From NCBI GenBank assembly GCA_021794095.1, contig JAJYRN010000011.1, positions 1 to 64,000 on the forward strand: DNA of 64,000 bases, written 5' to 3'. How positions within the stretch are numbered: position 1 is the stretch's first letter; every line of letters starts with the position of its first letter. Below are positions 1 through 64,000 of this stretch, one piece after another. The DNA is from Acidobacteriota bacterium (GTDB taxonomy: Bacteria > Acidobacteriota > Holophagae > Holophagales > Holophagaceae). A program made the position numbers and the translations under genes. A model generated the notes under the pieces. It was given only the letters and a program-made list of their open reading frames with translations, did not search any database and had not been told where the DNA came from.

Positions 1-196
1 GGATGTAGGTGTCCGTCGTGATCTCGCCCGCCACCAGCACCAGCCCCGTGGTCAGCAGGGTCTCGCAGGCCACGCGGCTGCGGGCGTCATCCTTCAGGGC
101 CGCATCCAGAACCGCATCGGAAATCTGATCGGCCATCTTGTCCGGATGGCCTTCCGTGACGCTTTCAGAGGTGAAGAGGCGCTTGTCCATGTTCAT
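1..196 (-). CDS. metK: S-adenosylmethionine synthetase, N-terminal part (cut by window edge)
   Basis: The first 65 codons of methionine adenosyltransferase, which makes S-adenosylmethionine from ATP and methionine in the cytoplasm. The visible N-terminus carries the family signature [20 protein letters not shown], whose His and Asp lie in the ATP/Mg site. The rest lies beyond base 1. Two in-frame ATGs occur at 196 and 190. I chose 196 because a GGAG lies about 10 nt upstream. It follows the PfkB-type kinase by only 28 nt on the same strand, so the two are probably co-transcribed. There is no room for a SAM riboswitch in that gap. Confidence 0.95.
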
Positions 197-224
197 GCAA
201 GAAGCTCCAAGGAGGGTGGTTGGG

Positions 225-1136
225 TTAGGGGTGGGCGACGTGGATCATGTCGGAGAACAGGCGCATGCGTTCCTGGATGCAGGCGGGGGTGACCGTTTCA
301 AGACGCGCGGTCCCGAAGGCCTCCACGGTGAAACTGGCCATGACGGTGCCGGCGAGGGTGGCCCGTTTCAGGGTCTGGAGATCCAGGGCATCGGTCGAAG
401 CCAGGTAGCCCAGGAACCCGCCCGCAAAGGTATCGCCCGCTCCCGTGGGATCCTGAACGTGCTCCAGGGGAAAAGCCGGAGCCATGAAGTAGCCGTCCGG
501 TGTGAACAGGGACACCCCATGCTCGCCCCGCTTCACCACCAGGATGCGCGGGCCCAGATCGCAGATCTTCCGGTAGGCCTGCACCAGGTTGTGCTCTCCG
601 CTGAGGCTGCGGGCTTCTGTTTCGTTGACGAGCAGGATGTCGGTGGTCTTCAGGACGGCCAGCAGGGCCTCCCGGGCGCCCTCGATCCAGAAATTCATGG
701 TGTCCAGGGCGACCCAGCGGGGCCGCCGGGCCATCTGGTTCACCACGTTCAGCTGGAGGACGGGATCAATGTTGCCCAGGAACAGAAAGGGCGCCGTGCG
801 GCTCTTTTCGGGGAGGACGGGGCGGAACGTGGCGAAGACGTTCAGCTGCGTGTCCAGGGTCTGGGCTTCGTTCAGGTCCTGGTCGTAGCGGCCCTTCCAG
901 CGGAAGGATTGCCCAGGCACTTGCACGAGGCCTTCCAGGCCGATGGGCCGGTCCTGGAACACCTTGAAGTGCTCGGGGCCAAAATCCTGGCCGACCACGG
1001 CGACCACTTCGACGGGCTTGAAATGGCTGGCGCTCAGGGAGAAATAGCTGGCGGATCCCCCCAGGATGTTGCTCCGGGTGCCCGAGGGTGTGGCCAGGTC
1101 ATCGAAGGCGACGCTGCCAATGACCAGCAGGCTCAT
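225..1136 (-). CDS. PfkB-family carbohydrate/nucleoside kinase
   Basis: A 303-residue ribokinase-fold kinase. The C-terminal PfkB signature [13 protein letters not shown] holds the anion-hole glycines and the catalytic Asp, and the N-terminal half has the usual [11 protein letters not shown] glycine-rich segment. The family phosphorylates sugars or nucleosides with ATP. The substrate cannot be read from the sequence. The adjacent metK, 28 nt downstream, allows a guess that it acts on a nucleoside from the methyl cycle, such as adenosine, but this is inference only. I used the ATG at 1136 ([13 protein letters not shown]) because the open frame upstream to 1367 lacks family similarity and runs into the rng 3' end. 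Confidence 0.85.
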
Positions 1137-1193
1137 GGGCGCTCCCAGGGCTGGGGACCGGGATGGAATGGGCGGGATACCACGGCTTCTCCT

Positions 1194-1228
1194 CTCACCC
1201 TTCAAATCCGTCTGATTTGCAGGGTGAG
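1194..1228. other. Strong stem-loop between rng and the PfkB-type kinase gene
   Basis: Left arm CTCACCCT-T-CAAATC and right arm GATTTG-C-AGGGTGAG pair over 14 bp with one T/C mismatch, closing a 5-nt CGTCT loop. It lies in the roughly 200-bp gap between the rng stop (1336) and the kinase start (1136). No U-run follows on either strand. It may be a transcription attenuator, an RNA processing site or a mobile palindrome. The rest of this gap shows nothing recognisable. Confidence 0.6.
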
Positions 1229-1335
1229 CGCCGTTGTTGCCTCCGGCTCCAGCCGGGTTCGAGCCTGGGGCGGAAGAACCGCCTCGCAACGCTCCTCGAA
1301 GCTCCAAGGCTACCACAAGCCGGGTCAGGCTCCAC

Positions 1336-2874
1336 TCAGGCCGACGCGCCGTCCTGGTCCAGCACATCCAGCTCCAGGCCCACGGCCTGGCGGGGGGCGT
1401 CGGGCCGCTCGATCCATTCGACCCGGGCGCCCAGGAGCTGGGCGAGTTGCGTCAGGCCTTCCCGGGCCTCGGTGTGGAGGCCCGCGGCCAGATCCGGGTG
1501 GAGTGTCAGGCGCACCTGGGCGCCCCGCAGGCGTTCGCCCAGGCGCACCAGCTCCCGGTAGGCCTTCAGGAGGGCGGTCTCGGGGCTGGCCAAGCGGCCC
1601 GTGCCGGCACAGGCCGGGCAGGGCTGGGTGAGCAGGCGCTCCAGGGAGGGCCCGGTGCGCTTCCGGGTCAGCTCCACCAGGCCGAACTCGGAAATGGCGC
1701 CGGCGCGGGCATGGTTGCGGTCGCGCTTCAGTTCCTCCTGGAGCCGGGTGAGCACGGCTTCCCGATGGGCCGGGTCCACCATGTCAATGAAGTCAATGAC
1801 CACGATGCCGCCCAGGTTGCGCAGCCGCAGCTGCCGCACGGCCTCGGGGATGGCCTCGAGGTTGGTGAGGAAGACCGTCTCCTCCAGATCCTTCTTCCCC
1901 ACGAACTTGCCAGTGTTCACATCCACGCTGACCAGGGCTTCGGTCTGGTTGAGGACGATGGAGCCGCCATGCTTGAGGAAGACCTTGGGCTGGCGCGCCG
2001 CCTCGATCTCCTGCTCGATGCCGAAGGCGTCGAAGATGGGCAGATCCGAGGTGAAGCGCTTGACCCGGTTGACCCACTCGGGGTGCAGCTTCTCGACGAA
2101 GGCCACCACCTCCGCATGAATGGCGGCGTCATCCACCCAGAAACTGGCCACTTCCTCGCGGAAGATGTCCCGCAGCACCTTCTGGAGCAGCCGGAGATCC
2201 TGCCACACCAGCCGCGAGGGCGGAACCCGGGCGGCCTGGGTCTGGATCTCCTCCCACATCTGGCGCAGGAAGGCCACATCGCCCACCAGATCTTCGTCCT
2301 TCTCGCCGATGGCCGCCGTGCGGACGATGAAGCCCTCGCCCGGCTGGGCATGGCTGCGGATGAGTTCCCGAAGGCGCTCACGTTCCTCGGGATCGGTGAT
2401 CTTCCGGGAGATGCCGATGTGCTCGATGCCGGGCATGAGCACCAGGAACCGCCCCGGGAAGCTGAGGTGGCGGGAGAGGCGCGGACCCTTGGAACCGATG
2501 GGATCCTTCACCACCTGGACCAGGGTCTCCTCGCCTTCTTTGAGGGGCGGCAGCGGGGGCGGTGCGGGCGGAAGATCCTCCACGGCGGCTTCCTCGGCGC
2601 CTTCGCCCTCCTCCTCGGGGCCCAGATCCCCCGCCAGGCGGTGGGCGACCGGATCGTCGAGGTAGAGGAAACCGTCCTTTGCCCCGCCGATGTTGACGAA
2701 GGCGCTCTGCATGCCGGGGAGCAATTTGGCCACCCGGCCCTTGTAGACATCCCCCACCTGGCTGCGGGTCATCGTGCGCTCGATGAACAGCTCGCAGAGC
2801 TGGCCGTTCTCAAGCAGGGCGATGCGCGTCTCCAGGGGGGTCGCATTGACCACCAGGGACTTCCGGACTTCCAT
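1336..2874 (-). CDS. rng: Ribonuclease G/E family endoribonuclease
   Basis: A 512-residue Rne/Rng protein that cleaves single-stranded AU-rich RNA in rRNA maturation and mRNA decay. The N-terminus has an S1 domain (GDVYKGRVAKLLPGMQSAFV and on, about residues 41-120) containing an acidic/proline-rich insert. The catalytic DNase I-like part shows the metal-binding aspartates in VSVDVNTGKF and VVIDFIDM. The Zn-link CPACAGTGR is present near residue 435. The length matches RNase G rather than RNase E, because the long C-terminal scaffold is missing. The start at 2874 (MEVRKSLVVN) fits the family N-terminus. Confidence 0.93.
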   Translation of the reverse strand: MEVRKSLVVNATPLETRIALLENGQLCELFIERTMTRSQVGDVYKGRVAKLLPGMQSAFVNIGGAKDGFLYLDDPVAHRLAGDLGPEEEGEGAEEAAVEDLPPAPPPLPPLKEGEETLVQVVKDPIGSKGPRLSRHLSFPGRFLVLMPGIEHIGISRKITDPEERERLRELIRSHAQPGEGFIVRTAAIGEKDEDLVGDVAFLRQMWEEIQTQAARVPPSRLVWQDLRLLQKVLRDIFREEVASFWVDDAAIHAEVVAFVEKLHPEWVNRVKRFTSDLPIFDAFGIEQEIEAARQPKVFLKHGGSIVLNQTEALVSVDVNTGKFVGKKDLEETVFLTNLEAIPEAVRQLRLRNLGGIVVIDFIDMVDPAHREAVLTRLQEELKRDRNHARAGAISEFGLVELTRKRTGPSLERLLTQPCPACAGTGRLASPETALLKAYRELVRLGERLRGAQVRLTLHPDLAAGLHTEAREGLTQLAQLLGARVEWIERPDAPRQAVGLELDVLDQDGASA

Positions 2875-2977
2875 GGAACCAACCTTTCAGAACCGTGCGG
2901 GAGGGGCGCCATGCCCTGCCGCGGATCCCAGGGCCATGCCAGGCCGAAGGACAACTCTTTTCTACCATGAGCTTTGG

Positions 2978-3014
2978 ATGCCGGTGCCTGGTGAAAAGGT
3001 TCCGCTTCCGGCAT
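2978..3014 (-). terminator. Possible terminator downstream of panD
   Basis: Arms ATGCCGG (2978-2984) and CCGGCAT (3008-3014) flank an A/T-containing centre just past the panD stop at 3033. The pairing is only 7 bp and no clear U-tract follows on the minus strand, so this is weak. The remainder of the 2875-3032 gap holds no recognisable gene. Confidence 0.3.
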
Positions 3015-3032
3015 TTATTTGGGCCGGGCTTC

Positions 3033-3431
3033 CTACTCGGAAAAGGCTTGGGCGCAGAGCGGGGTCCGCTCCTGGGTCCGGGCTTCGGTGATGCGGTTGC
3101 GCCCGTCCACGAAGACCACCCGGGGTGCGTGAACCTCCTGCTCCTCGGGGGACATCCAGCCGTAGGCGGCGATGATGACCAGATCCCCCTTCTGGACCAG
3201 ATGGGCGGCGGCGCCATTGATGCCGACTTCGCCGGAACCCGGCGTTCCCGGGATGACGTAGGTCGAGAGGCGCGAGCCATTGGTGACATCGTAGATGTCC
3301 ACCTTCTCGTTCTCCAGGAACCCAGCGGCTTCGATCAGCAGCGGATCCAGCGTGATGGAGCCGACATAATCCACATCGGCCCGGGTGACCGTGGCGCGAT
3401 GGATCTTTCCGAGCAGGAAGTGGCGCAGCAT
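3033..3431 (-). CDS. panD: Aspartate 1-decarboxylase proenzyme
   Basis: A 132-residue pyruvoyl enzyme that decarboxylates L-aspartate to beta-alanine for pantothenate synthesis. Self-processing occurs between Gly24 and Ser25, seen here in DYVGSITLD. Lys9 (GKIHRATVT) and the C-terminal YGWMS segment are also conserved. It lies on the same strand as panC and panB but is separated from them by the gene for a secreted protein at 3520-4026. The start at 3431 gives the normal [14 protein letters not shown]-terminus. The longer open frame upstream is spurious. Confidence 0.95.
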
Positions 3432-3519
3432 GCTCCCTCCGGTCCAGGCTCTCGACAGAGTCCCGGCCAACGGACAAGCATGGCGCCAGGTGAACCCTGG
3501 GTCCAGCCTCGATTTTGTG

Positions 3520-4026
3520 CTAATTGAACAGCACCACGTGGAGGTTGATGCCCAGTCCCACATGGGGCGGGGGCACGGGCGGGGGCGCCATGGGCAGGCT
3601 GAAGGCGCCTTCGATGTCCAGCCGGGCCGAGGGATCCGTGATCCGCCGCAGCAGCCAGCGGCCATCCATGAAGACATAGCAGCGGGAAGGATCGCCGGGG
3701 ATCAGGGCTACGTAGTGCCGTTCGCGGGGGCGCCAGTAGCCGGCCATCCAGGGGGGCGCCAGGTAGCGCCCGGGATGCTGCCGGTCCTCGTAGCGGTAGG
3801 GCCGGCCACGCCAGGCGCCCCGGTCGTCGCGGCCCCGGCCCCGACCGGGCCGCTCGCGGTCATCCCGGCGTTCTTCCCCGCGGCCCCGCCCGCGATGTTC
3901 GTCCCGGTCCCGGCGGTCCTCCTGATCCCCGTGGCGGCCACGGTCATGATCCGGCTGGGCCTGGGCAGGGGCGCCCTGGAAGGCCAGGGCGAGCAGAAGG
4001 GCGGGAGCGAGCATGGGTCTGAACAT
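3520..4026 (-). CDS. Secreted Arg/Asp/Gly-rich protein of unknown function
   Basis: 168 residues from the ATG at 4026, which has an ideal GGAGG 5 nt upstream. A signal peptide is visible ([18 protein letters not shown], with likely cleavage after APAQAQ). It is followed by about 65 residues almost entirely of Arg, Asp, Gly, His and Glu, then a tyrosine/tryptophan-rich part ([19 protein letters not shown]) and a proline-rich tail. Such low-complexity charged regions are usually disordered. I do not recognise a family. Its place between panC and panD looks incidental rather than functional. Confidence 0.7.
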
Positions 4027-4151
4027 GGAACCTCCGGAGGTGTCCGTTGTTTCCAGACTAGGCGCTTTTCCGCCCCCCGCCATGCATCGAAAGGACTAGG
4101 AGCCCATGCACGTTTTCGCGTGCGGGGCGTTCCAGGGAGGTGGGCAGATCT

Positions 4152-5042
4152 CTAGCTCGCCTGCGGGCTCAGGCTCACGTTCAGGCCAGCGCCTTCGGGC
4201 GAGGGGGACAGCACCACATTGTCAATGAGGCGGGTGGAGCCGACATGGGCGGCCACACAGAGGGCCACGGTGCGGTCCACGGTGCCATCGTGGGATTCAA
4301 GGGTCTGGGCATCCACCAGTTCGACGTACTGGACGTCATCCACCTCCGGCAGGGGCGCCTGGGCCAGTTCCAGCAGGCGGGCGGTGCTGCGCTCCCCGGC
4401 ATCGAAGGCGGCCTTGGCGGCCAGCAGACCCCGGCTGAGGGCCAGGGCGCGGGTGCGGTCCTCGGGCTTGAGATAGGCGTTCCGGCTGCTCAGGGCCAGG
4501 CCGTCGGCTTCCCGGATGGTGGGTACCACCACCACATCCACGGGCATGTTGAGATCCCGCACCATGCGGCGGATGACCACGGCCTGCTGGTAGTCCTTCT
4601 GGCCGAAGAATGCCAGGTCAGGCTGGACGATGTGGAAGAGCTTGGCGACCACCGTGGCCACGCCCCGGAAGTGGCCGGGACGGAAGCGCCCGCAGAGGGG
4701 CTCGGCCAGGCGGCCGGGCTCCACATGGGTCTGGAACCCCGTGGGATAGATCTCCGACACCTCGGGGATGAACAGCACGTTGGCGCCGGTTTCGAGGCAG
4801 AGGCCCTGGTCCCGTTCCAGATCCCGGGGATAGTTCGCGAGATCCTCGCCCGGTCCGAACTGGGCCGGATTCACAAAGATGGACACGACGGTGGCGTCGC
4901 AGCGGGCGGCGCTCTGGCGGATCAGGGCCCCATGGCCCTCGTGCAGGAACCCCATGGTGGGCACGAAGCCGATCCGCTGACCCTGCTCGCGGTGGGTCCG
5001 CAGGAGAGCCCTCAAATCTGCAATGGTACGCACAACACGCAT
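4152..5042 (-). CDS. panC: Pantothenate synthetase
   Basis: 296 residues. It condenses pantoate and beta-alanine with ATP to give pantothenate. The nucleotidyltransferase HIGH-like motif is GFLHEGH (His34, His37), and the KMSKS-like region is ALSSRNAYL. FGQKDYQQ and VVVVPTIREADGLALSSRN are diagnostic. The start at 5042 (ATG CGT GTT GTG) is the first consistent with the family. The upstream extension in the same frame is unrelated sequence. panB ends 52 nt upstream on the same strand, so panBC probably form one transcript. Confidence 0.96.
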   Translation of the reverse strand: MRVVRTIADLRALLRTHREQGQRIGFVPTMGFLHEGHGALIRQSAARCDATVVSIFVNPAQFGPGEDLANYPRDLERDQGLCLETGANVLFIPEVSEIYPTGFQTHVEPGRLAEPLCGRFRPGHFRGVATVVAKLFHIVQPDLAFFGQKDYQQAVVIRRMVRDLNMPVDVVVVPTIREADGLALSSRNAYLKPEDRTRALALSRGLLAAKAAFDAGERSTARLLELAQAPLPEVDDVQYVELVDAQTLESHDGTVDRTVALCVAAHVGSTRLIDNVVLSPSPEGAGLNVSLSPQAS

Positions 5043-5094
5043 GGCCAAAAACGACTCCCTTTCGGTAGTGCCGCTCAGAATACCCGGCTTCGGG

Positions 5095-5958
5095 TCAGGG
5101 TTTCCACTGGACCACGGCCGGACGGACGGCTTCTGGAAGGGTATAGGATTCCCGGGCATCCGGGAAGCCTCCGCTCCGCACATCCTCGGCCCAGGCGGCC
5201 AGGGCGGCCCGCAGATCCTGGAATCCCTGGGCATAGCGCCGCACGAATTTCGGGCCGGGTTCGGGGATCAGGCCCAGGACATCGTGGAACACCAGCACCT
5301 GGCCGGAGCAGGCGGGACCGGCCCCGATGCCGATGGTGGGGATGGACAGGGTCTCCGTCACCCGGGCGGCGAGATCCGCGGGGATGCCCTCCAGCACCAG
5401 GGCGAAGCAGCCCGCCTCCTGCAGGCGATGGGCATCCTCCAGGAGGGCGATGGCGTCGCCCTTGCCCCGGCCCTGCACCTTGTAGCCCCCCATGGGGTTG
5501 AGGCTCTGGGGCGTGAGGCCCAGGTGCCCCATGACCGGAATCTCGGCATCCAGGAGGGCGTGGATCATGGGCAGCCGCTTGGCGCCGCCTTCCAGCTTGA
5601 CGCCGGCCGCGCCTCGCTGGAGGAAGCCCCCGGCGTTCCGCAGGGTGTCCTCCACGCTCAGGTGGAAGCTCAGGTAGGGCATATCGGCCAGGAGCAGGGC
5701 CCGGGGGTGGGTGCGGGCCACCGCCTCCAGGTGGTGGTTCATCATGGCCATGCTGACCGGCAGCGTGTTCTCGAAGCCCAGGCAGACATTCCCCACGCTG
5801 TCCCCCACCAGGATCATGTCCACCCCGGCGGCATCGGCGATGCGGGCGGTGGGGGCATCGTAGGCGGTGGTCATCACCAGCCGCCGTCCTTCGCGGGCCC
5901 AGGTGTGGATCTGGGGCAGGGTGACGCGGGCGTGGGATTCAGGGGCCTGGTGGCTCAT
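5095..5958 (-). CDS. panB: 3-methyl-2-oxobutanoate hydroxymethyltransferase (ketopantoate)
   Basis: 287 residues. It transfers a hydroxymethyl group from methylenetetrahydrofolate to alpha-ketoisovalerate, the first committed step to pantothenate. The Mg-binding segments are visible: MILVGDSVGNV with the metal Asp, MPYLSFH, and VKLEGG. The catalytic Glu lies in the MGHLGLTPQS region and onward. The C-terminal PKFVRRYAQ is typical. It is the first gene of the panBC unit. No clear promoter was found in the repeat-bearing gap upstream. Confidence 0.96.
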   Translation of the reverse strand: MSHQAPESHARVTLPQIHTWAREGRRLVMTTAYDAPTARIADAAGVDMILVGDSVGNVCLGFENTLPVSMAMMNHHLEAVARTHPRALLLADMPYLSFHLSVEDTLRNAGGFLQRGAAGVKLEGGAKRLPMIHALLDAEIPVMGHLGLTPQSLNPMGGYKVQGRGKGDAIALLEDAHRLQEAGCFALVLEGIPADLAARVTETLSIPTIGIGAGPACSGQVLVFHDVLGLIPEPGPKFVRRYAQGFQDLRAALAAWAEDVRSGGFPDARESYTLPEAVRPAVVQWKP

Positions 5959-6032
5959 GGGGTCTCCGCTGGAAGGTCGAAGCCGTGGCCCTCCATGAGT
6001 ACACGAAGCAGCCAGCCCTGGGACAGAGGATT

Positions 6033-6092
6033 CGAGACCGACGCAGAGGCCGCGAAGCGGGCGGGCGGTCCCCCTCGTCGGGCATCAGACCG
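6033..6092. repeat. Degenerate copy of the intergenic GC palindromic module
   Basis: Contains GACGCAGAGGCCGCGAAGC followed by GGGCGGTCCCCCTCGT and CATCAGAC. The same building blocks (GACGCAGAGCGCCC, GGCGGTCCCC-TCGTTCA, ATCAGAC) occur in the repeats near 9.8 kb and 23.8-23.96 kb. This copy has lost part of its pairing. Confidence 0.5.
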
Positions 6093-6123
6093 AGTTGCCA
6101 TCAATGAATGAGCAATGCCTTTG

Positions 6124-6207
6124 AACCACGAAGACGAAAAGACCACGAAGTAAATCCATGCCTTCTGTTTCTATGTCTGGATTCGTGGTCTTCCTGTCTT
6201 TGTGGTG
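6124..6207. repeat. AT-richer inverted repeat with CACGAAGAC motif
   Basis: Left arm AACCACGAAGACGAAAAG plus ACCACGAAG (6124-6150) and right arm TTCGTGGTCTTCCTGTC plus TTTGTGGTG (6182-6207) are imperfect reverse complements over about 26 bp, around a 31-nt centre. The composition is clearly more A/T- and A/G-biased than the flanks. The rest of the 5959-6235 gap holds no supported gene. I know similar CACGAAGAC runs as intergenic repeats in other bacterial genomes but cannot verify relatedness here. Confidence 0.6.
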
Positions 6208-6235
6208 AATCTTTTGCTTGGATTGCCAAGAGGCA

Positions 6236-9200
6236 TCAAACCTCCGGCAGCGCGGGCAGGTTCATCTGGGTGGGGGTCCAGTCCTCCAGGGAATCGGTGC
6301 GGTCGGGCAGCACGAAACGCAGGCCCACCGCCTCCACGGTTTCCTTGAACCGGTGGAGGTCCTCCCGGCCGAGGAAGGCGATTTCCTGGCCCTCGGGCAG
6401 CCGGGCCCAGAGCTGCTGGAAGCTGGGGAAGGCTTCCTGCATGCGGGCGCGGGCGCCCAGCTTCTCCCCCCGATGCAGCAGAAGGGCGGCCCCTTCGGCG
6501 CTGGCCTCCAGGACCTCCGCCGGGTGCTGAAGGCTCCGGGCGGCGGCCAGCACCTCGCTCCAGGCCTGGAGGGTTTCCTGGGCCACGGTTTCCGAGGGCG
6601 GCACCGTGGAGAGCAGCAGGGCGTGGGCCCGGTGCCACTCCTGTTCCAGCAGGCGGGAATCGCTGCCCTCCACGGGCCCCTTCAGGTTCTCCAGGATGGT
6701 CCAGCCCTGTTCCGGGGCCTCCTGGTGGCGGCGCTGGGCCTCGCGGGCCTCGGCCTGGGCGAACCGGAGCAGGGCCAGGCGCTGACGCCAGAGGAAGCCG
6801 GTGGTCTCGTACTGGGTGGCGGCGGCCTGGTAGAGGCGGGCGGCATCGCGCCAGGCGCTGCGGAAGTGGGCCACCTCGGCCTGGAGGAGCATCTGGTCGC
6901 CCAGTTCCTCCGGGGCGAGCACGGCGGGCCGGGTGGCCAGGGCGGCGAGCTGGGCGTGGTCAGCGGCCACCAGGTCGCCCAGGGCCGCCAGGGTCCGGGC
7001 CTTCCAGGCGTGGGCCATGGAGACCGCCGCCGCATCGCCCAGGCCCTCCGCATGCTGGAGGGCGCGCTCCAGGTGGGACAGCGCCGCCCCCAGGCTCTGC
7101 TGGAGGCTCCGGGCGGAGCCCAGGGCCAGGTGGGCCTGGAGCTGGAGCGCCGCATCGGACTGCAAACGGGCGGTCTGGAGGGCCGCCTGGAGCAGGTTGA
7201 GGCCGCCCTCGGTCTGCCCCTGGGCCAGCCGCACCCGGCCCAGGGCGATCTGGACGGGCACGAGGCCCCGGAAATCCTGAAGGGGCTCCAGGAGGCGCAA
7301 GCTGGATTGGAGCAGGGTGGCCGCCCGGTGGAACTGGGCCTGGCCGGTCAGCGCCCGGCCCAGGGCCAGCAGCAGCGCGGCCTGATCCTGCGGCCGCGGC
7401 TTGCCGCCGCTGCCGTTCAGGAGCTGGAGGCCCTCCTCCAGGGCCCGGATGCCCTTGGTCATGAAGCCCTGGAGCAGGTGCCATTCCCCGAGGACCAGGC
7501 GCAGGCGGGGCTGTTCGGGATGAAGGGGGTGGTCGCTCAGGCGCTCGGCAGCACCGTGGATGGCCTCCTGGGCCTCGGCGGGATGCCGGAGCAGCAGCTC
7601 CAGGTGCGCCCATTTGCGGAGCAGACGGGCTTCCGTCAGCTCCAGATCCCGCTGTTCGGCGGGCGGAATCCGGGCCATGGCCTCCTGGGCCTTGCGCAGG
7701 GCGGCCAGGGCGAGGGTCGCGGCGGGCCAGGGGGCCTGTCCACTCTGGGGCGGCAGAGCACCCTGGGAGCCGGTGGCCCAGGCATCCGCCAGGTACTCAT
7801 GAAGCTGGGCTTCCTGGGCGGGGCCCGGCCGGAGGGCGAGGGCCTGCTCGACCACGCGCTGGGCCTCCTGGGGCGCGGCGGGGGGCTGACGGTGGATGGC
7901 CGACAGCACGACGTTCAGGGCGGTGGTCTGATCGGAGGCCAGGGCCTGGAGGGTGACCGAGAAGGCCAGATCGCCGCCCTGTTCCTGGACGTGTGCCAGG
8001 AGGGCGCGGGCCAGGCGCTTCAGTTCGGGCTGGGGGGTGTGGGCCAGCACGAGCTGGCGCCAGCGGGGATCCGGGATGGCGGCATCGTTCCGGCGCAGCT
8101 GCACCAGGCGGGAGCCCACGGCGCCCTGCAGGGCATCGTCCAGAGAATCGCCCGCCAGGCCGAGCAGGCGGCCCAGGGCGCCGGTCGGCAGGGGGCGGTC
8201 CGCCAGGGCCAGCAGGCGGACGAGGGTGGCCGAGGCGGGCTGCAGCCGCTGGAGGCGGCCCAGGAAGATCTGCCGCATCAGGTCTTCCTCTGCCCGGGGC
8301 ACGGCCGGGTGGTGGGCCGCGAGGGCCCAGCCGCCTGGTTCCCAGAGCAGGGAGCCATCCTGCTGTGCCAGTTCGAGCAGGTTGCGGAGCAGGCCGGGAT
8401 TCCCGAGGCTCTGTTCCAGGAGGTCGGCGAGGTAGGCCGCCGGCAGTGCGTGGCGGCCAAGGAGATCCTCCAGCACCATCCGCAGATCCTCATCCTCCAG
8501 GCGGTTCAGCCCCACCAGGGCGGCGGTGGGCTCGGCACGGAGCTGGGCGATCAGGGGTTTGAGGCCGGCCCCGTGGGCGCCCGTGGACAGGGAAAGCAGC
8601 CAGGGGATCCGGGAGGCATGCACCAGTTCCCGCACCAGGGCGAGCACCTCGGGAGTGCCTCGGTCCAGATCGGACAGGTGGAGGAAGCGGCCGTGGAGGT
8701 CGGCGGCGAAGGCCAGGGCCTCCAGCACCGCCCGCACCTCCTCCGCATCCGGCGCGGCCTCCTGGTGGTTGAAGGCCCGTCCCCCGGTCAAAAAGGCGAA
8801 GGCCTGGATCCGCAGGGCCAGGATCTTCGCAGCGCCGGGATTCTGGGCGTAGAAGTCCGCCTCGCTGCCCTGGAGCAGGCTCTCCAGGAGGCGGCCCAGG
8901 AAGCGCCCGGCGGATTCCTCCGGGGCCGGCGCCAGGCGGTGCACCCAGATGCCTTCGCTTTCGGCCACGGCGCAGGCCCAGGCGGCCAGGTGGGCCTTGC
9001 CGACACCCTCCTCCCCCTGGAGCAGGACGATCCGCTCCATGGAGATCGGCGCGCCAAGTCCGAGGACCAGGGACTTGAGGTAGGTGAGCTCCTGGCTCCG
9101 CCCCCGGATCGGGCGGGACAGCGGCTCCGAAAGGTCCGGCGGCAGGGCCCAGGGCCGCTCCTCGGACCCGGAGGGCTCCGGCGCCGTCTCCGGCAGGAAC

Positions 9201-9667
9201 GCGCTGAGGTGGTCGAGGCCCCAGGGGGCGTGACCGAGCACCCGCGGACAGAGCAGGTGGCCCGGCCGGAAGGTCAGCGCCTCTGGATGCAGGAACCGGG
9301 GATGGGGCGTGGCGGCCAGGACCGTGGCCAGGTGGTGCGTGGCCGCCTCCCGGGAGGCCGCGCCCCACTCGGGCCAGAGGCGCGACAGCGGCGTGCCCTG
9401 GAGTACCTGGAGGAACCAGGCCTGGCCATCGTCGAAGCCGAAATGGCAGTGGATGGGATCGAGGGGCGTGGCATCCAGGAAGCGGCTCAGGAAAGCTTCC
9501 CGGAGGTGGTCCAGATCGCGGTCGGAGGGCCGGGGCTGCCAGAGCTGGAGGAGGAAGCGGGCGCCATCGCCCTCCCGCCGCACCAGCTGCCAGGTGCAGG
9601 GCCCATCCTGGCCCAGGTCGCCCAGGGTGGTGAAGCGGTGCGCGCCCAGGAAGCGGGTCAGGTCCAT
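6236..9667 (-). CDS. Pseudokinase-like / P-loop ATPase / TPR-like signalling protein
   Basis: 1143 residues from the ATG at 9667 (MDLTRFLGAH). Residues 1-150 read like a decayed Ser/Thr kinase. A FLLQLW strand has Gln where the ATP-anchoring Lys would be. HPRFLHPEAL (122-131) sits where HRDLKPENIL is expected, without the catalytic Asp, and there is no DFG. A linker RPIRGRSQEL leads to a P-loop GEEGVGKA (218-225) and a Walker-B-like FLHLSDLD, as in STAND/AAA ATPases. The last 550 or so residues are Ala/Leu-rich helical pairs resembling TPRs. This layout recalls PknK/MalT-like regulators, but no DNA-binding domain is evident. The kinase assignment is my inference. Confidence 0.75.
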   Translation of the reverse strand: MDLTRFLGAHRFTTLGDLGQDGPCTWQLVRREGDGARFLLQLWQPRPSDRDLDHLREAFLSRFLDATPLDPIHCHFGFDDGQAWFLQVLQGTPLSRLWPEWGAASREAATHHLATVLAATPHPRFLHPEALTFRPGHLLCPRVLGHAPWGLDHLSAFLPETAPEPSGSEERPWALPPDLSEPLSRPIRGRSQELTYLKSLVLGLGAPISMERIVLLQGEEGVGKAHLAAWACAVAESEGIWVHRLAPAPEESAGRFLGRLLESLLQGSEADFYAQNPGAAKILALRIQAFAFLTGGRAFNHQEAAPDAEEVRAVLEALAFAADLHGRFLHLSDLDRGTPEVLALVRELVHASRIPWLLSLSTGAHGAGLKPLIAQLRAEPTAALVGLNRLEDEDLRMVLEDLLGRHALPAAYLADLLEQSLGNPGLLRNLLELAQQDGSLLWEPGGWALAAHHPAVPRAEEDLMRQIFLGRLQRLQPASATLVRLLALADRPLPTGALGRLLGLAGDSLDDALQGAVGSRLVQLRRNDAAIPDPRWRQLVLAHTPQPELKRLARALLAHVQEQGGDLAFSVTLQALASDQTTALNVVLSAIHRQPPAAPQEAQRVVEQALALRPGPAQEAQLHEYLADAWATGSQGALPPQSGQAPWPAATLALAALRKAQEAMARIPPAEQRDLELTEARLLRKWAHLELLLRHPAEAQEAIHGAAERLSDHPLHPEQPRLRLVLGEWHLLQGFMTKGIRALEEGLQLLNGSGGKPRPQDQAALLLALGRALTGQAQFHRAATLLQSSLRLLEPLQDFRGLVPVQIALGRVRLAQGQTEGGLNLLQAALQTARLQSDAALQLQAHLALGSARSLQQSLGAALSHLERALQHAEGLGDAAAVSMAHAWKARTLAALGDLVAADHAQLAALATRPAVLAPEELGDQMLLQAEVAHFRSAWRDAARLYQAAATQYETTGFLWRQRLALLRFAQAEAREAQRRHQEAPEQGWTILENLKGPVEGSDSRLLEQEWHRAHALLLSTVPPSETVAQETLQAWSEVLAAARSLQHPAEVLEASAEGAALLLHRGEKLGARARMQEAFPSFQQLWARLPEGQEIAFLGREDLHRFKETVEAVGLRFVLPDRTDSLEDWTPTQMNLPALPEV

Positions 9668-9764
9668 GGGCGGAATCCGGCGGGGTGGGCGCACATCCTG
9701 GGGAACATGGCGGGAGTCTACCAGAGAGCCCAGGCCGGCTGCCGTCCCGCAGCTACCGCATCAG

Positions 9765-9797
9765 ACGGGGTATCCCGGCTTGGCCGGGGGACCCCGT
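9765..9797. repeat. Palindromic repeat, core CCCGGC-TTG-GCCGGG (copy 1)
   Basis: ACGGGGTATCCCGGC (9765-9779), loop TTG, GCCGGGGGACCCCGT (9783-9797): 15-bp arms with two mismatches. It is preceded by ATCAG and followed about 10 nt later by GGCGAGCAGGCGGTCCCCC plus CTCGTTCA, which matches the second module near 23.9 kb. It lies in the gap between ctaB (end of the respiratory operon) and the ATPase gene, so it may also serve as a terminator. Confidence 0.7.
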
Positions 9798-9832
9798 GGG
9801 GTGCACGAGGCGAGCAGGCGGTCCCCCCTCGT

Positions 9833-10723
9833 TCACTTCAGGAAGGGATCGAGGATCACCGCTGCCGTCAGGATCAGCGCGAAGAGGTTGATGTTCATGA
9901 ACACCCGGCGGAAGACGGCGGGGCGGAGGTCTTCTCGCAGGAGCGGCAGCGCGCCCAGGACGAGCCAGAGGGCGCCGCCCGCCAGCAGCAGGAGCGTGGG
10001 CAGGGTGCCCAGGAGGCGGAACACGGGCAGCAGGCTGCAGGCGGCGGCGGTGCCGCAGATCCAGGTGAACGTGAGCCGCGCCAGGCGGGTCCGGCCGAAG
10101 ACCTTCACCAGGGTGGGGAAGCCCGCCTGTTCATAGCCTTCGGCGTGGAGGGCCACCAGCAACCAGAAATGGGGCACCTGCCAGATGAAGAACACGAAGG
10201 CCAGGGCGAGGATGGCGGGATCCCGGAGGGAGCCGCCGGCGGCGGCCCAGCCGATGGCGGGCGGCAGCGCGCCGATGAGCGATCCGGGCACCACCGCGAA
10301 GGCGCTGACCCGCTTCAGGGGGGTGTAGAAGCCGTTGTACCAGGCGAGGGCCAGGGCCCCGAGCCAGGCGGCGGCCGGGTTCAAGAAGAAATCGAGCAGC
10401 AGGAAGCCCGTCAGCGCCAGCGTCCCGGCCAGGATCCCCGCCACGGCGGGGGACACATCGCCCCGGGGCAGGGGGCGATGCCAGGTGCGGGGCATCCGGG
10501 CGTCGAGGTGGCGTTCCTGCACTTCGTTCAGGGCGCTCGATCCCATGGCCAGGAGGAGGATGCCGGCCAGGGTGGGGAGCAGGCCCAGGTCCACGCCCCG
10601 GCGGCAGGCGATGTAGCCCGCCGCGGCCGTGAAGGTGGAGGCGCCGGAAATGCGCAGCTTCGTCAGTTCGACCAGGGTGGCGGGAAAACTCGGGCGGTGG
10701 GCGGGAAGGGCCGTGGCGCTCAC
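9833..10723 (-). CDS. ctaB: Protoheme IX farnesyltransferase (heme O synthase)
   Basis: 296 residues with about nine membrane helices. It attaches the farnesyl chain to heme B, the first step to the heme A used by the oxidase encoded upstream. The UbiA-family prenyl-diphosphate/Mg motif is NEVQERHLDARMPRT, and YNGFYTPLKR plus FFIWQVPHFW are typical of CtaB/CyoE. The ATG at 10723 overlaps the coxB stop by 4 nt, so it is translationally coupled as the last gene of the respiratory operon. A heme A synthase gene (ctaA) is not in this window. Confidence 0.95.
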   Translation of the reverse strand: MSATALPAHRPSFPATLVELTKLRISGASTFTAAAGYIACRRGVDLGLLPTLAGILLLAMGSSALNEVQERHLDARMPRTWHRPLPRGDVSPAVAGILAGTLALTGFLLLDFFLNPAAAWLGALALAWYNGFYTPLKRVSAFAVVPGSLIGALPPAIGWAAAGGSLRDPAILALAFVFFIWQVPHFWLLVALHAEGYEQAGFPTLVKVFGRTRLARLTFTWICGTAAACSLLPVFRLLGTLPTLLLLAGGALWLVLGALPLLREDLRPAVFRRVFMNINLFALILTAAVILDPFLK

Positions 10724-11691
10724 GGATGCTCCGGGGCAGGGGCGTGCAGGGTCTTGAGGTAGGCGACGATCTCATCCAGCTCCGCCGGCGCGAGGGCCAC
10801 GGCCGGCATGGTCGGGGGATAGCCCCGCACCACGGACTTCATAGGCGTCCGGATGGCCTCCCGCAGGCGCGGTTCGTCCACGGTGATGGTGCGGCGCTGG
10901 CCCGCCTCGACCACGTCCTCTTGGCGGCCGAACAGGCCCTTGAAAGTGGGGCCCACCATGGGTTTCCCGTCCACGGAATGGCAGGCCAGGCAGCCCTTGG
11001 CGTCCATCAGGGCCACGGCGGGCGGGAGGGCCTGGGCGACCGGCCTGGGCGCGTCGGGCACCGGTTTGGGTTCCGGGGCGTCGGGGCCGCCGAAGTACCA
11101 GGCCTTGAAGGCGTCCTCGGGGACGATCACCACCTTGCTGAGCATGAGGCTGTGATCCACGCCGCAGATCACGGTGCATTCGATGTCATAGGAACCCAGC
11201 CGCGTGGCCTTGAACCAAGTGGTGTTGGTGTGGCTGGGCACCGCGTCCGCCTTGATGCGGAACGCGGGGATGAAGAAGCCGTGGATCACATCCAGGCTGC
11301 GCACCTCCAGCTTCATGGGGCGATTCACGGGAGCGAAGAGCACCTTGGTCTGCTTGCCGTTCGGGTACTGAAACGACCAGGCCCACTGGCGGGCGTTGAC
11401 GTTCACCTCCATGGCATCCGCCGGGGCGTTGCGCATGTATTCGTAGTTGGTCCAGCCGTAGTAGAAGATCGTAAGGAACAGCACCAGTGGAACGACGGTC
11501 CAGAGGATCTCCAGGCCCGTGTGGCCTTCAATCTGCGCGGCGATCGGGTGGCGCTTGCGGCTGTAGCGGATGACGAAATAGATCATCAGCGCCGTGATGA
11601 AGACCAGGAACACCACGGACAGCGCGAACACGTAGAAGAAGACCGCATCCGACTTCTGGGCCGAGGTGGAGGCTTCTTTGATCCAATCCAT
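10720..11691 (-). CDS. coxB: Cytochrome c oxidase subunit II with fused cytochrome c domain (caa3 type)
   Basis: 323 residues. Two N-terminal membrane helices lie at about 17-43 and 58-80, followed by a periplasmic CuA domain with ligands His137, Cys172, Cys176, His180 and Met183 (ECTVICGVDHSLM). A C-terminal c-type heme domain has CLACH at 234-238 and likely axial Met295 in PPTMP. The fusion defines a caa3 oxidase, in which electrons pass heme c, then CuA, then heme a. Gene order is unusual: coxB comes last, after coxA-coxC-coxD. There is a 9-nt gap to coxD and a 4-nt overlap with ctaB. Confidence 0.96.
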   Translation of the reverse strand: MDWIKEASTSAQKSDAVFFYVFALSVVFLVFITALMIYFVIRYSRKRHPIAAQIEGHTGLEILWTVVPLVLFLTIFYYGWTNYEYMRNAPADAMEVNVNARQWAWSFQYPNGKQTKVLFAPVNRPMKLEVRSLDVIHGFFIPAFRIKADAVPSHTNTTWFKATRLGSYDIECTVICGVDHSLMLSKVVIVPEDAFKAWYFGGPDAPEPKPVPDAPRPVAQALPPAVALMDAKGCLACHSVDGKPMVGPTFKGLFGRQEDVVEAGQRRTITVDEPRLREAIRTPMKSVVRGYPPTMPAVALAPAELDEIVAYLKTLHAPAPEHP

Positions 11692-11700
11692 GGTGGAACC

Positions 11701-12012
11701 TCAGCGGAAGGCGACGTCGGAGAACAGCAGGGCGAAGAAGATCAGCATCGTCCCCAGGGTGACCAGCACCACCACCTTCAGCAGGGGCCCTTCGTACTTC
11801 AGGTGCATGAAGAAGTAGAAGACCAGCCACGCTTTGACAGGGGTGATGAGCAGGAGGCCCCAAACGGCGGAACCCTGGCCGAAGTGGCTCATGAGCACCA
11901 GGAGACCCGTGAGGATCACCAGGGCCAGCCAGACTTTCACGAACGTCCCGTAGCCCGGGTGGGCGACGGAACCGTCGTCGTGGGCGGAGGAGGTGAGGGC
12001 GGATTCGCTCAT
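11701..12012 (-). CDS. coxD: Cytochrome c oxidase subunit IV (prokaryotic type)
   Basis: 103 residues with three predicted membrane helices (FVKVWLALVILTGLLVLMSH, AVWGLLLITPVKAWLVFYFF, VVVLVTLGTMLIFFALLF). The HPGYGTFVKVW start and the KAWLVFYFFMHLKYE segment are characteristic of the small subunit IV (CtaF/CyoD-like) of caa3 oxidases, which helps assemble the CuB site. It sits 9 nt from coxC upstream and 9 nt from coxB downstream. Confidence 0.9.
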   Translation of the reverse strand: MSESALTSSAHDDGSVAHPGYGTFVKVWLALVILTGLLVLMSHFGQGSAVWGLLLITPVKAWLVFYFFMHLKYEGPLLKVVVLVTLGTMLIFFALLFSDVAFR

Positions 12013-12021
12013 GGCTGGTCC

Positions 12022-12639
12022 TTACGCCGCCAGGTAGAACAGCGGGAGGAGGAAGATCCAGATCACATCCACCAGGTGCCAGTAGAGGCCGGCGTTCTCC
12101 AGCTGCACGTAGCGGTCCTGGCAGATCCGCCCCCGGGCGACCTGGATCAGCATGTAGGTCAGGACGCCGAGGCCGATGATGACGTGCAGGCCGTGGAGGC
12201 CCGTCATGGTGAAGTAGAGGCCGAAGAACACCTGCTCGCCGTGGGGCAGCGTGGCCAGGTGCGGTGCGTTCGGGTAGAGGCCGTGGTGGAATTTCGCCGC
12301 CCACTCGGTGGCCTTGATGGCCAGGAAGGTGAGGCCCAGCAGCAGGGAGGCCGACAGGAAGGCCATGGACTTGAGGCGGTCCCCACGCTGGATGGCGACG
12401 ATGCTGAGGGCCACCGTGAGGCTGCTGGTGAGCAGCACGAGGGTATTGGTCACGCCGAGGGTGGCGTTCAATTCGGCCCCGGCGTGGTGAAAGTCGGCCG
12501 GGTACGTGGACCGCATGTAGGAGTAGGCGATGAAGAGGCCTCCGAAGAGGACCATCTCAGTCACCAGGAAGAGCCACATGCCCAGCCGGGCGCCGAAGTC
12601 ATCCCGATGGACCGCGTGGGCCTGGACCAGCTCGCTCAT
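12022..12639 (-). CDS. coxC: Cytochrome c oxidase subunit III
   Basis: 205 residues with five membrane helices, the short prokaryotic form. Recognised by LGMWLFLVTEMVLFGGLF, the TGLHGLHVIIGL helix and the C-terminal YWHLVDVIWIFLLPLFYL. It stabilises the oxidase core and its proton uptake. The ATG at 12639 overlaps the coxA stop (12636-12638) in an ATGA junction. The open frame extends further upstream inside coxA but is not needed. Confidence 0.95.
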   Translation of the reverse strand: MSELVQAHAVHRDDFGARLGMWLFLVTEMVLFGGLFIAYSYMRSTYPADFHHAGAELNATLGVTNTLVLLTSSLTVALSIVAIQRGDRLKSMAFLSASLLLGLTFLAIKATEWAAKFHHGLYPNAPHLATLPHGEQVFFGLYFTMTGLHGLHVIIGLGVLTYMLIQVARGRICQDRYVQLENAGLYWHLVDVIWIFLLPLFYLAA

Positions 12640-14258
12640 CCAATCTCCTCCTGGGGGAAGTGATAGGCCTCGGTGGTGATCGTGGGGATCTCCTCGAAGT
12701 TCTCCTGGGGGGGTGGGCTCGGGATGGTCCACTCCAGGGTCACGCCGCCCCAGGGGTTGTCCTCGGCCTTCTCCCCCTTGAAGAGGGCGTGGACCAGGGT
12801 GCCGAAGAACATCAGCAGGCCCAGTACGAGGATCCAGCTCCCCACGGTGGCGATGTCGTGGCCGGTGTCGAAGCGGGGGAGGTGGTGGAAGTAGCGGCGG
12901 GGCATGCCCATGACGCCCAGCACCAGCATGGTGAAGTAGAGCATGTTGAACCCGATGAAGATCGGGAACCAGGAGGCGTAGATGGCCTTCTTGGAGTACA
13001 TCTTCCCGAACATCTTGGGGAACCAGTAGAGCAGGGCCGCGAAGAAGGCCATGCCCGTGCCACCGAACATCACGTAGTGGAAGTGGCCCACGACGAAGTA
13101 GGTGTCATGGACATGCACGTTGACCGCCAGGGCCCCCAGCATGACGCCCGTGAGGCCGCCGATGCAGAAGAGAAAGATGAACGTCAGCGCGAAGAGGAGT
13201 GGTGGCTGGAAATCAATGGAGCCCTTGTAGAGGGTGCTCACCCAGTTGAACACCTTGATGGCGCTGGGGACGGCCACGATCATCGTGAGCAGCGAGAAAA
13301 TCATCACGGCGACCTGGCTGAGGCCGCTGGTGAACATGTGGTGGGCCCAGACGAGGCTGCCCACGCCGGCGATGGCCATGCTGGAATAGGCAATGGCCTT
13401 GTAGCCGAACACGGGGCGCCGTGCGAAGGTGGGCAGGATCTCGGTGATCGCGCCCATGGCCGGCAGGATCATGATGTAGACGGCCGGGTGGGAATAGATC
13501 CAGAACAGGTGCTCGTAAAGGAGCGGATCGCCGCCCTTGGTGGGATCGAAGATCCCGATGCCGAACACCCGTTCGAGGATCACGAGGACAAGGGTGATGG
13601 CGAGGATGGGCGTGGCCAGGATCTGAACCCAGGCTGTGGAATAGAGGGCCCAGCAGAAAAGGGGCATCCGGAACCAGCGCATGCCGGGAGCGCGGAGGCG
13701 GTGGATGGTGGTGATGAAGTTGATGCCCGTGAGCATCGAGGAGAAGCCCAGCAGGAAGGCGCCGAAGACGGCCAGCGACACGTTGGTGCCGGTGTGCAGG
13801 CTGAAGGGCACGTAGAAGGTCCAGCCCGTGTCGGGGGCGCCATGCCCGGTGAAGAGGGCGATGATGACCACGGTGGCGCCAGCCATGTAGAAGTACCAGG
13901 AGGCCAGGTTCAGTCGCGGGAAGGCCACATCCTTCGCGCCGATGAGGATGGGCAGGAAGAAATTCCCGAAGACCGCCGGCAGTCCTGGCACCACGAACAG
14001 GAAGACCATGATCACGCCATGGACCGTGAACAGGGCGTTGTAGGTCTCGGCGGTGATCAAATGTTCGAAGGGTGAGATCTGGACCAGGCGCATCACGAGT
14101 CCAAGGCCGACCGCCACGAAGAAGAAGGTCAGCATGGAGCCCAGGTAGAGCAGGCCGATGCGCTTGTGGTCGGTGGAGGTCAGCCAGGCCAGGAGGCCTT
14201 TGCGGCTGCCCGTATCCACGAGGTAGCTGGGCGGAAGGGTGGTGTTCTGGGTGCTCAT
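12636..14258 (-). CDS. coxA: Cytochrome c oxidase subunit I, A2-type heme-copper oxygen reductase
   Basis: 540 residues with twelve membrane helices, carrying the low-spin heme a and the heme a3-CuB centre. Visible ligands include His80 (TVHGVIM), the CuB His257 with its cross-linked Tyr261 in YSHPAVY (255-261), and the VHDTYFVVGHFHYV segment with heme ligands. Ala259 replaces the D-channel glutamate (HPEVY) of A1 oxidases, and the preceding Tyr-Ser is the A2 signature described for caa3 enzymes such as that of Rhodothermus. It overlaps the sco stop by 4 nt upstream and coxC by 4 nt downstream. Confidence 0.96.
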   Translation of the reverse strand: MSTQNTTLPPSYLVDTGSRKGLLAWLTSTDHKRIGLLYLGSMLTFFFVAVGLGLVMRLVQISPFEHLITAETYNALFTVHGVIMVFLFVVPGLPAVFGNFFLPILIGAKDVAFPRLNLASWYFYMAGATVVIIALFTGHGAPDTGWTFYVPFSLHTGTNVSLAVFGAFLLGFSSMLTGINFITTIHRLRAPGMRWFRMPLFCWALYSTAWVQILATPILAITLVLVILERVFGIGIFDPTKGGDPLLYEHLFWIYSHPAVYIMILPAMGAITEILPTFARRPVFGYKAIAYSSMAIAGVGSLVWAHHMFTSGLSQVAVMIFSLLTMIVAVPSAIKVFNWVSTLYKGSIDFQPPLLFALTFIFLFCIGGLTGVMLGALAVNVHVHDTYFVVGHFHYVMFGGTGMAFFAALLYWFPKMFGKMYSKKAIYASWFPIFIGFNMLYFTMLVLGVMGMPRRYFHHLPRFDTGHDIATVGSWILVLGLLMFFGTLVHALFKGEKAEDNPWGGVTLEWTIPSPPPQENFEEIPTITTEAYHFPQEEIG

Positions 14259-15085
14259 TGGCCGTCCCCCGAGGTGTTCTTACCGCGGCCCTTCGAGAAC
14301 AGGACGATCGCGAAGATGATGGCCGCAAGCAGGGTGAGGGCCATGGACAACCGGGTGAAATTCACGACGTATTTCCGGCCCTGGGGATCGTAGCTGAAGC
14401 AGAAGCTCAGCAGTTTGTTGATGGAGGGGTGAGCCTCGTTGCGTGCCGCCTCCTGCAAGGCCATGTCCACATCAGCCGGCAGGTAGGTGATGCCGTACAT
14501 GTAGCGGGTCACCTTGCCGGTGGGGCTGAGGACCATGGCGGCGGCGGCGTGGATGAACCCATCGCCCACGCGCTTGTACTTGAACCCCACCGAATCGGCC
14601 AGGGCCCGGGTGGTGGCCGCATCGCCGGTCAGGAACCGCCAGGCGGAAGGCGGGAAGGGGCGGGTCATCTCGGCCAGGTAATTGGTGCGTTTCTGGGCGG
14701 CCATCTCCGGCGTGTCCCGGTCATCGAAGCTCACGGTGATGACCTGGAAGTCCTTGCCGGGGACAGCCTCGACCTTGTTCAGGGCTTCCGCAAGGCCATT
14801 CAACTGGGGCGTGCAGATCCCCGCGCACCGGAAGTAGTTCAGAGTGAGGATGGTGGGCTTGTTGATGAGGCTGCGAAGGGTCACGGGCTGGCCATCCTCG
14901 CCCTTCAGCACCAGGTCGAGGGGCACGTTCTGTCCCAGCTTTTCGTCCACACCCACTTCCTGGTTGGTGAAGGTGGGGGCCGAGCTGGTGGAGGCGGCCG
15001 CCTGGGCCCAGGCCCTCGGGGTGGCCAGGAGCAGCAGCGCCGCCAGGATTCCGGTCGTGATGCGGGGATGCCTTCGCGTTCGCAT
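14255..15085 (-). CDS. SCO1/SenC-type copper chaperone for the oxidase
   Basis: 276 residues. An N-terminal signal segment (ITTGILAALLLLATPRAWAQ) leads into a thioredoxin-like fold with Cu-binding Cys87 and Cys91 (FRCAGIC) and His179 (GDGFIHA). A C-terminal membrane helix (LTLLAAIIFAIVLF) is unusual for the compact family members but known in operon-linked forms. It probably metallates the CuA site of coxB. It is coupled to coxA by a 4-nt overlap and follows the cytochrome c gene by 9 nt. Confidence 0.9.
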   Translation of the reverse strand: MRTRRHPRITTGILAALLLLATPRAWAQAAASTSSAPTFTNQEVGVDEKLGQNVPLDLVLKGEDGQPVTLRSLINKPTILTLNYFRCAGICTPQLNGLAEALNKVEAVPGKDFQVITVSFDDRDTPEMAAQKRTNYLAEMTRPFPPSAWRFLTGDAATTRALADSVGFKYKRVGDGFIHAAAAMVLSPTGKVTRYMYGITYLPADVDMALQEAARNEAHPSINKLLSFCFSYDPQGRKYVVNFTRLSMALTLLAAIIFAIVLFSKGRGKNTSGDGQ

Positions 15086-15094
15086 GCTGCCTCC

Positions 15095-15985
15095 TCAGTG
15101 CCCGGCCAGGGCGGATTGAAGCGCCTTCCACTGATCCGGCGCATAGGTGGCCACGGCGGGGGAGAACCCGTTGCCGGGCAGGCCGATGGATACGGCGGTG
15201 GCGAGCGCCTTGTCGTCCTCCCGCCAGCGGGGGATGCCCGCCAGGGTCTGCGCGGCGCGGGCGGGATCTGTCACCGCCTCCTTCAGAAGCGGGTTCGTGC
15301 GGGTGCCAGGAATGGGCGGGGCGGGTGTGAATTCCGATTCGAGCTGCTGTTCCGCGAAGGCCACGGGGATCTTGTCGGGGATTACCTCGCCGGAACTGGC
15401 GAAGAGCTTCGCCAGGGCGTCGAGGGCCTTGGGGTCCTCCGGGCCGTGGTTGAAGGCGCCGAAGGACTGGACCACATGCACGAGCGCCATGCGGTCCTTC
15501 CGGCTCAGGTAGTTGAAGGACACCATGCCGGAGCCCTTCACGCCTTCCCGGAGCGTCTTGTAGATGTCCTCGATGCGGTAGCCGTTGACCCAGCCCGTAG
15601 GCTGCGTGAAGTTGCGGGGCTGGGGATTGAGGCCCACACCCGCGGGACCATTTCCCCTGCCCTCGGGGCCGTGGCAGGTGGCGCAATTCTCCGCGAAGAG
15701 CACCTTGCCCCGGGCCATCAGCCCCGGGTTGGGCGTCATCACGGTACGCGGGTCAAGGGGCGGAAGCACCTGGCGGGCGGCGGCCGGGTAATCCGTGGGG
15801 TCCAGCCAGCCCGTGTCGCCCTGCGGCGACTCCACCGCGGTGGCGGTCTGGGGCTGGTTGACATTCCGGGTGCCGGGCACCACGAGGAAGCCGAAGAGGG
15901 CCATGATGGCGATGAACAGTGCCACCACCAGCAGCGCCGACAGCAGGCGCTTGAGTTCGGAGGGGGAGAGATACTGCTCGATCAT
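15095..15985 (-). CDS. Membrane-anchored monoheme cytochrome c of the ACIII-oxidase operon
   Basis: 296 residues. One N-terminal membrane helix (LLSALLVVALFIAIMALFGF) is followed by a periplasmic domain with a single CATCH heme site (101-105) and GPEGRGNGPAG, as in the ActE-type monoheme subunits. It overlaps actF by 4 nt. Because an ActE-like domain is already fused to ActD in this operon, this second monoheme protein may be an extra subunit or the electron carrier between ACIII and the caa3 oxidase. That role is inferred. Confidence 0.85.
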   Translation of the reverse strand: MIEQYLSPSELKRLLSALLVVALFIAIMALFGFLVVPGTRNVNQPQTATAVESPQGDTGWLDPTDYPAAARQVLPPLDPRTVMTPNPGLMARGKVLFAENCATCHGPEGRGNGPAGVGLNPQPRNFTQPTGWVNGYRIEDIYKTLREGVKGSGMVSFNYLSRKDRMALVHVVQSFGAFNHGPEDPKALDALAKLFASSGEVIPDKIPVAFAEQQLESEFTPAPPIPGTRTNPLLKEAVTDPARAAQTLAGIPRWREDDKALATAVSIGLPGNGFSPAVATYAPDQWKALQSALAGH

Positions 15986-17130
15986 AGACGGAACTCCAGC
16001 CCTTCCTGGAGGAAGGGATCGCCTACGGGCATGTCCTCACCCTTCTCCAGCGCGCCCCGTACCCACAGCAGGCTGAAGCTCAGGAAGAACAGGGCGAAGC
16101 CCAGTTCAGGCCAGGAGACGTGCGGGCCGCCCGGAAGGATCGGGAAGATCAGCCAGTAGATGTCCAGCATGTGGGCGGCGAGCATGAGAACGGCCACCTT
16201 GCGAAGGCGGGCGCCATCGCCCTTGGCATCCCGGGTGACCAGGGCGAAGAAGGGCATCACGAAGTGGAGGACCGCGAGCAGGATCGTCAGGGCGAACCAC
16301 CCCCCCGTCAGGCGCGTTTTGAAGTAGATGACCTCATCGGGCAGGTTGGCGTACCACATCAGCAGGTACTGGGCGAAGGCGATGTAGGACCAGAACACGG
16401 TGAAGGCGAAAAGGAATCCGCCCAGGTTGTAGAGGTGATCGCGGCGGACGCCTTCGAGCCGGTGCTCGTCCTTGAGGTGGAGGACCGCGAGGGCGGTCGC
16501 CGCCAAGCCGCCCAGGAAGGCGCCGGCGAAGAGGTAGACACCGAAGATGTCGCTGTACCACGCCGGCGTCAGGCCGGAGATCCAGTCGAAGGCCACCAGG
16601 GTGATCACGAAGGCGAAGATGGCCATGAAGGCCGGTGCAAATTTCCGGGCGCGGATGGTGAAGGCCGGATCCTTGGTCCGGTCCTGCTTCAGGGATCCAC
16701 CCACCAGCACGGCCAGGCCCATCAGCACCAGGGCGAAGGCGATCACGGCGCGCAGGGAGACAAAGGGCAGGCTCAGCCAGAAGGCCTTGCCGGCCAGGAG
16801 CTTGTCGTGCAGCGCCTCGGGGCGGGTGCCCGGGAACAGTACCGGCAGCGCGCCGATGGCCAGCAGGCCGGTGAGGCAGGCGGGGATCAGCAGCGTGGCG
16901 ATCCGCTCGGGGATGCGGCGGATGGGCACGCTCCACTTGGCGTTCACCAGGTGTTCCAGGGCCACGATGAAGAGGGCGCCCAGGGCGACGGTGAAGAGGA
17001 GGACGAACCAGAGGAGCCAGTTGGCCCAGAAGCGCTCGGGGCTGGCTTTGAGGTAGGCGGCGCCGACGCCGATGGCGCCCAGGAGCAGCGTGCCCCGCAG
17101 GAAGGTGGTGGTTCCGCTCGACTGGCTCAT
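15982..17130 (-). CDS. actF: Alternative complex III, membrane subunit ActF (NrfD-like)
   Basis: 382 residues with about ten membrane helices, related to ActC/NrfD. Segments such as TPAWYSDIFGVYLFAGAF and FWSYIAFAQYLLMWYANLP are characteristic of the ACIII ActF subunit. It forms the second membrane module of the quinol:electron-acceptor oxidoreductase. ATGA-type 4-nt overlaps occur with actDE upstream (17127-17130) and with the cytochrome gene downstream (15982-15985), suggesting coupled translation and fixed stoichiometry. Confidence 0.93.
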   Translation of the reverse strand: MSQSSGTTTFLRGTLLLGAIGVGAAYLKASPERFWANWLLWFVLLFTVALGALFIVALEHLVNAKWSVPIRRIPERIATLLIPACLTGLLAIGALPVLFPGTRPEALHDKLLAGKAFWLSLPFVSLRAVIAFALVLMGLAVLVGGSLKQDRTKDPAFTIRARKFAPAFMAIFAFVITLVAFDWISGLTPAWYSDIFGVYLFAGAFLGGLAATALAVLHLKDEHRLEGVRRDHLYNLGGFLFAFTVFWSYIAFAQYLLMWYANLPDEVIYFKTRLTGGWFALTILLAVLHFVMPFFALVTRDAKGDGARLRKVAVLMLAAHMLDIYWLIFPILPGGPHVSWPELGFALFFLSFSLLWVRGALEKGEDMPVGDPFLQEGLEFRL

Positions 17131-18275
17131 CGCGCCTCCGCCGCCTTCACGTCCGCATCCGTGGCGTTCTGGGCGCGCTGGAGGGCGCGCACGTAGTGGA
17201 CGATGGCCCAGCGCTGGTCCACCGTCAGATCCGCTGCGTGGGAAGGCATCGCGTTCTTGCCCATGGTGATGACCCAGAAGATCTTGCCGTCAGGGTAGTT
17301 TCGGATCTGCTCCGACTGGAGGTTCGCGGGCTTGGCCCCGTAGGCGGCGGTGAGGGTCGGTGTGCCGTTGGCGAGGGGGCCGTGGCACAGCTCACAGCGG
17401 ATGTGGAAGAGGCGCTTGCCTTCGGCCAGCACCGCCGGTGTGGTGGGCAGCGGGTTCACCAGGGCGGCGGCCTCCTCCTGGGAGGACACGCCGAGGGGCA
17501 GGTAGCCCCGGGCGACGGTGCCGGGAACCGGCTCCTGCATGCCGAAGCCGTCCTTGAAGAAGGGGTCTGCCTTCTGGGCGGCGAGCTTGGGCTGGTCCTC
17601 CATGTGCGACATGGGCGGCAGCACGGGGAAGAGCTTGACCGCGCCATACATGATCAGTCCGGCCACCACGCAGGAGACGAAGATGCCCCCCGCCGCGCGC
17701 AGGATGTAGTCGCTGGTGAGGAAGGGATCCCGGTCCGGCTCGATCAATACCTCAATCCCCGTGGCGCCGGCGGCGGCCAGGGCGGCCTGGGCCGCGGCGG
17801 CATCGAAGCCTTCGCCTTCGGCCTCGATGGACAGCGCGAAGCGATCACGGGTGATGGCCTTGATGGCATCCGAGGCCAGCACGGGATGGCCAAACAAAGG
17901 CAGCCGGTTGAGCAGGAGCAGCATCCCCAGGCCGGCGGTGAAGGTGGCGAAGAGCACCGTCACTTCGAAGATGATGGGGATGAAGGCTTCCCAGGACCAG
18001 GGCGCCTTGCCGCCAGTGATGATGGGGTAATCCACCGCACTGACCCAGAATTGGAACACGAAGGCCGTGATGGCACCCAGGATGCCCATGACCAGCACCA
18101 TGCCGCCCAGGGGGGACCGTCGAAGGCCCAGGGCGTCATCTATCCCGTGGATGGGATAGGGCGTGTAGGCTTCCAGGCGGCCGAGGTTCTTGGCCTTCAC
18201 CTGGGGGATGGCCTCCATCAGGGCGTCGGCCGTGTCGAACAGTCCGAGGACGGAGGAGGCGTTGCCGCTACTCAT
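17127..18275 (-). CDS. Fused alternative complex III subunits ActD and ActE
   Basis: 382 residues. Residues 1-190 match ActD (DUF3341), with two helices (LGGMVLVMGILGAITAFVF and PIIFEVTVLFATFTAGLGML). A further helix (about 194-215) leads into a monoheme cytochrome c domain with CELCH at 294-298 and a candidate axial Met in GKNAMPSH. In well-studied ACIII systems these are separate proteins, ActD and ActE. The frame is continuous with no stop or shift between them. It overlaps actC by 8 nt and actF by 4 nt. Confidence 0.9.
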   Translation of the reverse strand: MSSGNASSVLGLFDTADALMEAIPQVKAKNLGRLEAYTPYPIHGIDDALGLRRSPLGGMVLVMGILGAITAFVFQFWVSAVDYPIITGGKAPWSWEAFIPIIFEVTVLFATFTAGLGMLLLLNRLPLFGHPVLASDAIKAITRDRFALSIEAEGEGFDAAAAQAALAAAGATGIEVLIEPDRDPFLTSDYILRAAGGIFVSCVVAGLIMYGAVKLFPVLPPMSHMEDQPKLAAQKADPFFKDGFGMQEPVPGTVARGYLPLGVSSQEEAAALVNPLPTTPAVLAEGKRLFHIRCELCHGPLANGTPTLTAAYGAKPANLQSEQIRNYPDGKIFWVITMGKNAMPSHAADLTVDQRWAIVHYVRALQRAQNATDADVKAAEAR

Positions 18276-19671
18276 GGCCGTCTCCGTGGTGGGAGGGCTG
18301 GGCGTCCGGCAGGATCCCCTTCACTTCCGTGGTGGCGATCACCGGGAGCACCCGCGCGAAAATCAGGACCAAGGTGAAGAAGAGGCCGAAGGAACCCAGC
18401 AGGATTCCGAGATCCACGATGGTGGGCTTGTACACCCGCCAGGCGGAGGGCATGTAGTCCTGGTGCAGCGAAATCACGATGATGCTGAACCGCTCGAACC
18501 ACATGCCGATGGTGACCCCGATGGACACGAGGATCATCCAGAAGTAGCTGGTGCGGCACTTCCGGAACCAGAGCAGCTGCGGGACGAAGATGTTGCAGCA
18601 GATGGTCAGCCACCCCGCCCAGCCGTAGGTTCCAGAGATGAAGTTGATGAAGTTGTGCTCGAGGTAGGTGTTCTGGGAATACCAGGCGGTAAAGCCCTCC
18701 ATGAAGTAGGCGTACCCCATGAGACAGGACATGCCGAGAATCACCTTGTTCATCACTTCCAGATGCCGCAGGGTGATGAGGTTCTTCAGGTCCATGGTTT
18801 CCCGCACGACCACGAGTACCATGACCACCATGGCGAAGCCGGCGAAGATGGCGCCCGCCACGAAGTAGGGCGGGAAGATGGTCATGTGCCAGGCCGGCAC
18901 CACGGAGGTGGCGAAGTCGAAGGACACCACCGAGTGCACGGAGAGCACCAGACCCGTGGCCAGCCCGGCGAGCAGGAGGTAGGCCTTCTCGTAGTGCTGC
19001 CAGTGGGAAGCGGCGCCGCGCCAACCCAGGCTCAGCACGGTGTAGATGGTCTTCCGCAGCTTGCTGGTGGTCCGGTCCCGCATGGAGGCGAGGTCGGGCA
19101 CCAGGCCCAGGTACCAGAACATGAGCGACACGGAGAAGTAGGTGCTGACGGCGAAGACATCCCAGATCAGGGGCGAGCGGAAATTCACCCAGAGCGCCCG
19201 CTGGTTCGGGTAGGGGAACAGCCAGAAGGCCAGCCAGGGGCGGCCCACGTGCAGCAGCGGGAAGAGGCCCGCGCACATGACGGCGAAGATGGTCATGGCC
19301 TCGGCGAAGCGGGCGATGGCGTTGCGCCAGCGTTTGCGGAAGAGGAAGAGAATGGCTGAGATCAGTGTGCCGGCGTGGCCGATGCCCACCCAGAACACGA
19401 AGTTGATGATGCCGAAGCCCCAGAAGACGGGGCTGTTGTTGCCCCAGGTGCCGATGCCGTCGTAGACCGTGATGCCCATGAAGACGAGGCCGATGGCCAG
19501 GCAGGTCAGCGTGACGGCGAGGGCGAGGTACCACTTCAGGGGCGGGCGGCGGTCCGGGAAGGCCAGGACCTGATCGTCCAGGCTGCCGGGGGTGACGGTG
19601 CCCTCGGTGAGGGGGGGCTCCACCAGGCGTTCAGGAAGGGTGCTGGGGATGCTGGCAGCGTCACTTCGCAT
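18268..19671 (-). CDS. actC: Alternative complex III, quinol-binding membrane subunit ActC (NrfD family)
   Basis: 467 residues with about ten membrane helices. FWGFGIINFVFWVGIGHAGT carries the conserved His next to the Fe-S subunit where quinol is thought to bind. Also typical are LHVGRPWLAFWLFPYPNQRALW and NFRSPLIWDVFA. The ATG at 19671 is preferred over 19686 because GAGGGAGG lies 5 nt upstream of it. The gene overlaps actB by 11 nt and actDE by 8 nt. Confidence 0.95.
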   Translation of the reverse strand: MRSDAASIPSTLPERLVEPPLTEGTVTPGSLDDQVLAFPDRRPPLKWYLALAVTLTCLAIGLVFMGITVYDGIGTWGNNSPVFWGFGIINFVFWVGIGHAGTLISAILFLFRKRWRNAIARFAEAMTIFAVMCAGLFPLLHVGRPWLAFWLFPYPNQRALWVNFRSPLIWDVFAVSTYFSVSLMFWYLGLVPDLASMRDRTTSKLRKTIYTVLSLGWRGAASHWQHYEKAYLLLAGLATGLVLSVHSVVSFDFATSVVPAWHMTIFPPYFVAGAIFAGFAMVVMVLVVVRETMDLKNLITLRHLEVMNKVILGMSCLMGYAYFMEGFTAWYSQNTYLEHNFINFISGTYGWAGWLTICCNIFVPQLLWFRKCRTSYFWMILVSIGVTIGMWFERFSIIVISLHQDYMPSAWRVYKPTIVDLGILLGSFGLFFTLVLIFARVLPVIATTEVKGILPDAQPSHHGDGHE

Positions 19672-22600
19672 GGCGGCCTCCCTCAAGGGCAGGGTTCTTC
19701 AGATCCGCCAGGTAGGTAATGGCGGGTCTCGTGCCGAGCTCTTCGAGCACCTTGTAGCCCCGGTTCGACTTCACCAGCTGGGAGACCCGGCTGTCCGGAT
19801 CTTTGAGGTCGCCGAAGACGATGGCCTCTGCGGGGCAGGCGGCCACGCAGGCCGGGGTGATCTCGCCGTCGCGCAGGGGGCGTCCTTCGCCCATGGCGCG
19901 GATCTTCCCGTCCTCGATGCGTTGGACGCAGAAGGTGCATTTCTCCATGACGCCGCGGGGGCGCACCGTGACTTCGGGGTTATAGACCAGGCTCTCGGGC
20001 TCGGTCTTGTCCGCGGTGTACTCCAGGAAATTGAACCGGCGGACTTTGTAGGGGCAGTTGTTGGCGCAGTAGCGGGTGCCCACGCAGCGGTTGTAGACCA
20101 TCTGGTTCAGTCCCTCGGGACTGTGGTTGGTGGCATTCACCGGGCAGACATTCTCGCAAGGGGCGTCGTCGCACTGCTGGCAGAGCATGGGCTGGTGGAC
20201 CACCGTGGGATTGTCCACCGGGCCTTCGTAGTAGGTGTCGAGGCGGATCCAGTGCATCTCGCGGCCCTTGGCCACCTGCTCGGGCCCCACCACGGCGATG
20301 TTGTTCTCGGACTGGCAGGATACGGAACAACCGGCGCATCCCACGCAGGCGGAGAGATCAATGACCATGCCCCACTTGTGATTGGGGAACCGCTGGTCCG
20401 GGTAGAGCGAGGTTGGTTCGGCGGCCTTCTCCTGTGCCGTGGCCTCCTGGGCGTACTCGGCCAGGGAGAAGGTGCGCACGATATCCTGACCATCCAGGCG
20501 GTGGTGGGCCTGGGTGCGGGAGAGGGTCCTGGTGTTGCCAGTGGCGCGGAGTTGAAGACCCGTGCGCAGGAAGGGCGCCGGGCTGCCGGCCGCCACCAGG
20601 GGGAAGGCATTCACGCCCTTGCCCGTGGCCACCTCGCCTGTGGTGCGCCCGTAGCCCAGGGCCAGCGACACCACACCGGCGGCCTGGCCCGGCTGGAGGA
20701 CCACGGGCAGGCGCAGGGTCGTGCCAGCCAGCGCAAGTTCCACCTCGTCGCCATCGTGGAGATGCAGACGCTGGGCGTCCGCCACGGAAAGCAGGAGCGG
20801 GTTGTCCCAGGTCATCTTGGTGACGGGATCCGGGGTCTCCTGCAGCCACCCGTTGCCGGCGTGGCGGCCATCGAGGGTGGCGAAGCCCGGATGGAGGAAG
20901 AGTTCCATCCCATCGGCCTGCGCAGCGAAAGCCTGCCGAGCCGCGTCGGCGATCCCGGTCCCCTTGAAGGCGGGCGCGGCCGGGGCCTGCCCGTCCTTGA
21001 CGAGGCCATCATGGAGGGCCACCTCGAAGTAGCGTTCGAAGGGCACCAGGCTGCCGCTCGGGTACACGGTCCGCTGCCACCGCGCCTTCAGGTAGGTGTG
21101 GTAGTCGCCGGGTACGGTGGCGCCCAGGCCGCGGAGTAGGGCCAGGAGGGTGTCTTCGCCCTGGCGGGTGTCGTAGAGGGCGCCGATGGTGGGCTGCTGA
21201 AGCACGGCCAGGGCGCCATCCTCGTAGTCGTTCCAGGCTTCCAGCCAGTGGTGCTCGGGCAGCAGGAACGAACACTGGGCGGCGGTCTCGTCCTCCGCCA
21301 GGCCGATCCAGGCGCGGCAGGGCACCTTGGCCAGAGCCTCCTGCCAGGCCTGGGCGGCGGGGAAGGCGTAGGCGGGATTCACCTCCCAGAGGATCGCCGC
21401 GGCATAGCGGCCCGCGGCCATGCCCTGGATGGCGGTGGTGAGCTCCGTCAGGGTGGCCAGGGGATCGGCCGACCGCAGTTCCTGGCCCCGGGAGCCCAGC
21501 ATGGCGTTCAGCAGGTGGGTGCCCTGGTGGGCTTCGGCGGACAGACTGGAGCCGCAGAGGACCACGGCCCCCTGTCCAGCGGAGGCCAGATCCGCCAGCA
21601 GGCGGTTCCAGGTCTCCGTGGGCAAGTCCACGCCCGGAGGCACGCCGCCCGGGACGGCGGAAAGATCCACGCCCGCAGGCAGGGCCAGTCCGTGGCGGGT
21701 ATGCAGATCCTTCGCGAGGGCGAAGGCCACGGCGGCGAGCTGGGTGGGGCGCAGAGGAATGCGTTCGTCGGCATTGGAGCCCGTGAGGCTCAGGGCGCCC
21801 TCCAGCACCCACAGGCGGTTCATGGGTTGGCCGGGCTGGCTGAGGCGCCGCTGGGCCGCGAAGGCGGCCATGGCTTCTGGATCTTCGCCGCTGAGGAAAT
21901 CGGAAGCGAGGGCCAGGATCACCTTGGCCTGCTCCAGGCGCGGCACGGCCATCACATCGGTGCCGAACACGGCACGGGTGCCATCGAGGGCGCCATCGCC
22001 GATGGCGGGCTCCCAGGCCAGGTGTTCCAGCGTGGGGAGCGCCGCCTTGAGGTCCGCGAGCAGGGCTCGGCGGCTGGGGGAGGCCACGGCGCCAGTCAGG
22101 AGGAGCACGGGTTTTCCGGCGGCCTTGGCGTCGGCCAGGGCGGCGACCAGGCGGCGGTCGGCCTCCGGCCAGGCGATGGACCGGCCGTCGGCCTTCGGCC
22201 CCCGCAGCCGTTCGGGATCGTAGAGGCGCAGGATGTCGGCCACCACGCGGAGGCCGGTCTTGCCCTTGAACCCCGGGTGCTCGTCGTTGCCCGTGATGTG
22301 GATGGGGCGGCCTTCGCGGGTCTTCACGAGCAGGGAGTAGACCCGCCGGCCCTCCTGGGTGGCGCTGGCGTAGTAGTTGGCCACGCCGGGGATGACCTCC
22401 AGCGGGCGCCGGGTATAGGGGACGATGGTGCCCTGGGCCTTCCGGTCGCAGGCCACCGTGGCGGCCAGGGCCGCGGCGCCGCCCAGGATGCCCAGGAAAC
22501 CGCGGCGGGACAGCTCGGAGGGCGCCGGCAGGTCGCTGATGTCCACGGCGCCCGGCAGGAACTCGTCCTGAGCCGCCCGGCGGGCTGCCGGTGTCTCCAC

Positions 22601-22675
22601 GCGCTCGTCCAGGGTGCGCCAATGCTGGGGCGGCACGACGGGCGGTTCGGGGGTGTCGGGGATCCGGGTCTTCAT
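19661..22675 (-). CDS. actB: Alternative complex III, iron-sulfur/molybdopterin-like subunit ActB
   Basis: About 1004 residues. A Tat-type leader SRRGFLGILGGAAALA near residue 50 precedes a large domain related to molybdopterin oxidoreductases, which in ActB is known to lack the cofactor. The C-terminal 270 or so residues form a ferredoxin-like module with cysteine clusters CVGCAGCSVSCQSE, CQQCDDAPCENVCP, CVGTRYCANNCP and CTFCVQRI...CVAACP, sufficient for three [4Fe-4S] and one [3Fe-4S]. The start is uncertain. ATG 22675 is used; an in-frame GTG at 22687 adds four residues. Confidence 0.95.
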   Translation of the reverse strand: MKTRIPDTPEPPVVPPQHWRTLDERVETPAARRAAQDEFLPGAVDISDLPAPSELSRRGFLGILGGAAALAATVACDRKAQGTIVPYTRRPLEVIPGVANYYASATQEGRRVYSLLVKTREGRPIHITGNDEHPGFKGKTGLRVVADILRLYDPERLRGPKADGRSIAWPEADRRLVAALADAKAAGKPVLLLTGAVASPSRRALLADLKAALPTLEHLAWEPAIGDGALDGTRAVFGTDVMAVPRLEQAKVILALASDFLSGEDPEAMAAFAAQRRLSQPGQPMNRLWVLEGALSLTGSNADERIPLRPTQLAAVAFALAKDLHTRHGLALPAGVDLSAVPGGVPPGVDLPTETWNRLLADLASAGQGAVVLCGSSLSAEAHQGTHLLNAMLGSRGQELRSADPLATLTELTTAIQGMAAGRYAAAILWEVNPAYAFPAAQAWQEALAKVPCRAWIGLAEDETAAQCSFLLPEHHWLEAWNDYEDGALAVLQQPTIGALYDTRQGEDTLLALLRGLGATVPGDYHTYLKARWQRTVYPSGSLVPFERYFEVALHDGLVKDGQAPAAPAFKGTGIADAARQAFAAQADGMELFLHPGFATLDGRHAGNGWLQETPDPVTKMTWDNPLLLSVADAQRLHLHDGDEVELALAGTTLRLPVVLQPGQAAGVVSLALGYGRTTGEVATGKGVNAFPLVAAGSPAPFLRTGLQLRATGNTRTLSRTQAHHRLDGQDIVRTFSLAEYAQEATAQEKAAEPTSLYPDQRFPNHKWGMVIDLSACVGCAGCSVSCQSENNIAVVGPEQVAKGREMHWIRLDTYYEGPVDNPTVVHQPMLCQQCDDAPCENVCPVNATNHSPEGLNQMVYNRCVGTRYCANNCPYKVRRFNFLEYTADKTEPESLVYNPEVTVRPRGVMEKCTFCVQRIEDGKIRAMGEGRPLRDGEITPACVAACPAEAIVFGDLKDPDSRVSQLVKSNRGYKVLEELGTRPAITYLADLKNPALEGGRHAK

Positions 22676-22679
22676 CGGC

Positions 22680-22877
22680 TCATCCACGGCGCGGGACGGA
22701 ATGGGAAGGCGGGGCGAGGGTGGGACGGCGCGGGGGGTGGACCCCGGGTGGTGTTTCCGGGGGCGCGTTCCTTCCAGCCCGGACCGCCAAGTCCAGGGCT
22801 TTCCGGCTCAGCAGGAGGGGGCCCGCCACGAGGGCGGTCAAGCGGCCCAGGATCTCGCGTCGGTTCAGGGTGCCCAT
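22680..22877 (-). CDS. Small Tat-signal-like protein between actA and actB (orf65)
   Basis: 65 codons from the ATG at 22877, with GGAG 7 nt upstream, filling the otherwise unexplained 230-bp gap between actA and actB. The N-terminus MGTLNRREILGRLTALVAG has a twin arginine followed by a hydrophobic stretch and resembles a Tat signal. The rest (about 35 residues, rich in Pro and Arg) has no recognisable domain. Its end lies at the actB start. It could be an assembly peptide, a leader for coupling, or the relic of a larger protein. Confidence 0.5.
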   Translation of the reverse strand: MGTLNRREILGRLTALVAGPLLLSRKALDLAVRAGRNAPPETPPGVHPPRRPTLAPPSHSVPRRG

Positions 22878-22905
22878 GGTCGTCTCCGGAGATCGTGGTG
22901 AGGGC

Positions 22906-23469
22906 CTACCGGTGGCACGCGGAGCAGTACTCCGGGCCCCGGGTGATCGGGCTGTTCTTGGGCAGGGCCGCATGCGGATCCCGATGGCAGCCCAGGCAGT
23001 TCCCCATGCGCATGCCCATTACCCGGGTGAGCACCGGCATGTCCTGGACCTGACCGTGGCAGGTCTGGCAGGCGATGCCGGCATTCACATGGGGACGGTG
23101 GTCGAAATAGACGTGGTCCGGCAGGGTGTGGACCCGCTTCCAGAGGATCGGCTGGCCCGCGTTGTAGAGCCGGGTGAGCTTCTGGATGGCGGGGCTGTCC
23201 GTGCGGGTCACCCGGTGGCAGCCCATGCAGACTTCGGCGCTGGGCACGCCGGCCGAGCGGGAGCGGGTCGCGCCCGAGTGGCAGTAGAGGCACTGCATCT
23301 TCATCACGCCGGCATGCAGCTGGTGCGAGAAGGGGATGGGCTGCTGGGGGGCGTAGCCCTTGGCGAAGCGATCGGGCTGCACGAACCAGCCCACCGTCAG
23401 CACGGTGAGGAGCACGGCCAGGGCCCCCACGGGGAGCACGAAGCGGGTGGCTCGATCGAATGGATGCAT
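22906..23469 (-). CDS. actA: Alternative complex III, pentaheme cytochrome c subunit ActA
   Basis: 187 residues. One N-terminal membrane helix (FVLPVGALAVLLTVLTVGWFV) is followed by five CxxCH heme sites: CLYCH, CMGCH, CQTCH, CLGCH and CSACH. That count matches ActA of known ACIII enzymes. It collects electrons from the ActB Fe-S clusters and passes them to the monoheme subunit. The ATG at 23469 (MHPFDRATRF) has GAGGT 5 nt upstream and opens the operon. The longer upstream frame lacks similarity. Confidence 0.94.
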   Translation of the reverse strand: MHPFDRATRFVLPVGALAVLLTVLTVGWFVQPDRFAKGYAPQQPIPFSHQLHAGVMKMQCLYCHSGATRSRSAGVPSAEVCMGCHRVTRTDSPAIQKLTRLYNAGQPILWKRVHTLPDHVYFDHRPHVNAGIACQTCHGQVQDMPVLTRVMGMRMGNCLGCHRDPHAALPKNSPITRGPEYCSACHR

Positions 23470-23624
23470 CACGACCTCGCGTGGGCGGCGTGCCGGGCGA
23501 CTGGGGAGAAGGGAATGGAGGGGCTGCACCATTCCAGGGCCATGCCAGGGCAGAAACAAGCCGCCCGTGGGATCACAACCTTGGAATCGCATCCCGAGGA
23601 TAGATCACCGAGAAGCGACTGTTA

Positions 23625-23645
23625 AGCTCTTTTTTCAGAAGAGCT
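23625..23645. other. Stem-loop in the leader of the act-cox operon
   Basis: AGCTCTT (23625-23631), 7-nt loop, AAGAGCT (23639-23645): a perfect 7-bp stem, about 10-30 nt into the predicted act-cox mRNA and about 150 nt upstream of the actA start. It may stabilise the mRNA. No SD sequestration is apparent. Confidence 0.45.
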
Positions 23646-23662
23646 GATTTATTTTTTAAGTG

Positions 23663-23692
23663 ATTTTAAGGTGATTTATGAAGGCCAACCAA
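23663..23692 (-). promoter_or_regulatory. Candidate promoter of the act-cox operon
   Basis: Read on the minus strand: TTGGTT (23692-23687), an 18-nt spacer, and TAAAAT (23668-23663). This lies in the most AT-rich stretch of the neighbourhood and predicts a start near 23656. The -10 is good (5 of 6) and the -35 moderate. Confidence 0.45.
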
Positions 23693-23710
23693 TGGGATCG
23701 GTTTCATCCA

Positions 23711-23730
23711 TGTGTGACGCACATCACACA
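23711..23730. promoter_or_regulatory. CRP-type palindrome upstream of the act-cox operon
   Basis: TGTGTGA-CGCACA-TCACACA: a perfect 7+7 inverted repeat containing the CRP half-sites TGTGA-N6-TCACA. Its centre (about 23720.5) is some 64 bp upstream of the predicted start at 23656, close to the -61.5 spacing typical of class I activation by CRP/FNR-family proteins. Confidence 0.65.
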
Positions 23731-23784
23731 GGCTGTGGGCCCGCAGCTCCGCCCCGGAAGACCCCACGACGCAGGATGGTCCGC

Positions 23785-23861
23785 ATCACGTGGGGAGCCC
23801 GAGGGGGACGCAGAGCGCCCGGAGGGTATGGGCGGTCCCCTTCGTTCAGAGCAGACGTGAT
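23785..23861. repeat. Roughly 75-bp direct repeat, copy A
   Basis: Begins ATCACGTGGGGAGCCCGAGG, continues with GGGACGCAGAGCGCCC and GGGCGGTCCCCTTCGTTC, and ends near AGAGCAGACGTGAT. Inside, GGGGAC pairs with GTCCCC and CGCCC with GGGCG, so it can fold as a hairpin. Copy B follows after a palindrome. No protein gene is supported in 23470-23961. Confidence 0.75.
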
Positions 23862-23887
23862 GTTCCGGCTTGGCCGGGATATCACGT
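23855..23887. repeat. Palindromic repeat, core TCCGGC-TTG-GCCGGG (copy 2)
   Basis: ACGTGATGTTCCGGC (23855-23869), loop TTG, GCCGGGATATCACGT (23873-23887): 15-bp arms, with two differences that would still pair as G-U in RNA. It has the same architecture as the palindromes at 9765 and 42730 and joins the two direct repeat copies. Confidence 0.7.
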
Positions 23888-23955
23888 GGGGAGCCCGAGG
23901 GGGACGCAGAGCGCCCAGAGGGCGCAGGCGGTCCCCTTCGTTCAGAGCAGACCCG
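23881..23955. repeat. Roughly 75-bp direct repeat, copy B
   Basis: The same sequence as copy A, except that the centre reads GCGCCCAGAGGGCGCAGGC, which makes a better internal hairpin (GCGCCC-AGA-GGGCGC), and the end reads GCAGACCCGAT. Differences are concentrated in the hairpin loop and the 3' end. It lies just beyond the 3' end of maf and could act as its terminator. Confidence 0.75.
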
Positions 23956-23961
23956 ATCAGC

Positions 23962-24585
23962 TCAACCCGGAAAGCCCACCCAGGGTTTCAACACACCCAG
24001 AGACAGGAACAGGGCGCCCATGCGCTCCACCGGAAGCCCCATCACCGTGGAGAAGCTGCCCTCCACCTGCTCGATGAACAGCGCCCCGATGCCCTGGATG
24101 GCATAGGCCCCGGCCTTGTCCATGGGTTCGCGGGTGCCCACGTACCAGCGGATCTGGGCCTCGGTCATGGGACGGAACAGCACCTCGGCGGTATCCACGA
24201 AACTGTGGATCTCGTCGTTCTTCTGGAGGCAGAACCCGGTGTGGACCTGGTGCTTCCGCCCCTGGATCAGCCCGAGCATCCGTACCGCGTCCTCGGCATC
24301 CACGGGCTTGTTCAGAGTGTGGTGGTCCACCGCCACGGTCGTATCGGCGGCCAGGATCCATCGGCTGGGATTGCGGCGGGCGACGACCTCGGCCTTGAGC
24401 TCCGCCAGGCGCAGCACCAGATCGCGGGGTTCCTCGTCCAGGAGCGGGGTCTCGTCCACCTGGGGCGCCTGGAGCTCGAAGGGGATACGGAGCGCTTCCA
24501 TCCAGTGCCGCCGCCGGGGACTGACGCTGGCGAGGATCAGCGGAAGGAGGGACGCGCCCGGCAGGCCGGGGAAGGTATCGGTCAC
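23962..24585 (-). CDS. maf: Maf-family nucleoside triphosphate pyrophosphatase
   Basis: 207 residues. It hydrolyses non-canonical or modified nucleoside triphosphates (dTTP/UTP or m7GTP types) to monophosphates. Family motifs are LASVSPRRRHWME at the N-terminus, WILAADTTVAVD with the catalytic Asp, NKPVDAEDAVRML and the C-terminal VMGLPV. The start is taken as GTG 24585, which overlaps the acetyltransferase stop by 4 nt (GTGA) and has AGGGGG upstream. It is the last gene of a four-gene overlapping cluster (SpoU methylase-lnt-GNAT-maf). Confidence 0.92.
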   Translation of the reverse strand: MTDTFPGLPGASLLPLILASVSPRRRHWMEALRIPFELQAPQVDETPLLDEEPRDLVLRLAELKAEVVARRNPSRWILAADTTVAVDHHTLNKPVDAEDAVRMLGLIQGRKHQVHTGFCLQKNDEIHSFVDTAEVLFRPMTEAQIRWYVGTREPMDKAGAYAIQGIGALFIEQVEGSFSTVMGLPVERMGALFLSLGVLKPWVGFPG

Positions 24586-25082
24586 CGCAGCCCCCTGCGT
24601 TGGAGTTCGCCCACCTCCACCCGCATGTGGATGGCCTCGGGATCGGCGGCGGGCTGGAAGCCGAAGCGCGGGTAGAAGGGCGCGGCGTCGCGGGTATCCA
24701 GAACGAAGTGCTGGACCTCTCCGACCCAGGGATGCCGAAGGGCCCACTGCACCAGGGCGGAGGCGATGCCCAGGCCCATCATGTCCCGGGCGGTGACGAC
24801 ATCGTAGAGCTTGGCTTCGTAGGCATGGTCGGACCAGAGGCGGGTGGCGCCCACCAGGCGGCCGCCCATGGTCCCTTCGGGCACCAGGCGGGCGGTGAGC
24901 ATCCGGGAGCCGGCCAGCAGGCGTCGCCACTGGGCGATGGTGCGCTCCGCCGTCCAATAGACCTCCTCCGCCTGGAAGAAGATCTGGAGTTCCCGGGGGT
25001 CTATGCTCCAGGTCTCGTCGGCGAACGCCACCAGACCCTGGGGGGTCGGGAGCGGCTCCGGTACCAGGAAATCGCGGGTCAT
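24582..25082 (-). CDS. GNAT-family N-acetyltransferase
   Basis: 166 residues with a GNAT fold. The acetyl-CoA pyrophosphate loop is seen as ARDMMGLGIASALVQWAL and the C-terminal beta-bulge region as VLDTRDAAPFYPRFGF. The FYPRFGF motif is typical of small-molecule and peptide acetyltransferases. The N-terminal part (ARLVPEGTMGGRLVGATRLW) resembles the family's substrate strands. The substrate is unknown. The ATG at 25082 overlaps the lnt stop by 4 nt, and the gene overlaps maf by 4 nt. Confidence 0.88.
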   Translation of the reverse strand: MTRDFLVPEPLPTPQGLVAFADETWSIDPRELQIFFQAEEVYWTAERTIAQWRRLLAGSRMLTARLVPEGTMGGRLVGATRLWSDHAYEAKLYDVVTARDMMGLGIASALVQWALRHPWVGEVQHFVLDTRDAAPFYPRFGFQPAADPEAIHMRVEVGELQRRGLR

Positions 25083-26584
25083 CGGACCTTCCGGGAGAAA
25101 GGGCTCCATCCTAGCAGGAGGGTTCCCAGGGCGAGTCCCGCGACCAGCAGCCGTTGCAGCCAGGGAGAGCGGGCCGGGGTGTGGATGGTTCGCCAGGCCA
25201 GGGGGAAGGCGTAGGCGCCCTCGCTCAGGGGACGGCCCCAGAGCTGGAAGTGGCCGTCCTCCCGGAACAGCCCCGACTTGCCGGTGAGGGTGGCCCGGAC
25301 CAGGGGCACCCCCAGCTCCACGGGACGCAGGCGGATCTGGGCCGCGTGGAGGTCCGTGGCGATGCTGCGGTCGAACCAGCCATCGTTGGTGTGGTTGGTG
25401 AGCAGGTTCGCGTGGCCCAGATCCAGACCCCGCCGGGCCCGTTCGGGATCCAGGGCCTCGCTGCAGATGAGGGGCGCCACCCGCACCCCGCCGGAGTGGG
25501 GTACCGCGAAGGCGCAGCCCGGGGTCAGATGCCCGGGTTCCTGTGAGAGGAAGCCCATCTGTCCGTCCAGCCAATGCCGGAGCCAGGGCGGCCCCGGCAT
25601 GCGCTCGCCGAAGGGCATGGGCTCCACCTTGGCGAAGATGAAGGGAGGCTGGCCCGCGGCTTCCCCGCGCACCAGGTTGTAGCGGCCGCCTTCGGTGCCG
25701 TAGAGCCAAGCCACGCCCCGGCGCGCGGCTTCGGCCTGGAGCTGGGGCTGGGGCAGCCGGTCATCGCGGCCCAGCACCGAGCTTTCGGCCCAGAGCAGCA
25801 GGGTGGCCCGGCCGGGCCGTGGCAGGTGGGCCGCAGCCAGGAGGGCATCGCTGCGCCGCCACATCTCCGCCTCCATGCCCGGCCAGCGCACCCCGGCGGG
25901 GAAGTTGGGCTGCACGATGGCCACATCCAGCTGCCGTTCGGGCCCCCGGGGCAGCGCGTACCAGGCCAGGCCGAGCCCGCCCAGGAGCGCCACCGCACCG
26001 GCCAGGGGGGCCAGCACCCGCCGGGCCGGCGCGCCCTGGACCCGCAGGGCCGCGGCCCAGGTGCCGGCGCCCCAGGCCAGGGCGGCCAGCCCCCGGGTGC
26101 CGAGGAAGGCCGCGCTGCGGGCCATCCAGGGCAGGGAGCCGAAGGCCGCGCCCCAGCTCCAGGGATAGACATGGAAGCCCCAGGACTCCCAGAGGAGGAT
26201 GACCAGGGCCGCGCCGAAGGCCGCCGCCGGGGCGCCGGAGCGCCGGAACAGCCACCGGGCCACAAGCACCGCCGCCAGGAGGCCCAGGACTTCCCAGGCC
26301 CAGAGCAGCCCGGCGCAGAACAGGGCCAGGGCCCAGGGCAGCGGGCCTTTGCTGTGGAGGGTGGCCGGCACCCAGGCGAAGAGGAGGGCGAAGCCGGCGA
26401 ACAGGGCGGCGGCGAGCCAGAAGGCGTGGCGTCCCCGGAATGCTGTTTCCATGAGCAGCAGGGGGAACAGCAGGGCTGCCGTGGGCTCCAGCCATCCGCC
26501 CAGGGCGCCGGGGAACCGGAAGGCCAGGACGAATACCAGACCGAGAACCAAGGCCTCGAAGGGGCGGAGGATGACGGGTTTCAC
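25079..26584 (-). CDS. lnt: Apolipoprotein N-acyltransferase
   Basis: 501 residues. It transfers an acyl chain to the N-terminal cysteine of lipoproteins in the inner membrane, the last maturation step. About seven N-terminal membrane helices are followed by a carbon-nitrogen hydrolase domain with the catalytic triad Glu (WAESSV), Lys (FAKVEPMPFGE) and Cys (PLICSEA). It is coupled by 4-nt overlaps to the SpoU methylase (upstream) and GNAT (downstream). Substrates in this window include the patatin-like lipoprotein and probably the lipoprotein at 57.6 kb. Confidence 0.94.
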   Translation of the reverse strand: MKPVILRPFEALVLGLVFVLAFRFPGALGGWLEPTAALLFPLLLMETAFRGRHAFWLAAALFAGFALLFAWVPATLHSKGPLPWALALFCAGLLWAWEVLGLLAAVLVARWLFRRSGAPAAAFGAALVILLWESWGFHVYPWSWGAAFGSLPWMARSAAFLGTRGLAALAWGAGTWAAALRVQGAPARRVLAPLAGAVALLGGLGLAWYALPRGPERQLDVAIVQPNFPAGVRWPGMEAEMWRRSDALLAAAHLPRPGRATLLLWAESSVLGRDDRLPQPQLQAEAARRGVAWLYGTEGGRYNLVRGEAAGQPPFIFAKVEPMPFGERMPGPPWLRHWLDGQMGFLSQEPGHLTPGCAFAVPHSGGVRVAPLICSEALDPERARRGLDLGHANLLTNHTNDGWFDRSIATDLHAAQIRLRPVELGVPLVRATLTGKSGLFREDGHFQLWGRPLSEGAYAFPLAWRTIHTPARSPWLQRLLVAGLALGTLLLGWSPFSRKVR

Positions 26585-27345
26585 GCTTGGAGCCTCCGAT
26601 CCACTTCATAGCAGGCGATCCCGGCGGCCACGGCGGCATTGAGGCTTTCGACGCCCTGGATGGGGATGGCGAGGCGGCGCAGGGCGGGGGGCAGCTCCAC
26701 GTTCGCCCAGCCGTGGCCCTCGTTGCCCACCCACAGGCGCAGGGGCTCGGCCAGGTCCGCCTCGGCCAGGGGCACCGCGCCGGGCCCGCCATCCAGGGCA
26801 AACCAGCGGCCGGCATCGAGCTCCAGCCGGGCCACCCGCCGCAGGGGCATCAGGAAGGCGGCGCCCATGCTGCCCCGCAGGGCCCTGGGGCTGAAAGGAT
26901 CGGCGCAACCGGGCCCCAGGAGCGCCTCCTGGAAGCCGAAGGCGGCGGCGCTGCGGAGGATGGCGCCCAGGTTGCCGGGATCCTGGATGCCCCAGGCGCC
27001 AATGACGCGCTTTGGCAGGGGACCGGCGGGATCGGGGCCGACCTCCGCCAGGAGGGCGTGTTCCGGCGAGCTGCCCGCCTCGGCCAGATCGCGCATGAGC
27101 GCCTCGCCCAGCACGAGCGTGTCCAGGCCCAGCTCCGCCTCCAGCGAGTGGGGCGCGGCCTGGTCCAGGCGCAGCCAGAGAGCGGGGCGCAACCGGCGTC
27201 CAGCGGGGGTGCCGCGCACCTCGGCCCAGGCTTCGATGAGCTTCCCGCCCAGCAGCAGCGTGTCCGTACGACGTGTCCCGCTGGGCCGGAGGCGGGCCAG
27301 GAGGGCCTTGAAGCGCGGATTGGCCTTGCTGGCGAGAAGGGCCAT
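26581..27345 (-). CDS. TrmH/SpoU-family RNA 2'-O-methyltransferase
   Basis: 254 residues with the deep trefoil-knot SPOUT fold. The motifs are DPGNLGAILRSAAAFGF (motif 1 with catalytic Arg), LWVGNEGHGW (motif 2) and SLNAAVAAGIACYE (motif 3), together binding AdoMet. The N-terminal part (about residues 1-95) is an RNA-substrate-binding domain. The target, rRNA or tRNA, cannot be told from sequence. The start at 27345 is chosen because the frame upstream runs through the patatin gene. It is the first gene of the overlapping cluster. Confidence 0.9.
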   Translation of the reverse strand: MALLASKANPRFKALLARLRPSGTRRTDTLLLGGKLIEAWAEVRGTPAGRRLRPALWLRLDQAAPHSLEAELGLDTLVLGEALMRDLAEAGSSPEHALLAEVGPDPAGPLPKRVIGAWGIQDPGNLGAILRSAAAFGFQEALLGPGCADPFSPRALRGSMGAAFLMPLRRVARLELDAGRWFALDGGPGAVPLAEADLAEPLRLWVGNEGHGWANVELPPALRRLAIPIQGVESLNAAVAAGIACYEVDRRLQA

Positions 27346-27379
27346 GGCACCAGGGTATGCGAAGGCAGGCCTCCGCGGG

Positions 27380-28318
27380 TCAGCGGGCAGCCGGGACCTG
27401 CGGTGTGTGGGCCTTCTGCCAGGCGGCGATGGCCGCGCGGATGGCGGGCATGGCCTGCTCCGTGGCCACGATGCCCGCCTGCATGCACCGCTTCTTCTGG
27501 GTGAAATCGAGCATGCCCACGTCCCCGATGCCCGCGGGGGTGATGAGCACGTCGGCCTCCTTCTTGGAGTGCTCAACGTTGCGGGCGAACATGATGTTCG
27601 AGGCCTGGAGGATGACATCCACCAGGTTGTGGATATCCGTGTTCCCCAGGTTGGCGCTGATGTCCACGGCGATGACCAGGTCGGCGCCCCGGGCCTTGGC
27701 CACCGAGATGGGGATGTTGTCCACCACGCCCCCGTCCACCAGGATCTTGCCCATGTAATGGACCGGCTGAAACACGCCCGGAATGGCGGCACTGGCATGG
27801 ATGGCGCGGGCCACCGAGCCGTGGTCGAGCACCACCTCATCGCCCCAGTTGAGATCGGTGGCCACGGCGGCGAAGGGGATCTTCAGGTTCTCGATGTTGG
27901 CCGTCTTCACGTGGCCCTTGACCCAGGCCTCGAGCTTGTCGCCCTTGGCGAAGCCCATGCCCGTGAGGGCGTTGAACACGCCGAAATCGAAGAGATCATC
28001 CTTCTGGAGCTGGAAGGCCGTCCATTCCAGGTCGAAGCTGCTGGGATCGGAGGCATAGATGGCGCCGATGAGGCTGCCGACGCTGGTGCCCACGATCATG
28101 TTGATGGGGATCTTCTCCTGCTCCAGGGTGCGGATGACGCCTACGTGGGCGAACCCGCGCGCGGCACCGCCACCCAGGACGAGGGCGATTTTCGGGGTGG
28201 GCGGCGGTCCCTGGGGCACCTGGATGGGGGGCGGCGGAGGAACCGTGACGGGAGGCGGGGCCTGGCAGGCGGTCAGCAGGGCCAGCCCCGTCAGGGCGAG
28301 AGAGGTCAGCAGGCGCAT
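27380..28318 (-). CDS. Patatin-like phospholipase, lipoprotein
   Basis: 312 residues. A lipoprotein signal peptide MRLLTSLALTGLALLTAC has a lipobox ending at Cys18 and is followed by a proline-rich linker (PPPVTVPPPPPIQVPQGPPP). The patatin domain shows GGGAARG (oxyanion hole), GTSVG with the nucleophile Ser, and VDGGVVDN with the catalytic Asp. Members hydrolyse phospholipid acyl esters, and here the enzyme would be tethered to a membrane facing the periplasm. It is divergent from the OPT transporter gene across a 155-bp gap. Confidence 0.92.
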   Translation of the reverse strand: MRLLTSLALTGLALLTACQAPPPVTVPPPPPIQVPQGPPPTPKIALVLGGGAARGFAHVGVIRTLEQEKIPINMIVGTSVGSLIGAIYASDPSSFDLEWTAFQLQKDDLFDFGVFNALTGMGFAKGDKLEAWVKGHVKTANIENLKIPFAAVATDLNWGDEVVLDHGSVARAIHASAAIPGVFQPVHYMGKILVDGGVVDNIPISVAKARGADLVIAVDISANLGNTDIHNLVDVILQASNIMFARNVEHSKKEADVLITPAGIGDVGMLDFTQKKRCMQAGIVATEQAMPAIRAAIAAWQKAHTPQVPAAR

Positions 28319-28473
28319 GGGAGTCCTTGGGGATATCCGTGAGCGGGAGCATACCCCATCCGGGTTGTGACGCTGGTCCTGTCGGCTGCCCCTTCCGTCC
28401 TGGATTCCGGTTTAAACTGTCGGCTTCTCCCGACGTTGCTTGCCATTCCCTACGCGCCTTCCTTGGAGCCTCC

Positions 28474-30609
28474 ATGCAACCGTTTGTCCCCTCTGACCAG
28501 AACCTCAGGGAGTTCTCCCTCCGGGCGGTGCTCATCGGCCTGGTCATGGCCGTGGTCCTCGGCGCGGCCAACGCCTACCTCGGCCTGAAGGCCGGCATGA
28601 CCATCGCGGCCACCTACCCGGCGGCGGTGATCGGCATGGCCCTCATCAAGCTGATGAAGGGCACCATCCTCGAAGAGAACATCGCCCGGACCGTGGGCAG
28701 CATCGGCGAGTCCATTGCCGCGGGTGCCATCTTCACCCTGCCGGCCTTCGTCATCAGCGGCATCTGGCCCACGTTCTTCACCCGGGGCCACTACTTCACC
28801 AGCTCCCTGATCATGTTCGCGGGCGGCGTGCTGGGCATCATGTTCGTGGCCCTGCTCCGCCGCGTGATGGTGGAGGATGCCGAACTGCCCTACCCCGAGA
28901 GCCTGGCGGCGGCCGAGATCCACAAGGCCGGCGCCCGGGGTGGCAGCGGCACCAAATTCCTTTTCGGCGCCATGGGCATCGCGGCTGCGATCCAGGCCCT
29001 GGTGCAGGTGCAGCTCTTCGCGACGACTTGGGAGAAGTTCGTCCAGTTCAAGGACGCCACCATCGGCCTGGTGCATGGCCTCAAGGCCAAGGTGGCCGGC
29101 GGCCTGCTGCTCAGCTCCCCCGGCATCAGCCCGGCCTACATGGGTGTGGGCTACATCATCGGGCCCAAGCTCGGCGCCCTGAACTTCTCCGGCGGCGTTC
29201 TCGCCTGGGGTCTGCTGGTGCCCATGATCACCTACTTCCTGGCCCCCGGCGTCTATCCCAATGGGGCCTCCAGCGCCGACTGGATCAGCCTCTCCTACGC
29301 CGTCTGGATGAACATCGTCCGGCCCATCGCCATCGGCGGCATGCTGGTGGGCGCCGGCTACACCCTGTTCAAGATGCGCAAGAGCCTGGCGACGGGCCTC
29401 ACCCGTTCCGTGTCTGATGTGAAGAAGGCGGCCGCTGGCGAGCATACGGTGCAGCGGGTGGACAAGGACATCCCCTTCACCTGGGTGCTGACAGGCATCG
29501 CCTTCGCGGCGGTGGTGACCTTCCTCGTGACCTGGCGGATCTTCGACGTGAAGCCCCTGGTGTCCATAGTGGCGGCTCTGGTGATGGTCATTCTCGGCTT
29601 CTTCTTCGCCGCCATCAGCGGCTACCTGGTCGGCATCATGGGCTCGAGCAACAACCCCATTTCCGGCCTCACGCTCACCGCCCTGGTCATCACCGCCCTG
29701 GTGATGGTGGCCCTGGGCGTGAAGGGCAAGGAGGGCGTGGCCGCGGTCCTCGGCGTGGCGGCCATCGTGTGCGTGAGCGCCGCCGTCGCCGGCGAGATGC
29801 TGCAGGACCTCAAGGCCGGCCACATTCTGGGCGGCACCCCCTGGCGCATGGAGATCGGCGACATCATCGGCGTGGCCCTCGTCTCCTTCGCCCTCTTCAT
29901 CCCGCTCATGGTGCTGCACGAAGGCGATATCAAGGCCCGCGGTCTCGAACGCCTGGCCCAGCTCCAGTCCCAGCAGGTGCAGACGGTGACGGCCGCCGAC
30001 GGCAAGGCTTATACCCTGGACCAGATCAAGGCCCTGCCGGCGGATCAGGAGAAGGCCGTCCTCAACCTCGATGCCGGCTTCGGTTCGAAGCAGCTGGCGG
30101 CGCCCCAGGCGGGGCTCATGGCCCTCCTCAGCAAGGGCATCGTGGAAGGCAAGATGGCCTGGCCACTCATCATCGTGGGCATGATGCTGGGCTTCGGCTT
30201 CATCCTGATGCAGGTCAAGAGTCCGATGCTTGTGTCCGTGGGCATGTATCTGCCCCTGGAGACCACCTTCGCCATCTTCCTGGGCGGCGTGGTGAAGGGC
30301 GTGGTGACGATGATCGCGGAGCGCCGGGGACTCAACGAGGCCCAGAAGGTGCGCGTGGAGAACAACGGCGTGCTGCTGGCGGCGGGCCTCATCGCCGGCG
30401 AGGCCCTGGTGGGCCTGCTCTTCGCGTCGCTGGCCTTTTTCAACGTGAACTTCCAGCTCACCCGCTTCATCTGGGGCCCCAACAACGCCCCCGGCGCCTT
30501 CGGGATCAGCCTCCTGATCCTGCTCGGCATCGCCATCTACCTCGTCAAGGTGCCCTTGGCCAATGCCGGCGCCGCCGACGAGCCCGCGCCGCCCAGCGCG
30601 AATTTCTGA
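28474..30609 (+). CDS. OPT-family oligopeptide transporter
   Basis: 711 residues with about 16 membrane helices. NAYLGLKAGMTIAATYPAAV is the hallmark start of the bacterial OPT family, and LPYPESLAAAEIHKAG and GSSNNPISGLT are further signatures. OPT proteins import small peptides or metal chelates with protons. A hydrophilic insert at about 480-520 (DIKARGLERLAQLQSQQVQT) is common to this subgroup. The ATG at 28474 is chosen with TTGGAG upstream. The open frame upstream to 28327 is non-homologous. Two hairpins follow the stop. Confidence 0.92.
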   Translation: MQPFVPSDQNLREFSLRAVLIGLVMAVVLGAANAYLGLKAGMTIAATYPAAVIGMALIKLMKGTILEENIARTVGSIGESIAAGAIFTLPAFVISGIWPTFFTRGHYFTSSLIMFAGGVLGIMFVALLRRVMVEDAELPYPESLAAAEIHKAGARGGSGTKFLFGAMGIAAAIQALVQVQLFATTWEKFVQFKDATIGLVHGLKAKVAGGLLLSSPGISPAYMGVGYIIGPKLGALNFSGGVLAWGLLVPMITYFLAPGVYPNGASSADWISLSYAVWMNIVRPIAIGGMLVGAGYTLFKMRKSLATGLTRSVSDVKKAAAGEHTVQRVDKDIPFTWVLTGIAFAAVVTFLVTWRIFDVKPLVSIVAALVMVILGFFFAAISGYLVGIMGSSNNPISGLTLTALVITALVMVALGVKGKEGVAAVLGVAAIVCVSAAVAGEMLQDLKAGHILGGTPWRMEIGDIIGVALVSFALFIPLMVLHEGDIKARGLERLAQLQSQQVQTVTAADGKAYTLDQIKALPADQEKAVLNLDAGFGSKQLAAPQAGLMALLSKGIVEGKMAWPLIIVGMMLGFGFILMQVKSPMLVSVGMYLPLETTFAIFLGGVVKGVVTMIAERRGLNEAQKVRVENNGVLLAAGLIAGEALVGLLFASLAFFNVNFQLTRFIWGPNNAPGAFGISLLILLGIAIYLVKVPLANAGAADEPAPPSANF

Positions 30610-30614
30610 AATCC

Positions 30615-30648
30615 TCCGGGGGTTCCGCGCTGCGCGCACACCCCCGGA
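30615..30648 (+). terminator. Hairpin terminator after the OPT transporter gene
   Basis: TCCGGGGGT (30615-30623) pairs with ACCCCCGGA (30640-30648) around an inner CGCGC/GCGCG helix, starting 6 nt after the stop. No U-run follows, so if it terminates it may need Rho. Confidence 0.5.
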
Positions 30649-30656
30649 TCCCCGCG

Positions 30657-30683
30657 CCAAGGCCCGGCCAAGCCGGGCCTTGG
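30657..30683. repeat. Palindromic repeat, core CCCGGC-CAA-GCCGGG (copy 3)
   Basis: CCAAGGCCCGGC (30657-30668), loop CAA, GCCGGGCCTTGG (30672-30683): a perfect 12-bp stem sharing the core and 3-nt loop of the palindromes at 9765, 23855 and 42730, in inverse orientation. It is followed by CTTTC, so it may assist termination. Confidence 0.65.
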
Positions 30684-30712
30684 CTTTCACCCTTGGCCAT
30701 GGGCGGACCCAG

Positions 30713-31045
30713 ATGACCAGCTTTCCCGATGAATCCTTCCTCGCCCTGGTGCCGGTCCAGGTGCTGCCTGCGGAGCCCGGCGAGGGCGATACCGTGGTGC
30801 TGGTCCGGCCCAAGATCCTCTCGCCACGCTGGGGGTGGCTGGTGCGCCTCATGGCGAAGCCGGTCTACCGCGTCAAGCTGGACCCCCGCGGCGCGGCCGC
30901 CTGGCGGGCCTGCGACGGCACCGCCACGGTGGCCCAGGTCATCGAAGCCGTGGCGGCGGCGTTTCCCGGAGAGGCCGATGTGGTGCGCACGGCCCTCTTC
31001 CTCCGCGAGCTGGCGCTGGGGGGGTTCATCCGCCTGCACGGATGA
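30713..31045 (+). CDS. PqqD-family protein (solo)
   Basis: 110 residues from the ATG at 30713. The C-terminal 80 or so residues show the PqqD/RRE winged-helix pattern: YRVKLDPRGAAAWRACDG, TATVAQVIEAVAAAF, and LFLRELALGGFIRL. PqqD domains bind precursor peptides and deliver them to radical SAM or other RiPP-modifying enzymes. No such enzyme or precursor is adjacent here, so it stands alone. Its 3' end overlaps the end of the convergent histidine kinase by 20 nt. Confidence 0.82.
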   Translation: MTSFPDESFLALVPVQVLPAEPGEGDTVVLVRPKILSPRWGWLVRLMAKPVYRVKLDPRGAAAWRACDGTATVAQVIEAVAAAFPGEADVVRTALFLRELALGGFIRLHG

Positions 31046-34000
31046 TAGGCAGTTCGCGGATCTTACGGTCCAGCTCCTTCATGGAGAAGGGCTTCTGGAT
31101 GCTGTGGACCTGCGGGTGCTGGGCCACCAGGTGCGCGATGTCCTCGTCGCTGTAGCCGGAGGCCAGCAGCACGGTGGCCTCCGGCCGCAGGTCCAGAAGC
31201 CGGGGAAGGACCTGGGCGCCGGTCATGCCGGGCATGTTCATGTCCAGGATCACCAGGTCCACGGTCAGGCCTTCCTCCAGGCGCCGAAGGGCCTCCGATC
31301 CGCCCTCGGCTTCCGTGGCCTGGTGGCCGAGCAGATCCAGAACGGAGAGCAGGGACTCCCGGATGAGGTTGTCATCGTCCACGACCAGGATCCGCAGGGA
31401 TGCCTGGGCTGGCGGCGCATCGGGCGCGGGCGCCTCCGGAGAATCAGCCGCCACCACCCGCTCCGCCGGGAACTCCAGGATGGCTTCCGTGCCCTGTCCC
31501 AGTGTGCTTTCCATGGCGAGGGTTCCCCCGTGGGCGCGCAGGGTGCTGTGGGCCATGGACAGACCCAGGCCAGTGCCCTGGCCCTTGGGCTTGGTGGTGA
31601 AGTAGGGCTCCTGGCAGCGGGCCAGCACCTCGGGGCTCATGCCCTCGCCGGTGTCCTGCACACACACCCGCACCCCGCCTCCAGGGGTCGGCTCTGTCCG
31701 CAGGCGGAGCGTGCCTCCTTGGGGCATGGCATCACAGGCGTTGACGCACAGGTTGAGCAGGGTGTGGCTCAGGGCGCCGGCATCGCCCCGGATCCGCGGC
31801 AGATTCCGGGCCAGATCCACCTCCAGGTGCACCCGCTTGAGGGTGGTGTAGCTCAGCAGCTGGCCCATTTCCCGGGCCAGGGCGTTGAGATCCACCGGGC
31901 CTTCTTCGGCCAAGTCCCTCCGGGCGAAGTAGAGCAGGCTCTTCACCACGCCCCGGCCCCGGGTGCAGGCCTGGACGATGGTTTCCAGGGACCGGGCCAT
32001 GCCGTCGTCCACGCCGGCCTGGACCTGCAGGGTCGAGGCCAGGCTCAGGATGGCGCCGAGGACGTTGTTCATGTCGTGGGCCACGCCCCCCGCCAGGCTG
32101 CCCAGGGCCTCCAGTTTCTGGGACTGCTGGAGCTGCTCTTCCAGGATCCGGCGGGCCTCCTCGGCCTCCCGGCGGGCTGTAATGTCCGTGGCCGTGCCCA
32201 CCCCGGCGGGCCGTCCCTCCCAGAGAATGCGGCCCGCGGTGAAATCCACCCACCGGACTTGGCCGTCCTTGGTGCGGATGCGGAAGTCGTAGCGCGAGGT
32301 CACCTCCTCACCGGCCAGGCGGGCCCGGGCCCGTTCCAGCACCAGGGGCCAGTCCTCGGGCTGCACGAGATCCTGGATGAGGAGCCCTCCGGCCAAATCG
32401 TCGGGGCCGTAGCCCGAGAGGCGCTCGAAGGCTGCGTTGGAGAAGACGAACCGGTCGCCCTGGTAGATGAACACGGCGGCGGCCATGGTCTCCGACAGGG
32501 TGCGGAAGCGGGCCTCGCTTTCCACCAGGGCCACCTGGCTGGCCATCCGCTCCAGGGCGAAGGCGAGGTCCGTGGCGGCGCCTTCCATGAGCTGGGTCTC
32601 GCCGGGACCGAAATAGCCCGTCTCCTGGGCATAGACCACCAGGGCGCCCTTGGCGGCGCCCGCTTCCCGGATGGGGAAGGCGGCGATCGCGGCCACGGCC
32701 GAATCCCGCAGGGCGTCGCGCCAGGGCAGGGAGGTTGGATCGTTCAGGTAGTCATTGATGATGCAGGGACGCCCCTCGCGGATGGCCGTGCCCACCGCCC
32801 CCCGGCCTTCCGGTGAGTCATCGGTGCGCACGGAGACCCGGCCGAGCATGTTCTTGACGTCCCCCCAGCGGGCCGCCACCTGCGCCTGGCGGGACTCGGG
32901 ATCCTCCCACGCGATCCAGGCCAGGCTGAACCCGCCCGCCTCGATCAGCGCCTGGCAGACCCGGTCGAAGAGCACCTGGCGGCTCCGGGCCCGCCCGATG
33001 GTCTGGCCGATCTGGCTGAGCGCGGCATAGAGCCGGTTCAGGCGGAGCAGGGCCGCTTCCTGGGTCTTCCGTGCGGTGATGTCGCGGCTGAAACCGAGCA
33101 GCATGGTCTCGCCGCCCAATTCCACCCGCCGGGCATCCACTTCCACCGGGAACACGGTGCCATCGGCCCGCAGGAAGGTGGCCTCAAAGCGCGCGGGCTT
33201 GCCTTCCCGGAGCTGCTGGAGCCACTGGCGCGAGGTGCCCTCGTCCTCTGGAGGGCGCAGCTCCCACACGGGACGACCCCGCAGGGCCTCCAGGGGATGG
33301 CCCAGGAACGCGACTGCCTGAGTATTGGCGTCCTGGATGCGGCCTTCCTCATCCATCAACAGGATGATGTCCCCCGCCTGTTCCATGAGGCTGCGGTAGC
33401 GGTCCGCCAGGCTGCGCCGCTCCCGTTCCAGGCGAAGGTGCGCCTGGGCCTGGACCAGGTTCCGCTGCCGGAGGGCCAAACCGAGGACAAGGGCCAGCAG
33501 ACCGCAGAGTCCCACCAGCGCCAGTTCGAAGAGGCGGGCCCGGAGCCGGGCGCTGCCGTACAAATCATCCTGCTGGCCCACCACTTCCAGGGTCCAGGGG
33601 GAGCCGGTGACGCGGTAGGAGGCCTCCACGATGGGGCGGCCCTGAGCCCCCAGGGCATCGTGGGAACCGGTTGGACCGGACGGCTGGTCCGCAGAAATCA
33701 GGATGGTCCGCACGTCGGGATGCAAGCCGATCCGGGTATGCAGCAGCGGATCGAGGAAGGGCCATGGGTCCGTGAGAAGAAGCAGGACGCCGCGGACTGG
33801 ATGGCCGATGGGCACCCAGAGGCCGACATGCAGGACACCCGAGGGGCGATGCTGATGGAGGGGCTCCAGCAGGGTGCGTTTCGAAGCCACCACGGACTGG
33901 ATCCAGGGCCGGGCATCGGCCTCGGGACCGGGGTTGAAGGGCCTGGTCCCCGGCGCCTGGACCAGGAGCCGCAGATGGCCCGCAGTGTCGTAGAGTCCGA

Positions 34001-34808
34001 TGGCGCGCGTCTCCTGGTTCAGGGGGGCCCGCATCCAGGCTTCTACCCGGGTCTGGGGAGGCGCCTGGGGGCCCCCGGCCAGGTAGCCCTCCAGGAGATC
34101 CTGCACCAAGGGGCTGCGCCCCAGGCGCTCGGCTTCCCGCAGGCGTTCCTCCTGCCAGCGGTCGAGGAGCTGGAGCTTCAGGCGGGCGACGGCATCCAAC
34201 TCCTCCAGGGTGCGCTGGTGGGTGCTCTGGATCATGCCCCGGAGGAAGAAGGTGCCGCCCCCCAGCAGGAGCGCGGCCAGGGCCAGGAAAAGGGCCAGGG
34301 TGCGGCGGGAGCCGGGCCCGGGCGCCGGATCATCGGGCCGGGACGTCGCGCCGCGGAACAGGGCCAGGGGCCAGGTATCCCAGCCCGCCTGGAACAACTG
34401 GCCCGCGGCCAGCAGGCCCAACCCCGCCGCTCCCAGGGGCGGCAGCAGGGGGGCCTGTCCTCCGTAGAGCAGCGGCAGGTCTCCGGCGGCGTCTCCCAGG
34501 GCCAGGGCGGCCAGCAGGAGGGGCCCCAGGGCCAGGAGGGCCGAGCTCTGGCGCACCCAGCGCTTCGGATGCCCGCCAGCGGGGCCCCAGCGGAGCAGGA
34601 ACCCCGCGAGACCGGCCAGCAGCGCCAGGTGGGCGAGACGCAGGGAGGGCCACCTCAGGGCGGCCAGGGTGCCGATCCCGGCCAGGCCCGTGGCCAGCAG
34701 GGCCCAGCGGCGCCTCCGCCTGGCCAGCGCGAAGCCCAGGGCCCAGAGCGCCATCAGACCGATGAGGGGCAGGCCAGGGAGGAGGGCTCGGGGCAGGGTC
34801 GAGGGCAT
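31026..34808 (-). CDS. Membrane hybrid histidine kinase with PAS, GAF and receiver domains
   Basis: 1260 residues. About five membrane helices (1-150) and another at about 170-190 precede an extracytoplasmic sensor region and a second membrane anchor at about 435. Then come PAS (RYRSLMEQAGDIILLMDEEG), GAF (LFDRVCQALIEAGGFSLAW), PAS (ARFRTLSETMAAAVFIYQG), HisKA with phospho-acceptor His911 (AGGVAHDMNN), HATPase (NLCVNACDAM, DTGEGMS, GTGLGLS) and a C-terminal receiver (1139-1260) with Asp1189 (LILDMNMPG). No response regulator or output gene is adjacent. The signal is unknown. Confidence 0.93.
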   Translation of the reverse strand: MPSTLPRALLPGLPLIGLMALWALGFALARRRRRWALLATGLAGIGTLAALRWPSLRLAHLALLAGLAGFLLRWGPAGGHPKRWVRQSSALLALGPLLLAALALGDAAGDLPLLYGGQAPLLPPLGAAGLGLLAAGQLFQAGWDTWPLALFRGATSRPDDPAPGPGSRRTLALFLALAALLLGGGTFFLRGMIQSTHQRTLEELDAVARLKLQLLDRWQEERLREAERLGRSPLVQDLLEGYLAGGPQAPPQTRVEAWMRAPLNQETRAIGLYDTAGHLRLLVQAPGTRPFNPGPEADARPWIQSVVASKRTLLEPLHQHRPSGVLHVGLWVPIGHPVRGVLLLLTDPWPFLDPLLHTRIGLHPDVRTILISADQPSGPTGSHDALGAQGRPIVEASYRVTGSPWTLEVVGQQDDLYGSARLRARLFELALVGLCGLLALVLGLALRQRNLVQAQAHLRLERERRSLADRYRSLMEQAGDIILLMDEEGRIQDANTQAVAFLGHPLEALRGRPVWELRPPEDEGTSRQWLQQLREGKPARFEATFLRADGTVFPVEVDARRVELGGETMLLGFSRDITARKTQEAALLRLNRLYAALSQIGQTIGRARSRQVLFDRVCQALIEAGGFSLAWIAWEDPESRQAQVAARWGDVKNMLGRVSVRTDDSPEGRGAVGTAIREGRPCIINDYLNDPTSLPWRDALRDSAVAAIAAFPIREAGAAKGALVVYAQETGYFGPGETQLMEGAATDLAFALERMASQVALVESEARFRTLSETMAAAVFIYQGDRFVFSNAAFERLSGYGPDDLAGGLLIQDLVQPEDWPLVLERARARLAGEEVTSRYDFRIRTKDGQVRWVDFTAGRILWEGRPAGVGTATDITARREAEEARRILEEQLQQSQKLEALGSLAGGVAHDMNNVLGAILSLASTLQVQAGVDDGMARSLETIVQACTRGRGVVKSLLYFARRDLAEEGPVDLNALAREMGQLLSYTTLKRVHLEVDLARNLPRIRGDAGALSHTLLNLCVNACDAMPQGGTLRLRTEPTPGGGVRVCVQDTGEGMSPEVLARCQEPYFTTKPKGQGTGLGLSMAHSTLRAHGGTLAMESTLGQGTEAILEFPAERVVAADSPEAPAPDAPPAQASLRILVVDDDNLIRESLLSVLDLLGHQATEAEGGSEALRRLEEGLTVDLVILDMNMPGMTGAQVLPRLLDLRPEATVLLASGYSDEDIAHLVAQHPQVHSIQKPFSMKELDRKIRELPIIRAGG

Positions 34809-34897
34809 GGACAGGGCTTCGGATCCCGAAGGGGGTTCGAGCTAACCCATCGGCATCCCTGCGAAAAACCGTATTCTGGGCTCTGGAGGCGCCATCC

Positions 34898-35215
34898 ATG
34901 GCCAGGCAGGTGAAGGAGGGGGGCCAGATCCTCACCCGGACGCGGAAAAAGCTGCAGACACCAGGGATGTGGAAGGTTCTGCTCCACAACGACGACTACA
35001 CCACCCAGGCCTTCGTGGTCTGGCTGCTGAAGACGGTTTTCCGCAAGCCGGAATCCGAAGCGGTGGCCATCATGCTGGCGGTCCACACCTCGGGCCTCGG
35101 CGTGGCGGGCGTCTATACCCGGGATGTGGCCGAGACCCGGGCGGAGAAGGCCCGGCGCCTTGCCGAGCGGGAAGGGTTCCCGCTGCTCTGCACGGTGGAG
35201 GAGGTCCATGCCTGA
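34898..35215 (+). CDS. clpS: ATP-dependent Clp protease adaptor ClpS
   Basis: 105 residues. ClpS binds N-degron substrates with bulky hydrophobic N-termini and hands them to ClpA(P). WKVLLHNDDYTTQAFVVWLL contains the Asn-Asp-Asp of the binding pocket, IMLAVHTSG supplies the pocket His, and GVYTRDVAETRAEKA is the ClpA-contacting helix. Its stop overlaps the clpA start by 8 nt (ATG at 35208). It is divergent from the hybrid kinase across 89 bp. Confidence 0.95.
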   Translation: MARQVKEGGQILTRTRKKLQTPGMWKVLLHNDDYTTQAFVVWLLKTVFRKPESEAVAIMLAVHTSGLGVAGVYTRDVAETRAEKARRLAEREGFPLLCTVEEVHA

Positions 35216-37487
35216 GCTGCCCAGCCTGAGCCCGGGGCTTGATCCTGAGTTGAACCGGGGGTTCCAGCGGGCTTTCGAGCTGGCCCGGGCCCGCCGCCAT
35301 GAGGATGTGGCCCTGGAGCACCTGCTGCTCGCCCTCCTGGAGGACAGCCATGCCGCCGCCACCCTCCAGGCCTGCGGGGTGAAACGGGCGGCCCTGCGGA
35401 TGGATCTGGAGGCCATCCTGGAACGGTCCTTCGAACCCGTCCCCGAAGGGGAGGCGTTCCAGCCCCACAGCACCCTTGGCTTCGTGCGCGTGGTGGAGCG
35501 GGCCCTCATGCACGCCCTCAGCGCCGGGCAGGCCTCCATCCGCGGCGGGGAGTTGCTGCCCGCCCTGCTCGAGGAGGTGGATAGCCCCGCCCGCCACCTG
35601 CTGGAGAAGCACGGCCTGAAGCGCCTGGCCCTGCTGAAGGTGCTCAGCCATGGCCCCGCCGCAGGCCGGAAGGCCGCCGCCCGCAAAGCCGCGCCGGCTC
35701 AGCCGGAACCGGAGGAGGCCGAGGCCGACGAGGCCCCCGAATCCGTGGATCCCCTGGTGGCCTACGCCACGGACCTGGTGGCCCGGGCGGCGGCGGGCCG
35801 GCTGGATCCCCTGGTGGGCCGCGAGGCGGAGATCGCCCGCATGGCCCAGGTGCTGTGCCGGCGCCGGAAGAACAATCCGCTCCTGGTGGGCGACTCCGGC
35901 GTGGGCAAGACCGCCCTCGTGGAAGGCCTGGCCCGGCGCATCCATGAACGGAAGGTGCCGGAGCCCCTGAAGGACACTCGCATCTTCGCCCTGGACCTGG
36001 GCGCCCTGCTGGCGGGCAGCCGCTACCGGGGGGATTTCGAGGAGCGCCTCAAGGCGGTCCTCAAGGCCCTGGCCGAGGTTCCCGGAGCCATCCTCTTCGT
36101 GGATGAGCTGCACACGATCGTGGGCGCTGGCGCCACCACGGGCGGAGCCCTGGACGCGGCGAACCTCCTGAAGCCCGCCCTGGCTTCGGGCGAATTGCGC
36201 TGCATCGGGGCCACCACCTTCCAGGATCTCAAGGGTTCGCTGGACCGGGACCGGGCCCTGGCCCGCCGGTTCCAGGTGGTGGAGGTGTCCGAGCCCACCC
36301 AGGAGGAAGCCGTGGCCGTCCTTCAGGGACTCAGGGTCGAGTACGAGCGCCACCATGGCGTGACCTACACCGATGAAGCCCTGGACGCGGCGGTGCGCCT
36401 GGCCGCCAAGCACCTGCCCGAGCGCCGCCTGCCGGATAGCGCGCTGGATGTGCTGGACGAGGCCGGGGCCGCCCAGAAGTTGCTGCCGAAGAAGGTCCGG
36501 GCGAAACGCATCGGCCCCGCTGAAATCGAGGCCGTGGTAGCGCGCATGGCGCGAGTGCCCGTCGCTTCGGTCACCGCTGACGACCGGGAAGCCCTTTCCT
36601 CGCTCGAAGCGAAGCTTCGAGCGCAGATCTTTGGCCAAGACTCTGCCTGTGAAACCGTTGCCAGCGCCATCAAGCTGGCCCGCTCCGGCCTGCGGGATCC
36701 CCTGAAGCCCATGGGCAGCTTCCTCTTCGCGGGGCCCACGGGCGTGGGCAAGACGGAACTCTCGAAGCAGCTCGCCAAGGCCCTGGGCATCGCCTTCCTG
36801 CGCTTCGACATGAGCGAGTACCAGGAGAAGCACGCGGTGGCCCGGCTCATCGGCGCGCCGCCGGGCTACGTGGGCTACGAGGAGGGCGGCCTGCTCACGG
36901 ATGCCGTGCGCAAGCAGCCGCATGCCGTCGTCCTGCTGGACGAGGTGGAGAAGGCGCATCCGGATCTCTTTGGCGTGCTGCTCCAGGTGATGGACCACGC
37001 GTCGCTCACGGACAGCCACGGCCGCAGCGCCGACTTCCGGCACACGGTGCTCGTGATGACCACCAACGTGGGGGCGCGCGAGCTGTCGGCCCGGCAGGTG
37101 GGCTTCGCCGAGGCCGGCGGCCGTCGCTCGGCCACCGGCACCCTCGAAAAGGCCTTCAGTCCCGAGTTCCGCAACCGGCTCGACGCCATCCTCCAGTTCG
37201 CCCCCCTGGGCCGAGCCGAGATGGAACGGGTGGCGGACAAGCACCTGCACGAACTGGAGACCCAGCTGGCCGAAAAGGCCGTCACCCTCGCCTGCACGCC
37301 CGCTGCCCGCGCCTGGCTGGCGGAGAAGGGCTACGATCCGGCCTTCGGCGCCCGGCCCATGGCCCGGCTCATCGAACGGGAACTGCGCCGTCCCCTGGCG
37401 GAGGCCATTCTCTTCGGGCCCCTGGCGCAGGGTGGTTCCGCGACCGTGGACGTCAAGGACGGCGCCCTGTGCCTGTCGTTCGCCTGA
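35208..37487 (+). CDS. clpA: ATP-dependent Clp protease ATP-binding subunit ClpA
   Basis: 759 residues. An N-terminal Clp-N domain (about 1-145) is followed by an Ala/Glu-rich linker and two AAA+ modules: Walker A GDSGVGKT with ILFVDELHT, and GPTGVGKT with [11 protein letters not shown]. There is no ClpB-type middle coiled coil. The IGL-type ClpP-binding loop is not obvious to me; the region around [12 protein letters not shown] is conserved. ClpA unfolds substrates for ClpP, with ClpS selecting N-degrons. The gene overlaps clpS by 8 nt and aat by 19 nt. Confidence 0.95.
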
Positions 37488-38149
37488 GGCGGGAACTCGT
37501 CTTTCCCGATCCCGAGCAGGCGGAGGAGGGGCTTCTCGCCATCGGTGGCGACCTCAGCGTGCCGCGCCTGCTCCTGGCCTACCGCAGCGGCATCTTCCCC
37601 TGGTACGGGGCGGAGGATCCCATCCTCTGGTGGTCGCCGGAGACGCGCGCCGTGCTGCGCCCCGGCCACCTGCACCTCTCCGCCCGCACCCGCCGGAGCT
37701 TGCGCCAGCGCCCCTTCGAGATCCGCATGGATACGGCCTTCGAGGCCGTCATCGCCGCCTGCGCGTCGGTGTCCCGGCCGGGCCAGGACGGCACCTGGAT
37801 CACGGCGGAGATGCGCGCGGCCTATGTCGCCCTCCACCGCGCGGGCCACGCCCACAGCGTGGAGGCCTGGCGGGAGGGTGAGCTGCGGGGCGGCCTCTAC
37901 GGCGTCGCCCTGGGCGGGGCGTTTTTCGGCGAGAGCATGTTCAGCCTTGCGCCCGAGGCCAGCCGCGCCGCCCTCCAGGCCTTGGATGCCCGCTTGGCCG
38001 CCTGGGGCTTCACCCTCCTGGATGGCCAGTTGCCCCACGAGGGGCTGACGGGGTACGGCTTCCAGGCGATGCCGAGGCAGGTGTTTCGGGCGGAACTGAC
38101 TGTGGCCCTGCGCCTCGAAGGCCGGGTGGGGAACTGGGTGCAGAGCTGA
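37469..38149 (+). CDS. aat: Leucyl/phenylalanyl-tRNA--protein transferase
   Basis: 226 residues, starting at GTG 37469 inside the clpA 3' end. It adds Leu or Phe from tRNA to the N-terminus of proteins starting with Lys or Arg, creating the N-degrons that ClpS recognises. Motifs are LLAIGGDLSVPRLLLAYRSG, FPWY, ILWWSPETRAVL, GTWITAEMRAAY and GGAFFGESMF. Placement directly behind clpS-clpA makes an N-degron tagging and degradation operon. Its end faces ftsZ with only 4 bp between. Confidence 0.95.
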   Translation: MPVVRLRRELVFPDPEQAEEGLLAIGGDLSVPRLLLAYRSGIFPWYGAEDPILWWSPETRAVLRPGHLHLSARTRRSLRQRPFEIRMDTAFEAVIAACASVSRPGQDGTWITAEMRAAYVALHRAGHAHSVEAWREGELRGGLYGVALGGAFFGESMFSLAPEASRAALQALDARLAAWGFTLLDGQLPHEGLTGYGFQAMPRQVFRAELTVALRLEGRVGNWVQS

Positions 38150-38153
38150 GGAC

Positions 38154-39410
38154 CTACTCGATCGGCAGCTTGCCGTTGCCGAGCCGCATGATGGCGGGGA
38201 TGTGGAGGTCGTCCTGGAAGCCGGCCACTTCGCCGCTGGGGGTGGGCGCCTGGGGCAGGAGGCGGGTGGGCGTGGGGCCCTGGTCGTTGGCGGGCACCTC
38301 GCCGTAGATGCGTCCGCTCGGCACCTGCACCGGCAGGGCCACGTTCCCGGCGGCGACCGGCTCGGCATCCGTTTCGGGGCCCAGATGGAGGCTGCTGCGC
38401 CGGCCCTCCAGGAGCTGCTCTTCCTGGTCGAAGCCGCTGGCCAGGATCGTGACCAGCACGCGATCCTCCATGCCTTCGCCCTCGACCATGCACATCTTGA
38501 TGTTGGGCCGGTCGGCGTAGTGCTCCTGGAGGTAGTTCATGGCCGTCTCGACCTCGGCGGCGCTCAGCAGTTCCCAGTCGGCGGTGATGGAGACCATGAC
38601 GTTGGCCGCGGCGCCGCTCTGGGCGCGTTCGAGCAGGGGGCAGGCCAGGGCGCGCCGCACGGCGTCCATGACCGCATCCTCCCCGCGGCCGTGGCCGGTG
38701 CCGATGAGGGCCTCGCCGCCATCGCGCAGGACGGCTTCCACATCGGCGAAATCGCCGTTGATGATGCCGGGCTTGAGGATCAGGTCGGCGATGCCGCGCA
38801 CGCCCTGGATCAGCACGCCATCCGCCACGCGGAAGGCTTCCTTCATGGTGACCTTGGCGTCGCACACGGCCTTGAGGCGCTCGTTGCTCACGACGATGAC
38901 GGTGTCGGCGGTGCCCCGCAGGTTGGAAAGGCCGGACAGCGCCAGGTCGCCCTTGCGGCGGCCCTCGTAGGCGAAGGGGGTCAGCACCACGGCCACGGTG
39001 AGGGCGCCCAGCTCCCGGGCGTAGCTCGCCAGCACCGGAGCAGCGCCGGTGCCCGTGCCGCCGCCCATGCCGCCGGTGATGAACACCATGTCGGCCCCGG
39101 TGAGGGAGGACAGGATCTCCTCGCGGCTCTCCTCCGCCGCCACGGCGCCCCGCTCGGCACTGCCGCCGGCCCCGAGGCCCTTGCTGCTCTGGGGGCCCAG
39201 GGGAATCTTCAGGTGGGCCTTGCTGTGGGACAGGCTCTGCTGGTCCGTGTTCATGGCGATGAACTGGACGCCGGTGACGCCGCTGTCAATCATGCGGTTC
39301 ACCGCGTTGCAGCCGGCCCCACCCACGCCTACGACCTTGATGTTGGCGCCGGGCAGGCTGTGGGGGCAGGGGAGGAAGGGGGTCTCGTGCATGGAGGCTC
39401 CGGTCGTCAT
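38154..39410 (-). CDS. ftsZ: Cell division protein FtsZ
   Basis: 418 residues. This tubulin-like GTPase forms the Z ring. GTP-binding motifs are VGVGGAGCNAVNRM, the tubulin signature GGMGGGTGTGAAPV, and the T7-loop region NGDFADVEAVL. A variable linker ends in a conserved tail peptide LHIPAIMRLG, the binding site for FtsA. Two starts are possible: 39410, which is 2 nt from the ftsA stop, and 39392, which has GGAG 6 nt upstream. The longer form is listed. Confidence 0.96.
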   Translation of the reverse strand: MTTGASMHETPFLPCPHSLPGANIKVVGVGGAGCNAVNRMIDSGVTGVQFIAMNTDQQSLSHSKAHLKIPLGPQSSKGLGAGGSAERGAVAAEESREEILSSLTGADMVFITGGMGGGTGTGAAPVLASYARELGALTVAVVLTPFAYEGRRKGDLALSGLSNLRGTADTVIVVSNERLKAVCDAKVTMKEAFRVADGVLIQGVRGIADLILKPGIINGDFADVEAVLRDGGEALIGTGHGRGEDAVMDAVRRALACPLLERAQSGAAANVMVSITADWELLSAAEVETAMNYLQEHYADRPNIKMCMVEGEGMEDRVLVTILASGFDQEEQLLEGRRSSLHLGPETDAEPVAAGNVALPVQVPSGRIYGEVPANDQGPTPTRLLPQAPTPSGEVAGFQDDLHIPAIMRLGNGKLPIE

Positions 39411-39412
39411 GC

Positions 39413-40627
39413 TCAGCTCAGTTTCCTGAAGAAATCCATCAGTCCCTTGCGGCGTTCAGGCTTGCCGAGGGTTTCCGCCTGCTCCCGGGCCAGGGCCTTC
39501 GCGGCACCGAGGGCATTCACAAAGTAGGGATTACCCGTGGCCTGAGGCAGGCCCTTGACGCCCTGGATGCGGCCCAGCACCACGCGCGGCCGGCCCAGGA
39601 GGGTCTGGGCGAGGATGGGCAGGTGGGTGAGCAAGGCGCCGCCGCCCACCAGGTGCACGCCGCCGTGGATCTCGTGGACGAGTCCCGTGCGGCCCATCTC
39701 GGCCAGCACCAGGTTCAGCAGCTCCGAGGCCCTGGCCTGCAGCACCTCCGCGATCTCGCGGCGGGAGACGAGGCGGCCCTCCTCTTCGAGCTCCACGGAT
39801 TCCTCGGCGGGAACATGGGCGGGCAGCACGGTGCCGTAGCGGATTTTGATGCGTTCCGAGGCGGTGATGCCGCCCAGGTGCTTGGTGATCTCCAGGTCGC
39901 GGGTGAAGTGCATGCCCCCGATGGGAATCACGGCCGAGTGGAAGAGGGTGCCGTGCAGGAAGACGCCCAGGTGGGTGAGGTGTTCGCCGATGTCCACCAC
40001 CACGGCGCCGTTCTCCCGATCCTCGCGGGTGAGCACGGCCTCGGCGCTGGCCAGGGGCGCGTACATCAGTTCCGCGCCGTGGAGCCCGGCGTTCTTCAGG
40101 GCCAGATTGATGTTCATGATCACCGGGCTCGGCGCCACGATGAGGCGGACCTCCGCTTCCAGCGTCTCGCCGAACATGGCCACGGGGTTGCGGATGTCGC
40201 GCTGGCCCTTGATGTGGAACATCTGCGGGATGCGGTGGAGGACCAGCTCCTCCTTGGCCAGCTTGCAGCCGTTGGTGGCCTGCTCCAGCACCCGGTCGCG
40301 GTCCGCGGCGGTGATGATCTTGTCGCCCGAGGAGATGGTGATGGAATCGCGGAGGTTCTCACCCTTGAACTGCACCCCGTCCACAGCCACGCGGATGCCA
40401 TCCACCTTGGTCTGGCCCGCCGTATTCATGGCCTCTTCCACGGCCCGGGTGATGGCCCGGGTGGCGAGTTCCATGTCCGTGATCTGGCCCTGGGTGATGC
40501 CGCCCTGGGGGAAGGCCTGGCCCGTGCCGGTGACATTCAGGCTGCCGTCTTCCTCCTGGACGGCCACCACCGCCACCACTTTGCTTGCACCGAGGTCGAG
40601 CCCGAGAAGAACGGCACGCTGAGGCAT
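39413..40627 (-). CDS. ftsA: Cell division protein FtsA
   Basis: 404 residues of the actin-fold family, tethering FtsZ to the membrane. Phosphate-binding and adenosine motifs are seen in LLGLDLGASKVVAVVAV and VHLVGGGALLTHLP. The SHS2/1C domain spans about 85-165. The C-terminal amphipathic helix (KGLMDFFRKLS) is the membrane-targeting sequence. The start at 40627 has AAGGA 7-8 nt upstream. It precedes ftsZ by 2 nt and follows ftsQ after a 98-nt gap. Confidence 0.95.
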   Translation of the reverse strand: MPQRAVLLGLDLGASKVVAVVAVQEEDGSLNVTGTGQAFPQGGITQGQITDMELATRAITRAVEEAMNTAGQTKVDGIRVAVDGVQFKGENLRDSITISSGDKIITAADRDRVLEQATNGCKLAKEELVLHRIPQMFHIKGQRDIRNPVAMFGETLEAEVRLIVAPSPVIMNINLALKNAGLHGAELMYAPLASAEAVLTREDRENGAVVVDIGEHLTHLGVFLHGTLFHSAVIPIGGMHFTRDLEITKHLGGITASERIKIRYGTVLPAHVPAEESVELEEEGRLVSRREIAEVLQARASELLNLVLAEMGRTGLVHEIHGGVHLVGGGALLTHLPILAQTLLGRPRVVLGRIQGVKGLPQATGNPYFVNALGAAKALAREQAETLGKPERRKGLMDFFRKLS

Positions 40628-40725
40628 GAAGATCCTTTTCCTTGGACCTAGGTTTACACCACTTCCCGTTTGGGTTCGAGCCTTGCATGCATCCCAGGAG
40701 CGATTTTCCGCGGGCCGCCGAGGCC

Positions 40726-41520
40726 TTATTTAGAATCCGAGGTCTGGATGGGCGGCTGGGCGTCCTCCGGCTCCCCCACGGCCACCTCGTCGTCCCAGCG
40801 GAGGTCAATGTAGCGAAGCTGGTCCAGATCCGGACGCTGGGCGAGGCGGTCCACGAAGAGTCCCTGGAAATTGGGCACATTTTTCGTGACATCCTCCCGC
40901 GAGAGGTAGATGGGCGCGGGAAGTCCCTCCATGAAGGCCACGGGGCCCTTGGCGCTCCAGCGCAGCTCGTTGAGGCGTCCGTAAAAACCGGGCTGTTCAT
41001 CCCGGAGCCTGCGCGCAGCGTTGATCAGGCGGATCAGATTCGCGTCTGTCTGACTCGCGGGATCCACCACCACGGGAATGGGATTTAGATTGGAGGGATT
41101 CACCCGGTCCAGAATCCAGCCATCATCGGACACCAGGAAGACGCCTTCGGGGCGCACCAGCCAGAACACCGGCTGGCGTTCCTCCACCACCAGGCTGAGG
41201 CGGTCCGGGGGATCCTTGCGGATCTGGAGGGCGCGGACCCAGCGCAGGGCCTCCACCCGCTTCCGCAGCGTGTCCGCGTCAAACCAGAAGAGCGGCTTGT
41301 GGAGCACCAGCTTCTCCGCCAGCCGCTGGACGTCGGCCTGGCGCTGCCCCCGGCAGCCGGTCACCGTCACCTGCTCGATGATGAGCTTCTGCAACCCGAG
41401 GTAGCGTGTCCCGAATTCCAGCAGGCCCCAGCCCGCGCCGCCCAGCAGCACCAGCACGATGCCCGCCCGGGCCCAGGGAAGCCAGGGCCGTCGCGGTCGG
41501 GTGCGGGGGAGCAGGGACAT
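40726..41520 (-). CDS. ftsQ: Cell division protein FtsQ/DivIB
   Basis: 264 residues. A short basic cytoplasmic tail, one membrane helix (AGIVLVLLGGAGWGLL) and a POTRA domain (IIEQVTVTGCRGQRQADVQRL onward) are followed by the beta domain (VVEERQPVFWLVRPEGVFLVSDDGWIL). FtsQ links the early Z ring to FtsBL and septal peptidoglycan synthesis. Identification rests on this layout and on the ftsQ-ftsA-ftsZ order. In most genomes murB or ddl would be adjacent; here they are displaced. Confidence 0.88.
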   Translation of the reverse strand: MSLLPRTRPRRPWLPWARAGIVLVLLGGAGWGLLEFGTRYLGLQKLIIEQVTVTGCRGQRQADVQRLAEKLVLHKPLFWFDADTLRKRVEALRWVRALQIRKDPPDRLSLVVEERQPVFWLVRPEGVFLVSDDGWILDRVNPSNLNPIPVVVDPASQTDANLIRLINAARRLRDEQPGFYGRLNELRWSAKGPVAFMEGLPAPIYLSREDVTKNVPNFQGLFVDRLAQRPDLDQLRYIDLRWDDEVAVGEPEDAQPPIQTSDSK

Positions 41521-41608
41521 GGGGGGTCTTCAGCCAGCCATCTTCGGCCCACCAGTCTAGTGTGGTGGCCCTGGCCTGCGGGATCAATAGACGGGCTGGG
41601 CGGGTCGT

Positions 41609-41622
41609 GGGGGGGGGGGGGG
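41609..41622 (+). repeat. Homopolymeric run of 14 guanines
   Basis: An uninterrupted G14 in the 157-bp divergent gap between ftsQ and the aldo/keto reductase gene, ending 55 nt upstream of the latter's ATG. Such tracts are prone to slipped-strand length change. The exact count could also be an assembly artefact. Confidence 0.7.
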
Positions 41623-41677
41623 ACCGGGCCCCCATGCGAGAATTCGGCAGCGCCCCCTGGGGGCGCGGGAGGTGGCC

Positions 41678-42724
41678 ATGAAATACCGCCAGATGGGTTC
41701 GACGGGCCTGTTCGTCTCCGAGATCTGCCTCGGGGCCATGACCTTCGGAGGCAACCCCGATGCGGGGTTCTGGAAGGCCATCGGCCAGCTGGGGCAGGCC
41801 GAGGTGGATGCCCTCGTGGGGAGGGCCCTCGAGGCCGGCGTGAATTTCTTCGACACCGCCAATGTGTATTCCTACGGCCAGTCCGAGCGCCTGCTGGGGC
41901 AGGCCTTCCGGAACCTGGGCGTCGCCCGGAAGGATGTGGTGATCGCCACCAAGGTCTTCGGGGAGATGGGCCCCGGACCCAACGACCGTGGCGCCTCGCG
42001 GGGGCACCTCATGGATTCCGTGCGGGCCAGCCTCGAGCGCCTCCAGACCGACCACCTTGACCTCTACCAGATCCACGGGAACGATGCCGTCACGCCGCTG
42101 GACGAGAGCCTGCGGGCCCTGGACGACCTGGTCAGCCAGGGGCTGGTCCGCTACGTGGGCGTGTCCAACTGGGCGGCCTGGCGGATCTCCAAGGCCCTGG
42201 GGATCTGCGAGGCGAAGGGCTATTCCCGCTTCGCGACGCTCCAGGCCTACTACTCCATCGCCGGGCGGGACCTCGAGCGGGAGCTCGCCCCGATGCTCAT
42301 GGAGGAGGGCCTGGGCCTGATGGTCTGGTCGCCCCTGGCGGGTGGCCTGCTCTCGGGGAAGTTCGCGCCGGAGGGCCAGGGGCCCGAGGGGGCCCGCCGG
42401 GCCGCCTTCGACTTCCCGCCGGTGGACGCAGAGCGCGGCTGGGCCTGTGTGGATGCCATGCGCGGGATCGCCAGCGCCCATGGCGTGTCCGTGGCCCGGG
42501 TCGCCCTGGCCTGGCTGCTGGCCAAGCCGCACGTCATGAGCCTCATCATCGGCGCCAAGACCCTGGCCCAGCTCGAGGACAACCTCGCCGCGGCGGACCT
42601 CGAACTGTCCCCCGGGGAGATGGAGCAGCTCGACGCCGTGAGCGCGCTGCCCCCGGAGTACCCGGGCTGGATGCTGGCTCGGCAGGGGGGCAACCGGCGC
42701 CCCAAGCCCTTCTCTGCCCATTGA
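41678..42724 (+). CDS. Aldo/keto reductase
   Basis: 348 residues with a TIM-barrel, NADPH-dependent oxidoreductase fold. Catalytic tetrad residues are seen in NFFDTANVYSYGQSE (Asp, Tyr), VIATKVFG (Lys) and YQIHGND (His). The cofactor segment is WSPLAGGLLSGKF with the C-terminal IIGAKTLAQLEDNL. It resembles the YghZ/general stress AKR group. The substrate is unknown. The ATG at 41678 is chosen over GTG 41672 because GGGAGG lies 5 nt upstream. It interrupts the division cluster on the opposite strand. Confidence 0.93.
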   Translation: MKYRQMGSTGLFVSEICLGAMTFGGNPDAGFWKAIGQLGQAEVDALVGRALEAGVNFFDTANVYSYGQSERLLGQAFRNLGVARKDVVIATKVFGEMGPGPNDRGASRGHLMDSVRASLERLQTDHLDLYQIHGNDAVTPLDESLRALDDLVSQGLVRYVGVSNWAAWRISKALGICEAKGYSRFATLQAYYSIAGRDLERELAPMLMEEGLGLMVWSPLAGGLLSGKFAPEGQGPEGARRAAFDFPPVDAERGWACVDAMRGIASAHGVSVARVALAWLLAKPHVMSLIIGAKTLAQLEDNLAAADLELSPGEMEQLDAVSALPPEYPGWMLARQGGNRRPKPFSAH

Positions 42725-42729
42725 CATGC

Positions 42730-42762
42730 ACGGGGTGTCCCGGCCAAGCCGGGACACCCCGT
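42730..42762. repeat. Palindromic repeat, core CCCGGC-CAA-GCCGGG (copy 4)
   Basis: ACGGGGTGTCCCGGC (42730-42744), loop CAA, GCCGGGACACCCCGT (42748-42762): a perfect 15-bp stem, 6 nt after the aldo/keto reductase stop and just upstream of the phosphoesterase SD. It may act as terminator or attenuator. In inverse orientation it matches the copy at 9765 almost base for base, including the adjoining ATCAG. Confidence 0.75.
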
Positions 42763-42781
42763 CTGATCCCTGGAGGTGACC

Positions 42782-43831
42782 ATGCGGCTCCCCGCCGTTC
42801 TGCTGCTGACCGTTCTGGCCCTGGGAGGTGCGGCCGCCCAGGCCCGATCTGCCCCCTCCTGGCCCGCCGGCCTGCCCGTCTACGACCACGTCGTCATCGT
42901 CATCGAGGAGAACAAGGACTACCGGGAGATTGTCGGGAATCCCAGGGCGCCCTACCTCAACGATGTCCTGCTGCGCGAGGGGGCCAGCTTCACGCGGATG
43001 TACGCCGAGGAGCACAACAGCGAGGGCAACTACTTCTGGCTCTTCTCCGGGAGCAACCAGGGGGTGGGCTTCGAGGACCGGGTGCCCTCGGCCCTCACCC
43101 GCGCCGACTATCCCCTGACGGCCCCCAACCTGGCTTCGGAACTGCTCGCCGCGGGCCGCAGCTTCACGGGCTATGCGGAAGGCCTGCCCGCGCCGGGCTC
43201 CACGGCGGTGCTGGCCGGAAACTACGCGCGGAAGCACGTCCCCTACATCAGCTTCGGGAACGTGCCGGCGGCCTGCAACCAGCCCTTCACGGCCTTCCCC
43301 GCCGAAGGGCATTTCGACCAGTTGCCCACCGTCGCCTTCGTGCTGCCGGACCTGGACGATGACATGCACAACTGCGCCCCGCCCAACTGCGCCGCGCCGG
43401 ACCTGGGCTGCTGCATCGCCAAGGGCGACGCCTGGCTGCGGACCCACCTCGACGCCTACCTCCGGTGGGCGCGCACCCACAACAGCCTGCTCATCCTCAC
43501 CTTCGACGAGAGCGACGACCGGACCGGCTACGCGGGCCTCACCAATCCCGCCATGGCGCCCGGGGTCCTGAAACCCTGCCGCAGCGCGGACAGCCTCCAG
43601 CTCCTCCAGGACCTCCAGAACCGCATCGTGACCATCGCCGCGGGCGCCCACATCCGGCCGGGGCAGTACCCGGAAGGGCGGGGCATCACCCACGTCAACC
43701 TCCTGCGGACCCTCGAAGCCATGTACGGCCTCCCCGCGGCGGGCGCCCAGCAGCCCAACGCCGCGGCCTGGGGCCTCTCCGGCGATACCCTCATCACCGA
43801 CATCTTCCAGCCGCAGGAGACGCGGCGCTAA
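42782..43831 (+). CDS. Secreted phosphoesterase (acid phosphatase / phospholipase C-like)
   Basis: 349 residues. A signal peptide (MRLPAVLLLTVLALGGAAAQA) is followed by a phosphoesterase domain of the alkaline phosphatase superfamily. YDHVVIVIEENKDYREIVG is the typical first motif with the metal-binding Glu-Asn, and LLILTFDESDD supplies metal Asp residues. Such enzymes hydrolyse phosphomonoesters or phospholipids in the periplasm or outside. ATG 42782 has TGGAGG 5 nt upstream. Its last 4 nt overlap the end of convergent murB. Confidence 0.87.
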   Translation: MRLPAVLLLTVLALGGAAAQARSAPSWPAGLPVYDHVVIVIEENKDYREIVGNPRAPYLNDVLLREGASFTRMYAEEHNSEGNYFWLFSGSNQGVGFEDRVPSALTRADYPLTAPNLASELLAAGRSFTGYAEGLPAPGSTAVLAGNYARKHVPYISFGNVPAACNQPFTAFPAEGHFDQLPTVAFVLPDLDDDMHNCAPPNCAAPDLGCCIAKGDAWLRTHLDAYLRWARTHNSLLILTFDESDDRTGYAGLTNPAMAPGVLKPCRSADSLQLLQDLQNRIVTIAAGAHIRPGQYPEGRGITHVNLLRTLEAMYGLPAAGAQQPNAAAWGLSGDTLITDIFQPQETRR

Positions 43832-44715
43832 GGACTCCAGATCTCCACTTCCGGCTCCAGGTCCACGCCATGGACCTCCCTGACCTTGGCCCGGACGGCG
43901 GCCATCAGTTCGGCGAACGCGGCGGCGGTGGCGTGGCCGTGGTTGATGAGGAAGTTGGCGTGTTCGGGGCTGACTTCGGCATCGCCGAGGCGGAGGCCCT
44001 TGAGCCCCGCCTGCTCGATGAGGCGTCCGGCGCTCTGGCCCGGCGGGTTCTTGAAGATGCAGCCCGCGTTGCGCCGGGAGAGCGGCTGGCTGGTGCCGCG
44101 CTTCTGCCGGTACTCGGCCACCCGGGCCTGGATGGCGGCCGGATCGCCCTCGACCAGCCGGGCCGTGGCGGACAGCACGATCCGTCCGTCCGTCAGGAAG
44201 CTCCAGCGGTAGCGGAATTCCCCGGGTTCCGGCGCCTTCTCCACCAGCTCGCCCTCGGGGGTGAGGAAGCGGTAGCGGTCCAGCACATCCACCCACTCCC
44301 GGCCATGGGCCCCGGCGTTCATGCGGAGGGCGCCCCCCAGGCTGCCGGGAATGCCGCTGGCGAACTCCAGGCCGGACAGGCCCGCCCGGGCCGCCGCCTC
44401 CGCCAGGGCGATGTGGCCGTGGCTGGCGGGAGCCGTCAGGGTGTGGCCCTCGCGGCGGGGCTCCTTCGGCAGGGCCAGCCGCAGCACGGGCACCTCGATG
44501 TCGCCTAGCACCACGAGGTTGGAGCCGCCCCCCAGCACCCGGTAGGGCAGCCCCTCCCGGGCGCAGGCGCGGACGAAGGTCTGGGCCTCGGCCTCGGTGG
44601 TGGGCTCGAAGAGCCAGCGGCAGAGGCCACCTACGCCCAGGGTCGTCAGCCGGGCGAAGGGCACGTCCCGGCGGTGGGGGATCTTCAGCAGCTCATCGGG
44701 CAGGGGGCGCGTCAT
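43828..44715 (-). CDS. murB: UDP-N-acetylenolpyruvoylglucosamine reductase
   Basis: 295 residues. A flavoenzyme that reduces UDP-GlcNAc-enolpyruvate to UDP-MurNAc in peptidoglycan synthesis. FAD-binding segments are YRVLGGGSNLVV and GIPGSLGGALRMNAGAHGRE. The proton donor position is RRNAGCIFKNPPG, with Cys where E. coli MurB has Ser, a substitution known in other lineages. The C-terminal HANFLINHGHATAA is conserved. It is separated from ftsQ by two inserted opposite-strand genes. The start at 44715 follows the family length. Confidence 0.94.
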   Translation of the reverse strand: MTRPLPDELLKIPHRRDVPFARLTTLGVGGLCRWLFEPTTEAEAQTFVRACAREGLPYRVLGGGSNLVVLGDIEVPVLRLALPKEPRREGHTLTAPASHGHIALAEAAARAGLSGLEFASGIPGSLGGALRMNAGAHGREWVDVLDRYRFLTPEGELVEKAPEPGEFRYRWSFLTDGRIVLSATARLVEGDPAAIQARVAEYRQKRGTSQPLSRRNAGCIFKNPPGQSAGRLIEQAGLKGLRLGDAEVSPEHANFLINHGHATAAAFAELMAAVRAKVREVHGVDLEPEVEIWSP

Positions 44716-44756
44716 CCGGTCCAGTATGAGGCCGCTCCAGCCGGTAGCATGGCACC

Positions 44757-45194
44757 ATGCGCTGGCTCGCCATTGACCACGGCACGAAGAAGCTCGGGCT
44801 CGCCTTTTCGGACGAGCTGGAGATCCTCGCGTCGCCCTTCGAGGTGTGGCCCATGGAGGAGGCGCGCACGCTGGACCGCCTGGTGCGGCTCTGCGCCGAG
44901 GAAGGCGTTCAGGCCCTGTGCGTGGGGCTTCCCCGGCACAAGGATGGCGCCGAGAGCGCCACGGCCCCGGCGGCCCGGGCCTTTGGCGAGGCACTGGCGA
45001 CCCGGACGGGCCTGCCCCTGCGCCTGGTGAACGAACACTTGAGCAGCGCCGAAGCCGAGCGTCTGCTGCGCGAACGGGGCGTGAAGGCCGACAAGCGGAA
45101 GCTTCTGCTGGATGCGGCGGCCGCCGCCGTCATCCTGGGTGAGATGCTGGAGGACCGGCGGGCCAGGGGCATTCCGCCCGGCCGCCTGGACTGA
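44757..45194 (+). CDS. ruvX: RuvX/YqgF-type RNase H-fold nuclease
   Basis: 145 residues with the YqgF RNase H-like fold: AIDHGTKKLGLAFSD with the first catalytic Asp, ALCVGLPRHKDG, LVNEHLSSAEAERLL with Glu, and KLLLDAAAAAVIL with the last Asp. The family processes pre-16S rRNA 5' ends and was earlier described as a putative Holliday junction resolvase. It is divergent from murB. A dehydrogenase gene follows 15 nt later on the same strand. Confidence 0.9.
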   Translation: MRWLAIDHGTKKLGLAFSDELEILASPFEVWPMEEARTLDRLVRLCAEEGVQALCVGLPRHKDGAESATAPAARAFGEALATRTGLPLRLVNEHLSSAEAERLLRERGVKADKRKLLLDAAAAAVILGEMLEDRRARGIPPGRLD

Positions 45195-45209
45195 ACACGG
45201 GAGGGGACC

Positions 45210-46088
45210 ATGCGCGTGGCGTTCCTGGGGTTGGGGCGGATGGGGGATGCAATGGCGCGGCGGCTGGCCGGCGCCTTCGAGCTGTCTGTGTTCAACCGGG
45301 ATCTCGGCAAGGCCCAACCCTTCGCGGCCCTTGGTGCGCGGGTGGCCACGACGGTCCGGGAAGCGGCGGAAGATGCGGACCTCGCCATCACCATGCTCGC
45401 GGATGACGGCGCCGAGGAAGCCCTGGCCTTCGGTCCCGGTGGCCTGCTGGAGGTGATGCCCCCGGGCGCGGTCCATGTGTCCATGAGCACCCTCGGCATC
45501 GCCACCTCCGGGCGGCTGGCGGAGGCGCACGCCGAGGCGGGCCAGGGCTACGTGGCCGCGCCGGTCTTCGGCCGCCCCCCGGCGGCGGCCGCGGGCCAGC
45601 TGTGGATCCTGGCTGCGGGCTCCGAGGCGGATCTCGCCCGCTGCCAGCCGGTGTTCGAGGCCCTGGGCCAGGGCGTGTTCCCCCTGGGCGAACGCCCCGC
45701 CACGGCCCACGCCCTGAAGCTGGCGGGCAACATGCTGCTGGTGACGGTGGTGGAAGCGCTCGGCGAGGTGTTCGCCTATGGCGAGAAGGCCGGCATCCCC
45801 CCGGAAACGACCCTGAAGGTGCTGAACACCGCCCTGCTCAAGTCGCCCCTGGCGGAGGCCTACGGTGCCGCCGTGGTGAAGGAACTCTTCGATCCCGCGG
45901 GCTTCGCCCTCCGCTTGGGCCTCAAGGACGTGAGCCTGGCCCTGCGCGCCGCCGAGGCCTACCAGGCGCCCATGCCCCTCGCCAGCGTCCTGCGGGATCG
46001 CCTGCTCACCGCCACCGCCAAGGGCTACGGCGATCTGGACCTGTCCGCCCTGTCGCGGCTCAGCCGGGAGGATGCGGGGCTGGCCTAG
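45210..46088 (+). CDS. NAD(P)-dependent beta-hydroxyacid dehydrogenase
   Basis: 292 residues of the 3-hydroxyisobutyrate dehydrogenase family. A Rossmann fold shows FLGLGRMGDAMARRL, then a substrate loop (VHVSMSTLGIATSGRLAEAH) and the catalytic Lys helix in HALKLAGNMLLVT. The glyoxylate/succinate-semialdehyde reductase subgroup is also possible. The exact hydroxyacid is unknown. An SD-like GGGAGGGG precedes the ATG. Its end overlaps the convergent hypothetical gene by 4 nt. Confidence 0.88.
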   Translation: MRVAFLGLGRMGDAMARRLAGAFELSVFNRDLGKAQPFAALGARVATTVREAAEDADLAITMLADDGAEEALAFGPGGLLEVMPPGAVHVSMSTLGIATSGRLAEAHAEAGQGYVAAPVFGRPPAAAAGQLWILAAGSEADLARCQPVFEALGQGVFPLGERPATAHALKLAGNMLLVTVVEALGEVFAYGEKAGIPPETTLKVLNTALLKSPLAEAYGAAVVKELFDPAGFALRLGLKDVSLALRAAEAYQAPMPLASVLRDRLLTATAKGYGDLDLSALSRLSREDAGLA

Positions 46089-46831
46089 CAGCCCCGGGCC
46101 ATGGCTTCGGAGACCAGGAACAGCGCCAGGTCCGCGGGATCGGCCGCCAGGGGCGGGAGGCCGGTGAGGAAGCCGGGGCGCAGGATCCGGTCATCCAGGG
46201 GCGCGGTGGGCGCGAGGGTCCGCAGCCGCTCGAGCAGGGCCAGGAAGTTCGCGGCCCGGGAGGGCTGCAGACCGGCGCCCAGGCCCTGGTAGTTGAGCCG
46301 CTGTTCGTAGAGCATGAGGGCCGGTTGCCCGTCGTTGCGCTGGACGAGCAGGAAGGGCTCCCGGGAGGAGGTGCGCCGCTCCGAGGTGACCTCCACCTTC
46401 TTGGTGATCGCCAGACCGCTGGTGAGGATGGCCTTCCCGATGTCCAGCTTGTGTTCGGTGTGCTTGACGGTTTCCGAGGATTCGAGGTGCCGAATGCCCC
46501 GGAGGAAGGCCGCCAGGGCCGCCGCGGGACAGACCTGTTCCTGCCCACGCGTATCCACCGCGATGAAGCCTTCGGGCGTGAAGGTCAGGTTCCGGACCAC
46601 GACACGGTGCCGGTCGGTCGGAACGGCCGAGGGCTCCGCCGCGAAGGCGATGAAGCCCGCGGCTTCGAGAGCCGCCACCAGGCGGGGCCCCTCCTTCGTG
46701 CCCCGGACCAGCACCCGCGGAAGCGTGCCCGTCAGCAGCCGCGCGGTGTCCACGTGGGCAAGCCCCGCAATCGCCGCCGCCTGCGGAAGACTGGCCGGAT
46801 CGTCGGGAATGCGTGCGATGGCGACGAACAT
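46085..46831 (-). CDS. Hypothetical protein
   Basis: 248 residues with no family I recognise. There is no signal peptide or membrane helix. The N-terminal third (FVAIARIPDDPASLPQAAAI and ARLLTGTLPRVLVRGTKEG) looks like a small alpha/beta domain. A middle strand-rich part (HRVVVRNLTFTPEGFIAVDT) is followed by a helical C-terminus. Codon and base use match the neighbours. It is convergent with the dehydrogenase (4-nt overlap) and lies downstream of the 58-residue membrane protein. Confidence 0.65.
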   Translation of the reverse strand: MFVAIARIPDDPASLPQAAAIAGLAHVDTARLLTGTLPRVLVRGTKEGPRLVAALEAAGFIAFAAEPSAVPTDRHRVVVRNLTFTPEGFIAVDTRGQEQVCPAAALAAFLRGIRHLESSETVKHTEHKLDIGKAILTSGLAITKKVEVTSERRTSSREPFLLVQRNDGQPALMLYEQRLNYQGLGAGLQPSRAANFLALLERLRTLAPTAPLDDRILRPGFLTGLPPLAADPADLALFLVSEAMARGC

Positions 46832-46920
46832 GCCCCCATCATGCGCCGCGGTTCAAACAAAAGTAAACGCGACTCTTTCTCTAATGGGAAGAGATGCTGC
46901 CCTGGGACGCCCCGGCGGTC

Positions 46921-47097
46921 TCAGGGTTCCTTGGATCCCTTGAGCCGGAGCGCCTCGATCTCCAGTTCCTTCATCCGGAGTTGGTGGGCCAGTTCCTTTT
47001 CGCGAACCTTGCGCCAGGTATTGAACCCGATGGCCACTCCGGCCAACGCGATGCCGGCGACGGGGACGATGTAAGGGCTGAACAGAATGTCGTGCAT
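46921..47097 (-). CDS. Small membrane protein with coiled-coil tail
   Basis: 58 residues, found by reading the minus strand by eye. The ATG at 47097 is preceded by GGGAGGA at 6 nt. The N-terminus has one membrane helix (YIVPVAGIALAGVAIGF), then a basic/acidic amphipathic helix with heptad spacing (WRKVREKELAHQLRMKELEI) ending in LKGSKEP. Topology resembles PspB-like or other small envelope-associated proteins, but homology is not claimed. It stands between lolD and the hypothetical gene on the same strand. Confidence 0.65.
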   Translation of the reverse strand: MHDILFSPYIVPVAGIALAGVAIGFNTWRKVREKELAHQLRMKELEIEALRLKGSKEP

Positions 47098-47191
47098 GGG
47101 CGGTCCTCCCTGGGCCCAGGTTAGCCTCGCTCAATAGCGGGCGTGGGGCGAACCGGCGAACGATAGCCAGGAGGCGGCCGGTGGTCGCGCC

Positions 47192-47842
47192 TCACCCCAG
47201 GCGCACGATCCGTTCGCAGCGGGCGGCGAGGTCGGGGTTGTGGGTGACGAGCAGGGTGGTGGGGCGGAGTTCGGTGTGGAGGCGCAGGAGGAAATCGAAC
47301 ACTTCCTCGGCGGTGGCGGGATCCAGGTTGCCGGTGGGCTCGTCCAGCAGCCACAACGCGGGCTTGCGCACCAGGGCACGGGCGAGGCCAGCCCGGGCTG
47401 CCTCGCCGCCGGAGAGCTGGGCGGGCAGGCGGTCGCCCAGCTCTCCGAGGCCAACGGTGGACAGCAACTGTCCAATCCAGGCCTCGTCGTCGGCATTGGG
47501 GGTGCCGGAGATGATCAGCGGCATCCGGAGGTTTTCCCGCACCGTGAACTCGGGCAGCAGATGGGGCTGCTGGAAGGCCAGGCCCACGCTGCGACGGCGG
47601 TAGAGGGCCCGGGCCTCGGCGCCCTCCGGGACCGGCGCCCCCTCCACGTGGATCGCGCCGGCTTCCCAGTGGTCCAGGCCTGCGATGCAGTTCAGGAGCG
47701 TGGTCTTGCCCACGCCGGATACGCCGACGATGGCGCAGAGGCTGCCCGCCGCCACCTCCAGGTCGAAGCCGTCGAACACGGGATGCGCGTTGCCGGGGTA
47801 GGTCTTGTGGAGGCCGGTGATGGAGAGGGGCGATCCGTTCAT
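47192..47842 (-). CDS. lolD: ABC transporter ATP-binding protein, LolD type
   Basis: 216 residues. Walker A GVSGVGKTT, signature LSGGEAARAGLARAL, Walker B LWLLDEPTG and the H-loop VTHN are all present. GEAARAG replaces the usual GEQQRVA. The subgroup (FtsE/LolD/MacB-like) and the partner encoded immediately upstream suggest it powers release of lipoproteins from the inner membrane to LolA. The ATG at 47842 overlaps the permease stop by 4 nt. Confidence 0.9.
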   Translation of the reverse strand: MNGSPLSITGLHKTYPGNAHPVFDGFDLEVAAGSLCAIVGVSGVGKTTLLNCIAGLDHWEAGAIHVEGAPVPEGAEARALYRRRSVGLAFQQPHLLPEFTVRENLRMPLIISGTPNADDEAWIGQLLSTVGLGELGDRLPAQLSGGEAARAGLARALVRKPALWLLDEPTGNLDPATAEEVFDFLLRLHTELRPTTLLVTHNPDLAARCERIVRLG

Positions 47843-49065
47843 TCCGACCTCAGCGCGTCCACGGGGTCCAGGGCAGCGGCCTTCTTCGCCGGGTAGCGGG
47901 CCGCCAGCCAGGACACGAGCAGGGGGAACACGGCCACCAGGAGCACATCGGGAACCTTCATGCGGAAGGGCATGTAGGTGATGAAGTCGTACACGGCCGG
48001 AGGCAGTTTGATGAGCTTCCAGTGGTCCGCCGCCCAGCAGAGGGGCACGCTGGTGCTCAGGCCCCAGAGGGTGCCCACGGCGCCGATGCGCAGGCCCTGC
48101 AGCTCGAAGAGCCGCTGGATCTGCTTCGGCGTGGCGCCCAGGGCCAGCAGCACGCCCAGATCCCGGCGCTTCTCGGTGACGAGCAGCACGAGGGAGGCCA
48201 CCACGTTGAAGGCCGCCACCAGCACGATGAGGCCGAAGATCGCGGCGAAGGCCCACTTCTCCACGGTGAGGGCGGCGAAGAGGGGCTTGTTGGTCTCCCG
48301 CAGGTCCGTGGCCAGGAAGTCGGGGCCCAGGGTCTTCAGGACGCGGGCCTTCACCCTGCTGATGGCGTCAATGCTGCTGGCGCGCACCTCGATCATCTCG
48401 GCGTGCCCGTCAGCATGGGCGATGCGGGCGCCATCGGCCAGGGTGATGATGGCCCAGCTCTTGTCGTACTCGGAGGAATGGCTTTCGAAGGTGCCGGCCA
48501 TGCGGAAGGCCGCGAGCTTGGGCTGCTGGCCGCCCAGCCCCAGTTCCAGGCGGAAGAAGGCCACGGCCACGGTATCGCCCACACGGACGCCCAGCTTCTG
48601 GGCCAGTTCCTTGCCCAGGAGGATCTCGCCGTCCTTCAGATCCTCCACCCGGCCGGGCTTCACGGAGTCGAAGATGCTGGACGTGCTGTGGGCGCTCGCA
48701 GGATCCACAGCCTTCACCACCACGGGTTCCGGTGGCGCGCTGGTGTCCGGCACCCGCAGCAGCCCCTTCTCCAGGCGGATGGGGGAGGCGGCCTTCACGC
48801 CGGGCACGGCGCGGATGGTCTTGAGGGTGCCGGCGGTGTCCGGGATGTCGCCCGTGATGTGGAACACCGTGAAATGGGCCGTGGCGCTGAACAGCGTGGC
48901 TTCGATCTCTTCTCGGAAGCCGGTCATGACCGCCAGGGTCACCACCATGGCGAAGACGCCGAGGGCCGTGCCGCCCCGGGCGAAGCGCACCATGATGTGG
49001 ACGAAGGCGCCCTTCCGGTGGGTCTTCAGGTAGCGCTCGGCGACGGTGCGTTCAAACAGGGCCAT
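47839..49065 (-). CDS. Lipoprotein-releasing ABC permease, LolC/LolE family
   Basis: 408 residues with the FtsX/MacB topology: one helix at about 27-50 (GGTALGVFAMVVTLAVMTGF), a large periplasmic domain, and three C-terminal helices (FAAIFGLIVLVAAFNVVASL; LWGLSTSVPLCWA; VLLVAVFPLLVSWLAA). The C-terminal motif AARYPAKKAAALDPVDALR is typical of LolC/E. Only one permease is present, so it may work as a homodimer (LolF-like). It is coupled to lolD by a 4-nt overlap. Confidence 0.9.
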   Translation of the reverse strand: MALFERTVAERYLKTHRKGAFVHIMVRFARGGTALGVFAMVVTLAVMTGFREEIEATLFSATAHFTVFHITGDIPDTAGTLKTIRAVPGVKAASPIRLEKGLLRVPDTSAPPEPVVVKAVDPASAHSTSSIFDSVKPGRVEDLKDGEILLGKELAQKLGVRVGDTVAVAFFRLELGLGGQQPKLAAFRMAGTFESHSSEYDKSWAIITLADGARIAHADGHAEMIEVRASSIDAISRVKARVLKTLGPDFLATDLRETNKPLFAALTVEKWAFAAIFGLIVLVAAFNVVASLVLLVTEKRRDLGVLLALGATPKQIQRLFELQGLRIGAVGTLWGLSTSVPLCWAADHWKLIKLPPAVYDFITYMPFRMKVPDVLLVAVFPLLVSWLAARYPAKKAAALDPVDALRSE

Positions 49066-49098
49066 GGCACCAGGGTAGCCGCCGCCGGGCGTCGCCGC

Positions 49099-50427
49099 CT
49101 ATGCCAGGCCGAGCTGGGCTTCGAAGAGATGCGCCAGGTCCGCATCCGGTTCGTAGGGTTTCACCAGAATGTGGGAGACGCCGGCCTCGCGGGATTCCAG
49201 CACCAGGTCGGTGTCCACATGGTCCTCTGCCAGCACGATCGGGGGCGGGGCGCCCTCGTAGCGATGGTGGATGAGGGAGGCCAGTTCCAGCCCTTCCAGC
49301 TCGGCCACGCCGCCATCAATGAACACCAGATGCACGCCACCGGCCTCGTCCAGGGCCTCGAGCAGGTCCGAGAGCGTGGAAACGGCCAGGATGCGTCCGT
49401 AGCCTTCCTCGGCGAGGAAGGTGGCCAGCTGGTCCTGGCCAGGGCCGGGGTGCATGGCCAGGACCAGGGCGCGGGATCGCTTCTTCACGCGGAGCAGGGC
49501 GTGGCTGCGGTCGGATCCTTCGGCGGCGGGAGCAGGCGCGGGCGGCTCGGGTGCGGCGGGCTCAGGCGGAGGCAGGGCGGCTGGAGTGGGGGTGGGCCGA
49601 GGCTCCGGAGCGGGCTGGGGTTCCGGTCTCGGCGTGGCCAGCTCGATGCCCCGGGGCGACTCGTGCTCGGCGGGGGAGGGCTCCTCAATGCTGCGTCGGG
49701 TCTTCGGCGGCACCGTGGATGGGATGCTGCTGGCCCGGGAGGCGACCAGCTGGCGCACCGGACTCAGCAGGGATTCCTTCCCGGGCTCGAAGGTGATGCC
49801 GATGCAAAGGCCATAGCGATCCGCCTCGAGGTACGCCACCGCACCGGTCAGTTCAAGGATGGGGCACTTGGGGAGCTTGGCGAGTTTCACCAGCATGAGG
49901 GACTGGCCCACCGGCAGAAGGCTCGATCCCAGGGGCATGCGCCGCTGGGTCTTCACATCCATGGCCCGCTCGACCCGCATCCGCAGGCCGCCTTCGGAAA
50001 TGTTCTCAAGGGGGCCGGAGACACCGATGCCATCGAAAAGCCCGGTCAGGGCCGTGACGGTGGCGCCTTCCCGGGCGTTCAGGCGGGCCCGGGGCTTTTT
50101 CCGGCGCTCGGCCAGGGCGATGCCCGCGGGCGCTTCGAGTACCGCGGTGCCGGCCTTCAGCTCCACCAGGGTGGTGGAGACCTTCAGGCGCAGGCCATCC
50201 ATGTGGAGCAGCAGACCCAGGGTGTCGCCCCGTTCCGCCACAAGCGGGCCCTGGAGGGCCAGTGTCACCCGTTCATCCGTGATGGCGCTCAGGAGGGCTG
50301 GGGCCTCCCGCCCCTTCGGGGCCAGCACCGTGAGGGCCAACCGGAGGCGCTGGGCCTCCTCGAGATACGCCAGGGCGAGTTCAACGCCCTCCCCTGGTCT
50401 CGATTTTTTCTGCCCAAAGATGGCCAT
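49099..50427 (-). CDS. PilZ-domain protein with C-terminal receiver-like domain
   Basis: 442 residues. The N-terminal half is YcgR-like, with a PilZ domain whose c-di-GMP motifs are RRKKPR (108-113) and NISEGG (142-147). A proline/alanine-rich linker (about 245-310) follows. The C-terminal 125 residues resemble a response-regulator receiver: ALVLAMHPGPGQDQL lacks the usual acidic pair, while VHLVFIDGG keeps the phospho-acceptor-like Asp and HILVKPYEP keeps the Lys. It probably links c-di-GMP to a motility or surface output. Confidence 0.85.
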   Translation of the reverse strand: MAIFGQKKSRPGEGVELALAYLEEAQRLRLALTVLAPKGREAPALLSAITDERVTLALQGPLVAERGDTLGLLLHMDGLRLKVSTTLVELKAGTAVLEAPAGIALAERRKKPRARLNAREGATVTALTGLFDGIGVSGPLENISEGGLRMRVERAMDVKTQRRMPLGSSLLPVGQSLMLVKLAKLPKCPILELTGAVAYLEADRYGLCIGITFEPGKESLLSPVRQLVASRASSIPSTVPPKTRRSIEEPSPAEHESPRGIELATPRPEPQPAPEPRPTPTPAALPPPEPAAPEPPAPAPAAEGSDRSHALLRVKKRSRALVLAMHPGPGQDQLATFLAEEGYGRILAVSTLSDLLEALDEAGGVHLVFIDGGVAELEGLELASLIHHRYEGAPPPIVLAEDHVDTDLVLESREAGVSHILVKPYEPDADLAHLFEAQLGLA

Positions 50428-50507
50428 CTGTCCTGGACTCCTGCTTTCCCATCGTCCCAGGGTGGGGAAGGCTTGATTCCTGCCGCCCCAGCAGTCAGCT
50501 TGACGGC

Positions 50508-51698
50508 ATGACCGATGTTCCGCTCCGCTGTCTCCTCATCGCCCGCCAAGGGCCCGACGACCGGGAGGACCGCATCGAGGACCATCTTCTGGAACTGGGC
50601 GAGCTGGCGCGCAGCTCGGGGTTCGAGGTGAGGGGACGCCGGCGCCTCAAGCGGCATGCGGTGGTTTCCCGCACCTTCTACGGCTCGGGCCAGCTGGCGG
50701 CGGTGGCGGAGGAGGCGGCCCGGCAGGAGGTCCGGCTCCTGGTCTGCGATGACGAGTTGAGCGGCAGCCAGGTGAACGCCATCGAGAAGCTGACGGGCCT
50801 GCGCTGCCTGGATCGCACGGGCCTCATCCTGGGCATTTTCGAACAGCGGGCCCAGACCCGGGAGGCCCGGGCCCAGGTGGAACTGGCCCGCTGCGAGTAC
50901 GAGTTGCCCCGCATGAAGGGGGCCTGGACCCACCTGGAGCGCCAGGGCGGCGGCGTGGGTCTGCGGGGGGGACCGGGCGAGACCCAGATCGAGGTGGATC
51001 GCCGCATGCTCCGGACCCGCATCTCCCAGCTCAAGCGGGAGCTGGCCCACCTGGAACAGGTGCGGGAGACCCAGCGCCAGGGCCGGCCCCACGGCCTGCC
51101 ACGGGTGGTCCTGGTGGGCTACACCAATGCCGGCAAGACCTCCCTGCTGAAGGCCCTCACGGGCGAGGGCGAGCCGCGCGACCTCCTCTTCGCCACCCTG
51201 GACACCACCACCCGCAAGGCCTGGCTGGGCCAGGATGTGGATCCAGAAACCGGCGAGGGCAGCGGCGAGCCCCGGCAGTGCCTGGTGGCCGACACTGTGG
51301 GCTTCATCCGCAAGCTGCCCCACCAGCTGGTGGCCGCCTTTCGCAGCACCCTGGGGGAAGTCCGCACCGCCGATGCGCTGGTGATCGTGGCGGACGCCGC
51401 CCATCCCGACCTGGAAGAACATCTGAAGGTGGTGGGCACCACCCTGCGGGAGATCGGCTGCGCCCCGGAGGGGGACGATGCCCAGCCCCGGCTCCTGGTG
51501 CTCAACCAGGTGGACCGCCTCCACCGGCCGCAGAAGCTGGACCTGAAGAAGAAGCATCCCGCCGCCGTGCAGACCTGCGCCCTGGCCGGGCAGGGACTCG
51601 ACGAGATTCGGGGCTGGCTGAAGGAGCTGATCCCCGGTCCGCCCCGGCCCCGGGAGCTGGAGCCCTGGGAACTGCCGGAACCCAAGCTGGTTCCCTGA
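50508..51698 (+). CDS. hflX: GTPase HflX
   Basis: 396 residues. An N-terminal HflX domain with the family motif GGPGETQIEVDRR precedes a coiled region. The G domain has G1 GYTNAGKTS, G2/G3 TLDTTTRKAWL and VADTVGFIRKLPHQLV, and G4 LNQVDR. HflX binds the ribosomal E-site region and splits stalled ribosomes under stress. No SD is obvious before the ATG. It is divergent from the PilZ gene and is followed 48 nt later by the MarR gene. Confidence 0.94.
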   Translation: MTDVPLRCLLIARQGPDDREDRIEDHLLELGELARSSGFEVRGRRRLKRHAVVSRTFYGSGQLAAVAEEAARQEVRLLVCDDELSGSQVNAIEKLTGLRCLDRTGLILGIFEQRAQTREARAQVELARCEYELPRMKGAWTHLERQGGGVGLRGGPGETQIEVDRRMLRTRISQLKRELAHLEQVRETQRQGRPHGLPRVVLVGYTNAGKTSLLKALTGEGEPRDLLFATLDTTTRKAWLGQDVDPETGEGSGEPRQCLVADTVGFIRKLPHQLVAAFRSTLGEVRTADALVIVADAAHPDLEEHLKVVGTTLREIGCAPEGDDAQPRLLVLNQVDRLHRPQKLDLKKKHPAAVQTCALAGQGLDEIRGWLKELIPGPPRPRELEPWELPEPKLVP

Positions 51699-51710
51699 CG
51701 TTTACGGCCC

Positions 51711-51739
51711 TGGACAGGACAAGGGGTGATGTGTAATTT
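51711..51739 (+). promoter_or_regulatory. Promoter of the marR-RND operon
   Basis: TGGACA (51711-51716), a 17-nt spacer, and TAATTT (51734-51739): 5 of 6 and 4 of 6 matches to sigma-70 consensus at optimal spacing. The predicted start is about 51746-51747, at the A of the MarR ATG. Confidence 0.65.
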
Positions 51740-51753
51740 GTTGCTTATGCAAC
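51740..51753. promoter_or_regulatory. MarR-type operator
   Basis: GTTGC-TTAT-GCAAC, a perfect palindrome abutting the -10 and covering the predicted start and the first codons of marR. GTTGC-N4-GCAAC is a well-known form of MarR-family operators, so autorepression of the pump operon is likely. Confidence 0.7.
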
Positions 51754-52223
51754 TTTCTTTCTGGAAAGCCGCCAGCCTCCCCCACATCATAACCGCCATG
51801 AAGAGCCGCATGCGGCAGGTGGCCTGGCGCCGCTTGGCCCCCTTCGGCATCTCCCCGCAGCAGTTCCAGCTGCTGATGGCTGTGGCGGAGCAGGATGGCC
51901 GCTGCCACGGCGATCTGGCGCGCTGCACCTGGATGGACAAGCCGACCGCCACCCGCATCCTCCGCACCCTCCAGGACCGCGGCCTGGTGGGCACCGAGCC
52001 TGACCCCGACCACGGCCGCCGGATCCTGTACCACCTGCAGCCCGCGGCCCTGCCCCTGGTGGATAAACTCCAGGACTACCGCCGCACCATGCGGGAGGGG
52101 ATGGAGCGGGGGCTGGGACCGGAGCAGAAGGCACAGTTCCGCGAGATCGTCGCCGTGGTGATGGCCAACCTGGACCGGATGGAAGCGGAGCTTCGCGAAG
52201 CTGCGCCGGGGAACGAGGAGTAG
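51747..52223 (+). CDS. MarR-family transcriptional regulator
   Basis: 158 residues. A winged helix-turn-helix has its recognition helix in MDKPTATRILRTLQDRGLV and its wing in DPDHGRRILYHL. Flanking helices (LPHIITAMKSRMRQVAW and the C-terminus) form the dimer interface. The ATG at 51747 coincides with the predicted transcription start, so translation would be leaderless. Alternatives are 51729 (upstream of the operator) and 51798 (would truncate helix 1). It lies 6 nt upstream of the RND pump gene and probably represses it. Confidence 0.88.
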   Translation: MQLSFWKAASLPHIITAMKSRMRQVAWRRLAPFGISPQQFQLLMAVAEQDGRCHGDLARCTWMDKPTATRILRTLQDRGLVGTEPDPDHGRRILYHLQPAALPLVDKLQDYRRTMREGMERGLGPEQKAQFREIVAVVMANLDRMEAELREAAPGNEE

Positions 52224-52229
52224 AGCGCC

Positions 52230-55200
52230 ATGTGGATCGTCCGGCTGGCCCTGCGGAGGCCCTACACCACGGCGGTGATGTGCCTGCTGGTGCTGCTGAT
52301 GGGGCTGCTCTCCGTCCAGCGCATGCTGGTGGACATCTTCCCCACCATTGATATCCCCGTGGTGGCGGTGGTGTGGACCTACGGCGGCCTCAGCCCGCAG
52401 GAGATGGAACAGCGGGTGGTCACCATCAGCGAGCGCTCCATGTCCACCACGGTGAACGGTATCCAGCGCATCGAGTCCCAGAGCATCGCAGGCATGGGCC
52501 TCCTGCGGGTCTACTTCCAACCCGGCACGGACATCGGCTCGGCCATCGCGCAGATCAACGCCGTGAGCAGCGCAGTCCTCCGCATCCTGCCGCCGGGCAT
52601 CACGCCGCCGCTGGTCATCCAGTACAGTGCCGGGAATGTGCCGGTGATGCAGCTCACGGCGCGGAGCGACACCATGCCGGAGCAGAACGTCGTGGACTAC
52701 ACCACGAACTTCGTGCGGCTGCGCCTGTTCACCATCCCCGGCCTCTCCACGCCGCTGCCCTACGGGGGCAAGAGCCGGCAGGTCTCCGTGGATCTCGATC
52801 TGGCCAAGCTGGCGGCTCGGGGTCTGAGCCCCGCGGATGTGGTCAACGCCCTGTCCGCCGAGAATGTCATCACGCCGGCGGGCGTGGCGCGCATGGGCGC
52901 GCGCGAGCTGCCCATCCTCACCAATTCGAGCCCCTCCACCATCGCGGCCTTCGAGCAGATCCCCCTCAAGGTGGTGAATGGGCGGCCCGTGCTGCTGGGC
53001 GATGTGGCCCGCGTGTACGACGGCTTCGCGGACCAGACGAACATCGTCCGGGTGAACGGGAAGCGGGCCACCTACCTGGCCATCCTGAAGAAGGCGGACG
53101 CCTCCACCCTGGCCGTGGTGGATGCGGCCAAGGCCGTGCTGCCGAGCATCCAGGCCGCCGCGCCCAAGGGGCTGGTCCTGAAGTTCGACTTCGACCAGAG
53201 CAGCTTCGTGCGGGGCGCGATCCTGGACGTGGTGAAGGAGGCCCTGGCCTCGTCCCTCCTGGTGTCGCTGATGATCCTGCTGTTCCTCGGTTCCTGGCGC
53301 AGCATGCTCATCGTCTGCACGAGCATCCCCCTGGCCATTCTGGTGGGCCTCATTGGCCTCAAACTGACGGGGCAGACGCTCAACATCATGACCCTGGGCG
53401 GCCTCAGCCTCGCCATCGGCATGTTGGTGGATGACGCCACGGTGGAGGTGGAGAACATCCACCGCAACCAGGCCATGGGCAAGCCACTGACGGTGGCGAT
53501 TCTCGATGGCGCTAGGCAGATCGCGGTGCCCGCCATCGTGGCCACCCTGGCCATCTGCATCGTGTTCTTCCCGGTGGTGCTGCTGGTCGGGCCCGCCAAG
53601 TACCTCTTCACGCCGCTGGCCATGGCGGTGGTGTTCTCCATGCTGGCCTCGTACCTGCTGTCCCGGACCCTGGTGCCCACCATGGCCCGCATGCTCATGG
53701 AACACGACCATGCCACACCGACGAGCCTCCGGGGCCGTTTCAACGCCTGGCGGGAGCGCTGGCTGGGCCGCTTCCAGGCCGCCTACGGCCGGGCCCTGGA
53801 CCAGGTGCTGCACCATCGCGTCTTCGTGCTGGCGGTGGCGATCGCCTTCCTGGCCATCAGCTCCGGCCTGCTGCTGGTCATCGGCCGGGACTTCTTCCCC
53901 TCGGTGGATGTGGGGCTGATGAAGCTGCACGTGCGGACCCCGGCGGGCATGCGGCTGGAGGAGACCGAGCGGGTGGTGGCGCGGGTGGAGGACCAGGTGC
54001 GGGCGACCATCCCGCCGAAGGATCTCGGGTCCATCAACAGCAACATCGGGCTGCTCACCCCGGTGAACATGGCCTTCACGCCCAGCGACAACGTCAGCAG
54101 CCAGGATGCGGACCTGTTCATCTCCCTGAAACGGGACCACGCGCCCACCCAGGGCTACATGGACCGCCTGCGGGCGTCGCTGCCGAAGGCCTTCCCCGGT
54201 GTGGAGTTCTACTTCCAGCCCGCCGACATCGTGAGCCAGGTGCTGAACTTCGGCGTGGCCGCGCCCGTGGATGTGCAAGTGGAGGGCCGGAACCTGGCGG
54301 AGAGCAGCGCCCTGGCCCAGCGGCTGGAGCAGGGCATCCGGGGCATTCCGGGCGCGGTGGATGTGCGCATCAAGCAGGCGTCCGCCGCGCCGGCCTACCG
54401 CCTGGATGTGGACCGCCTGCGGGCGGCCCGGGCGGGGCTCTCCCAGCGGGATATCGCCAACGGCATGCTGGTGTCCCTGTCCGGCAACGGCCAGCTGGCG
54501 CCTTCGTACTTCCTGAACCCCGCGAATGGCGTGAACTACACGGTGGTGGTCAAGGCGCCCCTGGCTGAGCTCAGCTCCCCCGGCCAGCTCATGGCCACGC
54601 CCTTCGGCTTCCCCGGCGCGGCCAGCCTCCTCCAGTCGGGGGTGGATCACCCGGCGGGCACGGTGGGGCAGCCCGCCTTCGAGGCGCTGGACAACTTCGC
54701 CACCCTCCAGCGGGTGACCACGCCGACGGAGATCAGCCACTACACCGTGATGCGCGTGGTGGATGTGATGGCCAATGTGGAAGGGCGGGATCTGGGCGGC
54801 GTGGTGGGCGACATCCAGTCCCGCATCCGCGCCCTGGGCAAGCTGCCGCCGGGCACCGCCATCCGCATCCGGGGCCAGAACGAGGTGATGACGGAATCCT
54901 TCCGCAGCCTCGGCGGCGGCCTGGTCATCGCCATCGCGCTGGTCTACCTGCTCATGGTGGTGCTGTTCCAGAGCTGGCTGGATCCCTTCATCATCATCAC
55001 CGCCGTGCCGGGCGCCCTGGCGGGCATCCTGTGGATGCTGGCCCTCACGGGCACCACGTTCAACGTGGAATCGCTGATGGGCTCCATCATGGCGGTGGGC
55101 ATCGCCACCTCGAACGCCATCCTCATCGTGAGCTTCGCCAATGAGGTCCGCGTGGCCCGGCCGGAGCTGAGCGCGCTCGAAGCGGTCCTCGAGGCCGGCA

Positions 55201-55454
55201 AGGTGCGCCTGCGGCCGGTGCTGATGACGGCCCTGGCCATGATCATCGGCATGCTGCCCATGGCCCTGGCCCTGGGCGAGGCGGGCAGCCAGAACGCGCC
55301 GCTGGGGCGGGCGGTGATCGGGGGCCTGCTGGCAGCCACCTTCGTGACCCTCTTCATCGTGCCGGTGTTCTACAGCCTCCTGCGGCGGAAGCCGCCCACG
55401 GCCCACCTGCTGGAAAGCCGGTTCCAGGACGAACAGCAAGGGAGTGAAGCATGA
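52230..55454 (+). CDS. RND-family multidrug efflux permease
   Basis: 1074 residues with the AcrB-like layout: twelve membrane helices and two large periplasmic loops. The N-terminus is WIVRLALRRPYTTAVMCLL. TM4 carries the proton-relay pair Asp-Asp in GMLVDDATVEVENIH. TM1-adjacent DIFPTIDIPVV and loop TLGGLSLAIG are HAE1/HAE2 signatures. It exports drugs, metabolites or toxic organics using the proton gradient. It overlaps the adaptor gene by 4 nt. No outer-membrane channel gene follows. Confidence 0.95.
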   Translation: MWIVRLALRRPYTTAVMCLLVLLMGLLSVQRMLVDIFPTIDIPVVAVVWTYGGLSPQEMEQRVVTISERSMSTTVNGIQRIESQSIAGMGLLRVYFQPGTDIGSAIAQINAVSSAVLRILPPGITPPLVIQYSAGNVPVMQLTARSDTMPEQNVVDYTTNFVRLRLFTIPGLSTPLPYGGKSRQVSVDLDLAKLAARGLSPADVVNALSAENVITPAGVARMGARELPILTNSSPSTIAAFEQIPLKVVNGRPVLLGDVARVYDGFADQTNIVRVNGKRATYLAILKKADASTLAVVDAAKAVLPSIQAAAPKGLVLKFDFDQSSFVRGAILDVVKEALASSLLVSLMILLFLGSWRSMLIVCTSIPLAILVGLIGLKLTGQTLNIMTLGGLSLAIGMLVDDATVEVENIHRNQAMGKPLTVAILDGARQIAVPAIVATLAICIVFFPVVLLVGPAKYLFTPLAMAVVFSMLASYLLSRTLVPTMARMLMEHDHATPTSLRGRFNAWRERWLGRFQAAYGRALDQVLHHRVFVLAVAIAFLAISSGLLLVIGRDFFPSVDVGLMKLHVRTPAGMRLEETERVVARVEDQVRATIPPKDLGSINSNIGLLTPVNMAFTPSDNVSSQDADLFISLKRDHAPTQGYMDRLRASLPKAFPGVEFYFQPADIVSQVLNFGVAAPVDVQVEGRNLAESSALAQRLEQGIRGIPGAVDVRIKQASAAPAYRLDVDRLRAARAGLSQRDIANGMLVSLSGNGQLAPSYFLNPANGVNYTVVVKAPLAELSSPGQLMATPFGFPGAASLLQSGVDHPAGTVGQPAFEALDNFATLQRVTTPTEISHYTVMRVVDVMANVEGRDLGGVVGDIQSRIRALGKLPPGTAIRIRGQNEVMTESFRSLGGGLVIAIALVYLLMVVLFQSWLDPFIIITAVPGALAGILWMLALTGTTFNVESLMGSIMAVGIATSNAILIVSFANEVRVARPELSALEAVLEAGKVRLRPVLMTALAMIIGMLPMALALGEAGSQNAPLGRAVIGGLLAATFVTLFIVPVFYSLLRRKPPTAHLLESRFQDEQQGSEA

Positions 55455-56560
55455 GCGAGCGGCCGGAATCCCCCGCCTTCAAGCGGGGCGGAATCATCGC
55501 GCTGGTGCTGGCAGCCGGGGGCGTTGGAAGCCTCCTGCTGGCCCGGCAGACTGCCACCCGGCGGGAGGCCCGGCGCCTCCATGCCGTGCTGGAGGCGGGC
55601 CCCCATGTCCGCACCGCCCGGATCACGCTCGAAGGCGGGGACCGGGGCCTGACGATCCAGGGCGAGGCCCTGCCCTACGCCACCACCACCCTCTACGCCA
55701 AGGTCAGTGGCTTCCTGAAAGCCATCCCCGTGGACAAGGGCACCCAGGTGAGGCAGGGGCAGACAGTGGCCGTGGTGGAATCCCCCGAAACCGACCGCCA
55801 GACCCAGGCCCTCCAGGCCGATGCGGCGAACAAGCGACGGAACGCCCAGCGGGCCGAGGCCCTGGGCCGCGACGGGCTGCTGAGCCCCCAGGATGTGGAA
55901 CAGGCGGTCACGGCCGCCCAGGTGGCCGAGGCCACCCTGGCCTCGCAGGCGGCCCTCAAGGGCTACGAGATCGTCCGGGCGCCCTTCAGCGGCGTGGTGA
56001 CCCAGCGGTTCGTGGACCCCGGCGCGCTCATCCAGAACGGCGGCTCCACCGCCAGTGCCCAGCCCCTGGTCACCCTCGACCAGGTGGACCGCCTGCGGGT
56101 GAGCTTCTACCTGGATGCCTCCGTGGCGGGCGCGGTGAAGGTGGGAACGCCCATGGAGGTGCGCCCCGTGGACCATCCCGAGGTGGTGCGGAGCCTCCGC
56201 GTGAGCCGCCTGGCCGGGGCCCTGGACCCAAAAACCCGCACCCTGCTGGCCGAAGGGGATCTGGACAACCGGGACCACGCCTTCCTGCCCGGCGGCTTCG
56301 TGGAGGTGGCCCTCAAGGTGGCGGTTCCGGAGCGCCTGGCCCTGCCCGATACGGGCGTGATCCTGCGCCAGGGCCGCCCCTTCGCCGCGGTGCTCCAGCC
56401 CGATGGGCGCGTGCGCTTCCAGCCCCTCCAGCTCGGGGAGGATGCCGGCCAGAAGGTCCGGGTGTTGCAGGGCCTCAGGGATGGCGAGGTGGTGGTGCTG
56501 AATGCACCCGCGGACCTGAAGGACGGCGACCGGGTTCAGGCGGCGGGTTCGCCCTCCTGA
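55451..56560 (+). CDS. RND efflux periplasmic adaptor (membrane fusion protein)
   Basis: 369 residues. An N-terminal membrane anchor (GIIALVLAAGGVGSLLLA), a biotinyl-lipoyl half (YAKVSGFLKAIPVDKGTQV), a short coiled-coil hairpin (about 110-165) and the matching lipoyl half (YEIVRAPFSGVVTQRFVDPG) precede beta-barrel and membrane-proximal domains. It bridges the RND permease to an outer-membrane channel encoded elsewhere. The 4-nt overlap with the permease shows coupling. Its end overlaps the convergent DUF4149-like gene by 25 nt. Confidence 0.94.
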   Translation: MSERPESPAFKRGGIIALVLAAGGVGSLLLARQTATRREARRLHAVLEAGPHVRTARITLEGGDRGLTIQGEALPYATTTLYAKVSGFLKAIPVDKGTQVRQGQTVAVVESPETDRQTQALQADAANKRRNAQRAEALGRDGLLSPQDVEQAVTAAQVAEATLASQAALKGYEIVRAPFSGVVTQRFVDPGALIQNGGSTASAQPLVTLDQVDRLRVSFYLDASVAGAVKVGTPMEVRPVDHPEVVRSLRVSRLAGALDPKTRTLLAEGDLDNRDHAFLPGGFVEVALKVAVPERLALPDTGVILRQGRPFAAVLQPDGRVRFQPLQLGEDAGQKVRVLQGLRDGEVVVLNAPADLKDGDRVQAAGSPS

Positions 56561-57060
56561 GGGACGGGCAGCAGGCCCACGGTGCCCGCCAGCCCCAGGG
56601 CCAGCAGGATCCGCAGGAAGAAGATCTGGCGGCTGAGGCCGTGGGCCTTGTCGTAGGCCACGCGGTCCGGCTGGCCGGGGGCCAGGGATTCGATGGGCGC
56701 GCCGATGCGGGCCCGGATGTCCTGGATCTTGGGCGTGACCACGGCGCTGCTGGCCAGGCACATCACGAGGGCCACGAGCCAGGCCGCGCTCCAGAGGCGC
56801 AGGGGGCCGATGACGTCCTCCTTCATTTCCGCCAGCCAGCGCGCCCCCCAGCTCAGCAGGCCGGCCAGGCCGAAGGCGCCCCAGGCGGCCCAGTCCAGGC
56901 GCGCCACCATCAGCCCCGCGATCCGGCCCGCCACATCCCGGCTGGGCAGCTCCCGGAACAGCAGGGGGGCCAGCAGGCCGAAACCCAGCGCCGCGCCGGC
57001 CCAGAGCACCAGCAGGGCTGCGGAAGCCCGGTCCAGGCGGCGGAAGCTGCGCTCGTTCAT
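56536..57060 (-). CDS. DUF4149-like membrane protein
   Basis: 174 residues with four membrane helices (ASAALLVLWAGAALGFGLLA; LDWAAWGAFGLAGLLSWGA; LWSAAWLVALVMCLASSAVV; IFFLRILLALGLAGTVGLL). VVTPKIQDIRARIG and the DRVAYDKAHGLSRQIF segment are typical of the DUF4149 group of unknown function. The ATG at 57060 is used. The longer upstream frame has no support. It is downstream of the pseudopilin-like gene on the same strand. Confidence 0.75.
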   Translation of the reverse strand: MNERSFRRLDRASAALLVLWAGAALGFGLLAPLLFRELPSRDVAGRIAGLMVARLDWAAWGAFGLAGLLSWGARWLAEMKEDVIGPLRLWSAAWLVALVMCLASSAVVTPKIQDIRARIGAPIESLAPGQPDRVAYDKAHGLSRQIFFLRILLALGLAGTVGLLPVPQEGEPAA

Positions 57061-57097
57061 GTGTTCTCCCCTGGGGGACGAAGGCTGAGAACCGGCT

Positions 57098-57499
57098 TCA
57101 CCACTCATTGTAGGGAATGCCGTTCGAGCCCTTTTCCGTGGAGCCGCTGCGGACCCGGAAGATGCCCAGTTCCGCATCGGGATTGCTGGGATCCGGTTCT
57201 TCGTACTGAATCTGCCAGGTGTCCCGGGACTGGGTCATGGGATCCCAGGGGATGTCCCGGAGGTAGCCGTATTCCCGCAGGGCCGACAGGCTGGAGGGGT
57301 ACTTGCCGCGGTCGGCGCGGTACTGCTCCAGGGCGTTGTTGATCTGGAAGAGGTTCTCCTTGAGGACGGCCTCCCGGGCGACCTGGGTCTTGTGGCGGTA
57401 GCCCGCCAGCCCCACCGTGGCCAGGATGGCCAGGATGGTCATGACCGTGAGCAGTTCCAGCAGAGTGAACCCGTGCTGTCGGGACGGGGCGAGACGCAT
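57098..57499 (-). CDS. Type II secretion / type IV pilin-like pseudopilin (GspG-like)
   Basis: 133 residues. A short basic leader MRLAPSRQHG is followed by the prepilin site G-FTLLELLTVMTILAIL, with Glu at position +5 of the mature form and a hydrophobic helix. The rest, with LKENLFQINNALEQYRADRG, YPSSLSAL and WDPMTQSRDTWQIQY, matches GspG-type major pseudopilins. No other secretion genes are nearby, so it is an orphan member whose role, in secretion or as a minor pilin, is uncertain. Confidence 0.88.
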   Translation of the reverse strand: MRLAPSRQHGFTLLELLTVMTILAILATVGLAGYRHKTQVAREAVLKENLFQINNALEQYRADRGKYPSSLSALREYGYLRDIPWDPMTQSRDTWQIQYEEPDPSNPDAELGIFRVRSGSTEKGSNGIPYNEW

Positions 57500-57593
57500 G
57501 GAACCACCTTACCGTAACGGATGCGACGGGCGGGATGCCGGTTCCAGATCGCAGCTAGACTGGGGGGTGATTTCTCCTCCATCCCGCTCTCCC

Positions 57594-58313
57594 ATGAGGT
57601 TTCCCGTGGCGGTTCCTCTGAGCCGAATCCTTCGTGCCGGGCTCATCCCGGTGCTGCTGCTGGCCGGGATGGCCTGCAAACGGCCGGAGACCGCCCTGCG
57701 CGAGCGCCCCGCCCAGCGGGTCGAACTGGTCCAGAAGGTGAAGGGCATGACGCCAGAAGAGGAACGCGCCCTGGTGGCCCGGATCTCAGAGGGGCTGGGC
57801 CTGCCCCCCTCAGCCGAGGTTCCCGCAGGTGGCTCCACCCGGGTGCTGCGCCTGAGGCTCACGGGGGGGCCGGACCCCGATGCCACGCGGGGCCTCGGAC
57901 GGACCTGGATCGTGTCGGTGGGAGAGGGCTTCGTCCTGGGTGCCTTCCTCGCCAGCGGGGCGCCCGGCTACACCTTCACCTCCTGGGAAACGACGGCCAT
58001 CGGGGGTGGGGTCGGGGTCATCCTCGGGACGGCCTACGGCCCGATCCGGTACCGGGAGAACCAGACCCGGATGCAGCGGTACGGCTACCTGCCCTGGAAG
58101 ATCCTCGCAGAATGGGAAGTGGTAGATCGGGGGCCGGGCCGGGGGGAGGATGTGGTGGCGCAGACCCGGCCGGTGGACCTGGATCCGGAACCCTTCCTGC
58201 ACCCGCTGCCTCCCGGCGCGCGCACGGAGGCCGCCGTGCGCGCGGCCTCCCTCGAGGCCATCGCCGAGGCGCTTCTCCAGAAGGTGAAGGGCGCGCCAGA
58301 GGCGGTCCGCTAG
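57594..58313 (+). CDS. Putative lipoprotein with glycine-rich hydrophobic segment
   Basis: 239 residues from the ATG at 57594. A lipoprotein-like signal (RILRAGLIPVLLLAGMAC, non-canonical lipobox with Met at -2) is followed by a helical region and a hydrophobic glycine-rich segment (TTAIGGGVGVILGTAYGPI) as in proteins inserting near membranes. A C-terminal part (RTEAAVRAASLEAIAEALL) is helical. No family is recognised. It is convergent with pfkA with a 4-nt overlap. Confidence 0.7.
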   Translation: MRFPVAVPLSRILRAGLIPVLLLAGMACKRPETALRERPAQRVELVQKVKGMTPEEERALVARISEGLGLPPSAEVPAGGSTRVLRLRLTGGPDPDATRGLGRTWIVSVGEGFVLGAFLASGAPGYTFTSWETTAIGGGVGVILGTAYGPIRYRENQTRMQRYGYLPWKILAEWEVVDRGPGRGEDVVAQTRPVDLDPEPFLHPLPPGARTEAAVRAASLEAIAEALLQKVKGAPEAVR

Positions 58314-59512
58314 TCGCTGGTCATGATGAACAGAGGGCCCATCTCGAAGATGTTGTGGTAGTGGGGCCGCAGGCGCTCGGGGCTGTAGTACTTCTCGACA
58401 TTCACCTGTTTCTTGCTGCTGGTCACCACATCCACCGGGACGTTGTCATAGCGGCCGTTGCGGAGCACCACCAGGCGGCCATGCACGCCCTTCAGGAGGA
58501 GGTCCAGGGCCAGGTTGCCGTAGGCCATGGGCACGATGGAATCAAGGGCGTCCGGATCCCCGCCGCGCACCAGGTACCCCAGCTTCTGGTTGATGACGTT
58601 CACGGTGCGGCCCTGGTTGTAGGTGGGGCTGCGGGCCTGCAACTCGGCGGACACCAGGTCTCCGATGCCCCCCAGTTTGGCGTGGCCGAAGGCATCCCGG
58701 GACAGGTCGGCGAACACCATGTTGCCCCCGAACCGGGCCCCCTCGGACACCAGGACGATGGCGTACTTGCTGGAATTGCGATGGCGGTCCCGCGACAGCA
58801 GTTCCGTGAGCCGCTCGATGTCGAAGGGCGATTCGGGGATCACGCAGCGGTTGGCAGCCCCGGCCATGGTGGGGAGCATGGCCGTGAAGCCCGCGTAGCG
58901 GCCGAACACCTCCACCACCAGGAAGCGCTCGTGGGAGCCCGCGCTGGTGCGCAGCCGGTTGATCATCTCGATGGTGCGGGTGACGCAGGTGCTGAAGCCG
59001 ATGCAGTAGTCGGTGCCCGGCACATCGTTGTCCATGGTCTTGGGGATGGCGACCACGCGCACGCCTTCCCGGTAGAGGCGCACCGCCACGCTGAGGGTGT
59101 CGTCACCGCCGATGGGGATCAGGTGGCTGATGCCCAGGAAATCGAGGTTCTTGAGTACCTCCGGGACGAGGTCGTTCACGTCCGCAGCGTAGGCCTCCTT
59201 CAGATGACCGGGCACATCCTCCCGCTTCACGGACATGGGGTTGGTGCGGGAGCTGTGGAGGAACGTCCCCCCCGTCCGTCCCGCCCGGTTGACCACTTCC
59301 TCCGTGAGGGCCTGTACACACTCGCTGTTGTCCGCCTGGGGATCCCGGATGAGGTTCACCAGGCCCGCCCACCCGCGGCGGATACCCAGCACCTGGTAGC
59401 CCTCCCCCAGGGCCCGGATGGTCACCGCCCGGATGGCCGGGTTGAGGCCCGGCACATCGCCGCCTCCCGTGAGGATGCCGATCACGCCCTTGGTGGCTTT
59501 GCCGGTGGCCAT
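58310..59512 (-). CDS. pfkA: 6-phosphofructokinase, PPi-dependent signature
   Basis: 400 residues of the PfkA family. GILTGGGDVPGLNPAIRA is the N-terminal phosphate site. The donor-specificity positions read GGDDT (135-139, Asp138) and PKTMDND (157-163, Lys158). ATP-type enzymes have Gly at both, while PPi-type enzymes have Asp and Lys. This predicts a reversible pyrophosphate-fructose-6-phosphate phosphotransferase. The catalytic Asp is in TMDND, and the hexose site is SEGARFGG with downstream residues. It stands alone between hppD and the lipoprotein. Confidence 0.9.
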   Translation of the reverse strand: MATGKATKGVIGILTGGGDVPGLNPAIRAVTIRALGEGYQVLGIRRGWAGLVNLIRDPQADNSECVQALTEEVVNRAGRTGGTFLHSSRTNPMSVKREDVPGHLKEAYAADVNDLVPEVLKNLDFLGISHLIPIGGDDTLSVAVRLYREGVRVVAIPKTMDNDVPGTDYCIGFSTCVTRTIEMINRLRTSAGSHERFLVVEVFGRYAGFTAMLPTMAGAANRCVIPESPFDIERLTELLSRDRHRNSSKYAIVLVSEGARFGGNMVFADLSRDAFGHAKLGGIGDLVSAELQARSPTYNQGRTVNVINQKLGYLVRGGDPDALDSIVPMAYGNLALDLLLKGVHGRLVVLRNGRYDNVPVDVVTSSKKQVNVEKYYSPERLRPHYHNIFEMGPLFIMTSD

Positions 59513-59579
59513 GGTGCACTCCCGGGATCAACCTGGGGCCGGATCCCGCCGGTTGCCAGAAAAAGCTTTTTGACGCGGA

Positions 59580-60689
59580 TCAGAGCACGCCGCGCTTCTT
59601 CTGATCCAGCTCGATGGAGTCGTACAGGGCCTGGAAATTGCCCTCGCCGAAGCCCATATTCCCCCGCCGCTGGATGATCTCGAAGAACAGCGGGCCGATC
59701 TGGTCCTCGGTGAAGATCTGAAGAAGGTAGCCGCTGGCGTCACCGTCAATCTGAATGCGCAGCTCCTTCATGAGCGCCAGATCCTCGCGCACGGCGTAGC
59801 CACCCTGGGCGATGCGGCCGGGCAGCAGATCGTAGTAGGCATCCGGGATCTCCAGGAATCGGAAGCCCTGGGCCTTGAGGGTGCGCAGGGCGTGGGCGAT
59901 GTCGTTGGTGGACATGGCGATGTGCTGGACGCCTTGGCCCTTGTGCCGGTTCACGTACTCCTGGACCTGGCTCTTCTCGTCCGTGGGCTGATTGATGGGG
60001 ATGATCACGCGGTTGTTGGGGCTCTGCACCACCTTGGAATCCAGGCCGGTGCCCAGGGCGCCCCGGATGTGGAACTCCCGAGTGACGCCGAAGCCGTAGA
60101 CGCCCTCGTAGAAGGCCACCAGGGCATCCATCTCGCCCGGGCCCACATTGTTGGTGAGGTGGTCCACCCGCACCAGGCCCGGGTCGCAGAGGGCGGGTGC
60201 GGGATCGGGAACGAGTTCTGGCCAGAAGGCCGCCGGTTGGCCCTTCCGCTCCAGGAGGACGTTCCATACCTCGCCCACGCCCTGGATCGCCGCGAGGCGG
60301 AGGGAACCTCCGCCCAGATCATAGGACTGGGCCTCCTGACGCACGGTGGCGCCACGCCGGCGCGCCTCCGCCAGGGCGGCATCCAGATCCTCCACCTCGA
60401 AGGCGAGGGCGCAGGCGCCTTCGCCGTGGGCCTGGAAGTAGCGGCCTGCGGGGTGGGAGGTGTCCGCTTCGAAGATGAGGACATCCATGTGCTGCTGCCG
60501 GAGGTGGATCATGCGGCCCCAGGCTGCCTCGCCCGAGGCCACCCGGACGAAGCCCAGGCGGCGGTAGAGGCCTTCCAGGCGCGCGATGGAGCCGGTCAGC
60601 TGGAGGTGGTCCAGGCGGCGGAGGCCCAGGGGATTGCTGGCGGATGGGCCGTTCGATGGGGTGGTGAGCGCGAAACTGGGCGTGGTCAT
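59580..60689 (-). CDS. hppD: 4-hydroxyphenylpyruvate dioxygenase
   Basis: 369 residues. It converts 4-hydroxyphenylpyruvate to homogentisate in tyrosine catabolism. It has two vicinal-oxygen-chelate halves, with Fe ligands His177 (VDHLTNN), His256 (VQHIAMST) and Glu337 (LFFEIIQRRG). The C-terminal gating helix region GFGEGNFQALYDSIE is intact. The ATG at 60689 (MTTPSFALTT) has GAGGT 5 nt upstream. The longer frame upstream is not used. A palindrome-rich region precedes it. Homogentisate dioxygenase is not in this window. Confidence 0.95.
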   Translation of the reverse strand: MTTPSFALTTPSNGPSASNPLGLRRLDHLQLTGSIARLEGLYRRLGFVRVASGEAAWGRMIHLRQQHMDVLIFEADTSHPAGRYFQAHGEGACALAFEVEDLDAALAEARRRGATVRQEAQSYDLGGGSLRLAAIQGVGEVWNVLLERKGQPAAFWPELVPDPAPALCDPGLVRVDHLTNNVGPGEMDALVAFYEGVYGFGVTREFHIRGALGTGLDSKVVQSPNNRVIIPINQPTDEKSQVQEYVNRHKGQGVQHIAMSTNDIAHALRTLKAQGFRFLEIPDAYYDLLPGRIAQGGYAVREDLALMKELRIQIDGDASGYLLQIFTEDQIGPLFFEIIQRRGNMGFGEGNFQALYDSIELDQKKRGVL

Positions 60690-60730
60690 GGGAACCTCGT
60701 CGAAGACGTCCCAGTCTGGTGCCACTTTCG

Positions 60731-60746
60731 AGTGACGGGCGTCACA
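60731..60746. promoter_or_regulatory. CRP-like palindrome in the hppD leader
   Basis: AGTGA-CGGGCG-TCACA, containing the perfect palindrome GTGAC-GGGC-GTCAC. It resembles the CRP-type site upstream of the act-cox operon. It lies downstream of the predicted hppD start, a repressing position. Confidence 0.5.
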
Positions 60747-60766
60747 CGATATATGATTACTCTAGT

Positions 60767-60786
60767 GTATTCAATAACTTGAATAC
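60767..60786. promoter_or_regulatory. 20-bp perfect palindrome upstream of hppD (candidate operator)
   Basis: GTATTCAA-TAAC-TTGAATAC. It overlaps the predicted -10 region of hppD, so a bound protein would block transcription. The half-site does not tell me the regulator family. Confidence 0.6.
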
Positions 60787-60797
60787 TATTGAGTCAA
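60769..60797 (-). promoter_or_regulatory. Candidate hppD promoter
   Basis: On the minus strand: TTGACT (60797-60792), a 17-nt spacer, and TTGAAT (60774-60769), predicting a start near 60762. The -35 lies within a second small palindrome ATTGA-G-TCAAT (60788-60798). The region is strikingly AT-rich for this genome. Confidence 0.45.
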
Positions 60798-60810
60798 TTA
60801 TCAGTGCACA

Positions 60811-60837
60811 ATGAAAACGGGCCCGCCATGCGGGCCC
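60811..60837 (-). terminator. Intrinsic terminator of infB
   Basis: On the minus strand GGGCCCGC-ATG-GCGGGCCC (60837-60819) is followed by GTTTTCAT: an 8-bp GC stem, 3-nt loop and short U-tract about 30 nt after the infB stop. Confidence 0.75.
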
Positions 60838-60847
60838 ATTTCGTGCT

Positions 60848-60864
60848 CCGCGCCAAGCGCGGAT
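60848..60864. repeat. Short GC palindrome with CAA loop after infB
   Basis: TCCGCGC-CAA-GCGCGGA: a 7-bp perfect stem with the same CAA loop as the longer intergenic palindromes, 4 nt past the infB stop and just before the terminator. Confidence 0.5.
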
Positions 60865-60867
60865 CGG

Positions 60868-63800
60868 TCAGTTGAGGGAGGTGGCGATCACCTTCTCCTT
60901 GGTGAAGAACTCGAGCAGATCGCCTTCCCGCAGGGCGTCGAAGCCCTCGATGGCGATGCCGCAGTCGAGGCCGTTCTTCACTTCAGCCACGTCGTCCTTG
61001 AAGCGCTTGAGGCTCTTCAGACCGCCTTCGAAGATGTTCTCACCACCCCGTTTCACGCGGACCTTGTAGGCCTTCTGGACCTTGCCTTCGGTGACGAAGC
61101 AGCCGGCGATGACGGCCTTGTTGATCTTGAAGAGCTGGCGCACCTCGGCCTCGCCCTGGAGGGTCTCCTTGTCCGTGGCGTCCAGAAGGCCGACCATGGC
61201 CTGCTCGATCTCCTCGGTCACCTTGTAGATGATCTCGTGGAAGCGCAGGTCCACGCCCTCTTCATGGGCGAGTTCCTCAGCCTTCTTCTCGGCCTTGGAG
61301 TGGAAGCCGATGATGGAGGCCTTGGAGGCCGCGGCCAGCAGCACATCGTTCTCGGTGACGGTGCCGGCGGCGCTGTGGATGATCCGCACCCGCACCTTGT
61401 CGGTGCTGAGCTTGTCCAGCTGGCCCACCAGGGATTCGACGGAGCCCTGGGTATCCGCCTTGATGATGAGGGGCAGTTCCTTGACCTGGCCATCCTTGAG
61501 GGTGGTGAACAGGTTCTCCAGGGTGACGCGCTGGCGCAGCTGGGCAGACTGGCGGGCCTTCTCCTGGCGGAAGGTGACGATGGTGCGGGCCTTGCCCTCA
61601 TCCTCCACCACCTGGAAGTTGTCGCCGCTGCTGGGCACTTCCTCGAAGCCGAGGATCTGCACAGCGCTGGAGGGACCGACTTCGGTGACGCGCTGGCCCC
61701 GGTCGCTGAACATGGCGCGGACGCGGCCCATGGTGGCGCCGGCCACAAAGATGTCGCCGGCCTTCAGGGTGCCGCGCTGGACCAGCACGGTGGCCACGGC
61801 GCCGCGGCCCCGGTCGAGGCGGGCCTCGACGATGGAACCGGCCGCAGGGCAATCGTAAACAGCCTTCAGCTCCTTCAGGTCGGCCACCAGCAACAGGGTC
61901 TCCAGCAGCTCGTCGAGGCCCTGATGGGTCTTCGCGCTGACGAGGACCGCGGGGACATCGCCGCCGTAGGCCTCGGTCTGGACGCTGTGCTGAAGCAGGC
62001 CCTGCTGGACCTTGTCCGGATTGGCGCCGGGCTTGTCAATCTTGTTGACGGCCACGACGATCGGCACCTCGGCGGCCTTGGCGTGGTTGATGGATTCCAC
62101 GGTCTGGGGCATGACGCCATCGTCGGCAGCCACCACCAGGACGGCGATGTCCGTGACCTTGGCGCCGCGGGCCCGCATCTTGGTGAAGGCTTCGTGGCCC
62201 GGCGTATCGAGGAAGACGACTTGGCGCATGAGACCGGTGTTCGGATCCTTCACATCCACGTGGTAGGCGCCTACATGCTGGGTGATGCCGCCCGCTTCGC
62301 CGGCCGCCACCTTGGTCTTGCGGATGGCGTCCAGCAGCGAGGTCTTACCGTGGTCCACGTGGCCCATGATGGTGACCACCGGGGGCCGGGGTTTCTGCTC
62401 GCCCTGCACCTCCGCGGATTCCTCCGCGATCATCTGCACATCCTCCTCGAAGGAGACGATGTCGGCCAGGAACCCGAATTCGCGGGCGATCTCCTTGGCC
62501 ATCTCCGTGTCGAGGGGCTGGTTGATGGTGGCGAAGATGCCGCGGTGGAGCAGCTTGGCCACCACGTCCTTGGCCGGACGGTTGCACTTCTCGGCCAGTT
62601 CCTTCACGGTCACGCCTTCGGACAGCATGACGATGCCGATCTCGTCCTGGATGTACTCCGTGGCCACCTGCTGGGCCCGGGAACGGGGCTGGCGGAGCTT
62701 GAGATCCATCTCCTGCTCTTCGCGGATCTGCTCCTTCGTCTTCTTCTTGCCGTGCTGGACGCCGCGGCCGGGACCCTTCTGGCTGTTGGGATCAATGGGG
62801 CCGGAGGCGGGGATCGAGGGTCCGCGGCCGGGGCCGCCGGGCCGGGGGCCCATGCCGGGCCGCCCAGGGCCGCCGGGGCGACTGGGGCCGCCGGGGCGGC
62901 TGGGACCGCTGGGGCGGCTGCCCGGGGCGCCGGGCCGTCCACCCGGGCCAGAGGGCCGGGCGCCGCCCTGGGGGCGGGGCTGGGGCAGCTGGATGTAGCG
63001 GGCCGGCTCCTGGTTCCGAGGCGCCGGTGGCGGCGTATCGGAGGTCTTGATGCGGGAAAAACCCTGATCGGGCCGCAGCTCGGTGATGGCCGGCGGAATG
63101 TAGGGCCGGCGGGAGGGCTGGGGCGCGGGGGCCTCGTGGCGGACCTCGCCGCGGCCCGTGTTGGTGGCCATGGGCAGGACGGCCTTTTCCTTCTGCGGCA
63201 TGCCGGAGCGCTGCACCTGGCCGGAGGCTGAGACCTGCCCCGGACGCTGCACGATGGGTCGTGCTCCGGCCTCCGGGCGCGGACCTCCACCGGACGGGGG
63301 CGCGGAAGGCCGTGCGGCCGGCGTGCTCGCGGGGCGGGGCGGCGGCAGCTGGATGTAGCGGGCGGGCTTCTCCTCGCGGGGGGCGGGGGCGGGTTCCGCC
63401 GAGACCTTCAGACGCGAGAACGAGGGCGGTACAGGCTGGGCGGGCGCGGAAGGCGCCAGCGCGGAGGAGGCTTGAGCTGGCTCGGATGTCTCGGGCCGGG
63501 CGGATTCCGGGGCCGCGGCCGGCGCCGGCTGAGGCTCGCTCACCGGCACAGGTTCAGGCTTTCTCAGGAGCACTGCCGGCGGCGGTTTCGGCGCTTCCGG
63601 CTCCGGCGTGGGGGCCGGTTCGGACTCGACCGGCCGGCTTTCCCGGGAGGTCTTGACGATCTTCACTCCGGCGGATGGCTTGTGCAGGGCAAGGGGCGTG
63701 GGTTCGTCGGGCCCCTTGTGCTTCCCCTGGAAGGAGCGGCGGAGCGCGTCGGCCTGGTCATCCGTGAGGTTCGAGCTGTGGCTCTTGCCCTGGAGGCCCA

Positions 63801-63876
63801 AACGCTTCTCGCAGGCCTCGAGGACCTCCTGGTTCGGGATTCCGAGCTCTTTGGCGAGTTGGTTGATGCGAAGCAT
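60868..63876 (-). CDS. infB: Translation initiation factor IF-2
   Basis: 1002 residues. The N-terminal IF2N domain is [21 protein letters not shown] 320-residue Pro/Ala/Gly/Arg-rich linker follows. A second IF2N-like domain is at about 415-465 ([21 protein letters not shown]). The G domain has GHVDHGKT (505-512), DTPGHEAF and NKID, followed by the beta-barrel and C domains that bind fMet-tRNA. Within the linker a roughly 30-residue block is duplicated (153-182 and 273-302, each ending [12 protein letters not shown]). It follows a gene that is probably nusA. Confidence 0.97.
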
Positions 63877-63937
63877 GTAAGGGGCTTACCTCGGCCTGGG
63901 ATTGGGGGGAACGGGAAGGCGGCTGCAGGACTCCAGC

Positions 63938-64000
63938 CTACTCCCCGAAGTGCGCCTGCACCGCGTCAATGAGACGGAAGGCCAGATCCTGGTCCATGCC
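63938..64000 (-). CDS. C-terminal end of a gene upstream of infB, probably nusA
   Basis: Only the last 20 codons plus stop are inside the window (GMDQDLAFRLIDAVQAHFGE). The usual nusA-infB order and a gap of about 60 nt to infB make NusA the most likely identity. The visible residues alone cannot prove it. Confidence 0.45.
   Translation of the reverse strand, partial: GMDQDLAFRLIDAVQAHFGE

Follow-up and report, generated by a model that had tools for sequence, protein, structure and literature searches.

Analysis of a 64,000-nucleotide stretch of Holophagaceae DNA (the whole stretch analysed, hereafter the window) revealed a gene whose product descends from a PknK-type STAND kinase. The protein is family-specific and doubly degenerate, catalytic residues having been lost from two nucleotide modules and adenine-side motifs kept, and the gene is under selection family-wide. 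Our favoured, still tentative, interpretation is that this product of PknK-type descent, both of its nucleotide modules decayed, acts as a non-enzymatic scaffold or sensor, possibly partnering a kinase or a pantothenate enzyme. The gene and its main parts are as follows:

6236 to 9667, minus strand: whole gene, 1143 aa, comprising a pseudokinase, a degenerate STAND NOD, a TPR superhelix and a conserved tail peptide
9158 to 9667, minus strand: truncated pseudokinase, residues 1-170, with N-lobe, helices C, D and E and strands 7-8 (from AlphaFold2, Foldseek, VIA and hhalign)
7988 to 9112, minus strand: NOD (NBD-HD-WHD), a degenerate AAA_16, residues 186-560 (from the AAA_16 match and secondary-structure order)
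6329 to 7957, minus strand: TPR-like superhelix resembling MalT domain III, residues 571-1113 (from Pfam, the model and a structural match)
6254 to 6286, minus strand: DW[T/S]PTQxNLP-type peptide, residues 1128-1138 (from comparison of ortholog tails)

The open reading frame runs on the minus strand from an ATG at 9667 to a stop at 6236 (1143 codons). A GTG 27 bases upstream of the ATG is a possible alternative start, and relatives begin near the ATG. A plus-strand ORF of 1514 aa lying over the gene was attributed to high G+C and set aside as an antisense artefact. No RNA family and no promoter-like site were found at the gene, and the single terminator-like site within it corresponds to the number expected from shuffles. 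Searched alone against Pfam and NCBIfam, the window protein gave no kinase match and only weak matches to TPR and NACHT; a PDB sequence search yielded nothing significant, and no PADLOC model of anti-phage defence matched the protein.

The gene is single-copy (one match in its own genome) and is present in 55 of 77 Holophagaceae genomes, representing 9 of 11 genera, with orthologs sharing 42-95% identity across almost their whole length. Among the order and phylum genomes sampled outside Holophagaceae, none showed the full architecture, the order-level sample being no larger than the family sample, and a search with a profile of the N-terminal half recovered, elsewhere in the phylum, domain-level relatives only. 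Eleven outside matches were examined: nine are Pkinase-AAA_16 proteins, a tenth is a fragmentary sequence and the last is without a Pfam match. Most of the nine carry TPRs, and some have GAF, sigma-54 activator and HTH domains or a GGDEF domain. The nearest outside relatives are colinear Pkinase-AAA_16-TPR proteins with intact kinase and Walker motifs. In the acidobacterial proteins L110-L114, L116, L117, L119 and L120, NOD and TPR homology is colinear with the Holophagaceae protein, whereas the kinase/Walker motifs are kept and several have an output domain.

The order of kinase, NOD and repeat sensor is shared with PknK of Mycobacterium tuberculosis, a protein of about 1100 aa which, like the Holophagaceae protein, has no C-terminal HTH. 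In contrast to PknK, the Holophagaceae protein has a dead kinase from which the catalytic residues and most of the C-lobe are gone, and a NOD without Walker residues. MalT and 6mfv also have a NOD followed by a TPR superhelix, but neither has a kinase-fold N-terminus. MalT has functional Walker motifs and a DNA-binding C-terminus. PknK and MalT have been named as a STAND subfamily (PMC4381067).

A dead kinase at the N-terminus had been proposed in an earlier note made from the sequence, and structure prediction bore this out. The AlphaFold2 model of residues 1-195, built on an alignment of 45 orthologs (pLDDT 89.7, pTM 0.87), has a protein-kinase fold with N-lobe strands, helix C, helices D and E and strands 7 and 8; a non-kinase fold was not seen. 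When this model was compared with the PDB by Foldseek, all 50 of the 50 matches listed were protein kinases (best E 4.6e-6), and VIA-align against TTK/MPS1 gave Z 9.6 over 158 residues (rmsd 5.1). The predicted fold ends after the catalytic hairpin and most of the C-lobe is absent; because the STAND module begins at about residue 186, there is neither an activation segment nor helices F-I. The kinase start and the NOD start are separated by about 180 residues in the Holophagaceae family versus about 285 in the relative L116. An hhalign comparison with 16 kinases was colinear from the Gly-rich loop to HRD and weak (E 0.003, probability 10%). The relation to kinases thus rests on the fold, this match and the domain order. 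Two positions illustrate the loss of catalytic residues:

9545 to 9547, minus strand: Q41, occupying the site of the ATP-anchoring Lys of strand beta-3 (44 of 45 orthologs have Q)
9281 to 9289, minus strand: H127-P128-E129, where HPE replaces HRD

At the position of the HRD Asp the window protein has E129, and six of the 45 orthologs have D. One ortholog (L041) has HRD present, yet is without the beta-3 Lys and without DFG. In the 45-ortholog alignment, no DFG motif follows the catalytic hairpin. Of the features of an active Hanks-type kinase, the fold is therefore retained and the VAIK Lys, HRD Asp and DFG Asp are missing. Similarly, catalytic motifs are lost within a Hanks-type fold in the bacterial Ser/Thr pseudokinase families ActPs1-3, GLW, CP1, DYD and DLHK (PMC12599244), described in a review whose text does not mention AAA, TPR, NACHT or Acidobacteria. 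Our literature search found no paper on a bacterial pseudokinase fused to a STAND module.

The second module was identified as a STAND NOD. The full-length model (pLDDT 87.7, pTM 0.57) shows NBD, HD, WHD, arm and TPR in this order, so that the NBD-HD-WHD order and the repeat sensor of STAND proteins are both present, and in the PDB it is matched best by the STAND-TPR protein 6mfv (E 4.1e-12). AAA_16 (PF13191) matched this gene with E 2.9e-6 over positions 3-159 of 167, at a score of 24.2-28.6 bits, below the curated cut-off of 32.6. Profile searches against kinase and STAND families, which the earlier note had advised, gave a divided answer: among 25 orthologs, Pkinase was matched in none of the N-terminal halves and AAA_16 in 19 members (E up to 0.01). 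The motifs of the NOD are located as follows:

8993 to 9016, minus strand: degenerate Walker A GEEGVGKA, residues 218-225 (from the 45-ortholog alignment)
8669 to 8674, minus strand: Walker B position S332-D333, with the first acid lost in 45 of 45
9089 to 9106, minus strand: N-terminal GRxxE motif of the NOD, on the adenine side, R188-G-R-x-x-E193, with R188, G189, R190 and E193 in 45 of 45
8393 to 8407, minus strand: L421-G-N-P-G425, a sensor-2/adenine-side motif conserved in orthologs

GEEGVGKA had been read as an intact P-loop, which the alignment contradicts. Position 225, where Walker A has Ser or Thr, is Ala in the window protein and E, A, D, G or N in orthologs, with Ser in one of 45; Lys224 is kept in 34 of 45, the window protein included, and is Q, H or L in the other 11, which belong to five genera. 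Neither the Walker A pattern GxxxxGK[S/T] nor the Walker B acid pair is thus found; at the corresponding alignment positions the intact outside relatives have GxxGxGK[S/T] and a [D/E]D pair. The winged-helix His occurs in some outside relatives and is replaced by other residues in the Holophagaceae sequences aligned. The GxP motif of STAND proteins is present (N and P each in 44 of 45, the flanking G in 45 of 45). From the known roles of these motifs, the phosphate/Mg2+ side of the NOD appears to be lost and the adenine side kept.

Degeneration of Walker A, Walker B and the winged-helix His throughout the family leaves the idea of a functioning STAND switch unsupported. What stands of the STAND-type sensor suggested earlier is the architecture of a dead kinase joined to STAND and TPR modules, which is well supported by the kinase fold, the matches to 6mfv and MalT domain III and the Pkinase-AAA_16-TPR relatives. 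Motif loss does not prove that nucleotide binding is lost; the window protein retains the Walker A Lys and D333. The protein might still be a nucleotide-gated STAND protein that binds ADP/ATP without Mg2+-dependent hydrolysis, in which a TPR ligand would open the molecule, oligomerisation would follow and the clustered pseudokinases would recruit an active kinase. The frequent retention of Lys224, the near-invariant adenine-side motifs and the intact NBD-HD-WHD-arm-TPR order in the model agree with this proposal, but the Lys has been lost in five genera that still keep the gene, the first Walker B acid is lost in all and the winged-helix His is absent from the aligned sequences, and we regard such gating as rather unlikely. 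ADP/ATP exchange is the generally assumed mechanism of STAND proteins, and the present family allows one to test whether a STAND scaffold signals without a nucleotide switch.

The earlier count of more than 500 residues of TPR-like helices was confirmed, the repeats extending from about 570 to 1113 according to Pfam, the model and the structural comparison. Residues 571-1113 form helical pairs that match MalT domain III with Z 24.7 over 350 residues (rmsd 3.8), values which show the arrangement of the predicted repeats, not a ligand. As also noted before, no DNA-binding domain ends the chain: a C-terminal HTH (LuxR-type, as in MalT/LAL) was found neither by Pfam nor in the model, whose last elements are two short helices followed by a disordered tail (pLDDT under 50 for residues 1125-1143). 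Within this tail, D-W-[T/S]-P-T-Q persists in almost every ortholog; L032, L050 and L053 are exceptions, Y replaces W in L001-L003 and E replaces D in L043. Conservation of the peptide although the tail is disordered suggests a docking or phosphorylation site.

Downstream of the gene, the window contains three genes of pantothenate synthesis:

5095 to 5958, minus strand: panB (ketopantoate hydroxymethyltransferase), 277 bp downstream of the gene and its ancestral operon partner
4152 to 5234, minus strand: panC (pantoate-beta-alanine ligase), downstream
3033 to 3677, minus strand: panD (aspartate 1-decarboxylase), matching ORF residues 83-200

In six non-Geothrix genera, the TGA of the gene overlaps the ATG of panB as ATGA (4 nt), ahead of panC and panD; the overlap was seen directly in nine loci. 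The upstream neighbour varies, being cox/ctaB in Geothrix and L053 and other genes elsewhere. The gap between gene and panB in Geothrix is about 60-560 bp or holds inserts, namely a gene in two loci and about 4 kb in two; in three Geothrix loci, panB was missing from the stretch of roughly 10 kb that was examined downstream of the gene. In L053, panC directly follows the gene with no panB between, and several Geothrix genomes, two of them with ctaB beside panB, have intact panBC and lack the gene. The link to pantothenate synthesis is ancestral and, given these gaps and inserts, the L053 locus and the Geothrix panBC without the gene, not obligatory. The protein could instead be a scaffold or sensor for another pathway, the pan link being incidental and reflecting shared transcription only. 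The open and interrupted Geothrix junction and the independent persistence of panBC speak for this, but six genera have preserved the 4-nt overlap despite a changing upstream neighbour; we consider this reading unlikely. The pan operon link gives a concrete route to assay function.

The coexistence of a decayed kinase and switch domain with strong selection points to a scaffold or sensor rather than an enzyme. The ancestor would have been a PknK-type signalling ATPase with a Ser/Thr kinase, a STAND NOD and a TPR sensor, in which the kinase was stripped of its catalytic residues and of most of the C-lobe, and the NOD of its Mg2+ and hydrolysis residues. In the resulting protein, the TPR arm may bind a partner or ligand, and the NOD may be a hinge that is structural or holds an adenine ligand. 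The pseudokinase and the conserved tail peptide may jointly form an output surface that engages a partner, which could be an active Ser/Thr kinase or a pantothenate-pathway enzyme. The anatomy, the motif losses, the purifying selection and the ancestral coupling to panB are observed, and the lack of catalysis, the scaffold role and the tie to pantothenate or CoA are inferred from them. The proposal of the earlier note that the dead kinase is a ligand or partner module of a STAND protein is plausible. We consider it improbable that the protein is a repurposed STAND receptor that keeps only its adenine pocket and senses with it a metabolite containing adenine, for example CoA, in which the panBCD-fed pathway ends, with pool size relayed via the dead kinase docking on one of the Pan enzymes or on an active Ser/Thr kinase. 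Still less probable is a catalytically active kinase-fold enzyme of different chemistry, comparable with SelO and SidJ, which were at first called pseudokinases: the kinase fold is conserved and Q41 and W43 are nearly invariant among orthologs, but there is no Mg2+-binding Asp/Asn, and the predicted fold stops before any activation segment.

Selection on the gene was assessed by a simple Nei-Gojobori estimate over ten ortholog pairs, which gave dN/dS of 0.055-0.264 in the pseudokinase; the ranges were 0.034-0.252 in the NOD and 0.037-0.259 in the TPR arm. These ratios indicate strong purifying selection, and the profile does not look like that of a decaying gene. That the gene is a decaying, functionless relic, a view for which the lost motifs and its absence from some Geothrix genomes could be cited, is highly improbable, as values of 0.03-0.26 disfavour decay, nearly all copies are free of stops, invariant residues are spread through the protein and the tail peptide is conserved. 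One copy (L048, genome G050) contains one in-frame TGA and the copies of G016 and G061 were each matched as two separate segments of a single contig; a small number of copies may therefore be broken or wrongly assembled.

Several further observations concern the pan neighbourhood. A GDP-fucose synthase-like gene, recognised by eye, lies between gene and panB at L022:4906-6103, and the gap before panB in L018 is similar in size to this insert. In the Geothrix loci L127 and L128, ctaB and panB are about 1.4 kb apart and no copy of the gene was detected between them. In Geothrix genome G046, which lacks the gene, a 1032-aa kinase directly upstream of panB (L122:4728-7826, plus strand) was tested as a divergent ortholog and rejected; this Ser/Thr kinase is intact and unrelated, and it has a transmembrane-like stretch. 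Between panC and panD in the window, an ORF at 3523-4083 (minus strand) has no Pfam or NCBIfam match and is similar to ORFs in many Geothrix loci; because it overlaps the panD ORF, the start of one of the two may be misread. Additionally, a SAH riboswitch (Rfam RF01057, 57.5 bits) was found at 1219-1303 of the window (minus strand), at the start of a PfkB-family kinase gene that perhaps encodes adenosine kinase.
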